64,000 nucleotides of DNA from Pegea sp. RAD2-039 (taxonomy: Eukaryota; Chordata; Thaliacea; Salpida; Salpidae). The stretch's first letter is position 1; each line of letters begins with the position of its first letter. Below, one piece after another: positions 1-64,000 of this stretch. A model generated the notes under the pieces. That model did not search any database, was not told the origin of the DNA, and worked only from the letters and a program-made list of their open reading frames with translations. The translations under genes and the position numbers were made by a program. The stretch spans positions 310,001 to 374,000 of the forward strand of contig JAQGEQ010000258.1 of NCBI GenBank assembly GCA_034620365.1. The letters are read 5' to 3'.

Positions 1-2070
1 GAAGAATTGTGCTCCGGATTTCGCGGTTTTTTAAAATCAGTGGTTTTCACTTGGTCAATGTTGGTGGTCGGGAGGTTATCTTCTATAGAAAAAAGAATTT
101 TGTCAAATAAGCCAGCTTGAATTACTGAGATTTCAATTTCATTTTTAGTAATCAAATGTAAGATAGAGGAATTTCTGACAAATATTTACAAAGGATTTCA
201 TGATCAGGGTAAACAAGAGAAAAGATTTGATTGTAGAAAAGCATCTAGCAAACATAAAGTGAATAAATGTATTGTACCAAAACAACATTAAGATATTCAA
301 ATTTAAAAGCTAAAAAAATATATAACTTATAACCAATAATTGAAATTTGTTGAAAACTATTTTGAAAATTTCACGTTGCTGTCACCAGATATTTAGGTTG
401 CACATTGTTAATAAACTTGCTTTCTTACTGAACTTGAATATTATAAAAGATATTGAAATCAGGACCACAAGCAAATGATGCTTAAAACCAGATAGACTTA
501 AAAATTGATGAAAGTTATCTAAAACTGCTGATAGTGAAAATAAAAGTGTTGGTTGAAATTTACAAATTAAGCAGAACTTCAATATCTTGTCTAAATAATT
601 TTAAATCCTGTTTAATCTATTTACTTATTAATGCAGGGAAAATAAAACTTATTTTTCTAACGACTATGCTTGCAAGACTAATAGAATTAAAACTGAAATG
701 AGATAAGTTGGTTCTATTGATAATAGATTTATTCTTATAAAAACAAATTATCTAGACTCTTAAAAAAATAATTATGATAACTTTTTCAAGTAAAAAATTA
801 ATAAAAACTACAAATAAAAAAGTAGTGAGTTGGAAGCCAAATTGAAAACTCAAAAACTTAAAAAGATAGATGAATAAGAAAAGAAACATGATTTAAAAAA
901 AATCAAAATAATCTCAAAAGAAAAAAGATCTCATAGTTATAAAAAAATCAAATAAAAATTAAGAAAAACTTGTTAAGGTTAAAAGTTGAAAGAACTTCAC
1001 TAGTATTTTTTCAGTATTCTTTACATACAGCAGAATTACATTTTGATTTCAATCTGATTAAAACTAACCTGTCTCAGATGCTACATAATTGTTACAAGAA
1101 GAATGCTGATCTGAAGTTTGATTGGATGATGGTGTTCTTATTTCTCCAGATGGCAGTTGGTAATTATCTAAAATGTAATTTTAAGAATCGAATATGAATA
1201 GCTTCAAAAAGTTTATAAATTTTAGCAACTTACCATTAGCTGGTTTACCATCAAGGTCATTTAAAACACCTCTTCTTATTAAATCTTCTTTAGTGCTTCT
1301 CACAGATATTTTTCGTTCAAGAGCTTTAAGTTACAATTTCAATTAAAATATTTAACTAAAAATCATAGATTTAGCAAATCAAACAATAACTCAATTTAAA
1401 AAATTAGGTTAAGATGTTGTTTATAAAAGTTAATTATTAGTAAAGTAAATAAATAAACTTGAAAAAAGTCATTTAAATTTTTCAGTTTTTAAATCATTTT
1501 ATCTTTAGAAGAAAACATCATATAATCGATAGAAAAACGATGGACACACTTGCTGCTACATTCACAAACTTATCACTCTTTTTCTTCTTCTTCCATTTCC
1601 AAGGTCTAAATAACCTTGACCAATTAGATTGCTCTTTATCTTTTTTACTTTTTTCCAAAGGTTTGTTTGTTTCATAAATTTGTGAGTTGCAGTTTTGAAC
1701 TACAAAAATATTGATATTTTTGTTACTTTAAATATCATTTCAGTACTTTGTATAACATATACTAATATAATAACTTAAGTCACATAAGTTACAGATTATT
1801 GAGACATTAAAAAAGTATACATTTATAAAACATTTAAATTAATATATAAGAATTATCCAAAAAATTTTGAGGCAACATGAATACAATTCATTAATTAATT
1901 TAAAAGCTAAAATTAATAAAAAAATAAAATAATCCAAGTCAAAAGTTAAAAAATAATAATATAGCTAAAAAAGCTTTGCTAGTAAGAAAAAACTATCAAA
2001 TATAATAATAACTTTATGTTAACCAACCTTTATCATTCCTTTTAGTTGGTTCAGGTAGAGTATTTGACAT
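1..2070 (-). CDS. PHACTR-like phosphatase and actin regulator, 5' part (five exons, runs off the left edge)
   Basis: CDS exons on the minus strand: 2070-2028 (start ATG), 1699-1550, 1323-1234, 1167-1069 and 82-1. All four introns are GT/AG and every junction is phase 1, so the frame stays open throughout. Residues 1-14 are MSNTLPEPTKRNDK. Exon 2 carries a basic segment RLFRPWKWKKKKKSDKF, and exon 3 starts an RPEL motif, LERKISVRSTKEDLIRRGVL. This order (KPWKW-type basic stretch directly followed by LERKIS and an RPEL repeat) is what I know from the N-terminus of PHACTR1-4. In that family the N-terminal RPEL binds G-actin and overlaps a nuclear import signal, while PP1 binding and three more RPELs lie at the C-terminus, which would be outside the window. 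The proline of R-P-x-x-x-E-L is a serine here and the Glu is Asp. Exons 4-5 are polar and unconserved. An open frame on the opposite strand at 970-1197 is a shadow of exon 4. Confidence 0.85.
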
Positions 2071-2763
2071 TTTAAAATTTCTCTTTATAAAACTTTTAAT
2101 TTTTATAATATATAAATTATAGTGTGCATTATAAGAAATAGAAATACATAATAATCCTATAAAAATACATTTTCAAATAAACATAAACTATAAAAAATAT
2201 CTAATGATATTATTCATATTTAACTATTAATAAATTATTTAATTATTATATTTCTTTGTTAAAAATTTTTTTTTAATTTTCTAGTTAAATTCATTTACTA
2301 AAATTATGAAATATAGTTAGATAACTTTCAATAAAAATATTTTTATAAATTATATATAGAAATTAATATATACAACGTCAGTTATATAAAAATCTTAATA
2401 TATTAAAACGGATTTTGTTGAAATAGCTAATAAAAACTTAATATTTTATTTAAAATCTAAAAACAAATTTAAATCTAAATAAGATTTATCACAAGAATTA
2501 AATTCTTTAGTGTAACCTAACATAATCTTTTAAAATTAAAATTAAATTTGAGAATAAACAAACAGTAAATAAAAAGGTTCTGCCATTTCGCCCTAAAATC
2601 TCTAAATGTTTATAGCCTTACTTCAAAAGAATTTAATAAAATCCATTATATCAACATAAATTTTATAGTAAAAAATCGTTTAATAAAGGTGTGCAAAAAT
2701 ACTGCTTTTTAGTGCATTTTTAAATATTACTAAATCTAAAAATTATTACGCTTTAATTGGTGC

Positions 2764-2817
2764 ATTTCACCAGACTCTAGAGACGTTTGTATATTTCACC
2801 AGACTCTAGAGACGTTT
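2764..2817. repeat. 25-bp direct duplication, period 29
   Basis: The 25-base unit beginning atttcaccagactctag occurs at 2764-2788 and again at 2793-2817 without a mismatch. It looks like a recent local tandem duplication. The unit is more GC-rich than its surroundings. No function is evident. Confidence 0.85.
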
Positions 2818-3333
2818 ATGTATCCGCTAGCGAGTTTTCAAGCTTATCTTTACTTCAGCTATTCTTTTTTTAGAGTTTTTTACACTATCTGGTTTGTATA
2901 TTCAAACTGACTTTTATTCGATTTATAAGTACATTACTTTTAGAGCTTATATAACTAACTTGCGGTCAGATAAAGTGGATCAACTGTACCTAAGTAACTT
3001 TTAGACCTTTTATCTATTTAAATTTCAGTTGTAAATTTATAGATTATTTATTAGCTAGTATTAGAGATCCATACACAGCCTTCCTTTTGAAAAACATAAA
3101 AATTCGTTTTTAAGATAGTTTGACGAGCTTGTTTGGTGACAAGTAAATTTTGTTTTATTTAGTAATACTGTATTGTCAAAGAAATCTATCTAAACTTCTT
3201 GATAATGCACAGAGTTGATCATGAGCTATATTATTTAGCTAATGCACAGAATAAAAAAAAACAAGATAAGAATTTTCAATGAAAACCCAAACTGTATCTG
3301 TTAAGTTGTAATTAAATCCTTCGCATTAAACTT

Positions 3334-3370
3334 AAAGGTACCCTTAAGGTGCCCTCTTTTGCATTTATTG
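3334..3370 (+). repeat. LINE 3'-tail fragment
   Basis: The segment aaaggtacccttaaggtgcc followed by ctcttttgcatttattg closely matches the end of the LINE at 13430-13469 and resembles 23392-23420. The shared core is roughly AAAGGTrCyC, a short spacer, then GCCCTmTTTTGCrTTTATTG. I infer a heavily 5'-truncated copy of the same LINE family. Confidence 0.5.
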
Positions 3371-5569
3371 GTGCACTATTTTATTAGTGCTTAAAAAACT
3401 AGAGTAAATAAAACTTGAAAAAATTACTTACAAGCTGCATTTATATTTAATAATCTGGACTTATGGTGCTAATCTTATTTCAAGTATTTAGATTAAACAG
3501 ATAAGCTAACTGGAACCATTTAAAGTACAATTTGGGGATTTAGTTTTGGAAAATTTTCTGTCAAATGATATCTGGCAATTTATTAATTTATTTACCAAAT
3601 GCAGGCCATCAAAGAAATAATGTTATTTGTTTTAGTTTGACGCATAAATGAGGTCAAATAAACCTACTTTAAACAGAGTGTTTGTTAAAACTGTAATGCC
3701 AGTCAAATTGATTTAAGTCCCAAGTTTCAAAAGAGTAATAAAAGCAAGATGAATTAAAAATATTTTGAGCAATTTAGGTGTTCGACGAGCAACTTCAAGC
3801 TAAGATATCTTTTGCTTGGTGTTTGAGGGTGTTACGAGTCGCGCAATCACGCACAACAATTTACAAAACTTTTATTACAGAGCAATTTAATTTAATAAAA
3901 AGAACTGTGAAACAGGAATCAACATTTCAAGGCATCATTTACTATTATTTTATTCTTTCTATCATTGTTTTAAATTGATTTAATTAATTATTTATGTAAA
4001 AATTTTTTTGAGGTTTTTTGTTTCAATTCTTTCAAACATAATTTTGTATCTATACAAATAATATTTCAGCAAGAAATTAAAGAAAAAATAAATTGATCAC
4101 TAATTTATAAGAAAAACTTTGAAAATATTTTTATATGGCAATCAAGCGATCTATGGAAGAAATAATTTTGTATAATACAGCTAAATAGTTTTCTTACCAT
4201 CTAAATTTTATTTTTTGAAGACAAATATATAATTTTTAAATTAGCATTTTAAAAACTATGTCTATTTGTTTTTAGAGTTTATTGTTCTGTAAGCTATGTA
4301 TAAAGTTAACACTAAATGTCGCCATAAGGTCAAAGTTCAACTTGTAACTTTTTCTAGTTTTTGTATATATTTTATAATATATTGAAATACTACTTAGACT
4401 TATAAGTTTTATTCTTAAATCATAGAATTGGTGCTATCTCTTATTTATTTTGCTTGAAATTTTTGTGCCATAGCTAAATTATGTTGTAAGCAATTAATAA
4501 GATTAGTTTTTATTGACAGTGATCGATTATCTTTATATTTGTGTCAAAAAAATAATTACATACAAAAATAATTTTGTAAACATTTTGATAATTAAAAAAA
4601 ATTATATATCTAAGATATTTATTTTTAAACTTGAATCTTTAAAGCTGCATCATAATTTAATAAAACCAAAAGTTAACTAACGTTTTTATCTTATTTTGTT
4701 TTTTTATTTCATAAATCCAAAACCCTTAGCTTTATAAATTAGCCTTGATTTGATTAATTTTTCTATAAACTAGGTAAAAGAGAATTCATTTTAAAGCTTA
4801 ATAAAATAACTAATAAAGCAATTTGGTATTTTTATAGTATGCTCATATATTTTTATTTAACCTCCTTTTGTTATGATAGTAAATATAGTTTTATTTAACA
4901 GTTCTGGTTGATAACTAAGTTTTTGTTCTTTGAAAAATCATTTTTTATACATTATTTTGTATTCTTGGTAATTTCAATCTGCATTTTTATTAAAATTGTT
5001 GTTAGTTGGGGGTGATGTGGTATAAATTTATTGTTGTAAAATTTTTATATTATATTTATTCAAGCATAAATTTATTTATGCAGATAAACGTTTGTTGTTT
5101 GCAATATATTTGAATATTTTTGTTTTTCAGACCTTAAGGACATTTGTTATTACTTCAAGTCAAGTTGTTAAACTACCAAAATTAAGCCATTAAAAAAACA
5201 AAAGGCTTCTTTCAAGACTGTAGAACAAGTTAGATTTTCTTAATTTTAAAATAATTTTTGGTTAATAAATTAGTAAAAAAATTGTCTCAAATAATCTAGC
5301 TAATTACACCAGTAAAGTAAAAAAACTTGAAAACTGCTAAGCCATAAGTATAACAGTTTAGAATATTATTTTTAATGAAATTGATAGAATGATATATATA
5401 TAATTGTCATAAAAATTGCCAAAATCATACTTTTTCAACTTAATTTAAAAAAAGTGTTAATTGTGTTCAGTTCCATAAGCTTTAAATTGTTTTTAAACTT
5501 TTGATTGCAAACTTTTGAAATATTTAAATTTCTACATATTTTTTTAGATACTTCATAACAGCAAGTATA

Positions 5570-5903
5570 TATCACTTCAAGAAGGGCTCTGTCTTTATAA
5601 AGCAAATCTTGACTTTAACTTTATTCCACCTTGGGATCCCAGCTAGTATTTTAGGAAAATCGTGTCAATAGCAAAGTAGTGTAAGTAATATTTGAGTTTT
5701 TTTTAGCAATAATGTCGTGATGAACTTGTGATAATTAGTATGAACTAATTTCGAAATATCAAATTATGTTAAAAATTAGTTAATAGTTTATCAACAACTT
5801 ATTATCTCTAAATATGGTTTTATATAAACAAACAGTTTCTCAAAAACAAAGTTCTTCAGCTTAACTAAATGATATGAATGATCCTTTTTTTTTCAATTGT
5901 TAG
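5570..5903 (+). promoter_or_regulatory. Possible promoter, 5'UTR exon and first intron of the ODC-like gene
   Basis: A TATA-like tttataaag lies near 5592. A donor GTAAGTAA follows position 5680, and a pyrimidine-rich acceptor ends with AG at 5902-5903, 38 bases before the ATG at 5942. A non-coding first exon ending at 5680 and an intron 5681-5903 are the simplest reading. The AG at 5903 could instead be a trans-splice acceptor if this organism uses a spliced leader. Transcript data would decide. Confidence 0.4.
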
Positions 5904-5941
5904 CTCATTTATATCTCGGCACTCTTTTATACTCAAACAAA

Positions 5942-8900
5942 ATGAGACAAATAACTTTTACACCTGACCAAACTTCTAGTGGTATTGAAATTCTTTCCAA
6001 CATCTGTGAGTCTGAATTTTTAAAGTCAAAAATTTCGGATGGAATCGATAAGGAGGTAAGATATTTGTTGTTGGCGTTTCAAAAACTAAGTGTTCAAGTT
6101 GTTGAAATATTGCTTATCATAAATTTGTGTTTTCAAACTTTGAAATCAAATCTTTTGTTTCGTATAGAATAAAGATAGTGGAATATATCTTTGTGACTTA
6201 GGAGAGGTAATTTCCAAACACAAAATCTGGTTGAAGATCTTCTCAAATATCCAATCCTATTATTCTGTCCGTTGCAATAAGGACCAGACATTTCTCAAAT
6301 GGCTTATATCTATGGATGTTGGGTTTTGTTGTGTCAACAAGGTATTTAAAGCTGATGAAATTTCTTAGATTTGCATCTAATCATTTGTTGGTTTGCTACA
6401 GACTGAAATGAAACTACTGATAGATCTTGGTGCTAATCCAATTAAGATCATTTATGGCAACCCATGTAAGCAAGCATCTCATATTCGATTTGCTGCTAGT
6501 GTTGGTATCAAACGAATTGAATTTGACAGTTTTTCAGAACTGAAAAAGTTGAAGAAGAATTACCCTGAATCTGAGTATGTTTATAACAATAAGTTGGTCG
6601 TTAACTGTGTATGTTATGATCATGCAAGTCATATGTAATTGCCTATTACTGTTTACCTACTTATCATAATCTGGCAGTTCATTAAAAACTTAGAATAAAT
6701 ACCAGTGATAAAAACTCCCCCAATGTTAAAACCAAGTCTACCAAATCTTAACAACAAATCTTGTGATTGATAGTTGAGGGAGGGAGCTTAGTTCTTGTTT
6801 GCTTCTACTTGATTATTTTTCTCTTTTTTCAACAGTCGTGTAGTTTTTTGTTATTGTATTTTTGAATTTCACTGTATGTGGTGATTTGTTTATATATCAA
6901 ATTTATAATGAAACTACAATTTCTTTCAGGCTGATTTTGCGAATTGCTACTGATGATTCAGAATCATCTAATGGTATGAATATGAAGTATGGGGCTTCAT
7001 TGCACGAAGCTTTCGACTTGCTGTCAAAGTCGTTAGAGTTAGAAATGAATGTAGCTGGCATTAGGTATGTTTGTTTTACTCTCATTTGAAAATATGCAAT
7101 CTTACCACTTATTGCTTAAACTATTTTCTCCTACTTTGATAATCGCTTAACATATCTCTGCTACAAAATAAATAGCTACAAAAACTTGAAAAAATTTCTA
7201 TTATCAATTGTACAAGTTGTTAAATGGAAGAGATATCTTGAGAACATGCAATTTCTTCAACATTTAAATATTTGTTTCTATTTTCAACATAAGCAGCATC
7301 CTTTACACTTTAATTAATTTTAGCTTCTACCCTGGAGATGAATGTAAGGATGCTGAAGCATATGTTCAAGGGATCAATCGTGCAAAAGTTTTATTCGATT
7401 TTGCATCATCTATTGGTATTCGAATGTCTCTACTTAATATTGGTGGTGACTTCTATGCCACTGAGAAGCAAGAATATTCTTTTACAAAGGTCTAACCTCA
7501 TTTTTTTAAAGGTTTAGATCAAGTGAACTTTAAATTGATATGTAAAAATAGAAGATGATTTGATAAATGCCAAACTGTTTTTGATAGCTCAACTAATTGG
7601 CTAACTTTCTATTTTTATCAATTACCAAATCATTAAGATAATCTTTTCAACCTTCTCTACAACGATAACAACTTATCTACTAACTTGTCGCTATTTTAAA
7701 ACATTTTCTAACAATTGTAATATCCTGAATGTCTGCTTGCTTACTTTTTTTAATTAATGTACATAAGAGGTGATGTAAATGAAATATTTGATGAAAGTGT
7801 TTGGAAACAGATTGGAAACGTGGTTAATGAAAGTCTAACAAAGACTTTTTCATCTGAGACACTGAAGAATTTGGAAGTGGTTGCAACTCCAGGTCGCTTT
7901 TATGCAGAATCTTCTTTTACAATATGTACTAATGTGATTGCTAAGAAGAAAGTCGATATCCCGGAAGATCTTTCTAAAGGTTTTCTTTTATTCACACTTT
8001 TTATCACCATCATCATCTACTACTTTGATATGAACTTGTTTGTTTCAGCTGGTGTTGGAGATAATTGTAAGTTTATGTATTACATCAACGAAGGAGTTTA
8101 TGGAGCTTTTAATTTGATGTTCACTGAATCTAGTAGTTACAAGCCGACTCCTTTAAAGGTTAACATATCTCAATCATCGAGCTATTATATGACTTTATTT
8201 CTAATACTTTATATCAATTATTTTTTCAAATAATATTTTTGGAAAAAACTGTTGGTGTTTGATAATGAAACAAGAATTAATCACTTGTTTGTCTTCTTTA
8301 CTGTCAACCAATTTGTTGCAAACAATCTTTCCCACAATCTTATATCTGAAACTCTAAACTTTTCAGCAAAAAGTTTTAATTAGTAATTTCATAAACCTTA
8401 AGCGAACCAAACAATCTTTTCAAATATTTTAAGATTATTCGAAAATCATATTAGTTCATGAAAACTACAAATATCAATTTAGTTTTATTTCAAAACAACC
8501 AACATTTTGTTGTAGCTGGTGGCAAAGGATCTACCTGTTTATCCTTCTAATGTTTGGGGCCCTACTTGTGATGGGATGGATAAGGTCTGTAACTCAAGAT
8601 ATTTTCCTGAGCTAGAAGTTGGTGATTGGCTTATATGGAAAGGTGACATTGAAATTACTTCATCAGAAACTTATTATAGATTTATTAACTTTCACTAGAT
8701 ATGGGAGCATATTCAATGGAGTACAGAACACATTTCAATGGCTTCAAAACTTTTTGTATCTACTACTACATCTCTCAAGATAATATGTTAGTTTGTATTC
8801 AGCTGAATTCGTATAAGTTGATGATGTTATTTTGTAAATAATTAATTTGTTAAATTTATGTGAAAAGATGATTCAAGTATGATTTGAAATTAAAAGTGAT

Positions 8901-9235
8901 TGTTTAATAGGGTCGAAATGAAAACTATGTTTAAAAGCAAACAACTTTATGTTGTTAAACCTGAATGTGAAGATCTCAAGGTATATATAAAGTTTATTAA
9001 ATGCTAAAAAAGCTTCCGTATATTTACCTGATTTCGGGAATATTTAAAAAGTTGATAAATAAAATGATAATTTTATGTGTACCGATAAACTTTTTGACAA
9101 CTTTTCTATTTAATTTGATAATCAATTAATAGCAAGCTTTTTTATCTGTAGAAAATCTGTAGTGCCTATTTCTCTGAAAAAGAAAAGTCGTGCCTAGATT
9201 TGAAAGCTTCTGAAGAATTAGTCATCACTTCTTAA
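5942..9235 (+). CDS. Ornithine decarboxylase-family pseudoenzyme, antizyme inhibitor-like (11 exons)
   Basis: Exons: 5942-6055, 6168-6341, 6402-6574, 6930-7064, 7324-7489, about 7768-7979, 8049-8158, 8516-8642, 8699-8786, 8911-8980, 9152-9235; about 484 residues against about 460 in mouse ODC. Family blocks in order: YLCDLGEVISKH, YYSVRCN, IIYGNPCKQASHIRFAA, LRIATDDS, LLNIGGDF, VATPGRFY, FMYYINEGVYGAFN, VWGPTCDGMDK, GDWLIWKDMGAY, HFNGF. In mouse ODC numbering the PLP lysine K69 is Arg (R73 here), D88 is Cys, H197 Tyr, S200 Asp, G237 Asp, E274 Thr and D332 Glu. R154, R277, C360, D361 and Y389 remain. Loss of K69 removes the Schiff base, so decarboxylase activity is not expected. The antizyme-binding region (ODC 117-140) is present and lysine-rich, which suits an antizyme inhibitor that would spare ODC from degradation. 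All junctions agree in phase except exon 5 to exon 6. Antizyme binding itself is inferred. Confidence 0.92.
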
Positions 9236-9540
9236 TCCTCCGCAACTTCTTACTCTCTTTCTATTAAATATTTAATTTCATTATGTTTGAGTATGATTGA
9301 GTGTCGTTTATCAAACCTACCAGCAGCAGCAGAAACATCTATAAGAGAATATCTAGATCTTTAAATCTTCTTATCTTGCTGCTGGTTGTGGTTGCAACAC
9401 ACTTTTGTCATTATAAGTGATTATGAGAGCTATTGCTATTGTTTACACGATTTTTCTCTTGTGGATTTTCACATCCATAAAAATATTTTCTGTCAATAAA
9501 ACCTAATAGTTTAAATAAAGTTATAAAATGTAAATATTTC
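9236..9540 (+). promoter_or_regulatory. 3'UTR of the ODC-like gene with hairpin and AATAAA signals
   Basis: After the stop codon come a 10-bp inverted pair, accagcagca (9319-9328) and tgctgctggt (9377-9386), able to form a stem with a 48-base loop, then candidate poly-A signals AATAAA in the A+T-rich stretch around 9497-9517. No gene is visible from here to about 10140. Confidence 0.5.
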
Positions 9541-10139
9541 CTTATCTCTCGTTTAGTTCGAAAAATGTGAACTTTTGATAGCTTTTCTGGTTATTAGCAT
9601 TCAAAAAACATGTTTTCTTCACTATTTTCTTAACAATTTGAAGCATAATCTGACCTAAATCAACTGATATAAGTTGTTTGATGTAATCTGAAATATCAGT
9701 TTTCTTTCTTTTATTCAAATATGTACAGAACTTTTGCTTGTGTGTTCTAAAGTATAAAATATTGTATAAAGTCGTTTCAAATAAATATCAATGTGTGAAA
9801 ATGTCTATTTTAAAACTTAAAAGTCTGGAGAAAATATTCATTTGATTTATTGGGGTTTTATTACATCATGTTTAGACTGTTGTGGTACATATCTTATAAA
9901 AATATTTTCTTCTAAAATATCTCCCTAAAAATATTGAAATTTTAACAAAAATAACAAACTATAAATTAAATATATTGATAAAGTTTTCAACTTTCATAAT
10001 CTTTAGAAAACTACCGTTGAGTTTAAATTGAATTTAACAATTTGAAAAGAGGCTTTATTTTCAACAATTTCTATCGAAAGGATGTTATCCATGCTACAAA
10101 TTTCACCACTATTACGTTAAACACCCTAACCAGTGAGGA

Positions 10140-10400
10140 ATGACAAACATATAATTACAAGTTTCCACCAATTTCTCTCACTAGTTGCTTCTACCGAGTA
10201 TTTGAATTAATCATTTCACAGAAAGTTCCGACTTCTCAACAACAATTTGCTCTCTGATTATCAATTTGATTTCCTTTTTCAAAGATCCTCTAGTGATCAG
10301 CTGTAGTCCTGTCTTCACCAGTAGCTACATTCCTTAGCAAATAGTTTAAAAACCAATGTCACTCACGGTATCAGCTCACAGAATCCTATCATTAAATCTC
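10140..10400 (+). mobile_element. LINE reverse-transcriptase fragment (separate copy)
   Basis: A frame at about 10165-10220 reads PPISLTSCFYRVFELIIS, followed by QKVPTSQQQFAL and a stretch like SDYQF. This matches the first RT block of CR1/Jockey-group LINEs (RPISLTS...VFE.II, then LLS..Q.GF). It lies upstream of the endonuclease of the next element, the reverse of the order in an intact LINE, so it is a separate truncated or rearranged copy. It is short and interrupted, with no 5' or 3' end recognised. Confidence 0.6.
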
Positions 10401-12865
10401 ACGAACGTCAAAAAGACAATTGTTCTATTACATTAGGTACGCGCGAATAATTAATAACAAAATTTTCCAATTGAGATCTTTTTTGCATTCTTAAGATTTC
10501 ACATTTGTTGTTGAAACTTGGTTAAACCCGTTGTATCCTGATAATTTTCTGGTTGATGGTAATATTTTTTGTGTTGTGACAGACTGTATGCCAGAGGCGG
10601 CGGTGTTTGCGTAATTTACAAAACATCACTTGCACCCAAGATCTTTAGAACTCAGATCGATACCATTAATTGTCCAGGATTTAAGATTATGGTTCCAAAT
10701 TTTGATTACTCAAAGTCCAAATTTTAGTCCTTTCAAAGTCCTGTCTACCACCCTCTAAAATTAATGATGAGGTTACTGTTAAGACCTCATTAAAGGTTCT
10801 GAAGAGTGTTGTTTGTTCTGAGATATATATTTTTGGGAATTTTAAGCTTAATAAGATTAATTGGAATAACCCGAATTTAGCATTTATTGGAAAATCGTTT
10901 AACATAGATAGCGACAATACTAATTCAGCCTTTCCAAGTCATGCCTTTGTAAGCTTCCTCGATGCCAACCTACCTCAGATGGTTACTTTCCCAACTTAAG
11001 TTAGTGGTAATACTTTGGATCTTATTATCACATCGAAACCTGAGAACATTATCTATGTTGATCAAAAAGAACCTTTTGCTCTGACATGCGATCACAACAT
11101 CATTGAATTCAACCTCCATCAAACTTTTTTTATGAACGTTAAAACTCCAAGCAAAAGGAATTTTTATCGTGGAAATTATAATAGTGTAAACAAGTTTCTA
11201 TCAGATGTTGACTGGACTTCTGTTTTCAACTCTATCGAAGACATCAATACTATTTACTCTCGGCTCACTAACATCGTTAAAGAGTCAATTGTGAAATTCA
11301 TACCTTTTTATAGAGTCGAAAAAAGCCATATTTACCCAAATATTTAAGGATTTTACAACAATTAAAAAACCTCCTATACAAACAAACTAAAGCAGACCCT
11401 TCCATCAAATCTCTGTACAAAGATCTTTGTAAATTTACAAGAAATATATTTCTAATTTCTACTTAGGAAAAGAAAGTGCAGTCTTATCTTTACCTTGCAA
11501 GAAAACGTTTTTCGACTTCATAAAGAAAGCTCAAGGCGAAATCTCAAATGCCTTTCTTACTTGATAACAACAACCAACTTGTGATGGAACCAGAAAACAA
11601 AGCTGAATTGCTAAAAAAATCAATTTAGTAGCGTTTTTATAACCGATGATGGCAATACTTCTTCTTTTTCCTACTCTGACATTCTCATAAATGTTTCTGA
11701 GATGATTAACCTTGACATAACGGTCGACAAGGAAACTAAAGCATTATCTTCTTTAAAATCAGTTTCCAACACCCCTGTTTAGTTTTAAGAAAAACACTTC
11801 TTCCTCTCTATCCTTACTTTTATTTCTAATTTTTAACATCACTTTAAGGCAAGGGAAAGTTTCTAAAATTTGGAATAAAGCTATCATTACTCACTCCTAT
11901 TTACAAAATGATTTGTCTGAATTTTGCTTTTCTCTAATTGAAAAACTCACTATCATAAGCTGTTTCCTAAGTTTAAAAAAACTATTATAATTATTCGTAA
12001 AATATCCGTGTTTATTTTATTTGAAATTAACTAACTCAACATTTTTGTACACCACACAAAGCACACAATATTGATTTCAAAAAAACTGATTCTACAAATT
12101 TCACCAACAACCGGTTATGAATTTCATGCTTAAACTGAATACATTGCACTATTATTTGTATAGCTGAAGAATTAAAGATCATATGACCAGTCATTTAATA
12201 GAGTATGATCAAATATCTGACGTACTTTATGAAGCTTTATTGGCTTTATGAAACGGAAATCTTCCTTAATATCTGAACTTACAGCCCACTGTGAAATACT
12301 CCCTGTGACATCATCTATCTCGATTTTGCAAAATCATTTGATTCTGTCCCACACAAGAACTCATTGATATTTTACAAAAATTAAAAATCAACAGCTATAT
12401 CTTCTAATGGATTGAAAATTATTTAATAGGTAGAACCCAACAAACTCACGCTGAAAGATCTGTATCTACTCTTAGTTAAGTCACAAGTTTATGCAAAGTT
12501 ATGCAGAGTTTCGTTCTAGACCCCCCTAATTTTTAATTTTTATTGAAGACCTCATTAAAAGACTTGTAGAAGTAAATGATGCTAGTGTGTTTGTGTATGC
12601 AAATGATATTAAGCTGTTATTCCTTATTAATCCTTTACAACTTCAAGCAGTTCTACACGTTGTAGAAAACTGGTCTATGAATTGGCAGCTCTGAATCCAG
12701 CCCAATAAGTGAGATATTCTTTCTTTCGTCGACCAGCTGCACATTTCTACAATTAATATTCCATCAATGGATTTATTACCTCATAAATATCTTCAGTCAG
12801 AAACCCTGACCTTACCTTGACATCTGAATTAAAATGGCACAATTATGTTTTTAAAACCTTTGCAA

Positions 12866-12941
<76 letters not shown>
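12866..12941. repeat. (AATC)19 microsatellite inside the LINE
   Basis: Nineteen perfect copies of AATC run from 12866 to 12941. In the frame open here (12845-13042) they read as a Ser-Ile-Asn-Gln repeat. The array sits in the region after the RT catalytic block, where the parent protein would read roughly WHNYVFKTFAK. It is therefore an expansion within a dead element and not its 3' tail. Confidence 0.95.
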
Positions 12942-13429
12942 TTGTATATCTTAATGTAAAGACTTCTAATGATACATACCTCTTTATCAACCTTTACAAG
13001 TTGTACATACGTTCAATCCTTGAATGTATTGTCAGTGCATGAATGTCATATCAAGTTGGTGATATCTAAAACAGTGGATCCGTTCGGGTAACATTTACGA
13101 GATTGGTATGCAGGAAAAGGTAGATTAACTCAGATGACACACAATGCATATTCGAAGGCCAGTTCTTCTGGTACTTTAATCAGAGCAAACTGCCATTAGA
13201 CATTGTCATGTCAGACTCTCTCGTGTCATTCATTGCTTTTAATATTGCTTCAACTTTCCTTTCTAAACAGTAATTCCTTTTCTCATTCTAATGTTAATAA
13301 AATTGTATAGTAATTATGCACTGTTATATTGCATGGGGCTCCTAAACTACCTACTTACATCTTTTTTTTCGCTACTTTTCCATCTTAATTATATAATAGT
13401 TATATTATTTGTGAGAACATGTGTCAGTG

Positions 13430-13469
13430 AAAGGTGCTCTTTTCAGGCACCCTATTTTGCGTTTATTGT
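13430..13469 (+). repeat. 3' tail of the LINE
   Basis: AAAGGTGCTCTTTTCAGGCA followed by CCCTATTTTGCGTTTATTG. Near copies at 3334-3370 and 23392-23420 mark this as the conserved 3' end of the LINE family, probably the region recognised for reverse transcription. Confidence 0.55.
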
Positions 13470-13479
13470 AATGAATTAA

Positions 13480-15380
13480 TCTAAATTATTTTCTAAAAAT
13501 GACTTGTTTGCTTGAGAATTAAACTGAACAAAAATTAACTAAGTTATAAGTACTATTAAATCTATTAAACTTACACAACACTGTAAAATCATTTCTAGGT
13601 ATTCAAATGTAATAAAACTTAAAGAGCTTTCAAAATAAACCCCGATAAAATTTAAATGTAAAGTCCCTGATATGTCGGAAATATTTTATTTGCAACGTTT
13701 AGGTCATTATTTTTAGGGGTGTTTGGTTTTTAGCAGAATTATTGTAGCTTTACAACTTTTTTTAACATACCTTGTTTGATCTAGGGGCCAAAGCTCTCAA
13801 CGCTTTAAACAATTTAGTTATGTCTGATCAAATCAGCTTAAATCATTCAATATAAAGTAATTTAATTACTAATAACAGAAATTACTGTAACTTTATATGT
13901 CTTAGACTTAAAATAAGATAACTAAAGTTTTTGATAACTAATCAAATCAACATATCTTCATACAAAATAACAAATGCGATTTCTTCTTCTGCTTCCGCTT
14001 GAATCCGTCTAACATAAAATTTACTTTGACAAAAATAGAGTTCGAAAAAAGCTTTTAAAATTTTCGAGCAGTTAAAAATGTTGCAAAATATTTTTATTAC
14101 AAAATATATATCTTAAAACTTTATTGAAACCTTCTTTACTAGGGAGTGTAACATAAAGTTTTGCATTTGGTGACGCAGTTTCATCTTTTAATCGGAGATT
14201 GTCTTCTTCTCTAACTAAACGACGTTCACTATTTCCAATGTTCTTACACTCGATTTGTTTTATGGTTTTTAAAATTTTAAATCTTTTTTTACTGTATTCC
14301 GGTCTTTGAATAATACTCACAGAAGTAAAATATAGTTGCAAAAAGTTTAATTTGATAACTCTCTCATTAATCAAGTAAAATATGTTTAAATAAATGTTGA
14401 CCATTGCTTAAAACTAGTCATGGATGTTTGATTACGACAAAATGAAAAACCTTTGCTTCATTCTTTTGATATGCAATTTGATATTTCTTATAAATCAAAT
14501 TAATAACAACTTTGAAAAATATTTTTTAACTTTAACCTTAAGTTGCGATTTTAATAAAGTTGTTAAAACTCAATTTTAGCAGTTAAATTAAAATGTAAAT
14601 TTTTATTATGTTATAAAAAAGAACTTTAAAAAGATTTTACTATAAAATGTTGTTTTGAAACTTAAAATTCAAGGTAAACAGATAGTTAGAAATTTAGTTT
14701 CTTCAAATTCTACCAAAGACAAATAAAAAAGTTTACAAAAATTTTTTTATCATCCAAAGTTCGTGTTTAAGTAAATGCAACTTTTTGAACCTTATTCTTG
14801 AAAGCCTATGATTAGATAACTAAAGCTACCTTTAAATCATTAGTAAATTGTCTGTATTTTTACAAATGTCATAAAAAATAAACTAATTAAAAAAAGTTAA
14901 GATTTACGATATAAAAGTTGATTGATTTTCTAACTTTTTAAATCTTTTAGTAAAAGATTCACAAAGTTAAAATTTATCGTAGATATTTCTTACCAAGATT
15001 AAACTTATATTTATTATTAAAAATGCAGTTAAGTACCTCTACAATTTTTTATCTAAAATGAAAATAACTACATTTATACTTGTAGTGCCTAATTCTAAGT
15101 CAATTCTTAAAACTTGTTTCATAATAGTTTTTTTGACACAAAATAAACCTAAAGAAGATAGTAATTTACAAACAATATATTATCAGTGAGTTTAAATCAG
15201 AAGCTAAGAATTCATAAATCAGATGGTAGACAAGCTTTTAAATAAAACATTCCAGTCTGTCTTTAATTCTACATATCTAAGCTTGTGATAAATTATTCAG
15301 CAGTGCTAGCTTCTGCTGATTTTGTGGTCCTTTTTATGTACAGTTTTTACAAGATTGAAAATTCAATAAGCGATGTGTCT
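13480..15380. other. Interval between the LINE and the calmodulin-like gene
   Basis: Apart from the possible exons at 13942-14310, this A+T-rich interval shows no frame, repeat or RNA gene that I can support. Confidence 0.5.
13942..14310 (-). CDS. Possible two terminal exons of an unrecognised gene
   Basis: Two coding-like blocks lie on the minus strand. The upstream one, within the open frame 14072-14404, is convincing only between about 14310 and 14110, where it includes IGNSERRLVREEDNLRLKDE and ASPNAKLYVTLPSKEGFNKV. The downstream block 14023-13942 follows an AG at 14025-14024 and reads KFYVRRIQAEAEEEIAFVIL, then YEDMLI and a stop. The codons are mixed and less A+T-driven than chance frames nearby. 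I could not match splice phases between the two, and a GTGAGT donor-like site near 14320 complicates the upstream border. No family is recognised; this could also be a pseudogene. Confidence 0.3.
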
Positions 15381-15383
15381 ACT

Positions 15384-15389
15384 TTTATT
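15384..15389 (-). promoter_or_regulatory. Poly-A signal AATAAA of the calmodulin-like gene
   Basis: TTTATT on the plus strand gives AATAAA on the minus strand, about 55 bases beyond the stop codon at 15445, a usual distance for a short 3'UTR. Confidence 0.5.
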
Positions 15390-15444
15390 TTGAAACATAT
15401 TAGAAAAATGACATAAAAGTATAAAACCTTGACTGGTACTCTTG

Positions 15445-15894
15445 TTACTTAGAAAGTAGTAGTCGAGCAAACTCTTCATAACGGATCTTCCCGTTGTTGT
15501 CGATGTCTGCTTCTTTAATCATCTCATCCACTTCTTTATCGTTCATTGCATCCCCGTATGTCTTCATTACGCGCCTCAGCTTTGAGTTTGATACATACCC
15601 GACTCCCTCCTCGTCAAATACTTTAAATGCTTCTTGAATTGCTTCTTCGATGTCAATATCATTCATCTTGCGGTCCATAAATCGGAGAAATTCATTGAAA
15701 TCTATCACACCATTTCCATCGTCATCAAATTCATTGATCATCTGTTGTACCTCGGTTACAGTCAAGCTCTGTCCCAGAGAGTCCATGACGAGTGCAAGCT
15801 CTAGAACGGTGATCTTCCCATCTCCATCTTTATCAAATAGTGAGAAAGCTTTTTTGAAATCTATAAATTGCTTCTCTCTATAGTAACTTGACAT
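15445..15894 (-). CDS. Calmodulin-like EF-hand protein, intronless, third EF-hand degenerate
   Basis: The 149-residue protein has calmodulin length and four EF-hands in two pairs. Loop 1 (21-32) [12 protein letters not shown], loop 2 (57-68) [12 protein letters not shown] and loop 4 (130-141) [12 protein letters not shown] keep acidic residues at 1, 3 and 12. Loop 3 (94-105) [12 protein letters not shown] has Val at position 5 and Lys at 12 and should not bind calcium. The start ATG at 15894 is preceded by AAAT, a fair start context, and an AG (tactag) sits just upstream of it. The family role is calcium sensing with binding of amphipathic target helices. Divergence from canonical calmodulin (the N-terminus reads [17 protein letters not shown]) and the absence of introns suggest a specialised paralogue, possibly retrocopied. 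Troponin C or centrin are less likely because of length and helix spacing. Confidence 0.93.
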
Positions 15895-17270
15895 ATTTCT
15901 AGTAATCGTCTAAGTTTAAAAGATACTTTCATTAGTTGCTACTTTCAAAAACATTTTGAGCTGATCATTAAGACTGAGCTAAATAGACACCAAATGAATA
16001 GAAAGAGTAAGATAAATTGAGGAAGTAGCTTAAAACGCTTTGCTAAAAAGGAATTTAGTTTTATAGGTCTACATTGATGTAACTTTTTTATTGTCAAACA
16101 AATAAACATTATTAAGCTTATGAAATCAGCCTTTGCTGTTTGCTTATAAGGATTTATTGAGTCTTTCAAGCAATTTGAAATACATAAAATATAATTTGTC
16201 AATAAAAATATTGTAAGATAATTAGATTTTAGAAATTAGGTTGGTTCAGGCTAAAAGCTTTTTGTAAGTTTGTAAATCATTTTACAATTCCTTACAAAGT
16301 TTTATTTTAGATTTATAATGCCTCTCAACTAAGCAGCCAACTTTTAATTTAATCTTCAAACACACAAAAACTAATTATAAGAAGACTTCCAGAAACACTT
16401 TCAAGACTGTTACTGCAAACTTATCTAATTTCTTCTTGCCTAAATATCCTCCTGTTGTTTAGTTTCAGCAAATAGTAGTTCACTATAAGTTTTGGCAGGT
16501 ACCAAATTGACTTTTTGGAGCTTTAGTTATATTTTTAATGTAATTTCTCATGCAACTTTTGCTTAAAAGCGATAAAGATAATTCAATTGATGCAGCAGTT
16601 AATGAAAAAGTAATGATTTACTTGTAAAGGTATTAGAAGTAATTTACAGTTTAGGAAAATTATTATTAATTGACTTTTACATAAATTTTACAATTGCAAA
16701 AAAAACTTTTTGTGCAGTCTTGAACTAATTCTCTTCAAACACATAAATAATAATAAAAAAGCTCAAAGCATCAAAATTATTTCTGTCATAGGAAATTCAG
16801 TAATAATATAATTTCGTTTACATTTTACTTATACACAACTACAAGTCGAACTAAATTTAGATTAACATCAGAATGAAGCTGGTATTTTAGTGTTTACAAA
16901 AAATTTGTCACTTAATTTTATTATCCATAAATGAAAAAAATCTAAAACTATTTAATCAATAAATCGTCATATATAACGATAATAATAAAGTTTTGTTTTA
17001 CAAACATATAACAACTTTTATATTCAAAAGATTTCCATTCAGTTTTAAAATACTAGAAGTTTAAAAAAAGAACTATTTCAAAATACTTCCACAGTTCTTG
17101 TTACATCAAATTTTACATGTGCAAAACAATTTTGGTCTTTATGCTTTTAGCTTGCATCAGAAATTTAAATATTTATTAGTTTTTACTTAAAAAAGTTTTC
17201 ACAAATAGTTGACTACTATAACCAAGAACAAATTTCAATGATTTTATTCCAATTAGCAGTTTACTCAGAG
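15895..17270. other. Gene-poor interval
   Basis: Only short A+T-driven frames occur here (for example a hydrophobic frame at 15945-16202 on the minus strand), with no domain, splice context or repeat that I can support. Confidence 0.5.
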
Positions 17271-17278
17271 TATAAAAG
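17271..17278 (+). promoter_or_regulatory. TATA box
   Basis: TATAAAAG followed by GG is a canonical TATA box, 29 bases before an ATG at 17307. Transcription would be expected to start close to 17300, leaving a very short leader. Confidence 0.4.
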
Positions 17279-17306
17279 GGATTGAACACATTTTTACTTG
17301 CTAATT

Positions 17307-17462
17307 ATGGATAAATACATTTTATTACTGATGCTTACATTATTTGGGGATGAAAACAAAAATAATTATCAGCTTAAGATGGTTTTTGAGTTTCTGAGAA
17401 GCTTTCTTTGCCACAGCATATGTTCTAGTATTGATTACTTTCAATATGACTGTTTGAATTAA
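17307..17462 (+). CDS. Possible small secreted peptide, 51 residues
   Basis: The frame starts MDKYILLLMLTLFGDENKNN and ends YFQYDCLN. Residues 2-14 form a charged start plus hydrophobic core like a signal peptide; the rest is short with three cysteines (35, 39, 49). It lies immediately after a canonical TATA box, and an AATAAA occurs near 17651. An odd cysteine number and the lack of any recognised family leave real doubt. It may be the first exon of a larger gene, or a chance frame. Confidence 0.3.
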   Translation: MDKYILLLMLTLFGDENKNNYQLKMVFEFLRSFLCHSICSSIDYFQYDCLN

Positions 17463-18430
17463 AAAACTGTGAAGTTATCTTCTCACAAGTAACAATTTTT
17501 TGAGAAAATTATAACATTTGACAGTTTTTCATTTCAAGTTTTATGTAGAAATCTTGAATCACTTTGTAAACAAGAAATATCTTTAAAACCTTTTAAAAAT
17601 AGACGAAATATTTCTAAGCGATTTTTAAACTAAATGTTTTATATTTTACAATAAAATTAAACTAACTAATTGTTTTATAAGAACTTAAGACTTGATGTAA
17701 AAATGTTATTTTTTCAGAAAAAATAAGAAAATTTTAATAAAATTTCTATCTATATAAACAGTGAGATTTGACAGCTTTCAATAATTTTTTTAAAGATGAA
17801 ATAAATTAAAAGTTTTAATAAATATAAGCAAGTATAGGCTTAAAATATAGATTAGCAAAACCATAATCAAATTATCAGCAAACCAAAACTGCAAAAAGGG
17901 TTTAAAGTATGGTATAGATTAAGTTATCAAAACTTTATAAAACAACCCAACTCTTTACCACCTGAATTTTAAATTGTTCACCATAAATAGATGTCGATAT
18001 AATTCCAACAAAAAATTGACTCCTTAAAAGGAAATTACAAAATGAAAAAAAACTTTACTGAAACTTATTTTTGCTTTATTAAATACATGACTCAAAACAT
18101 TGACAAGAGTTATCAAAATGATGAATCTGATAAATGAAACTTCAAATTTATTTCTTAAACTCCCTTATTTTCCTTGCATTAGTTTGAAAGGTAAAAAAAA
18201 CTGAAAACAAATGTAAATTACATAAAAAGTGACATTTTGAGCTCAAATTTCTATTATATTTTTGGTAAAAAAATTCTCATATATTTTCATTAACTCTCAT
18301 ATGTCTCTTTTTAATGATTTGTACGGATACATATAGGTAAAACGGACTGAAATTGTTTATTTATTATCCATTTAGAATACGTATAGTTCAATATTGCCAT
18401 AAAAAATTATACCGAAATGTTGCAGTATGA
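17463..18430. other. Gene-poor interval
   Basis: A+T-rich sequence with no supported gene. Near 18350-18430 the plus-strand frame of the next feature extends upstream across a stop codon (IRIVQYCHKKLYRNVA). Confidence 0.4.
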
Positions 18431-18757
18431 ATTCTCACTGACTGTCTAGAAGCAAAAATAAAAACTCTATTTCGTAGCATCAACAACGAAGCTATTATTC
18501 TGCATGGTTGGAAAGATTTAATAAATGTTTCAAATATTACTCCACCAATAAAAACAAGTCTTGATCTATCAAAAACCTTTATCCAAACAAATCTTGCACT
18601 TTGTTGTCAAGGATGCTTAGAACACCTGCTTCTAGCAACATACTGCAAGCCGCCTTCTTTTAAATTACTGTTTGAGCTTTTCTCAAAATATATTATAACC
18701 TTAAGCAAAACCAATCACCTTGCTTATGCTTTCAAGGTTCAAAATAAAAGTTCATAA
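18431..18757 (+). CDS. Unassigned coding-like frame, 108 codons, no start codon
   Basis: The plus-strand frame reads from LEAKIKTLFRSINNEAIILH through KDLINVSNITPPIKTSLDLS and LALCCQGCLEHLLLATYCKP to AFKVQNKSS and a stop. Codon use and amino-acid variety look coding, unlike the Lys/Phe/Ile/Leu-only frames around it. It has no ATG, so it would be an internal or last exon: a pyrimidine-bearing acceptor (ctgactgtctag) ends at 18449, a possible donor AAG|GTTCAA is near 18734, and GTAAGTG follows the stop at 18759. I recognise no family. It may be an exon of an unseen gene or a decaying copy. Confidence 0.3.
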   Translation: MLTDCLEAKIKTLFRSINNEAIILHGWKDLINVSNITPPIKTSLDLSKTFIQTNLALCCQGCLEHLLLATYCKPPSFKLLFELFSKYIITLSKTNHLAYAFKVQNKSS

Positions 18758-21700
18758 TGTAAGTGTAAGATTTATAAAATCTTTTTGCTAAATATAATAT
18801 AAAAAAGTTCAATTTAGTTCCCAAATGAAATAAGCTTTGTTATTAAAACTATTGTAACTAACCTCAAAGGAGATATTTATTTTTGCGAATTAGTAATGAA
18901 TTTTCAAATATCTTAATACTGAACAGTTTTGATACTAAAAAAAAGAAGAAGAAATCTTAATAAAAACCAAAATATTTGTTTCAATCGCAAGAAACTCATT
19001 AGAAACTCAAACTGAGTCAAAATTAGCAATTAATTATTAGTAGCTAACACCCTCCAAAAGCTTTTACAAAAATCAATGAATTCATTTTGTTAATCCAAAT
19101 TCTGTTCAGCGTTGTTACCTTCCATTCCGAGTTTTTTCTACTTAAATCAGTTATTTATAATTCTTATAATTAATTTGACACACTAGTGAAAAGTTACATC
19201 TGAAATGGGCAGGTGAAACAGCTTTGTTCCAGAATTCATCTCACAAATCAATATTTGTCAGACAACTACAATAATGATACGTTAACATTTCGGCTACATT
19301 ATCTGTTTTGTATAGCAAGTTCACAAACTCATGTTATCAGTACATGTTTGAAAGATGTAGTGAAATATCTGCCTATTGAATATCAATTTTATTATATATA
19401 TAGCTTATGAAAATCTAAATTATTTACACAACATTCATATTTATAACTACAAAATAATAGAATAAGGTTTAAACCTTTACTTTATGTTTCAAATAGATAA
19501 ATAAAAAGGTTTAGACTTTGATTTGTCGATTTGACTATCTAATGTTTATTCGAGCAATTGTGAACTGAAATGATTTTTCCTGATTTTCTTTTGTATCATT
19601 TAACAACTAGTAATCAATAGAAGAACTAGAAATCCGGTTTGGTTGTGTCAGTTTACTAAAGGATTTATTTCTTCTTCAATACAAGTACATAAAGTGCGTA
19701 TAAAGTAAAGTTAACAGATATATTTAAAAATCTTATGGAAAAAGTTCAATTTTTTTAAAGTAAAAAACACCTTGATTATATAAATTGCAAAAGTTCACAA
19801 AGTTTCATGGATGCTTCGGGTTACTTGGTATCTTCATCAATAAAATTCTTGCAAAATTACTCGATCTTGTTTTACAAAATTTCATTGTATTTTTAATAAT
19901 TTATTGATAGCTTTTTAAACTTAACTCTACTGTTGTCAATCAGCATAATTTTTATATTATAACTACTTTTTCTAAAGACTTAAGATATCATACAAAAAGC
20001 ATATTTTAAATGTTATTAAAACTAGCTAAACAAAATTTTATTAGTCAATTTAAAAACTTACTTGAGATCTTTAACTAATTACAAAAAATAAGGTTTTGCT
20101 CTAAAATATTAAGATATTATAATTATTGAAATGTTTAAAATGCCTAATAAATCACTCAAACTTTTATAAAACTCGTAATCACATTCTAAGTCTAACTAAA
20201 TTTAAAGAAAACTATTTTTTGATAAAAAGGTATCTTTGCTTTTTAAAAATTGCTTTTTTAGATTGCATAGTATATATGTAATAAGCATTTGGTAAGTTAA
20301 ATTTTCTACATTTTTCTAGCATTGATTTCAATTTCAAATTATTATTAAACCCTATAAGCTAATATAATTAAAATGAGTTTCAAACGGTTATTTGAAAATA
20401 TATTTTTAATTGTTTAAAACACAAGGTGTTCATAAAGTTTAAAGTGTTTAAACACCTTGCTATTAAAAATGAAATTAAGCATTAAATTTTAGTGATAGTA
20501 AAATTTTCTTCTATCACCTTTAAGAAATAATTATTATAGATATATCAAATTAAAGTTTTACTATTTTCTCCTTGAACTATGTTTTAACAACAAGAATTTT
20601 GTTGTTGATTAATAGCTTTTAAATAAAAAAATATTAATTAGGACCTGTTTAGAAAATACATCTATTACTTATTTATTATTTAGTTTTTATTGTTATTTAA
20701 ACCAAAGATTTTTGACTCAAAGTTATTGTTTATACTAATTGAGGCTACATCAGACAAAATTTTATGTTTTTGTGCAGACTTCATTTACTTGCTAATATAA
20801 AAGATTATTTTTTATATTAATCTTACATTTTATATTATTCTGACTTTTGAAATTTTTTTTTAATAGAAGACCAGTTTATAGAGGGTCTATAAACACCTAT
20901 TTGATTCAAGATACAATGTTTAAGATTTTAGAAATACTTGAGAAATAAGTTCAAAAACTGTGGCATTGTAATGCTTGATAAATTTATTTTAATATTTTGA
21001 GCAAAAATCAGGGTGGTAAATAAATTTCCTAAAAATTAAACACTTGTCAAAGCAATGAGATGTCAAATAAATTTAGTTTTCTGATTTAGAATTTTGAACT
21101 GTTTTTAAATTCAAATTACTGAATGATGACGTCATTTTCATGTTACATTTATCACTTTATAAATCACACTATGAAAGCAGAATTATAAGAAAAATCAATA
21201 GAAAGCTGACAACTGTTAGCACAACAAAACTACTAAATAGAGCAAAGGCATGACAATTGGAAAAGTTCAATTCTACTGATAGCTTTTAGTCAAATAATTT
21301 TACAAAGATGACATTACAGATTGATTTGGTTAGTTGTTGTTTAAGTAAGTTTCAAAAGCAAGCTTTAATGGCTTATAAATGGTAACAAATGATTATATAT
21401 AATTTTATGTTTAAAGTTTTAATCATATTGCAGTAAATACTTCACAAATGTTTTACAAATTAGCTGCATTATAGAATTTACGACTTAACTTAACTGTTAT
21501 TACCTAATTAGTCTATTAATTTTCAATTTCAAAATCTTTAGATATCAAGGAAAGTCAATTTTAGCCTAATATGAGATACAATTTTTACAACTGTTAAAAA
21601 TATTGGCAACTTCTGTTAAATTTATATCTTTATTTATATAATTCTGCAAATTATTTAAATGAAACTAATCATTAAAACTTACTATTAAAAGTAAGTGTTA

Positions 21701-22920
21701 TCAAATCTATTTTTTCAAACTAAAAATATCTTTCTTCAAATTTTATTCTACTTTAAAACATTTTTAAATCTTTAACAACTACTTAATAACAGGAAGATTT
21801 TACAGTTTTCTTCTTTTACTTAATTTCTTTTACTTTTTTTAAAAACAAAATGATAAATATGGATTAATGTTATTTATGAGCCAACATTAGCTGATAGTTA
21901 GTCGAAAACAACTTCTTTTAGTGACATTTTTCTGTCATTTTGAATATACTAAAAGTATACCTGTCTTGCAGCATAGCAAATACCTTTTTATACAGCTACG
22001 CTATTCTAAAACGGGTACAGAGCTAAATAGAAATCTCTCGATGTTTATTTTCTGTAGAAAAAAACTTAGAAGCCTATTTTACTAGCAAACAATTTTAAAG
22101 ATGAAAAAAAATTATATTTGACTTCATTCCGTAAAATGATAAATTAGAAATATACAAACTTTATAGTTAATTGACCACTAGTAATTTAAGCCATCATACT
22201 ATCTAGTCTTCAGAGATTACCCTGGTCTACTATGAAAAACTGAGAAAAAAACATAGAAGCAAGTTTATGAATAGATTAATACGATACACAGACTCTTGTT
22301 TATAACACAAAGAAGCTCACTAATTAGTCAATCCTCTTACTCGGCCAGAGAGTTGAAAGTAACTTTACTGAGGACAGCATAAATAGTAAATATCACTAAG
22401 CTTTGCTCGACAAAATACAATTATTTTTCAAAGAGTTATGCGTTCTCACAAAGTAATAAATGGGTAAAATGCCATTCAATATTCTTATAAGTTTTGTGAG
22501 ATATATCATCAGAAAACTTAGAAAACTTGTTTCATCGTTGTTAATATCTTGAAGCAGGTCGGTATTAAAAATAAACTGTTATTTTTTATGTAGACCTTTC
22601 CTTCTTCCACAATTATCTCATTTTATTCTCAGTATTTCTGTTAGTAAAAAAATATAATTTTAGATAAGTATTTCAACCAATCAAATTTTCAATAATAATC
22701 TTAATCTCAATTGAGTAATGACATCTCAAACAGCTAAAAACAATTAGCTGCAAGATAAAAGCAGCTTACACTTATCAAACCAAACTCTTTTTGTTATGCT
22801 TAATTTGTGAGTTTGTCGAATTTTCACAATCTTCAAACTCTAGTAGAGTTATTTTTGTGTAAATAAATAAGGTTCTTATTGAAAGTTATTTTATACCATT
22901 TATATATGAATTAAATAAGA
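18758..22920. other. Gene-poor interval
   Basis: No supported gene. A short hairpin (caaggtgtt at 20422-20430 against aacaccttg at 20451-20459) and a perfect CRE palindrome (21126-21135) are the only structured bits seen. A 65-codon frame at 19213-19410 has no recognisable features and is not called. Confidence 0.5.
21126..21135. promoter_or_regulatory. CRE/ATF palindrome ATGACGTCAT
   Basis: A perfect ten-base palindrome containing TGACGTCA, the consensus site of CREB/ATF bZIP factors, in CpG-poor surroundings. No gene start is visible close by, so its use is unknown. The same octamer recurs at 56528-56535 inside an intron. Confidence 0.25.
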
Positions 22921-22939
22921 TTTATCAAACTGGCTATTA

Positions 22940-23110
22940 GTACTATGGCCTGCTTCGGTCGAAAACCGCCGTTGCTGTAAGCCAGGGTAGAAGTTATGGA
23001 GACCTAGTTGTTGCCCATGCAGCAGGATTACACTCACTGCCCAACAAGGTATGAAACGAAGCACCCCTGGCTTACAGCATGGTTGCTCTTGGCAAAAGCA
23101 GGTCATCTCT
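22940..23110. repeat. GC-richer interspersed repeat with 15-bp inverted repeat
   Basis: An abrupt rise in G+C marks this segment. TGCTGTAAGCCAGGG (22973-22987) and its exact reverse complement CCCTGGCTTACAGCA (23065-23079) enclose 77 bases. The left edge CTGCTTCGGTCGAAAACCGCCGT is about 18/23 identical to CTGCTTTGGCCGAGAACGGCCAT near 60961, mostly by transitions, so it is a dispersed family. It could be the 5' end of a non-autonomous or LINE element, since a LINE 3' end begins 150 bases further on. A minus-strand frame (22900-23106) across it is not thought to be a host gene. Confidence 0.5.
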
Positions 23111-23261
23111 TCTTCTTCATCTCAGCTTTTTTAATTGACACGCTTTGAAAACTCAATGGATTAAAAACGACTTAATTGTTATCTTTGAAATTCTTCACAA
23201 TTTAGTTAATCTTCAATTTGACACTTTTTCTCCATTACTCCGACCCTCACTTTTTACCAAC

Positions 23262-23420
23262 TCAGAAGACACACATTATCTCAGAGGCCCGATTCTTCGG
23301 GTACTTTAATCAGAGCAAACTGCCATCAGATATTGTCACTCGTATTATTCATTGTTTTTAGTATTGCTTTAATAGTCATTTCTACTCTACTAGTACTCTT
23401 TTTAAGCACCCTCTTTAAAC
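23262..23420 (+). mobile_element. LINE 3' end, truncated copy
   Basis: Positions 23262-23376 align with 13131-13256 of the larger LINE, including an exact run of at least 20 bases within gtactttaatcagagcaaac and the C-terminal protein motif (KLPSDIV here, KLPLDIV there). The tail at 23392-23420 resembles the other two LINE tails. Together with the GC-richer segment just upstream it may form one short composite element. Confidence 0.65.
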
Positions 23421-24690
23421 CCAAATAAACAAATGAACACATTTAAACCAATCGAAATAAATGATCAACATTTTTCAAATTAATGAATAATTTTAAACAA
23501 CAACATTTTACAAGAACCTCTTTTAACACAACTATTACAACTGCAGTTTATTTGTGAACTCAGCAAAGACTGTTCTGTTCATAATGTATATGCATATATA
23601 CTATTGTAGGTGATTATAGATCTGGTTGAAGATAATGCAAACATGTCTACTAATCAAGTTTTTTTGGTGTAGCAGATAAGTTTTTGACCACTTGACTTCG
23701 TTTGTAGTTTGATTGCTACTTGAAAAACTGAGCAACTGAATGAATGACCATTTTTTGTTGTAAGCGATGAGGAGCGTTTGTAGCAGAAGTTTTAAACTTT
23801 ATTTTACTTCTGTAATGTTTAACATAATAACAATCTTCTGCTATCTCTGGTAATTGCTATTCAAGTTGCATATTTTTAAATCATGGTTGTCATATTTCAG
23901 TAAAATTCACGTGGGAGAAAATGTGTTTACTCACTGATATAACAACAACTTAATTAAGAATCTTATAATTAACTTTAGCTCAATCTATCACTAGTATGTA
24001 AAGTTCTTAGCTCTAGAGTTAGCTCTAGAGTTAGCTCTAGAGTCAATTGATTTAATTAATATAAGTGTAGTAGTATATATCTATGTATATATGACTGTAT
24101 GTAAAGGTTTGTTAAGTGGCACTAGAGTAATGTTAGAACGATCCAATTGATTCTAAAATATAATTAGCTGTACTAATGGTTTTATCAAAGTAGAAGCTCG
24201 TTGTAAACGTTGTACTAGTCTGGATTTAGCTAGAAGGTTTATAGGATTTAATAAGCAATGAGCTAGCATGTAAAACTAATTGATAAAATTTTATAAAAAA
24301 GTTAAATACATCATTAAAAAAGTCTAAGAAACTTATTTCACCGTCCGTAATATATTGAAGCAACTCATTGATTCTTCAAAGTATTTTATTCATTTATTTG
24401 AATAATAACGTATGCCTACAGATAGCAAATTCTACAGTTCTTATAGCGAACATAATAATAAGTGTTAAATTCCACAGATGAATATGAACAATCAGAACAC
24501 TGCAAAAGTGTAAATAAAGAAAAGTTGAGAGTAGAAGAAATTACAAAACAAATAATTACAATGAGAAGATGAACGTATAACGAATAGAAGCGAAATAAAT
24601 AAATTAGATTGAATTTTGATGAAATACTTTGTACAATTCTTTTTGGTTTGTCTAGACTTCATTCTAGAAGTCTGTTATCTTACTCAATTG
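23421..24690. other. Gene-poor interval with a short tandem repeat
   Basis: No supported gene. Holds the 12-base tandem repeat at 24007-24042. Confidence 0.45.
24007..24042. repeat. Three perfect copies of a 12-mer, TTAGCTCTAGAG
   Basis: TTAGCTCTAGAG is repeated three times end to end (24007-24018, 24019-24030, 24031-24042). Each unit contains the palindrome CTCTAGAG. Purpose unknown; it may simply be replication slippage. Confidence 0.9.
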
Positions 24691-24699
24691 TTAGAAATA

Positions 24700-26830
24700 A
24701 GAAGTTTATTTGAGTTGAAGTTCGATATTAACATGTTAGAAATATCGGTTTTACGGATGAAATCGATCAGAAAATCGTGAATCTTTTATCTCAGTTTACC
24801 TCTGGTTAATTATTTGATATTTAAAATATTTCTGAAACCATTTAACAAGCTCCTTACATTCAGCCTCCTTTATCTCTAGTATCAATGAGACACATCTTAA
24901 TTAATCCAAATAATGATTTAGTTGGCTTACAGGATCGGCTTATATTGAAAGGGGAGAACATTTTAAAGCTTATTGAAAAAGATGTCAGCCCGCTGGCTCT
25001 TATTCAAGTTATTAATAGGATTTATTTTAAACAACGAGCTTCAAGTAACATAGAAACGTTTTCTGAAAGATCATTAAAGTTTACGTGTGTCAGCAAACAC
25101 TTGGGAGCAGTGCAAATACTAAGTAGAGTTTTGATCTTTTATTGAACCTGGAACTTTTTCGAACCTCTTTTCTTACTTGTTGCTAACTTCCACTGTTTGA
25201 TATCACATTCGAAACTATGCATCGCACCCTGACTAAATCTGTACTACCATAAAATGTTTCCTATTTTTATATCTCTTATTCAACTTTAATCGTTGCATTT
25301 GTAAAAGCCTATGAGCCTAAGTTATCTGGGTAGTGACTGGTAATCTAATTTCTGATAAAAAAGTGAACCGATGGATTAAACAACAATACTAGTTTGTAGA
25401 CAAGGCTTCGTTGTTGCAGGTTTTCAATGTTCAGTTTTGAGAGATGATACTGTTATAAGAAAAAGTATACTTAATTAACAAAAAATTCCGAGTAAACGTT
25501 CTTTGAATGAATTTAAGGTTAAGAATATCGTTATTAAGATAAAGACTCCATATAAGAGAAGGTAAATTTCCATGTAGTGGGCGTGATAGAGTCAAAAAGG
25601 AATTAGATGAATCAAAATACAGAATAAGTGAATAAAATGAAGAATTTTATACCAGTTAGTCACAAAGTTACTTAAACCGTATTTTATTAAAACAACTTTT
25701 AAAGAGGTTAAAGAGATTTTGACGAAGTGATGGAGTCGGAAAGAATATTCTAAGCTGTTAAGAAGGTATGTGAGAATTTTTTGTAAAACTATCAGTTCAA
25801 AGATTCTACAGAAGCTACCTATAAGAAATTGATTGCTAGTTTAATGGCTTATTTTTATTTTATTTCTTATCGACTGAGATAATGATGGATCTCTTACAGT
25901 GAAAAGGGACATAGCTAGACGATAATGAATAATTGAAGACTGCTATTTTTGGAAAATAGGAAAGAGTCTATATCAGCATGAGCCCGTCAAGTCTTTCTGC
26001 TTGGCCCTTTGAAATTGGTGAATGAATCATGTGATCTAATAGCTCTTGTGGCAATGAAGAAAATATGATTTTATCAATTCATCTAATGAAATAGTTGAAA
26101 CGGATTTTTCTAATTCACTTTAATTAAAAAGATTAATTTTTTTAATCTCAATATAATCCCAAACTTTATCATCAAAAATATAAATGATATAATTAACAGT
26201 TTTATAATAGCTGATGTATTTAATGATAAGATTAGCTTTGGTGCTACCATCATTTTAATTTTTGTAAAACATCTTGATTTTTAATTTCCCAACAAATGGT
26301 TACTTAAAATTTTTTAACACCTTAATATTCCAAGCAAAATAAAGAACTAGATGAAGATCCATTTATTGGTTTAGGATTACTTACTTCTATAAAAGATTTG
26401 AACCTTACTCACAATCAAACTCAAAATATTTTCTTTGTTTGTTCGCCTTGAATATTTTGAACTTAGTTTCAACAGAAAATCAAAAACTTTATTTTTTTCA
26501 TCAATTCTAATCAACTAACATGATTACCTGCCAGTATCATGACACTAAAAGCTTTACATCATAGTGACCTTAGTAAAGGTTCACTTTATTGATTTGACAA
26601 CCAGCCAATCTATAATAATTCAAAATAAGAAGACGGAATCAAATTCCATGATATGTGTTTTGAGAAGAAATTTTCTTAAATTAAAGATTACCCCTAATTC
26701 TGAATCTACTTGGTCATTGTGAAGAAATGCTTGCTTTTACGGCAGCAATATTTCCAAAAAGTCACCTTTTGCTTCCAAAACTTCGTACAGAATATTTATG
26801 TCAACATAAAAAGTAAGCTAAATTGGTATC
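24700..26830 (+). pseudogene. Interrupted coding-like region, unrecognised
   Basis: A series of plus-strand frames with protein-like composition: about 24738-24810 (ISEs of the type GFTDEIDQKIVNLLSQFTSG), 24885-25145 (86 residues, MRHILINPNNDLVGLQDRLI then KGENILKLIEKDVSPLALIQ), about 25760-25870 (KDSTEATYKKLIASLMAYFY), 26335-26451 (NKELDEDPFIGLGLLTSIKD) and about 26685-26826 (LNLLGHCEEMLAFTAAIFPK then SHLLLPKLRTEYLCQHKK). They are not joined by good splice sites. I read the region as one or more decayed coding sequences, either an old transposable element or a dead gene. No family is recognised. Only the 86-residue block has an ATG and an intact frame. Confidence 0.3.
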
Positions 26831-29680
26831 TTGTTCTAGGCAACAATTTTTTGGTCATATATACAATTAGGAGTATATAGAAGAAATAACAAAATAAGAA
26901 ATATCATGAAAATAATATACATAAATGTAAAAGTTAATATATAAAAGTTCTAATTAGAACCTGTTTTTTATTCGAGTGTTTAACTTTTATAGAATTATTT
27001 TTTTCATTGTTGGTCACTAAACTTGCTTTTTGGTTAATTTAGACTTTTAAATTAAAAGCTTCTTCAGACTTCTGATTTGTGGTTCAACAGTTTTTGAAAA
27101 TGAAACTATTTGAAATTTTTGTACTGAACCTTAAATTTTTAAGTTTACTTCAACTTAATTTACAGTATAGTAAGGTACAATATATTCTTATGTCTTTTAA
27201 TTCTCCTTTTTTTGGATTTCATTGCCTTTAATTTTGCTGTTTTTGATTCTTTTACCTTTATATTCTCATTTAATTACTTCAAAGTCATCTCTTATCTTTG
27301 ATTATGTATTATCATATTTATTAATATTATTATTATTATTTATTATTATCATATTAAATTAAAATCCAAATTATTATTTTTTGACTATCAATATAAGACG
27401 TTATTCGAAATTACACAAAGAGACAAATATTGTTATAACAGTTGTATAAATAAAAGCAACCATAAAAAAGATAATAAATTTATTTTGCAAACATTTTTTA
27501 AGTCATAAAGAGTATTGATTAACAGACACGTTGAAATGTTGAAACGAAGATAGTTGTATCTTAATCATAAAAATGCGTGATTGAATTTCCCTATAAACTA
27601 AATCTATTAAATAAGTTGAAGAAAAAATTGTTTAAATTTTAAATGGATAAAGGATATATAGTCACAAATAAAAGACTTATTTTAGTTTAAATGGAAAAAT
27701 TTTTGAGACAATTATCTTCAACATTGGAATGAGGATTAAAACTTGTTTAGATAACTTTACAAACTAATTGTGATAAAAAAAAGGCTTGCTGAAAAAATAA
27801 TACCATCTTTATACAATTGTTCAATCATCAAACAAGTTAAACAACTTTTTGTAGTTTCTTGATGAATTTGTAACTTAATGATAGCTATATTATTCAAAAT
27901 AAGGTTTAAACATAACTAATTAAACAGCAATTGAAACTAAAATATTATTCACTGCTAAAAAAACTTCTTAATGTAAAATCTCTGTAAGTTGTTACTACTA
28001 AGGCAGTTAAAAACCGCTAGTTTATAAACTTTACTTTAACATTAGGCTTACAAAAACAAAAGCTACCATTGAACTTTAACATATAAACTGTTTTTTTAAC
28101 ATCGCAAGTATAATGATCAAATTTTACTCACTTTAAACTAGTATAAAGCTTTCTATAAAACTGTTAGAATACTGAATAAATATTCGTGATTGGTATTCTT
28201 GTTTTTACTTTATGCTTTTATATACAATAGTATTTAAACTTTTAAACAAACGGTAAACAACTTTGATGCTTTTGAAGATGTCTATGATACTGTAAAGATG
28301 ATCTGAGAGTAAAATTGTCTGATAATCATTGAATAGTTTTTGAATATTTAAAAAATTTTTGTTATCGAATAAAAATCACTACTTAAACTCAGTTAAACAC
28401 ATTTATATTACTGTTTTGATGACGGAGCTGACTAAATCGATTTTACATGTTTTAGTGGCGCAACTTGTGTAGACACACTCCTTGTGTTAGCATTAGTTAA
28501 TTTATTAACTAGCCTACACGTTTAGTTTGTTTGATTTCTACAATGTCAATCTATATTTATACATTTAGAAGTAATAAGAAACTTTGGTTCAAAAACACTC
28601 TAATCACATCTCAATCCTAATTTTGAAATGTAATTTAAGTTGAAATGACTTTAATTTGTTTAATAAAGGAAAGAATGGTTATATTAGTGGCCACACATTT
28701 ACGTAAGAAACATGAAAGCGCAATTTTTAAAAAAGATTATCCAAAAACATTTGAGCTTTTCCAAAACTAAAAATACAAGTTTTTATAGTACGTAAGTGTT
28801 ATGAGTTATAACAACTTTAAAATTTATAGGAGCTGACAAGAACTTTCTATCTATTGGGTTACTATGATCATTAGTAAATATTTCATAAAATCAAAAGTTG
28901 AAAATGACTTTTATACTCTTAAATTTTAGTTAGACACAAACTGTGGAAATAACATTTTCATTTCAGCTTCAAGCTTTAAGATCAAAACTTCCCACAAAGT
29001 AAATATATGAAAATAACATTTCAAAATATTGTACACGTCAATATTAAGCATATTTAACCATAAATAATTTATCTATTCTTAATTACTATAAACATTGAAA
29101 ATTTCATTCTAAAACGTTACTATTTTTATTGTTTATGTTTTTATCTTATACATGAAGACATTTGATCAGCATATATAACAATGCCCTATGTATACCATAA
29201 ATCAAATTCAAATTAAATCTAAATTTTCATTAAGAAGTTATTTTAATGAAACTATTTTCTTATTTAAATGTTTAAGCAAACCGACTACAAGAAACAACGC
29301 ATTAATAAAACATAAATTAAAAATTTAAGCTTTTGATCTCAATCAAATAATGTTTACAGCTTTTTGTCTGGGCTTTTGTTCTTATAAATTAAAATTCAAT
29401 GTGGCTGTTATTTAAAAAATAATTTTTTATATTTTTTTGGAGATGCTGAATTAAATAATGATTTTTTAAATCGTAATTATTTTTAAAGGAATTAATTTTT
29501 AGACCAAAAATCAAATCATATTATAATAAAAAAAATTTAAATATTGATAGATACAAATAATTTTAAACTATCTGCAGTGTTTTGCCAACAAACTTTTTCT
29601 ATTATTACTCATTTGAATTTCAAATGGAGAAATGTTATGAGTAACATCTAGGTAATTTCCAGGTTCTTCTCATTGAAGTG
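26831..29680. other. Gene-poor interval
   Basis: A+T-rich with a short (ATT)n microsatellite near 27325-27350. I see no exon, RNA gene or repeat family. Confidence 0.5.
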
Positions 29681-29681
29681 A

Positions 29682-29996
29682 ATAAAATCAAAGTGTACAG
29701 TAGAAAAGTCAGAGTGTGTTGAAAAACGCCTACTAACCAAAAAATCAAAGCCCAATACTTGCCAGCTTAACCAAACAGACTTTAAGATCATATTTGAGGC
29801 AAATCTTGTTCTTGGAATCAGTTATTTTTAGCAAGTTGATTAATTTTAATAATTGGTACTAGAAAGTTATACAAATAACAATAACGTCTTTTCTGTTCCA
29901 AGTATATTAGTAGATGCAGGAAAAAATACCTTAATTATAAATAATTTTTTACATTTGCTAGACATGAAAACATTTATTCTGCAACCAGCTGTTTAA
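29682..29996 (+). pseudogene. Two adjacent coding-like blocks, unrecognised
   Basis: Plus-strand blocks 29682-29831 (includes CVEKRLLTKKSKPNTCQLNQ and DFKIIFEANLVLGISYF) and 29853-29996 (includes VFSVPSILVDAGKNTLIINN and LHLLDMKTFILQPAV) stand out from the flanking noise by composition. They lack a start codon and clear splice sites. Probably a remnant of an unknown coding repeat or gene; chance cannot be excluded. Confidence 0.2.
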
Positions 29997-32900
29997 ATCT
30001 TGAATAATAAAAGGATTTTAACACCAACATTGGAGACTACAAAATTTCCCGTTCCAGCACAAACTAGTTAATAACAATGAAAAAAATATCTTTTCATCAA
30101 ACACAAAAGAATAAACGGACAAAGGCATCCTATTTGTGTGAAAAGTCATTATAATGAAATAAACAGTAGTATACACGATTGAAGCTTACGAGCCAGCATT
30201 AAAATCAAATCAATCAATACTTTTCATGGATTTTTACCAATTAACTGTCATATCTTTTTTCATTTCACTTCAAATTTTAGATTAAATTTAAAAAAAAACT
30301 TGTAAAAATGTTCCTAATACTTTGTATGGTTAGAAATAATTATCTTTTCTTTTACTATTTACAAAACTAACAGATTTTTGAATATTTTCTGAATTTAGTT
30401 TTTATTCGTTCATTTAATTATAAACTCATTAGTTTAACTTTAAAATAGAATTGAGCTTCTCACTAAAATATTATTAGATTGTTTTGAAAATTTAGAGAAA
30501 TTAAAAAAAAAGAAATTTAATCTGAATCACTATTCTGCGATATCAATGCAAAATGAGTCATAACTTTATTTCTTCTAAAACCTAAAAACTCTAAAAGTTT
30601 CTTAAGATCACAACTTGAGTTTACAAAAATTGAGTCTTATTTTTTACTGAGTTTGTCTACACAAGGACTAACAACAAAAACAGCCGTTCTTAATACACAT
30701 TGAGTGAAACATATTTAGAAAAGTACTTACTTGTACAAATCCTCTTTGAAAACTCGACTGTTGAAAGATTTTTTCACAATACACCAGTTTTTATGGTCAA
30801 AATAAACTTTCATGGATTTGGCTAATGTTCAGTCATTTTCTAGAACAGAAATTTTATTTTGTATTTGAAAAATTGAATTCAAACAAAAATTTCAGACTAA
30901 TGCTTGAATTTTTTTAAACTTTGACTTATTAAAAGAGATGCCCTTGATATGAAAATAACTTTAGTTTAAATTTAAAGAGCAATACTTTTGAAATATTTTA
31001 TTGCATTTATTGTATATACGTTTAACATTTGGTTTTATCTTTTATAACCATTTAATCTTGTCTGTCTGGTTTGGTTTGCTTGGTAATTGGTCGATGGTTT
31101 GGTTTCCTTGCATGTTGGAAAGGTTGTCAGGTCAACTCATAATGATGAATTGTCAAACTTTCTTTACCTACAAAAGTTTTTAGAAGTATTGAAAACTTGT
31201 ATCTTTGATAAAGACAATAACAGTTTTATTCTGCAAGTAGTACCAAACATATCTTCCAAAACCTAAATTATTGAAAAAAATTAATTATTATAAATTTGCT
31301 TACAACGTTCAACTTACAAAACAAATTTTCAAAATTTAATTAATAAAACTAAACAGATAAAAAATATAATCTGCGTTCGCTCCTTATCAGGTTGTAATTC
31401 TTTCTGAATGTAAGATATCAATGAGTTACAAAAAGATTTTGAAGTGTTTGTAGTTAAGTTGTTAGAGTAAATAGAAGATAAGCAAATCCTAAAAGTAATC
31501 ATCGATTATAATCAAAATTATAATTTATAAAATTAAATCTACTTTTACCAAAACTGTTTTTGCTGTAAATATTTAATCAAACGTAAATGCTTCAACTTTT
31601 TTAATAAAGTAAACACCTGAATACTGGCTGATTGAAATCTTAAAAAGCGATTTTTGTTATAAATGAAGTAATTTGAAATCTTAACAATTTGCTAATCATG
31701 TGGTTATTATTCCAGAAGATGTAAATTGAATTTTGTTTACTACAAATTACTTAAAATAAGAGTTACTAAAAAGCGAAAGAAGAAAAAGAACTGAAAGAAT
31801 AAGAGTCATAAGGAACATTAGGACATACTGGGCTCAATTTCATGACTAGTAGAGTCTCGAGCTAATCAATAAGTATCAAGGATTAAAAATACTCAGTAAT
31901 GATAAAATCATTTTTAATATTACTATAAGCTGTTGGCAGAAACTGGAGCTTCTGACGGGTAAACTTACTTCTACTGTTTGAAGCTGCAAATCTCTGTAAA
32001 GGATTTGGACTTTCAAGAATAGAAGGTTGAACAAATAAAAGCTGGAAGGAAAAGAAAACTTTCTATTTAACGCCTAAATGAAACTCAAATTTTAGGAATT
32101 GATTAAAGATAAGAAAGTTTAAAATATAAAAAGAAGAAGAGAAAGTCTAAATAAAGTTTTGGATTTACTATTTTGTTTACCACTTATGCAATTAAATAAT
32201 TCAAGTTTTACGGAAAAAAGTAAATATTTGAAATTTTGATTGACTTCAAAACATCAAAGAGACAAAACCTTTTTAACTTTTCAATTGAGCAGTCATTATG
32301 AGTTGGCTTTCAATTATATCTACAAATTACCATAATTATTGCTAAAACGTGAAAATTTAGGTTTATTTTGTCTCGTTTTTATTTCAAAATATAATTATTG
32401 TCATGCAAGCAATTGCTTAGATAAGTTTTTACGAAACAGTTTTATGCCAAGTTAAATACTACAAGATATATGCAGGCAGCTAAAATAGTTGAAATTAGAA
32501 AAGTTCATTGAAGTAAGTAAATAACTTCAAAAAATTACTCAATTTCTTTGTTATATAATATCTACTAAAAAACGGTAAACCTGATAAAATGCTGTGATGT
32601 TTATGGATATTTTTAAAATTATTCAATTCACGATTATTTACTGTTAAAACCAATTAGCAACATGCAAATAACGGAAAATGGTTGATTAATTAATTTTAAT
32701 GTGTTCAGTTATTCTTTTAAAAACCTCCAAGTTCTTAAAACTCTCTTTACAATGGTTTGCTATTACTTACCTATTTTTTATTGATGTAATTTTTTGAAAA
32801 GTTGCTGAAAAATAAAAAATGCCCATAAGGTACTGAAAATATTTTAGATTAAAAAAAGCTTATTGTAAAGAATAAACAAAAATGTTAAAATTAGCTAAAA

Positions 32901-34080
32901 AACTACTTTGTTGTCGACAACGTAAAAAAATACATTATATGTCACTTTATTTGTCGAAATAATTTAAATAAATTTATATTGTTTCATAAGTTATTTTCCA
33001 AATTTAAACAATTAAATCTTACTTAAAAACAATTAATTTTTAAATTAATGGACACTTTAAATGCCTGTCAATAATTGCAATAAGCTCTTCTAATTTCTTT
33101 AGTCATTCATTTTCATGTTATTTACGAAAGTTAAATTCTCATGTTTATATTTATTATAAAATTAAAATTTCTCTATATATTTAATCTCTTGGTCCGTTTT
33201 TTAAACAAATTTATAGATGTGAATATAAAAGTTAAATTTAAAATTTATATTTTATTTAAGTTATAAAATATATTATAAGATTAAAATATATAAGATAAAT
33301 TATTCGAAGTAAAATTTTGTTTTTAGAAATTCATAATAAAAATATTAGCTTTTATCAAATAATTAAATATGGAAGTTTCTAGTTGACAAATGTTTCCACA
33401 AACTTACTTTTGATGTTTGCTACGATGAATGCTGTTTGTTAAGTTAGCTATAAACATTTCAATTAAATATAAATAAAACTGAAGTATTAATGGAACAATA
33501 AATGATGTTTGTTTGTGTTTAAGTAAATGTAAATAAAACCATTTAGGTTTTGAAGTTTCATTGTTTACTAGGAAAGCTTTGCATATATATGGCATACCCT
33601 TATTTTCTTACAAAAACCGTACCTACAAGCTCAACATAAAAACCACTACTTAAAATTATGAATGGTTTATCTCATCTTGACTTCATGAATTTATTAAATA
33701 TCCTAATCTTCTTATAACCATCTTATAAGTTTGTCGTTAAAAATTAACCCAATCAACAACTTTGATACCATCAATTGAACTAACAGTTTCTGAATAGGGT
33801 AACCACGGGTTGAAGTTTCTCTAAAAAGGTTACTCTGTTACTGCATTATAATTTATGACGTCTTTTGGAATTTCGTTTAAAACACAAGATTAAAGTAGTT
33901 TAGTTTACAAATTATTTATAATACTACCAGTCTCTTTATTGTCTCCACTTATTTGTTATTTTTGATTTATAACTTATATTTACTGCAGCGTCTTATTTGT
34001 TCTATGTTAATTATGCTATACTGTGATACTAAATACCTTTTTATTATATTTCTGCAATCATATTGTTCTTTTGCTCGCCA
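29997..34080. other. Gene-poor interval
   Basis: No supported gene. A stretch at about 31750-32160 shows short basic or polar pieces such as KLLAETGASDG and EQIKAGRKRKLSI broken by stops, possibly an old repeat. Short open frames at 31001-31183 (+) and 33404-33595 (-) have no recognisable features. Confidence 0.4.
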
Positions 34081-34082
34081 TA

Positions 34083-34134
34083 AAAGCTGTATAATTTGTC
34101 ATTTTCAGCCATGTGTTCAATAAGAGAAATAGAT
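34083..34134 (+). repeat. Shared repeat tail, copy 1
   Basis: The segment around TTTGTCATTTTCAGCCATGT, ending in an A-rich AATAAGAGAAATAGAT, is a diverged copy of 53328-53386. A common block followed by a simple A+T tail is typical of the 3' end of a LINE or SINE family distinct from the LINE at 10470-13480. Confidence 0.45.
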
Positions 34135-37100
34135 TAAAAAAATCAGATTTTTTGCTAGAAGTGAATTTTGATCAGTATGTTTAGTTCAACCTAAGTTAAA
34201 TGAGTTTACTTTTTTGCAAAATTTTTTTTAGTTTTACTAACATTTATATGATGTGGCTACTTGGGTTTAACCCACACATCCGCAAGCTAATGTAGAAACA
34301 TTTCATTCATCTGAAATTCATTGCTGCTTTTCACGTATTCTGTAAAGTTTGAATAGAATTTTAAAAAGTAAAAAGAGGTTTAAGTATTACAAAGTAATAA
34401 ACTGTAACCTAACGCATTCAAGAAAATTAGATTGGAGAGACATTTTAAACGATTTATTTGTATTTGGCTATTTTATTGTAAGTGAAAAGTGTAGCTTTAA
34501 ATATTCTCGCTTATTTTAGCAACAACAGCATCCGTTCTTGTTATATAGCATTAAGGCAACAAAAATAGTTTTTAGGGAAATTTTTTACAACAAAATTCTG
34601 CAGTAAATTATCGTTACTACTCACAAAAAATACTAAAAAGGAGAAAGATACTGGTTGTAGTTTCCAGTTTTAAATTTTCTTTTTTCTTTATTTCTCTCTC
34701 ACTTCTACACTTCTTGATATACGTTCTCTATTAGACGCTAAAAAGCGTTTGCTTTTCACCACTAGCAGTATAAGCATAGGCAAGTTTGGTCAACAGTAGT
34801 TGTTGATGACTTATTGTTATGTGACTGAATTGTCGTTGTCAAAAGCACAAAACTTTTTATTTGTATGGCAAAGCTTATATAGCTGCTAGATGAGCTACAC
34901 AGTTCTTAATTATTTCCGTTTTTTAAGTAATGTTTATATGAGTAAAAGCTCTTTGAATTTGTTCTATGCATGGCTTCATTGTCTGAATAGCTTACAGAAT
35001 TATTTAGAAAATTTCTCTTCGTAATTATTTCACGCATATTATTCATGCAAGTCTTTTAGTTTACTTCTATTGTGAGAAAATTGATTTTTTAGTTATAGGT
35101 GGCATTTATACTACTCAATCATTTTTAATAATATTTTAATTATTTCTATTACTTTTTTGTCAAATGTTTTAAAGTTTGAACAAAGTATTCATGCGCTACA
35201 TAAAAACTAAAACGATTTAATCGAAATGTTCAACAAATTTCCTCTGTTTTAAAAATATCTTCTGGCTTATAGTGGAATAGAAAAGTTCATTTGTGTAGAC
35301 TATCACTTTTACAACTATATCAGGGTTTTATAAAAAATTTCTTAAGTAATTAGGACAAATTAGTAACAGCTATTATTGACCACATGATTTAAAAAAAAAT
35401 TTCAATCAATTTAGTTTTGGCACCTTGAACCAATTTTTTTGTAATAAAAAACTGTAATGACCTTTTGTGCAAGCATTTTACTTTGATTTTTATATTAAAA
35501 TTTTTTGTTTTTACTAATGAGCTTGTTGATTGCCAATTATAAATTAACACTCATTAAAATAGAACACAAATTTTACATAAGTGGATAAAGAATATTTAAA
35601 TAAATTAGAGTAATAATTTTTTAATACGAATGATTTAAAAAAAACCCTTTGTTTAAAAAAATTAACTATATATGTAATTTACTATTGCTTGTAGCTTAAA
35701 AAGATTAAGAAAAACTTAACCAGGTGCAAAGTTCATTTTTGCAGTTTAATGAAACCTGCTTCTCCTTACATCAGTTAATAGATTATTATGTTAATTGTGC
35801 AGCCTTAATGCAAATAGTTTGGAAAAATAGCTGGTTTCATAGTGATACTATCTAAAATAAAAATTATAAAAGCGTTAATTGTCAATTAAAGGCTTGGTAA
35901 TTACTAATATTAATTATATTTTGCTATAAGTGTTTTTGTCTTGTAAACAGCATTAATTTATTTTATAACTTTAGGTTACATTTTAGTATATTTAAAGTTT
36001 CAGGCATTTGCATGTAAAGCAGTATCTTTCAAATTATATATAATTGTTGCTGACAATTATTTTTGTTTACAACACATGTTAACTTGTAACCTTAATCATT
36101 ACTACATTCAAACCATTTCAATGTGAGATACAAAAGATTATATATTCTTAATTCTGCAACTAAAAATTATAGAAAGCTTTCTAGTTATTTGACACGTTCA
36201 ATTCTCAAAATAAAACGACTAGAACATTTGAGCCTTTATTTCTAGTTAAAGTTAATGTATTTTAGTAAAACTAATTTTGTTATGATAATAAATTCATGTG
36301 TTTATGGTAATTGGCCAAACCACTACATAAAGCTTTTATAGTAGCTTCTTAGTAACAAAATTTATCTGCATTTATTGAAAGTAAATATTTCTGAATATTG
36401 TTATAATTAGTGTGTTGCAAAATAACATTTCATCAGTTTTTAATATCAGTTTAACAAGTTATATTTAAATGTTTCTACAGAAAATTAGGATAAAGGGCTA
36501 CGATGTGCGTGTTTATTCAGCATAATATTTATTTTACAGAAACCAATATAATAAAACTATTCAAATCATTTACTTCAAGAAGTTTTTCGACAGCTCATAA
36601 TCAACTTTATAAGTTTATTTTCTTACATCTTGCCGTTCTACCTTTTTTTGAGAAATAAAATTGAGATATAAATACGACTTCAAAATTTTGTCTAATGTTT
36701 GATTGAGTAGAAATATACTTTAATTACAAAAACAATCTTTCATTTTGCTTTTTGATATGTTTGCCAAACAAATAATACAAATAACTTTTCATCGTTTTCT
36801 TAATTAATATTCAATTTCTCAATGCTGTTTATTTAGCTAAACAAGTTTTTGAATAATTTTAATAGTTTTGACGTAATCAGTAAATGCGATTATGTTATAC
36901 ATGTTTAATTAGGTTTATCAGTGAAAATCGGTTTTGTAACCTTTGAAACAAAAGACGAATTTTAATCATTAAAACACAAATAGATAGTAGGTTGCAAGTT
37001 GTGTAATTGATTTAAATAAGGAGCGATCGTATCGGTGAAGATCAAATATTTATACTGCACAAAGAAACTATTTGAAACATCAAAGGAACATTATAAATAA

Positions 37101-37950
37101 AAAGCAAGTCAAGTTTTAATTATATGAAATTGCTGATGTAAAATTATTTTAAGAAAAGTTATTTCTTTGTGTATGGAAATATTTGTTTTTGTATCAACGC
37201 AGCTTTGATAGGTTTTGATTTACTCAGTAACTTGAAACCAAGGTCAACATTTTCAACCCCCTAGAATTCATATTTGGTTGAAATTTTGTTTGAAACTCAT
37301 GTAATTTGTAAAGGTTTTAATTTTTAACTACTTTCCAGCATCCCAACAAATAGTCTGTTTGCTCAATACTTAACTTTAAAATTTAGCTCACATTATAAAG
37401 TTGGAAGTTATTCAAAGCAATCTTAAATTACTTTCCGGAGTTGTTTTTCAAAAACATCAAGTTTGATTGTATGTCAAGCAAGTCAGCTAAAATTTTCAAG
37501 ATGTAATTGATACTATTCAAAATTTTCAAAGCTAGGAAATCAAAGAGTCACCTTACTTTCTGGTAATTGTTTAACGTTCACTTCCCTTTTCTTGACATAG
37601 TGATATTTTACAGTATTTTCAACAAGTAGATAGTAACGTGATGTGTATAAAGCTGTAGATATGTTCATAATTACTTAAATTCATTTTTATTTCTGAGTCA
37701 GCTCTCAAGAGAGTCGATTTGTTCTAACAGTTAAATATTTCCAAATTCTTTATAACATCGACTACGCAATTCTTGTAAATATTTTTTCAAACATTTTTCG
37801 ATTGTCATTTGTCAGCTATTATCTTCTTTATATTATCTATAACTTTAACCTTTCTGAATTGGTAATTAATTTGGTTTTTATTTAAGTTTTGGCTATAATA
37901 AAAAGTAGTTTTAATCTTATTTACTTTTATTCACTAACTTTTTATTTTTT
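34135..37950. other. Gene-poor interval upstream of the LRR receptor gene
   Basis: No supported gene or repeat. It probably includes the promoter of the LRR gene, but no clear TATA box was identified close to its start. Confidence 0.45.
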
Positions 37951-37961
37951 TGTAATTTTAG
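37930..37961 (+). promoter_or_regulatory. Splice acceptor in the leader of the LRR gene
   Basis: A pyrimidine-rich tract ending TTTTTTTGTAATTTTAG closes at 37961, 59 bases before the ATG at 38021. It implies a non-coding exon further upstream, or a trans-spliced leader. Confidence 0.35.
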
Positions 37962-38020
37962 GCTTTTAAATGTTCCTAATTTAAAGATCAATTTGTTTTT
38001 ATAATTACTGGACTACAAAA

Positions 38021-41000
38021 ATGTCTCACTACTGCTTACGTACGAATCGAGTTTTCTTCTTACTGGTAAGCTATTAATATTTACTAGTCCTTATTATAAT
38101 AATAAGTCTTAATCAGATAGTCAGACTAATTTAAACTACTTTAAAAGGTGCAATAATTTAATTTCAGTATTTCTTACTCTAAGGTCAATGCAACTTATTT
38201 TATTTTATAGTATTGATATCTAAAAACGTTTTACTAAAAAGTTTCAAACTATACTGTAAAAGTTGAAACAGATATCAACACAATAGTTCTTCACATAACC
38301 AAAATTAGGTCTCAGAAAGTTAATTTTAGAGCTTGTTTCCTCAATGGTTATGTCTCACACTATAATCTCTTTGTAATCTGTCCAAAAAAAGCTTGTCAAA
38401 TATTATTGTATCCCCGATATAGTATAACAAGCTCTTTATAAAAGCTATCCATAAATAATCCTGCTTATTACAGCTTTAAAAATAAATAAATAATAACTAC
38501 TAATAGTGGTAGCTTAAGTCTAGTGTACAAACAATTTTCGTTTTTCAACTGATTAACGTATTGATAAGAACAACTTTGGTAAAGTTATTTAGTAAGAGTG
38601 TTTTACTTCTAAAATTTTTAAGTAAAATACTCAAAAAAGTTTCAGTGATACATTTATTTTTGGGTTAACTTTCTTTTTTCTTTTATTTATATTTATGCAA
38701 TTACATTACTATTATTATAACATACTCTATATAATCTACATATTATTCTTAATATCTATATCTTGATTTAAATTTGCTTCTATCTATTATTTATAATTTT
38801 ACAATTCTTTATCCGGTTACTTTATTAAAGTTGCTGCGATATATTGATTCCTTCTTCGCAAAGCAATATTTTTTGTTGTTTTAAATCCATGTGGTATGGT
38901 TAGTATGAACTCATTGTAATCACTATACTTTAAAGTAAATTTCAAACATTAGTTTCAAAACAGGCAAACTGTTCAACAATATTAAATATGAAAAGTGTTT
39001 TGATAATTTACAAACTCAAACAAGTTTTAATTGTATAGTATACATCACGATCTGTCAAGTTTAAATCAATTATATTTTTTTGTAGAATTTATATCAGGTT
39101 ACAAACATATATAAATATGTTTTTACCTGTAATAAAATATAGTTGTAATACTTTGTAATCTTAACGCTTTTTACATAAATATTTTGTCAAACTGTTAATA
39201 AAAATAAAAATTTAACTTCTATTTTTGATATGAAATGAAAATGAACTTAATTTTAGTCAAACAGTTTTAAAGCAAACTATTTAAAGACGCCAAAAAAGCA
39301 TGAAGCTTTTTAATTTACAGTACTCCTTTCTAGCTATCACGTGATAAAAGCATTTGTGCCGGTAACACATCAAGTGTAGGGCATTTTCAGAGAGTTAAGA
39401 GAAAATAAGTTTGAAACTGTTCGTTGAATTTCTAACTTAAATAGATTCCGATGAATGATATAATGTATTTCTTGACTTTTTATTTTGCTTATGATAAATT
39501 GAAAGCAAACATTTTTATTTGTAATTTTATCCATTCATAACTTACATAAAAATATTTTAAATTTCTTTTAACGCTTCTTTTTATTTTTTTCTATTTTTGT
39601 GAAATATCGCCGATAATTTGGTGAAATTTTTAATAAATTGAACGAAAGATGGAAACTTTTTTCTAATTTAATGTGAAATTATATTCTTTATCATCGAAAT
39701 AAATTAAATTAATTGAATTTAAGTTTTAGATAATTATCGTGCGAAAAAATCGAACCTTTATTATTGTCTAGAAACAAATAAATGATTTTATTTAGCAATT
39801 AAAGCAACTCAAATTCAAGTTTGTTGGGATGGCTTTTGAAAAAAGCTTTCTGCCTAATTCTTAAATTATGCAGTAAAAATTGATCTACACTTTATCTTTG
39901 ATTCTGTTTCTCTAATTGATTATTTAAACCAAGAGCTTGTAACTCACCATAAAAAGGGAATTTTAAAAACATTAAACAGCTACCAAAAGTTAAACTGTTA
40001 AATATCAAGAACAAAAATTCTTATTTTTTAAACTTTTGATGTTAAACGTAACACAACGTTATGAAAGCTTACTCGTCAAAGAAGACCGTTCATAATTTTA
40101 TGATTAAAAATTCTTTAAAATTTTCAAATAATGCCATTAATTAAAGAATGTCTTTAAACCACCGCTTACTTATATATTAATAAATCACTAATTTGGTAAG
40201 CGTATTAATGATACAACAATTATACAATTACTAATATGTAAACCAACTACTTATTGTTATTGTTGTTTTTTTATTTTTAGATTTTAATAACAGTAAAGAA
40301 ATCTTTATTTTCAACTGCCAATTACGATTGTATATCTCAGTGTATCTGTAAATTTCAAAATAACACCGTAGTAGCAGACTGTACAGCAGCAACATACCAT
40401 CAAATCCCACAATCTCATTGGAAATGGGTTTTTCAGGTAACTTTGATCGTATAATCAATCTATTTAAATTTTCATTCGTTTCCATGATGATTTAGAGCTA
40501 CAGGCTTAAAGCTAAAAAGCCGAACTTCAATTTGTTTAGTTATATTTACAACTATTACTGATTTTCAAAGTTTTCTTTCTATTACTTCACTAGCTCCAAA
40601 ACATTTTTTATCTAACTACTCAGTGTTGACTGATTGGAAATTATCTTTTTATGTTGCTGTCACTTTAACGACTGCGTTTCTTTTAAAGTACTAAACAATC
40701 ATAAACTGCTTCAAATATTCTTATTTCTAAGCATAGAGTGTTTATCAGTCTTCTATCAATTACAATTTGTTATTTATGCTTAGAAAATTAAGTTCTTTTT
40801 CATATATCTTAACGAAACTTACGAGCCAGTTTTGATGAATCAAAAACATATATAAAGCTCGTGGTAAAACAAAGTTTTCTCTTTTGATTATCGAAGGCGG
40901 GTAAAACGTAATTACAGAAAAATGTTGTTTTCTTTTTCAAAGCGTAAACTTTTATGTGGATTAATTGATATGTTTGAGATTGTAAACAGATAAAATTAAA

Positions 41001-44000
41001 GTTAGCTTATAATTGCTTTCTGCTGCTATTATAGCTAAAACTTATTTTAATTGAAAAATGTTACATTTTTTATTCAATTGAAATCAAGAAAGTTTTTATT
41101 GTTGAAACTTTTGTAATAAACAATTAATCAAGTTATGAAGTCAGACGGTAAGACACCTTCGGCAAAAAAAAACTTGAAAATATGACTTTATCTAAAATTA
41201 TCAAATCTTGTAGATAAACAAGCTCATTGTGGATTACAACAAAGTGACGATTATTCGACCTGATGATTTTATAAATTTCAAAGAGTTAAATGACTTACAA
41301 CTTCAGGGAAATCAGCTTAGATTTATCGATAGCAACGCATTTGTGCCACTAAAGAAGTTAGTTACTGTTTTCAAATTTTATTTTGGCAGTCTTTACACAT
41401 CTTAAAAAACTTTTAATTTAGAGCTTAATTGAAATATTTACATCAATATTTTGAAATAAGTATTTAATACGTCTTTTTTATAATTATGTTTACTTAGTAA
41501 ATATTGGTTCTGTCAATATTATCAGATATAGATTTTAGTAACGATAAATTATGAATGAAAAATTATCAGCTTGTCATTTGTTATCACTTTAGTTTAACTG
41601 TTTGTTCAATTTTTTCATTCAGTTCACTTATTGTGTAGCATTTTTAAATCTAACCAGTCGGCTTAATAGAATTTCTATCTAAATTAATTAAATACTTATA
41701 AAAACAAATACTATATTAAATTATAGTGTTATATTTGAATGTTACAACTATTGATAGTGTAATTAAAAGCTAAGTTAATTGATAAGCCGATAAAAGTTAA
41801 CTGTATAATCCTATTTTGTGATAATCTAAAAGAATAAATTTAGATTCAGATAATCTAAGCTTAACCTAGTTTTTAATCTCTATCATTATCCAGTACTAAA
41901 CTTTTTATGAGTAATACAAAAAATCGTATCAGCAAACCAATTATTGAAAACGTATTTGTCAAAAAATACCTAATTATGCAGTCTACTTCAAACTTTCTTT
42001 TAAAAAGTTCTGTAGACAACTCTACAAAAATTTTATTTTTCAATATGATCCAATTGTAATTTCGGGTTAATTTTATCTTTATTTTTAAACTTTTCATCAA
42101 ATAGTTGTTTTACTTTAAAGATACTAAAAGTAACATAAAATATAGTTTTATATAAACATTTATAATTGACTTAATATTTTATATAAATTTTTACTTCAGA
42201 ATCTTTGTATGAATAAAGATGTAAAATATTTGATAATACTCAGAAATTGTTTTTAGATAAAGTAGTAATAAATGGAAAAACATATTTAACTAACTAGATG
42301 TAATGATTAAATAGAATAAAAATAATTCCATTTTCTAAATTTAGAAAACTAAAATTACTTGAAATAGCTTAAGATGTTTTAAAAATGTTTTAAAAAGTTT
42401 TACAACTTTGTATACTTGAAGCCTCCTAAAACTATTGCGCCAATATTTCATTGTTGTCTTTAAAAATTGTTTGATTAATACTTGATAGTTACTTAAATAA
42501 ACCACAAATATAAATTCACAACAAAGTAGGTTTTTACTGTACTAGTTCAAAGTTTATTATTCTATTTTATAAACTTAAAAGCACCAGTCTCTTTTTTAAT
42601 ATACTGAAACTCGATTGTTTGAATTCAGTTTTCTTTTAAGTATTTCTTTTTAAGAATCATAAATTCAGACAAAAGTAATTGCTCACCTTTGCAATTTATT
42701 TTGATTAACCTTCTCAACTCTTACAACCAAATCAAATAGGCTAATCAAGCTAATTACTCACATGCACCACAAAGTAGTGTGGCACAAATTAGAATGTATT
42801 TTAGTTTGTTGAAAAACTTGTTAAAATTTTATGAAACTTTTATTTCTTACAGACAACTAACTCGTCTGGATTTATCAAAGAATGCTCTCACTAGTAAAGC
42901 TTTAAGCTGCTTAAGCGTTATATCAAGTAACCTCAAAACTTTGTCACTTGCCTACAATCAACTCAAAAGTGTTCCATCATCACTTCAGAATATGACCAAC
43001 CTTATTGAAATTGATTTGAGTCACAACAAAATTAAAGTCATTCCGGAAAGTTAGTAGGTTTTACTGTTTTATCTAAGTTCTTTTTTATCTACTTTATTCT
43101 CTTAAGTACATAAACTAAAATAAATACAATTATAGGAATTATACATGTATAAAATAAATGGCAAGCGTTGTTTCAGCTAAGAGAAATATTTTTTAAAAAA
43201 AGTAACTTGACTTTGTTCAATGATTCTAATGTTAGATAATTAAAAAATATCATTATCATCTACAAATTATTAGCTTTTAATACAACTTATTCATTGGTTT
43301 GAAACAAACTTCTAGGCAGTTATAAAAATTAAAACAATTTATATTACAATAATACGCAGGTAAGCTGTTTTACAAACAGATCTTAAAGAGTAGTTATTTG
43401 TAAAAATATACTTTGTAAAAATGGTATAATATCACCAAACCGTTGAGAAAGTATTGTCAGATAAAACTTTGACCGATTTAATTATTATAAAATTTTGACT
43501 ATTAAGATAACGATTGATTGATTGAATATAATGGTACCAATGTAGATTTTGTACCTGATAATTCTTGATTGAATAAAACACACACATAACAAGCAACGAA
43601 GCAATAATGTTTTACTAAGTATGCTTTTAAGTCATCTTCCTAATTAATTGCAATTTTACTTTTGTAAATATTCAAAACACGAATAAATGATAAAAACTAC
43701 ATCAAAATATAAAACTGCTCATATTTGATTATTGGTATAAGTGAAAACTTGATTCTACTGAAAACATTATATTTTATTAGTTACATAGATAAAGCCTAAC
43801 TTTTATGAATTTTGATTTTGTTGCGCGTATATAAATGTATTTACATTAAACATTACTTATACAGTAAATTGAATGAAGAAAATAAAGTGTTCGACTCAAA
43901 CATAACACAAAATTTACTGGTTTATAATCATAAATGACAATTAATAAGTAATCTGTTTATACACCTAGCAAATCGTTGATCACGGTACTAACAAAATATC

Positions 44001-47000
44001 TCAACGTTTATTTTAGGAAGAAATGCTAAAGTTGCAAATTTAACTCACGTATTTTACCCAATAAAAAGTTTGGTTTATAGAACTGAAAATATTATCTGGT
44101 ATTTCGCAGATTCAATCAATAATTTCTTTGATATAAACTTTATACAAGATTTAAACTTGACCCCAACTATTTTAAATATCTACTTCTGATAACTTTTAAA
44201 GTTTTTGATTGCAAATAAGGGTTTTATGATAAAACTTTAGTAATTAACAGGTAAAGGAACTAAATTAAATTAATCAAATTCAAAAAAGACTTAAAACTTT
44301 GAGTAAAGAGCAAATATTGACATCGTTGAAATTCGTTGCTATCAGAAATATCTCAAGCTTCTTTTGCACTCGTATTTATATCGCTATTTTTTGAACACGT
44401 ATTTTATCTTTTGATATATCAAACCGTACAACGCTTGCTATATATTGTTACGTAATTATAAATTTTACAAAAAATTTTTCAATCTTAATTAGAATATTAT
44501 TCTTTTTCAAAATGTTTACTTTTAGTAAGTTGTCTTAATAAATATTTCCCTCCAAATGAGGCATACTTCACTTTTTACACTTTGTTAATTTCATTTTCAG
44601 ATTTTCTACTTGCTTCATTAATCACAGCAAACTTCTCTTTCAATACGCTTCAGAGATTCGAGAAAAACATATTTGCAAAAAGCAAATCACTAAAAGTTTT
44701 GATTCTAAGTGACAACGAAGCGAGTAGCGACGTCCGTTTCCTTGACAACGTGTTCGATCCTCTCATCAACCTTCAACATCTTGATCTTTCCCGCTGCTAC
44801 TGTCGAAGATTACCTCAGCTCAGTTTTAAAACTATGTCAAAACTGACCACGTTAAAGCTACAGCGAAGCTTTCTCTACAAGCTCCCTTTATTTGAGTCTC
44901 CTCTCAATATGTCACGTGACATAACAACAAATCAAAACTCAAGTCTTGTTGCTAGTACCGTGTGGAACAACCCGCAACTTGAAACTCTTGATCTTTCTTT
45001 AAACAGTCAATTGAGATTCGATTCGAGTGGGCCGACTCCTTTTCCTCCAAGTCTTCGTATACTTGATCTCAGCTCAGATCGAATTCGAATGATTGATGAA
45101 AAGTTTTTAGAAAATCTTCAAAATCTTCAAACTTTAAGACTCGATAATAATCGAATCGTCCAAGTTGCAGATCGCGCTTTTATCAATATGACGAGACTCA
45201 TTAACATATCTATGACTTGGAGTCAATTGGATGTGATGCCTCAACTACCAGTTTCCCTTCAGTCACTAAAACTTCCTGGAAGTGAGATTACTAACTTGAC
45301 AACTGATAGAATGTCTGACCTTACACAAATAAGAACGATTGATCTGAGCAATTCTCAAGTGACAAATATCGAAAATGGCTTATTCACAAACATGAGCGAG
45401 TTGAAAACATTAAACTTATCCAGCAACAAGTTAATGTCCTTAAATGATGAAGTATTTCGTATAAAGTGAGTGTTTAAAAGGTCTTTAAATAGTTTGATAA
45501 AAACAATTTAAAACTTCTATTTGATTGTAAAGTTAATGACTTCTAAAAAACTTATCTAATATTTGATCTTAATATTTTAGATGAAATTACTTTATCTTTT
45601 TGTAAATCTTATTTTTAAATATTTTCAAAATTTTTAATCGAAAATGAAATATGTTGCATATCAACTCTTTTGTACAAACTTTCAATTAATGAACAACAGA
45701 TTGCATACTTTTTATGCATATCATTTGATGTAATTTTATTGAAAGATTGATTTTTTGAAATGATACTTAATTGAATACCTATTAAAAAAAAAAACAAAAT
45801 TCTATTAGTTGTAATATTTAAATCATGCGTTTAAATAACAATTTTTAATCCGGAATTTTATTGTGGCTAAAAAATCTATTGAAAGAAAATATTTACTGAA
45901 TGTTTACGCTCAATAATTTGAATGTAACTGGTTTGAAACATATCTTGTCATCGTAGCATTAATCTTTCTTAAAACATCTTTTAAAAAAGAGAGATGTTAC
46001 TTTAGATTATGATCTAAGTTTGTATTAATTTTTTAGCGTTGAATTTTATCTAAACAATTTAATTTCTTACATTTGAGAAATATCAAAAATGACATGGTTT
46101 AGATATCCACCTTCAATCTTTAAAAAGCTTACCTTGAATTAAAGTAGGTTTTCAAGTTATGGTTTTATGATTGAAAGCATTTCAACTTTATTTATAAATC
46201 CTAAAAAGTTTATGAAAAGTTAGAAACAATTAATGGCTACATAAGAAAATATCATCGAAGAACTATTTTAATGAATGCTTTTAGCAACTTCCTGTTACAA
46301 GTCTTTAACTGAAGCATTCAGGTTTTTGCTGTATTTCCTGATCAAATTTAAAACTTAGAAAATGTTTGTTACATAAAACATTAATAATTTTCTATATTAC
46401 ATTTTGACAACATTCAATGTATAGTTTTATAACATAAAAAAATCAATATTTTATCATTTAAAAATATTTGTTTATTTAAGAAAATCACCGTTATGTTTTC
46501 ATTTTATAGATCAGGTGCTGACCTCACATATTTGGATCTTCAGAAAAATGAGATTCAACAAATCAAAGGATCGCCATTTGCAACTCATGATAGATTGAAT
46601 GAACTTTACATTCATCAGAACCATCTTACAGTTATTGAAACGCACACTTTAAAAGGTCTAGACTCACTCAGAGTTCTTGATCTTTCTGTGAACGACATTG
46701 AAGACGTTTCATCAGATGCTCTTTCAAATCTTCTTCACTTAGAAGTGAGTTATTTTGATTTGTTATCTATGGATAATAAAAATACTAACTTTCAAGCAAA
46801 TAGTGATTAGATTTATTAGTCAAACTTATGTTGTACTTAAAGCATGAACTCAAACATCAACTTTATTTAAATACTTTCGAAATTTTTTAGATACTCTTAT
46901 AAAACCGATAACTTGTAAAGTTTATTACTCAAATGATCAAAGCTTTTTCTTTTCGTAAGTTAATGATAAAAACGATGGTAAATGTTCCTTAAATATGGCT

Positions 47001-48594
47001 AAAATATATTAATATAACATTTTTCATAAGTTTTTTCGACAATTAAAATGATATTCTATAAAGAAGGTAGTTTGAAACACTTGAAGAGATGAGAAAATTG
47101 TTGGCAGTCGATAAATTTTATCTGAAATAACTCCAATGACATTTCACTGGAGTAATATTGATGAATTTAATAAAATAATTTTAGGAGTATATCCCAATAA
47201 ATATCCCATTGAACTTTCAATAGCTTAATCATTCTAACTTCTATTTAAACGATTTCAAACGAAGGTAATAAGAATCGTTTAAAACGGTTCATTAAATCGA
47301 AATAATTGTAGAGTTGATTTTTTAGAGTCATTCAAATAGAGCATTTTGACAAAATGTATTTTTACAAAACCAGGTTTTACGATTAGATAACAACAGAATG
47401 GAAGTTGTTTGGGAGAATCAATTCAAACAACTCACTCGTCTACATACGTTGACTCTACACACGAACCATTTGATAAAAATGGACCCTCAAACTTTCCCTT
47501 CAATCACTTCTTTATCGTTGGTTGATAACCAACTTTCTTCAATTCCACTTTTAAATGCTCCAAAATTGACTGAGCTTTTAATTTCCAAAAACCAATTAAC
47601 GGTTTGTTAAAAATTTTCAAAATTTATTATATTTTATATTATATTATACTATAAGATCTAATTGGTGACCTTTTAATATGATTAAAGATTTATGAAATAA
47701 TAAGTGTTTATTTTTTATTTGTAGAAAATTGATGAAGACAGTTTTTTTAATGTAAAAAATTTGGAGTATATTGACTTGGACTCAAATTCAATGTTAATCT
47801 TAAACAACTTTAATTCTTTCGAAGTCTTAAAAAACCTTTCTTATCTTAATATCGGCAACAGCACTTTAAACAGTTTTGTGAACGTGCTTCTACCTAAACT
47901 AAGAACACTCAGTCTTGAATCAACTCAAATTACTAGCGAGTTAATTGTAAACAAGTCTTTTGTGGAAGTTATACCATCTATTGAAGATATCAACCTGTCT
48001 TATAATAATATTATCTATATAAATCCAAAAGCATTTGATCAATTAAACGCATTGAAGTCTGTTGACTTACAAGGCAATAATTTTGGGTGCACTTGCAAGC
48101 TACAACCATTTGTTGATTGGTATAACTCACGCCACAACCAACTTGACTTTGTTGCTGCTGATTTTTTTCTTTGTGAGGAACCTGAACAGTTTTATGCAGT
48201 TCATGTATTCGATGCAATGAATGAACTGAATTGTAGCGAAATAATTACAACAACTGCAGCTACCACAACAATTAAACCATCTTCAAAACACTCTTATTTG
48301 TTTTTTTCACTAATTCCGATTATTTCTATTATTTTTGCAATTTTCATTATTATTTTAGTGACAAGGCGTTGTCGCCGATTATCTAGAGATCAAAATAGCT
48401 CTCAAAGAGATGAAATCAGGCTAGGAGGTGGGGAAGGATTATGTTATGGATGTTGTATTTCGTTGTTTAAAATTAATATCGCCCGAAGCTCTGCTGGAGC
48501 ACATCGGTTAAATTCTGATGAAGATCAGCAAGATCTTATGGCCCCGTCGCTAGTAACTTCACCATTGAACGCAGACGCACCAGTTGAACTTTAA
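38021..48594 (+). CDS. Leucine-rich-repeat single-pass membrane receptor, 912 residues (8 exons)
   Basis: Exons: 38021-38065, 40281-40436, 41214-41356, 42853-43049, 44601-45465, 46510-46744, 47374-47601, 47725-48594. All introns are GT/AG and every phase agrees (0, 0, 2, 1, 2, 0, 0), giving one open frame. Residues 1-28 form a signal peptide (core VFFLLILITV). An LRRNT cap follows with cysteines 32, 36, 38 and 49. Leucine-rich repeats of about 24 residues fill about 65-740 (for example LTRLDLSKNALTSKALSCL). An LRRCT cap has cysteines 745, 747, 773 and 793. A Thr-rich stalk leads to a membrane helix (about 814-835, IPIISIIFAIFIIILV) with basic stop-transfer TRRCRRLSR, then about 77 cytoplasmic residues with a CYGCC cluster that could be palmitoylated. 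No TIR, kinase or Ig domain is seen. The product should sit on the cell surface as an adhesion molecule or receptor. The long exon 5 encodes about 12 repeats. Confidence 0.95.
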
Positions 48595-48992
48595 ACAATT
48601 GTATGACGTCTTCATGACGCTTAAAACTAGAAAATATTTCGACGAAGAAGCGTAGGAAAAAAAGCTTTCAAAAAACAAACTGTGTTTACTTGAAGAAGTA
48701 CTTCTTCAACTCAAGTTTTGATTTTTGCTGCATCTTCTGCTCAGTGAAGAAATGTATTTTGTTTAAATGATTTCTTTGTTAAGTTTTCTTATTTTATTAT
48801 GTTTAAATATGTGCTGTTATAAATACTGTACAATCATAACCTAATGTAATGTGATACTATCATCAACCAACTGGTGAAAATTTGTGCATTATTTCAATTT
48901 AAATGTGGATGATTTTCATTAAATTCTATCACCTCCTGTGTGAGTGATTGATGACTTTAAATTTGATTTCATCGTTTCTTGTTTTTAATAAA
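48595..48992 (+). promoter_or_regulatory. 3'UTR of the LRR gene, AATAAA at 48987-48992
   Basis: The first AATAAA after the stop lies at 48987-48992, immediately followed by a second overlapping-type signal (AAATAAAAG). This gives a 3'UTR of about 400 bases. Confidence 0.5.
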
Positions 48993-51900
48993 ATAAAAGA
49001 TCAAAATTGTTTAACAGATTTTGAAATTTGGTAATCTCTGCAAAAATTATATTAATTTTTGTTGATAATTTACATTTTTTTAATGATCAGAATAAAAATA
49101 AGATAACTATTTGTTTTTTATGGTTAAAATATAATCTTTTTTATAAAAAAATAAATAAATTCACAACCGAGTAGATATTGATTTGTAAATTATAAACCCA
49201 AAAACCTCTAAAAGATTATAGAATATAATTTGATGATTATAATTTTTTTCTTTATTGTAAAAGAGGCTATTAAAAATTATCAGAAAATATTTTGCAATAA
49301 TTGTTGCAGTGTAAAAATATTTTTTTGTTTAAAATATTTTTTAATGCACTAGAAATATCTACTTAAAGTTTGTTGTTTATGCAACAGTTTGGTATTAGTT
49401 ACGAATTCAGATAAGATCCCTTTACAAATATTCTAATGATGTTAAGTAAAATATTGACCAGCAAAAAATATTTTTGATAACCTTCTAAATTGTAAAAAAG
49501 AGAAAGTATGGCTTTCATTGGCTTTAATTAAGTAAAATTATTTTGTTGGTTTACTGCCGTGAAACCTAAATCCTATTAACTTTTTGGTCAGCATTATTCT
49601 AAGCTCACTTATTATTATTAAAAAGTACAAAGTAGTATTAATTATTAAAAAAATAAACTATTAAATAAAAACTATTTACAGTTTATGCTTTTGCTAACAA
49701 AACTACTTTTATAGGTTTGCTAAATGTTGCTATACTGCTCAGATATTTGTGATTTGCTAGCAAGCTTTTGACTTTTATAAGAAAACACTTGAGATTTGAT
49801 ACTCATTTAATTATATAGTTTAATTATATAATATTTTTATAAAAAGAATTGTAAAATTTTTTGAATATAAGGTGCTTTTGTAGATAGTCATTTTCAATCA
49901 ACTGTTTGATTAAAATTTAATATAAGCTAGTGTAGAAAGACAAAAATTTAATAAAGAATAAGAAAGATTGGTAACAATTTTATTGATATAATCAAACAAC
50001 TTAGATGCTAATTCTTAGATGCTAGTTGATGAAAATATTCCTTTTTTATTTTATTAACTTTATTCAATTAAATGTTCTGTTAAATTTAAGTCTGTTTAAC
50101 TGAAGACAAAACATTAAAATAAAATGATAATGACTCTAATTGCAGAAGAATATCTAATTTTTTAGATTTTGAAAAAGAAGAAAAAAATAAATGACTAATG
50201 ATAGGTTTTTAATTAAATAAATTGACTTTTTAGAAGCTAGTCAAACGTATAAGTAAGTCTAATTAACCTGAATTCATTAAATGATTTTGGCTCATAATTT
50301 TAGATTTTCTCAATTTATGCTTTCTCTCATTTAATAAAAAGCATTTCAAAAAGCTGAATGAAGGTTAAAAAAGCTTTTAAGATTCCGTGTATGCTTTCAG
50401 ATAATTACTTCTTTTATTAAAATGAAATGAATAAGATATAAAGCAAAAGCAAAAACAAAAACTTTTTAGTTTGTATATGTTTACAAACAAGAGTTGAAAT
50501 TATTTATAAATAACATTTACATTTGTAAAGAAGAAACCACTGTTTCTTATTTTATTACATTCCTTTAATTTTCTATTAGAAAAAATTACTTCAAATATAA
50601 GTTTAAGTAAAGAATTTTAAATGATGAGTTTTCTGAAGCAATTTATCAAACTAAAAGATTACAAATTTTAGATTAGATTAGAACACTTCTTTTAAAGTGG
50701 TCTTTTTAGACATTCTTTATAGCGTTTGTTGTAATAATAATAAATACAACTTATTGAGCCTATGATAAAGTATATCTGTCTATGTGTTCACAATTTGGTT
50801 TTTACCAAAGATACAACGTTTCAGTTCATATCACGCTTTACCCTAATTGCTACTTTAATCGTTTTATTTTATTATTAGAAGCTTTCAACTTTTTTGGCTT
50901 GTTGGTAAAAACCCAGCTATGAATCGGCTATACAAAAGTATCAACAGTAAAACTGAAAATTAATTAGATAAAAGACAAACTGAAACCAGATTACATGAAA
51001 ACTAAATGAAAGAAATTAAATTTGAGTATCCAAATGACTATTTTTGACCTGTTTTATAATAGAGCTACTTTGGTTAACTCAAATTGGAATCATTTGACGA
51101 TAAGCTAGAAACTTTAAATATTGCAATTCCATATCAAAGGTAAACTTATGAAAGATTGTGTTTTGGATTTATCAAAGTAACAACATTTAAGCTTAGAATA
51201 GTTAGCTTACTTTAGGTAATTTGACAGGCAATGAGAAAAGTTTGGACTTCAAAAGAAATAAGTTTATCCAAACAAGCTAAGACAAAAACAACATTTAACT
51301 AAGTTAAATTAAGTTCAATAAAATGAATTTAAGATTTGGCAAAACAAATATTTGTTAATACCGAATATACAGTAATAAAAAACGTTTAATCAAATTTGAC
51401 TTTTCATGCTTTTCATTTAAACTATTCAATTTATTTAATGCTTTAATAACTTTGAAGAAAACTCAAATATTTAGTTGTTCAAAATTTTTGAATTACAAAT
51501 ACTACCTTACATCCTGATTCTAATGCAGTACAATTGGCCAATAATCTTAACTGGCTGATAAACTATAATAATCTTTAATGAATTATAATCAATAATTTTG
51601 AAGCTGAGAAGCAACAAATACTGTTTACTATTGAATAAAAAAAGCAATATTTGAAAATGATATTTTAAACTTTATATCAAACTCGTATGTAAACATTATA
51701 TTAACTAATAACTGCAAAGTGACTATTAATTTATACTCACTTTCTTCATTTTTTGTTATGCAATTTATTTGCTCTTAAAACTCGAATAAATAAAAAAGAA
51801 ACTTTATTAGATATCTGAGCAAATAATATAACAAAATAAAACGAATAACTAAACAGTTGTTAAGCTAAAAATATTTCATTTTAAAAGAAGAATGAAACAA

Positions 51901-53327
51901 AAATAATTGATAAAAGTTGATCTTGAAAATAGAAGCAATCACCACTAAGATTAATTTTTCTGGATAAACATATTAGTTCAATTAATTACGTGAAGTTGAA
52001 ATTTGATTTGTTATTTAATCAAGTTAAAAATAAGATCAGAGAAATTGTAAATCTGAAGCATCAGTAATATCCAAATCATCTTTTTAATAAAAAAATGTTT
52101 TTCAATTCTTTCTACTGCATGATTTTTGTCATATGATTTTTTTTTAATGTTTGAAATTATTCTAATTTGAGGTTGACACTGTTTGCAGTAAACTCCAAAA
52201 TATTCGAAATTTTTAAATTAAATCTGAGTTTCTAAAAATGTTTCCAAACACATAATAAAAATACTTTATAGAAAAAATTTAAACGATAATCGAACATAAA
52301 TTAAATAATTATATTTATGCAAATATCATGCTTAAATCGTTTGAGACTTTTTTTAATTTTCATAATAAGCGTTTAAGGGTAGATTAAAAAGTTGATTTTT
52401 TTATATTCTAATTCAATAGGTTTCTTAGTTCACTTGATCCTTTTCGCTTATCAGCTATGCAAACATTTGAGTGAAAGAAAAACTTTATTTTTATGCCTAC
52501 CAGTTCACAGAAACTTGTTTTTCAAATTCAGAAAAAAAAACTGTAAAATACCAAAATCATTTTTACTGTTACTTAAGATTTTATCTATATGAGAAAAATG
52601 CTTTTATATCAGTTCATTTGTAGCTGAGTAAATTATTTGGTATAAATCCATATATTTTAGTAAATTTTATTCCACTTATCAACCGTTTATTAACAACTTT
52701 TTATCTTTAAAATAACATAAATAATATTTCAAAATATTTCGTTTTTCAATATATATTTTTTTTTTAAAAGTATTTTTACAATATTTATGTTAGTGATTAT
52801 AGTTTTCTTTAAAAATAGCTCTCAGCTTTATTGTTTGATAATAAATTGAAAGAGTTTTTACTATTTTTTTTCTGCTGACTGAAAAATAATTGAAATATTA
52901 TTTCTGACAAACGATAATGAATTATTAACATGTTTATAATGTGTAGATATGATTTGTTCATACCTCGAAATAAATCATCATATCATCCACATTTGGACTC
53001 ACTTTATATTTATAATTCTTTAATTCTATAAGTCAATTTTTCCACTTAAATTAATAAAAAAAACTTTAAAGTAAAGTTATGGTTAAATGTTCTATGTTTG
53101 ACTCTGAAATAAAAAAACATTTTTAGTTTTCAATGTTTCCACAAATTTTATAGTAATTTGGGATGCTTTTTTTTGTAATGATTTATTCTGAATCGAAAAA
53201 AATAGTTTGTATCTAAAGATATGTTTATAAATGTACATACATTATACAGGCTTTCAGATCACTAGCTACCCAAATACTACTTTTATACTTTAAGTTCTCT
53301 TCAGTCCATTTGCGTTATGTTTCCTTT
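48993..53327. other. Gene-poor interval
   Basis: Very A+T-rich; no exon, repeat or RNA gene supported. A 66-codon frame at 52392-52592 (+) is judged chance. Confidence 0.5.
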
Positions 53328-53386
53328 AAGAGCTGTCGATTTTTGTCATCTGCAGCCATGCGTTAAATAAATAAATAGATAAATAG
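53328..53386 (+). repeat. Shared repeat tail, copy 2
   Basis: GAGCTGTCGATTTTTGTCAT, CTGCAGCCATGCGTTAAATA and a terminal ATAAATAGATAAATAG. It matches 34083-34134 through GCTGT, TTGTCAT and CAGCCATGyGTT, and ends in a short simple repeat as LINE/SINE 3' ends do. The sequence 53240-53327 may be more of the same element, but I could not match it elsewhere. Confidence 0.45.
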
Positions 53387-54017
53387 AAGTTTTTTTTAAA
53401 TATTCTAACTTTAATTATAATTATACTAGAGACTAAAAAGAAAGTGGTTTTGACCGACTTGTTGCTAATGGTTAAATTGTATCTAAAAGTATAAACTATA
53501 AAATCAATTTTGTAAGAAATGTTTATGAAGTAAATGAATTATAGTCGGTCTAGAATTCGAGTTAAGAATGACGAGATTATATTTGTAGTAAAATAATTTA
53601 CAATTAGTTTAAGAAAGGTTTTATGTTAAAGGTATTCATGATCTGTTTAATGTGAATAAGCATTAGGAGCTAACATATATTTGGAAGTATTTCAAACTAG
53701 AAATATTTTGTGATTAAAATGTTTGCTAACACAGGTGCCAGTGATGAAGATTTAATTCAAAATGTCATTATATTAATAGAAAACCTGCTAATAGTCATTT
53801 ATTGCGGTTGCCAAAGGATTAAATAAATATAATCAACTCTGATTTCTTGAAATAATATAAGGTTCAAACAAAGGTGTTTTCAACTGTTTGTATAAAGGTA
53901 ATCTGAAGTACAATATTGACAGAATAAATTTAAATCATAATAATGGTAGACAGCTCTGTAATTGTGTAAACAAAAAAAATTGAATTTAAAAAGCAAAATT
54001 TCAACACGAATTTCTGT

Positions 54018-54023
54018 TTTATT
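54018..54023 (-). promoter_or_regulatory. Poly-A signal AATAAA
   Basis: Minus-strand AATAAA about 76 bases beyond the stop codon at 54099. Confidence 0.45.
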
Positions 54024-54098
54024 AGTTACTAACTCAATCATTCACAAATGTTAAGTCTTTCAAAGTGAAAGGAAAATGATTGATAACTAGTAAAAAAC

Positions 54099-54741
54099 CT
54101 ATTTATGTCCAACCACATAAGATTTTCCTTTCGTAATATCTCCATACTTAACGTAATCACCGACGAAAGGCCAAACATTCAGGTCATTATCATATCCAAA
54201 ATTTCTAACTTTATCAGCTGTGCTCTTATCAAATATTGCAGAAGTTTTAGAACTCATTTTCTTTTCACTTTCTGCATAATATAAAACTTGTTTCTCACTT
54301 CCAGGCCAAAAAGCATTTTCTTTTGCATAAATATTTGCTTTCTTCTTATGCAAATTATTTCTGTAAAGCATAAAAAATTATCACAAATTATTTCATTCAT
54401 TTTGAAAATATATATTTTTAACATTATAAATTATGATGATTAATAGCTGTTATCAAAATCTAATTGAGAACTAATGATAATACCAACTTTGAAAATTTTT
54501 CGTAATCCTCTAATGAAAGCCAGCAATTAACTTTTCTTCGAATCTGAGCTGTGCCAGTTGATAACTTCATTTCTTCTCTGAGTAACAAAATTACATCAAA
54601 AAGATTGCTAATTATGATTAATGGTCTAAACTAATAAATAATTGCCAAAAAATAATTTAATTGATGCAAAGCTTACTGTAGAGCTGCAGTTTCAGCTTCA
54701 AAAGGAAAATTGTTTGAATATTTCGAACGTAATTCCTCTTT
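54099..54741 (-). CDS. 3' exons of an unrecognised gene (at least 138 residues)
   Basis: Three minus-strand exons, 54741-54677, 54577-54488 and 54360-54099, share GT/AG borders and matching phases (2, 2) and end in a stop. The product starts KEELRSKYSNNFPFEAETAA, continues STGTAQIRRKVNCWLSLEDY and AKENAFWPGSEKQVLYYAES, and ends DITKGKSYVVGHK. It is charged and rich in aromatics, with no membrane segment or known domain that I can name. The first exon has no ATG and begins in phase 0 after an acceptor, so at least one 5' exon is missing. It could be the 3' part of the next gene: that protein's last exon ends in QEQRRQRLIY, and RRQR followed by KEELR would read naturally, but no GT donor is present before its stop. 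The ciliary gene nearby makes a cytoskeletal role conceivable, no more. Confidence 0.7.
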
Positions 54742-55449
54742 CTGATAAATTTAGATTGTTAATACATTAACACACATTTTAAGATTTGATAATTTCTTAT
54801 TTAACACTAAATTTAATCACTTTTTTCAAAATTAAACTCTCTTAAAGTGCATTGATTTAGATAAGGTTAATATAGTATAGTTGCAAAAATATAAATGTTC
54901 AAAGTATTTTTAGTTTAAACATTAATAATAAAAACCATTATTATCTTAAAGTAATCATGATTAAAATGTTAGATCCAAACACATTTGAATATTCTTAAAT
55001 TAAACAAACTTACACCTCTTTAAAAATCTAAATTTTACAGACTGAATATTAGTTTTTTGAAGCAAATTTTATTAACTTTATTTCTCCTAATATATTTAGA
55101 AGAATTTTGATGCAATAATTTAAGCATATTTTAAAATAAATCTTAATATTTCAAACAATCTTTTTTGATTAATTACTTTTTAAATGCAGCTAAGATTATC
55201 CTTATTGGCTTTCTCTATTGGAAACATTTATCTCATAAAAAACTTTTCAAAAAGAAATTAAATTAGTAAATCATTACAACGAACTTTACTAAATTTGAAG
55301 GTAATATTTTGTCCTTAATCAACCTTTTCAATATAGTAAACAATATCAGAGCTTTATATATATCAATTTCATAAACATTAAACAACTTTCTTACCAACTT
55401 CTTTTGTAGCATCAACAATTTATAAAAAAAAGACATACAATATTTCAAT

Positions 55450-55455
55450 TTTATT
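55450..55455 (-). promoter_or_regulatory. Poly-A signal AATAAA
   Basis: Minus-strand AATAAA about 30 bases past the stop at 55486. It favours the 386-residue gene ending there and being separate from the exons at 54099-54741. Confidence 0.45.
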
Positions 55456-55485
55456 TCAAAATTTGTCGACATCATTAAAACTCTT

Positions 55486-58400
55486 TCAATAAATCAATCG
55501 CTGTCTTCGTTGTTCTTGGTTTTGTTCTCGATTAATTTCTAACTTGGTTCTATTCTTTAAACTTTTCATTTCATTTCGTCTACTCTGACTGCTAAGTATT
55601 TGCATAGAAACAAAATAATGTGAGTTTCATTGACTTTTGTTAAAAATTAATTTAAATTTTTCTACACTCATGAAACTTAATTTAAAAATCGCAAAATACT
55701 TCCACAAATTATTTACCATCGTTACATAAGCTTGCAGAAAAGATTATTTCAAAAAAAAAGTAAATGACATATTTGAACAGACAAACAATTTTCAGGTGAA
55801 TGAATATAAATACCTTTTCTCGCTTAAGCTTCTAAAATGTTTCAAAATGCTTTCACTATAAAACAACTGCTGTGAGTGATTGTGGTTATTTCATTTTTAA
55901 ATCTTATCACAAACCTGACAACTAGCAAAGCACTTCGGTGTTTTACTTTTTCATGAGATACTTCTTTACTTAGAAAAGAATTCTGATTTACATGTCTCGT
56001 CTTAAAAATAAACAAAAAAAGATTTATTAAACAATCAAGTCTATCTCATATATTACATAAATTATTATCCAAAACTTGATCTTATACATTACTGCTCTCT
56101 TACATTTTCAATAATGTAATATAGATAACAAACCCCAGTAAAAAAGATTAACAATAATTGAAGCATTTTTGCTATCTGCAAACTTACTGCTGGTCTGTTT
56201 TTAGTACATGGCAAAATTATATACTGAAGTAGAAAACAAATAAATTATAGGTTTACAAGTATTTCCAAATCATAATACAGCTAAAACACTTGAACTCAAC
56301 TTTTTATTTTTATTCAGATTTTTAAAATCGTGTTTAAGAATAATTTAAAAAAGTTTTTTATGTTTACTAACTATCTGCTTTTTTTAGTCTACTACTGAAT
56401 AAAACAAATTTTCTCAAACTTGAAACAACTTTAAGATAAAAGAATGAATTCAATTCAAAATCCTACTTTACACTTTTCATATTGTTTCAAACATTTAAAA
56501 TCATACATTAGATACTATTACGTTATTTGACGTCAAATTGCTAGGTTCAAACTTCAACAAACAGATTTGTGTCTTGCTGTTAAACGTAAATTATTTAGAG
56601 TAGTCAGTATTCAAACATAAGTTGATTGTTGTGCTTAATTTAACGACTTTAACAATTTTGTCACATAAACACCTTGCGTTGCTAATAAACCAGATTAGAT
56701 TGGTTTTACTTACTGTTACTTTCTTCTCTTTCATTACATCATCTTTAGGGACAAATGACATAAAACTTTTGTAGTTAATTAAGTTGTTTGGAACTGTTAA
56801 CTTATTTTTTGGAGAACTGAGACTAAACGACTCCGAGAACGCTTTTGGCAAAGTTCTTTCTCTGTCACCGATTCCTAAACCTTCTGACCTTATAAGTGTT
56901 TGTTTAGAACCTATAAATCTAATACAGCAAAAAAATAGGTCATAAAATAATGAATATATTCAAAAAGATACTTTGACAAGTTTAATTTTATCATTAACTT
57001 ATCATTACAATATAAAAATATTATTTTCATTCGTACAATAATAATAAATGAAGAATTATTTTTAAATTATTAAGAGTTATGTAAGTTTAAGTGATCCAGT
57101 AAAAAAAATTTAGATGATTAATAAAAATTTTACGAAATGATGAAAATTATCAGTGAAATATTTACTGAAAACTTCTTCAAACAAATGATGAAATAAATGC
57201 TGTTCTTACAGTAATTAGTTAATCTAGTTAGTAGAATTTAAAGAAAAAACCTTTCAGTAGATTTAAAGCTTTTATTTGGTATTTGTAGATGCTCAGCACT
57301 TTTAATCATCCGATCTTTTGTTTGAGGCTAAAACAAAATTAATTATAAAAATATTAGCCAGGAAAAGCAATCACTTAAAATAATTAAAGTATAAATTAAC
57401 ATAAATTAAGGTAATTTGAAGAACTCACAGATATCAAAAGATTTGAAGTTTTTTTATCCGTAGTTTTTTTGGGTGTTTTCACTTCTTTAATTTCACTAAT
57501 TTCTACTTTCTCCGTAAGATGTAAAAATTTCTTTTTTTGAAATTGTTTTTTCTGATTGAAAAAAATATCAATTAAAATTGAAAAAAGTATTTTTTCGTCG
57601 TGATTTTTTCAGTTTTTCAACTTTTGGACTGACCACTAATTTAATTAAGATAAAATCTAAATTAATCTAACTAACAGTAAGTTTGTTTTTGGAAATAAAT
57701 CTAGCTTTGTCTTGTATCAGTCACATATAGCACTATTTATTTACATAAGCTTATTATTTTGCAATTAAGGTTTTTTCAAGGGTTTTAACAGAATTACTTT
57801 TTGAACAAGTAAATTTATTTTTTAATGGAAAGCAACATTATATTTGATAAAATAAAATTTGGAAAACTTTTAAACTAAATTTGCTTCTGAACTCTTGTTA
57901 ACGAGAACTTATTTAAGTTCTAACAAAAAAAATCATTGTGTAAAATGCAAAGTACTGTACATAAAATAAATTGTAATTATTTGTAAATTTTCAAATATAT
58001 GATTACAAAATATAAATTATCTCTTGTTTTATGATCTGATATTTATATTCCTATATTTAGATAAAATAGCTCATTAATAAACAATAATTGTAAAACTAAT
58101 TAAATTATTTCCTATAGTTTGATTAAGTTAGATAAGTATTGAAGGTTAAAACATTGGATTAAAATTCATATCATTAAAGCTGTTGATAAGGTTACAATCT
58201 GTACCACTCACCTTAACAAAATTACAAGTTCAAAAGTAAGAATTGATTATGTAAATATGATTTAAGATATTTTATGAATTTAATCATCTCATTTAAACAT
58301 TTTGTAGAAATTTATTTTCAAATTATCTATAACCTATATCAGACTGGCGTTTTGTAATTATTTTTAAAACAATTTTATTAATTTTAAAGTTATATTTTGT

Positions 58401-59466
58401 ATATTTTATCACCTTTAAAACTTGTTGATGTTTAAAATTTTAGTAACTAAGTTAATAATAGAATACTTTTAATCAACTAGATTCGAGAAAGCAATTTCTC
58501 TATATCTTATTATAACTTTAAACTTTCAACCTTGAAAAAGAATTTAATTTTACAAAAAATGTTTGAGTAGAATTAGAAAAAGTAAAAGAATTTAATAAAG
58601 TAGTAAATTTGACAGAATATTTATTCTATAAAATTAGAATTGTATAATTACTTTAGTCGAGTTACAATTAAGCACTAACATAATATTTTTATTAACAAAA
58701 AAATTAGCAGCAAGGCATCAATCTGACACCTGCAAATAAAGTTTAAAATGCATAGGCCGCAGTTTTAATTCATTTTTAAATATATGCTCACATGTCAACT
58801 TATACAAAAATCTAACATTATAAGCAGATCAGGTTATTCTTTTAAGTAAAGTTTTATCTGCTTTAAAATTTAGAAACATCAAAGTATTGGAGATTATGTT
58901 TTAAGACTCATAAAAAATAATAAATAGTTGAAATACTTTAAAAAGTTAGATCTTAAAACAACAATTATGAAACAAATTACCTTCTGCTGATAATGTAGTT
59001 GATTCATCACTCTATATTCTAATATACTCTTATCAGGTTTCTTTTTTAGCCATGGTAACAATAAAGATGCATTTTTCATATCTTTACGCAGCTTCATTCT
59101 ATCTGTAATCCAATTGCTGTGTTTTTGTGCTTCTTTTTCTTGATGTATATCATCTAGTTGAATTTCTTCTCTAGTTTTAGGTATATGAGCATAGTAATAA
59201 GGATAGCTTGTATCATCATCAAGTAGTGTTTTATTTAATCCAAAGTCTTTCTGTGTGGAGTCAAATGTAATAAATCTTCTAGAAGATTTGTAAGAATTTG
59301 ATGACCCATAAAGCACTCGTCTTTGGTGACTTGCATTTAAATCTCTTTTTTTGCATCGCTGTAATTGTAATTCAACTTTTTTCGAATTAAAGTTAGTTGG
59401 TTCCAATAAATTTTCATCAACTTCAACAACATCTGCTTGAAAAGATGATCTCTCAATTGTTGCCAT
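55486..59466 (-). CDS. Unrecognised basic 386-residue protein (8 exons), possibly cytoskeletal or ciliary
   Basis: Minus-strand exons: 59466-58981 (ATG), 57551-57429, 57327-57251, 56918-56714, 56223-56188 (36 bases), 56000-55915, 55855-55814, 55591-55486 (stop). Phases 0, 0, 2, 0, 0, 2, 2 agree at every junction. The first exon encodes 162 residues with SYPYYYAHIPKTREEIQLDD and KHSNWITDRMKLRKDMKNAS. Later exons are Lys/Arg/Ser/Thr-rich (KKKFLHLTEKVEISEIKEVK, TLPKAFSESFSLSSPKNKL), and the C-terminus is a charged, probably helical QEQRRQR stretch. There is no signal peptide, membrane helix or enzyme motif. I recognise no family. Composition, the Tyr/Trp-containing N-terminal motifs and the position 600 bases downstream of CIMIP1 on the same strand are compatible with a microtubule- or axoneme-associated protein, which is inference only. 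A 190-codon open frame at 58894-59466 overstates exon 1 by reading into intron 1. Confidence 0.75.
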
Positions 59467-60069
59467 AATTTCGATAATAATTTATGAGTTATTATAAGTT
59501 AAACATTGTAAAAAATAAAAAAAATTGACATGTTAAACAATTTTAACAGAATAAAAAACTTATTGTGCTTTTCTTATAGCGAAACCTGAAATGGATTTAT
59601 TAATTTGTGATTATACAATATTATTATTTATAATTCAAATTTATAAATTTTTGAGAAAAATTAATACTAATATAAGAATACATAATTTGTGTGTGAAAAA
59701 GCTTACTTTACGAGTGACATCTAGTGGTAAGTTACAAACTAAGAGTTATACGATTGACTAAAAAGAAACTTTGTGCTTGCTTTTTTACTATCTTAAAATA
59801 TAGTGCGCATAAAAAAATCAAATTAGAAATGATTACAGCATGAAGTATACTTTATAAAAAGCAGTGAAGCCAATTTCAACTAATTCTTTTTATTTATTTA
59901 GCTCCTTATCTGTACGTATGGCTTTAAAAAACATAAATTTGTGTGAACAGATAACTAAAAAAGAATCTACATTGGCGAGTGTAAAAAGATTAGGTAAAAG
60001 CAGTGTATATGATAAAAGGTGCAATAATTCTGGTAAAGGTTACAAAAAATAAAGTGAAAAATGAAGTCA

Positions 60070-60474
60070 TTATACAGCTTCTGCTGGCCAACCAAGTTGC
60101 TTGTACAAGGAGCCATTTGCTCTACAATATCTTCCATATATTTCTAGATTGTATTCTTTCTGTGATGATCTCCACCCTATCTTACCACTCGTAGTAGCGG
60201 GGTACTTTGGTGATTTTCCCGATTTTACATAAGCTTCAATAGGAGTACAAGGAGAATGTCTCAATTCTTTTGGTAGTTCAAGTTTTTCACCCTTTTTTGA
60301 AGCTTTTTCTCGTGATTTTATGAATTGGTTTTCAATGTTTTCAAAGTGCTCTGTTATAAAACCCCATTCACCGGGCCACTTTTGAGCAGCTTGCTTTTCA
60401 CTGCTTACATGACACTTCCATATTTCATCATGATGCACAAGGTTAACTCCTTTGAAAGTATTTTGTTTAGACAT
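60070..60474 (-). CDS. CIMIP1: Ciliary microtubule inner protein 1 (C20orf85/LLC1 homologue), intronless
   Basis: The 134-residue frame is close to the 137 residues of human C20orf85 and matches its known blocks along the whole length: VNLVHHDEIWKCHVSSEKQA (human NLVGQDEIWK), WPGEWGFITEHFE (WPQNWGF), KLELPKELRHSPCTPIEAYV (ELP...PVTPVEKY), TTSGKIGWRSSQKEYNLEIY (TTQGFIGWRS) and YGRYCRANGSLYKQLGWPAE (GRYA...LGWPPEA). Human CIMIP1 is a small protein bound inside doublet microtubules of motile cilia, where it helps to stabilise the lattice. There is no signal peptide or membrane segment. The start at 60474 gives MSKQNTFKG just before the conserved NLV..DEIW block. No intron is needed. It precedes, on the same strand, the 386-residue gene with a gap of about 600 bases. 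Confidence 0.95.
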   Translation of the reverse strand: MSKQNTFKGVNLVHHDEIWKCHVSSEKQAAQKWPGEWGFITEHFENIENQFIKSREKASKKGEKLELPKELRHSPCTPIEAYVKSGKSPKYPATTSGKIGWRSSQKEYNLEIYGRYCRANGSLYKQLGWPAEAV

Positions 60475-60954
60475 TACTATTTTAGAAATTAAAAGGTTAT
60501 ATGTGTAAAAAACAAACTGACAATAGCTGAAAAAAGTTGCTTTATTTTTGAAAAAAATGATTTCTTAAAAGATTTCTTTATTTTTTTAAAACAACTGAAA
60601 TATATTTTAATTAATTAATTTTTTAATTCTACTTTTACGTGGATTAAGCTTTATATTATAATTTACAACAATAAGCTTGGTATATAGGGTATTTGAACTT
60701 TTATTTCTCTAAATAAAGATAAACATACAGCTTATAATGAACATAATATAATCGTAGAAAAATAAAAGAAAAAATTTTAAATACAAAAAAGTTTAATATG
60801 AGTAATGTAAAAAAATCTGCAACCAGTCAAAGTATAATAGTTAAGGATCCAAAATTACAAAACAAATAAAAAGTTTCTTACTTCTATATATTATAATTTA
60901 TATTATTAAGCTTTCATACTTATATTACATTTTTATTTTATTAAACATTGTTAT

Positions 60955-61010
60955 AGGGGACTGCTTTGGCCGAGAACGGCCATGAGGGATTTGCTCTGAG
61001 TAACGATTTA
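60955..61010. repeat. GC-richer repeat fragment related to 22940-23110
   Basis: CTGCTTTGGCCGAGAACGGCCAT (about 60961-60983) resembles the left edge of the element at 22940-23110 and contains the interrupted palindrome GGCCGAGAACGGCC. It is followed by an A-rich run. I take it as a short remnant of the same dispersed family; a regulatory origin is the alternative. Confidence 0.35.
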
Positions 61011-61938
61011 AAACAAAAACAAAAAAAAAACACAGTGAAATGCAGAGCAAAGACAGTGAAAATGTATAAAAACGCCTTTAGGGTTTCTATTTTTTCTTCG
61101 TTAAACATTGTTAGCATACTGAATTTAAATAAAAAATACACTAATAAAATCATGATTTGCTAAAAGTTATAATTCTATAGAGAAAGTAATATAACAAATT
61201 AGATTTAATAAAAACCACTAAATAATATAATCAGTTAATAGTAAAAAAATTCTAAGTATATTAGATACTTTGGGAGTATGTTATTGAAAGAAAAAAAAAA
61301 GAGTAGATTTTTTGAAAAGTATAAACTGCAAGAGAAAGTACTTTTTATATGCTAGAACCAGACAAGTGCCCTTATTAGTGTTTAAACAAGTTTGTTATAT
61401 CTTGCTTAGTTTTATTGGCAGAGGAGTTTTATAGGTCAAAATGTAAAATGGTATCATTTAGATCTTATTATACTCTTATTTTCTTACCAATTTAAACCAG
61501 AGTAGCTAGTTTATATCAAGCTTTTATTTAAAGACAAGCCACTTTATACAATATTATATTAATGATAATATGGTATCTATGAACATTTTATAGAAAATTT
61601 AAGTTTCTTAAATATTAAAAATAATAATGAATATCTTAAGGATGTATAAAAATACAATAAAAAATAAAATTGATGTTATATGTATAATGTAAGAAACAAA
61701 TTTAAGTAAACCAAAAATAACTTTTAATTTTAAAATGCTCTGTATAAAAATTACAAAACTATAAAGCTAAAAATTTAATGCAGCAAATAATTGATATTTT
61801 TCATTCATTTTAAAATAAAAAAAGCTTTTAAAAAATAATAAACCGCTTAAACCAAAACAGTTTTTTGAATAAAATAATTAACAAATAATTAAACTTAAAA
61901 TACGAACAACCATATAAATAGTTTTGGCTAAGGCATTA

Positions 61939-61957
61939 GCTTGGTGGATCGCCAAGC
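61939..61957. other. Perfect hairpin GCTTGG / CCAAGC
   Basis: A 6-bp stem with a 7-base loop inside a short GC-richer patch (GGCTAAGGCATTAGCTTGG). It superficially recalls tRNA box A, but a box B at the right distance is lacking. Probably a fragment of a repeat. Confidence 0.25.
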
Positions 61958-64000
61958 AACTGAACATAAAAACACTATAAAGTGCAAATGTGTTTATTTC
62001 ATTATGAAAAAGTTCTTATTAATCACAGTTTAAGTTTCTTTATCATGAATATAAAGTATTTCTTATTAATTAATGTTAAGTAATATTATTAGTAGTTATC
62101 ATCTTTTGATTTTTATTGCACGAACAACAGCTTGTTAAATTAAAGCATTTTTTATCTTACAAATTTAATCCTAATACAATCATATAGTTTTATTCTAGAA
62201 TATTTATTTGTGTATAGTGATTATAAAACCTCATAGTAGATGTTACAGTTACAATTGTTACAATTCTTTATTCAAATAAAACTTAACAACCTTTTTAGTG
62301 ATTGTAGTAAATAGATTTATCAAAATTGTTATGAAGATTATAACATGATAAAAATATGAATTAACATGACATATACATACCATAAAAACATTGGCATTAA
62401 AACTTTTATTTTTAAACAATAGGTAAAAAAATCAAACAGTTTATGTCAAGATTTCAGGAAACCAATTTAATTATATGAAAAAGACGATTGTTTTTATTGT
62501 TAGTGCGTATCATTCGGCTTTATAAAGTAATTTCTTTGTTATGGTACTATAAGCTCTTAATGATGATATACATTTCACAATCTGACCATCAAGCAATATA
62601 TTTGCTATAAAATTGTAGGCATAGTATTTAAGCTAAAGTTGCTTGATATAAATTATAATTTCTTATTAAGAATTAAACCGAAATTTTAATTTTGTAATTA
62701 ATAGTTTAGTATTATACTAATAAATATGCTGAAAATCACTATTTGCCTGGCTTTTCAAAGTTTATTTATGAAATTACCAATAAACTTTAAAAATATTTTA
62801 AATACAATTATATCTAAGTTATCATAAAGTCACTTCTACGTTTTATAAGATATTTCAAAGAAAAAAGTATAAAGAAAGAAAGTTTATCATACTTTACTTA
62901 TGTTTATTAATTTTATTTGTTAGATAATATAAAAATCTAATAAGAAATATTTACCGAAAAAGTCTTTCTTAACAGGATCAATAGTGTGTTGTCAAAAGCT
63001 TTTACAAATATACTACATAAAACTTTTGATTTATCTAACTTGATTGGTGTATTTGCAGTGAATTCTATCGTCATGTCAATCGACTATTTTTATGGAGTTT
63101 AAACAATAGTGAGCATAGTGAGCATGTGCGATGAAAAATCAAAGTCATACTTCCTTACCTATAAATCGGTTTAAAAATGTAATAGTTTAATTTGTAGCAT
63201 TTATTTTCAGTTTTACTCAGTTTTTATAACTTAAAGACTTTAATAAGGGATCTTAGTATTTAAATATTTTTGGTTTTGTTGCTCAAAATCTTCTTAGATT
63301 TAACTTTCTGCTCAGTTAGATTTACAAGGATCTTGTGAACAGCTCAGCATCTATCTTAAATGATTATAATTTTATAAAAGACAAAAGTATATGCAACATT
63401 TGAAAAGTTAATCACCCATGAAAATATATAAACTTTACTGCTCAAAGTCTTTGATTTAGAAATAGTTTGATTGATGACTAAATCAAATATAACCGATGTA
63501 GAGTATTTAGTCTAAGAACAGGTCAACCGTAAAAAATTCTAAGTAAATCTCTGAATTTAAAATTCGGTTAAAATTTCTCTAGATATGAAGTTATGCAAAA
63601 ACAGTATAATACCTTTTGTAATATAAGATAATTACTAAATTCTAAACTGGCAAATAAAAAACGGCTTTTTTCATTAATTTTGGTGATTTGTATTTCTTAT
63701 ACTTTGAAATTTGTTTTTATATGGCTTTAAATTGCATTCATGTCATAGTTTCTAAAATACTTAATCTTTTATTACATTTTAAAACTGAAATCTAATCCCT
63801 CTGTAGGTGGTATAGTTTGGTTTTATCAAAATACTAGTCTCATAACAGCAGTTTATCGAAAAAGTTTTCTTTTCTTCGTGGAAGAATTCTTATTGAACAA
63901 ATCTGACTTTTATTTTCTAGTGTCAGTAAATCTTTTAAAATTTGGAGTGAGCTGTAAATCAAAGTTGTTGTCAAGGATGTTTCTCGAATGTTTCTGATTA

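Follow-up and report, generated by a model that had tools for sequence, protein, structure and literature searches.

The window, that is, the whole stretch of 64,000 nucleotides analysed here, contains a gene of the ornithine decarboxylase (ODC) family at positions 5942-9235 of the forward strand. The gene is formed by 11 exons with 1410 nt of coding sequence for a protein of 469 amino acids; every intron is bounded by GT and AG and no internal stop was found. As a crude yardstick, a random frame of 469 codons at 26% GC, the GC content of the window, would stay open with a chance of about 4e-19. Coding GC of the gene is 36% versus 26% in its introns. The features listed below come from the spliced GT-AG model and from a residue map on 2on3_A, taken as human ODC and used for all residue numbers; lengths are compared with those of the only other ODC-family gene identified in the assembly, located on contig C6 and called C6 hereafter.

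5942..6055, forward strand: exon 1, with the start ATG; locus found again by searching the genome with its own protein
6168..6341, forward strand: exon 2, with K69R (CGT, 6270-6272) and D88C (TGT, 6327-6329); 174 nt as in C6
6402..6574, forward strand: exon 3, with A111G and the region of the antizyme-binding element (117-140); 173 nt as in C6
6930..7064, forward strand: exon 4, with R154, K169 and G171 retained and R165G; 135 nt as in C6
7324..7489, forward strand: exon 5, with H197Y (7328-7330), S200D (7337-7339) and G237D (7448-7450); 166 nt as in C6
7811..7979, forward strand: exon 6, with E274T (7886-7888), R277 retained (7895-7897) and a weak acceptor
8049..8158, forward strand: exon 7, with Y323 retained (8099-8101) and Y331T and D332E (8123-8128)
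8516..8642, forward strand: exon 8, with C360 and D361 retained (8567-8572) and D364 retained
8699..8786, forward strand: exon 9, with Y389 (8710-8712) and F397 (8734-8736) retained and the FNGF loop intact
8911..8980, forward strand: exon 10, C-terminal tail
9152..9235, forward strand: exon 11, C-terminal tail and stop codon

The agreement in length with the matching C6 exons covers the first four internal exons (2-5; 174, 173, 135 and 166 nt). The pyrimidine tract at the exon 6 acceptor (7810/7811) is weak, and this site was placed on phase and homology. Past residue 424 the C-terminal tail had no match to solved structures in the PDB search, and an Rfam search of the window returned no match. 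One gene of the cilia-linked LLC1 family was also seen.

PF02784 (190 bits) and PF00278 (74.6 bits) were identified in the window protein, both above the Pfam cut-off, and its best PDB match is the ornithine decarboxylase 2on3_A (E 7e-100). With both domains and a eukaryotic ODC as nearest solved structure, the protein belongs to the ODC family, as the original prediction had proposed. Substitutions relative to human ODC are K69R, D88C, H197Y, S200D, G237D, E274T and D332E, and further A111G, R165G and Y331T; R277, C360, D361, Y389, Y323 and F397 are retained. Every change reported earlier (at K69, D88, H197, S200, G237, E274 and D332) and every retention (C360, D361, R277 and Y389) was recovered by this mapping. 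An active ODC has K69, which forms the Schiff base with PLP, and an intact PLP site, and neither is present here (K69R, D88C, H197Y, S200D, G237D, E274T). The CGT codon at 6270-6272 differs from AAA and AAG at three bases, so a single sequencing error is insufficient as the cause of K69R and this source was discarded.

According to PMC3543441, ODC is an obligate homodimer; one chain contributes most of the PLP site through its N-domain, and the other most of the substrate site through its C-domain (PMC4595762). Y323', C360' and D361' come from the other subunit, Y331 and D332 being unprimed (PMC3543441), and the substrate is cradled by F397 from chain B together with Y389 from chain A (PMC11912471). 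Each active site is a joint product of two chains: PLP is bound by the barrel of one, and the trans residues come from the C-terminal sheet of its partner. The PLP-side set comprises K69, D88, H197, S200, G235-237, E274 and R277, with Y331/D332, and the trans set Y323', C360', D361' and F397'.

The genome searched comprises 105.7 Mb in 387 contigs. PF02784, PF00278 and both protein queries (E up to 10) matched in this assembly at the window locus and at C6 only, the latter encoding 425 amino acids with K69 intact. A complete third ODC was not found in the 387 contigs within the sensitivity of the profile and protein searches, and a third ODC was set aside; the genome search runs exon by exon and scores the best candidates only, so a divergent third gene could escape it. 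Neither a decarboxylase gene of the OKR_DC_1 type nor COX1 was found in the assembly. An AdoMet decarboxylase gene is present. The original prediction had called for searches for an antizyme gene with a frameshift site and for a second ODC with its lysine intact. The former was found: it carries a UCC-UGA shift site, and its aligned stretch retains the counterparts of K153, E165 and K178. The latter was found in part: C6 has K69, but lacking D361, Y323 and F397 it is no ordinary intact ODC.

The losses in the two genes are close to mirror images. C6 retains 17 of 18 residues of the PLP side, the exception being Y278F, common to C6 and the window gene, and has lost three of the four trans residues (Y323L, D361S and F397Y), C360 being retained; in the window gene all four (Y323, C360, D361 and F397) are retained. 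With Y278F left out of both counts, cis changes number 9/18 in the window gene and 0/18 in C6, and trans changes 0/4 and 3/4, respectively (Fisher p = 0.0045, on a residue set chosen from the literature after the genes had been seen). D134, K169, K294, D364, R277 and Y389 are retained in both proteins, which are 41% identical (150/363), and C6 carries an acidic residue at 362.

A less selected test used 59 positions invariant across human ODC, four bacterial homologues and one viral homologue. Ten invariant barrel positions are altered in the window gene alone and four in C6 alone, while of the 19 invariant sheet positions none is altered in the window gene alone and six are in C6 alone (Y323L, T359S, D361S, G378D, F397Y and G399D). 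This asymmetry gave a Fisher p of 0.011, with 0.011 and 0.024 for two alternative background sets, in tests that treat positions as independent and on a small background with 4 of 7 loci from one bacterial phylum. Over whole domains the asymmetry is weaker (p = 0.053, Fisher on one-sided matches): identity to human ODC is 46/105 for the window protein and 44/105 for C6 in the sheet, and 97/239 and 119/239 in the barrel.

The three-sequence alignment as query returned four prokaryote loci and one viral locus; the C6 protein as sole query found no relative in the prokaryote genomes or viral contigs scanned. Matches were identified in 4 of the 232 genomes searched in one phylum (E up to 1e-30). 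Two of the 7 background loci, L017 and L019, were left out of the invariant-position test for incomplete reading frames; in the residue table position 69 is missing from L017 and the N-terminal half of L019 comes from a broken frame, neither being counted there. Three further loci were set aside: L021 (the place of L016), L024 (the gene of L017) and L025 (a fragment). Y323, C360, D361 and F397 are present in 7/7 bacterial and viral homologues.

The two ODC-family genes found, each apparently without most of the half kept by the other, may function only as a mixed pair. In sequence, the window protein lacks much of the PLP side but has its trans side in place, and in C6 the PLP side is in place and only C360 remains of the trans side. 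Neither homodimer would then be a normal ODC. A heterodimer would have one complete site, with PLP and K69 from C6 and C360, D361, Y323 and F397 from the window protein, the second site being presumably damaged on both sides. The favoured reading, at about even chances, makes the window protein the subunit without catalytic function in such an obligate heterodimeric ODC with C6, which would have one working site. Antizyme control would act mainly via the window subunit, which retains D361, the partner of antizyme K178, and sequestering of antizyme, as in the antizyme inhibitor AZIN, could be its second role.

A design of this kind has been made artificially, as K69 and C360 mutations placed in two separate ODC cDNAs leave one functional site (study cited by PMC5574924). 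The broader claim is that the animal's sole ODC would be an obligate heterodimer of two half-lost paralogues, with one working site per dimer and antizyme control on the dead subunit. Nature would thereby have repeated the K69/C360 complementation experiment, and gene duplication would have ended in two copies irreversibly dependent on each other; this claim is put forward tentatively, at somewhat short of even chances. Retention of the trans side is no proof of a heterodimer, because antizyme inhibitors (AZIs) mostly keep Y323, C360 and D361 (PMC3543441) and D361 contacts antizyme (PMC4595762). The changes are not all of equal weight either, since human ODC with D332E by itself still works at 177 of 225 per min. 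Y331S in human ODC raises the dimer Kd 11-fold, and the window protein has Y331T. Mouse ODCrp, which like the members of the present pair is 41% identical to its counterpart, forms no stable heterodimer with ODC.

The principal alternative is close to the original prediction, which saw an inactive antizyme-binding paralogue with a surviving lysine-rich antizyme-binding region. The window protein would be an AZIN-like decoy that binds antizyme by its barrel and C-domain and frees C6, with no catalytic role; this is rather unlikely. An ODC homologue with its catalytic residues lost is what the sequence presents, the antizyme gene persists with its matches to K153, E165 and K178, and the damaged PLP side, D332E and mostly retained trans residues are also typical of AZI. 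AZI differs from ODC at five interface positions, and the window protein is changed at three of them (Y331T, D332E and, at the fifth, R165G). Reversal of four changes, R277S, Y331S, D332E and Y389D, turns AZI into a stable dimer, and two of these four deciding residues, R277 and Y389, are retained here, against a monomeric state.

The antizyme-binding surface is likewise divided. Antizyme contacts P113, Q116, D134, K141, D361 and N398 are retained, and with M140K the window protein has one of the pair of changes linked to high affinity in AZIN; the partner position 125 is S, not K. Between 117 and 140 the match to human ODC is 10/24 for the window protein and 9/24 for C6. At the residues named as most important for antizyme binding (119, 124, 125, 129, 136, 137 and 140) only A124 of the window protein, and none of the seven in C6, is as in human ODC; the claimed region survives in part only. 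Q119H, present in the window protein, is one of two substitutions reported to reduce antizyme binding, and V137S falls at the other such position (PMC4595762). The enzyme to be freed, C6, lacks D361, carries H119 and E137 and is predicted to bind antizyme weakly, so that an inhibitor would find little to protect. A decoy role also gives no account of the missing trans residues of C6. Of the earlier claim, the loss of the PLP lysine, the antizyme gene and some antizyme contacts stand; with D361, Y323 and F397 gone from C6, a two-subunit enzyme is indicated as much as an inhibitor, and a plain AZIN identity was not adopted because R277 and Y389 are retained and the partner lacks most of the trans half.

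C6 may instead function by itself, as a homodimeric decarboxylase whose distal pocket has been reshaped (a weak ODC or one with another substrate), the window protein being an unrelated pseudoenzyme or a dominant-negative partner; this is improbable. C6 might be active alone, since Entamoeba ODC is active despite H323 and N361, with changes at 331 and 332 as well, and C6 retains C360 along with the acidic residue at 362. A mouse ODC paralogue has been described as a leucine decarboxylase, although this enzyme too retains C-D at 360-361, and inactivating heterodimers were considered by Ivanov et al., as reported in PMC5574924. A homodimeric C6 would have lost Y323, D361 and F397, retained in all seven bacterial and viral homologues; the animal could then be lacking any ordinary ODC though AdoMetDC and antizyme persist, and the mirror-image losses would be a coincidence. 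A decaying pseudogene or assembly artefact, suggested by the absence of the PLP lysine and of many other residues for the cofactor, is highly implausible given 11 intact stop-free exons in an AT-rich window with GC raised in the coding part, no sheet-domain invariant position (0/19) altered in the window gene alone and a codon three bases away from lysine.

Among known systems, vertebrate AZIN1 resembles the window gene in being an ODC homologue without activity that occurs alongside a frameshifted antizyme, with a damaged PLP side, D332E and mostly retained trans residues. The window gene differs in retaining R277 and Y389, in having only K140 of the K125/K140 pair, and in the loss of the PLP lysine, which AZIs retain bar a few (PMC3543441). 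Entamoeba histolytica ODC shares with C6 substitutions at 323 and 361; unlike what is proposed for C6 it is an active though weak dimer of one protein (D361N, Y323H, Y331F, D332E), and the available text of PMC3543441 describes no paralogue with the complementary half. The trypanosomatid AdoMetDC-prozyme and deoxyhypusine synthase pairs are polyamine enzymes activated by a catalytically dead paralogue, which is described as allosteric activation or relief of autoinhibition and not as an exchange of active-site halves. Serine palmitoyltransferase differs from ODC in fold and reaction and is no relative. Its eukaryotic subunits LCB1 and LCB2 are homologous PLP-enzyme subunits with the PLP lysine in one only, and the working hypothesis is one active site per heterodimer, as in the proposed ODC (PMC3794620).

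ODC paralogues that have lost activity are already published, among them planarian ODC6, which lacks K69 (K69S, versus K69R here), and such recurrent inactive paralogues are mostly discussed as antizyme inhibitors or ODC inhibitors (PMC5574924). According to the same source, ODC6 of Dugesia japonica and Schmidtea mediterranea has lost K69, D88, R154, G171, H197, S200, G236, E274 and R277 and retains C360, D361, D364, G387, Y389 and F397, largely the same half as lost in the window gene, and its authors suggested that ODC5 and ODC6 complement each other in a heterodimer with a single functional site. In each planarian a further ODC retains all 18 key residues, whereas none complete was found here, and S. 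mediterranea ODC5 has lost C360 and R277 and retained D361 and F397 (PMC5574924); C6 retains C360 and R277 and has lost D361, Y323 and F397. RNAi of planarian ODC5/6 was not rescued by putrescine nor copied by DFMO alone (PMC5574924), and decarboxylation may therefore not be how that pair acts. If the heterodimer proposed here is true, some 'inactive' ODC paralogues such as planarian ODC6 may be enzyme subunits rather than inhibitors, and the present pair would be a clean example of a homodimer turned into an obligate heterodimer through complementary decay of a common active site.

The whole analysis rests on one assembly of Pegea sp. RAD2-039, covered as 105.7 Mb in 387 contigs, where the window corresponds to contig C34:310001-374000. 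The ODC-family gene of the window is formed by 11 exons, with GT and AG at all of them, and its product of 469 amino acids contains no internal stop and has human ODC (2on3_A, E 7e-100; numbering used here) as its top match among solved structures. The features identified were:

Window 5942-9235 (+): ODC-family gene, with codon CGT at 6270-6272 producing K69R
Window about 10560-11347 (+), downstream of that gene: frames that by eye resemble remnants of a non-LTR retrotransposon endonuclease; no Pfam match for the frame at 11000-11344 (+)
Window 15445-15909 (-): calmodulin-like frame, open over 154 aa and carrying several EF-hands
Window 44489-48594 (+): two long leucine-rich-repeat frames, possibly one receptor gene or two neighbours; by eye, the second closes with what looks like a transmembrane stretch
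Window 60070-60564 (-): open frame with a Pfam hit to LLC1 (PF14945, 125.9 bits), a family linked to motile cilia, which points to a ciliated animal
Contig C6, about 1012569-1016129 (-): second ODC-family gene, 11 exons (the first, of 24 nt, tentative), 425 aa
Contig C245, about 384076-384294 plus upstream exons: antizyme gene
Contig C259: AdoMet decarboxylase gene

The C6 gene conserves K69 and is a second ODC-family gene with intact lysine, for which a search had been suggested in the original prediction. No further ODC-family locus was matched in the 387 contigs using the two Pfam domains and both proteins (E up to 10), in an exon-by-exon search that scores the best candidates alone and that a very divergent third gene could escape; an OKR_DC_1-type decarboxylase was not found in the assembly either. 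The two proteins share 41% identity (150/363 aligned positions) and, because a run of four exons matches in length between the genes (174, 173, 135 and 166 nt), they probably derive from one intron-bearing ancestor and not from a retrocopy.

Mapped on human ODC, the window protein presents K69R, D88C, A111G, R165G, H197Y, S200D, G237D, E274T, Y331T and D332E and retains E94, R154, G235, G236, F238, G276, R277, Y389, Y323, C360, D361, D364 and F397. The changed and kept residues first listed from the sequence were correct, the loss of Y331 and the retention of F397 and Y323 being additional. Each ODC active site is built from two chains, with PLP held mainly by the N-domain of one and the substrate mainly by the C-domain of the other (PMC4595762); Y323', C360' and D361' are supplied by the opposite subunit (PMC3543441) and F397 of chain B faces Y389 of chain A (PMC11912471). 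Nine of 18 PLP-side residues are changed in the window gene and none in C6 (Y278F, common to both, was not counted), whereas among the 4 trans residues C6 has lost three (Y323L, D361S and F397Y) and the window gene none (Fisher p = 0.0045, with a residue list chosen after the genes were seen). C6 also carries G362E, G378D, G399D, an alignment gap opening at F400, and W-G-P-S-C-S-E-L-D where human ODC and 7/7 bacterial and viral homologues have T-C-D. With K69 intact but this segment, Y323L and F397Y on its other side, C6 is the unusual half of the pair; its trans side is damaged, not wholly gone, since C360 is kept. Pfam scores point the same way: Orn_Arg_deC_N gave 190 bits in the window protein and 241.6 in C6, Orn_DAP_Arg_deC 74.6 and 58.4.

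The background comprised homologues from 7 loci in bacterial contigs and one viral contig, a small set with 4/7 from one bacterial phylum; Y323, C360, D361 and F397 were present in all seven. Human ODC and five of the homologues agreed at 59 invariant positions, the other two (L017 and L019) being left out as incomplete. The L019 gene, from a Deltaproteobacteria contig, is broken or contains a sequencing error, as its match is split into two segments (31507-31977 and 31983-32588) with only a few bases between them. In the barrel, 10 of the 59 positions changed in the window gene alone and 4 in C6 alone; in the sheet these values were 0 and 6 (Fisher p = 0.011; two alternative backgrounds gave 0.011 and 0.024, positions being treated as independent). 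Whole-domain identity to human ODC is less lopsided (sheet: window 46/105, C6 44/105; barrel: window 97/239, C6 119/239), with p = 0.053 for one-sided matches.

A C6-window heterodimer with one working site is a reading to which we give an even chance. One complete site would take its K69 side from C6 and Y323, C360, D361 and F397 from the window protein, while the second site would be damaged on both sides. The interface residues D134, K169, K294, D364, R277 and Y389 are retained in both proteins. In PMC4139326, human ODC with R277S, Y331S, D332E and Y389D has a Kd of 15.9 uM (52.8 uM when V322D and D134A are added), and single changes gave 1.1 uM (Y331S), 0.03 uM (D332E) and 0.11 uM (R165E); the window protein is predicted still to be capable of dimerising, because only 331, 332 and 165 of those positions are changed. 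An earlier study, as told in PMC5574924, obtained one working site from K69 and C360 mutations in separate ODC cDNAs.

The antizyme inhibitor originally proposed is a rather unlikely alternative. The antizyme gene with a +1 frameshift site that was to be sought is on C245: at UGU UCC UGA CGA C the upstream frame stops at UGA and the +1 frame runs into the antizyme domain, whose aligned stretch retains residues presumably matching human K153, E165 and K178. The window protein could still bind it, conserving P113, Q116, D134, K141, D361 and N398 and presenting K140, one of two AZIN affinity residues. However, only 1/7 key antizyme-binding residues are as in human ODC, the binding element matches at 10/24 residues (9/24 in C6), and Q119H is reported to lower antizyme binding, with V137S at the other such position (PMC4595762). 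C6, with H119, E137 and no D361, would probably be bound poorly by antizyme, so that a window protein serving to shield it becomes less plausible; nor does an inhibitor model explain why C6, as the remaining enzyme, has lost 3/4 trans residues.

The strongest evidence against the heterodimer consists of four facts from three papers: D361 and Y323 are absent from Entamoeba ODC as well, which is active, and antizyme inhibitors too mostly retain Y323, C360 and D361 (both PMC3543441); mouse ODCrp, likewise 41% identical to ODC, formed no stable heterodimer with it (PMC5518511); and planarian ODC5 or ODC6 RNAi was neither rescued by putrescine nor copied by DFMO (PMC5574924).

Recurrent inactive ODC homologues were described by Ivanov et al. 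2010, where heterodimers were raised (as told in PMC5574924 and PMC5518511). No demonstrated natural split-site ODC was found in the accessible parts of the open-access literature on inactive ODC homologues, prozyme-like pairs and invertebrate paralogues. The closest likeness is planarian ODC6 (PMC5574924), in which much the same half is missing: nine of 18 key residues are changed, K69S among them, while C360, D361, D364, G387, Y389 and F397 are kept. Citing equal phenotypes after single and double RNAi, the authors of that paper suggested that it pairs with ODC5 (C360V) in a complementary dimer. Inactive paralogues and the complementary-dimer idea are already known; planarians, however, also own complete ODCs, whereas the present case differs in that no complete ODC was found in this assembly and that each gene's losses affect a different side of the common active site.
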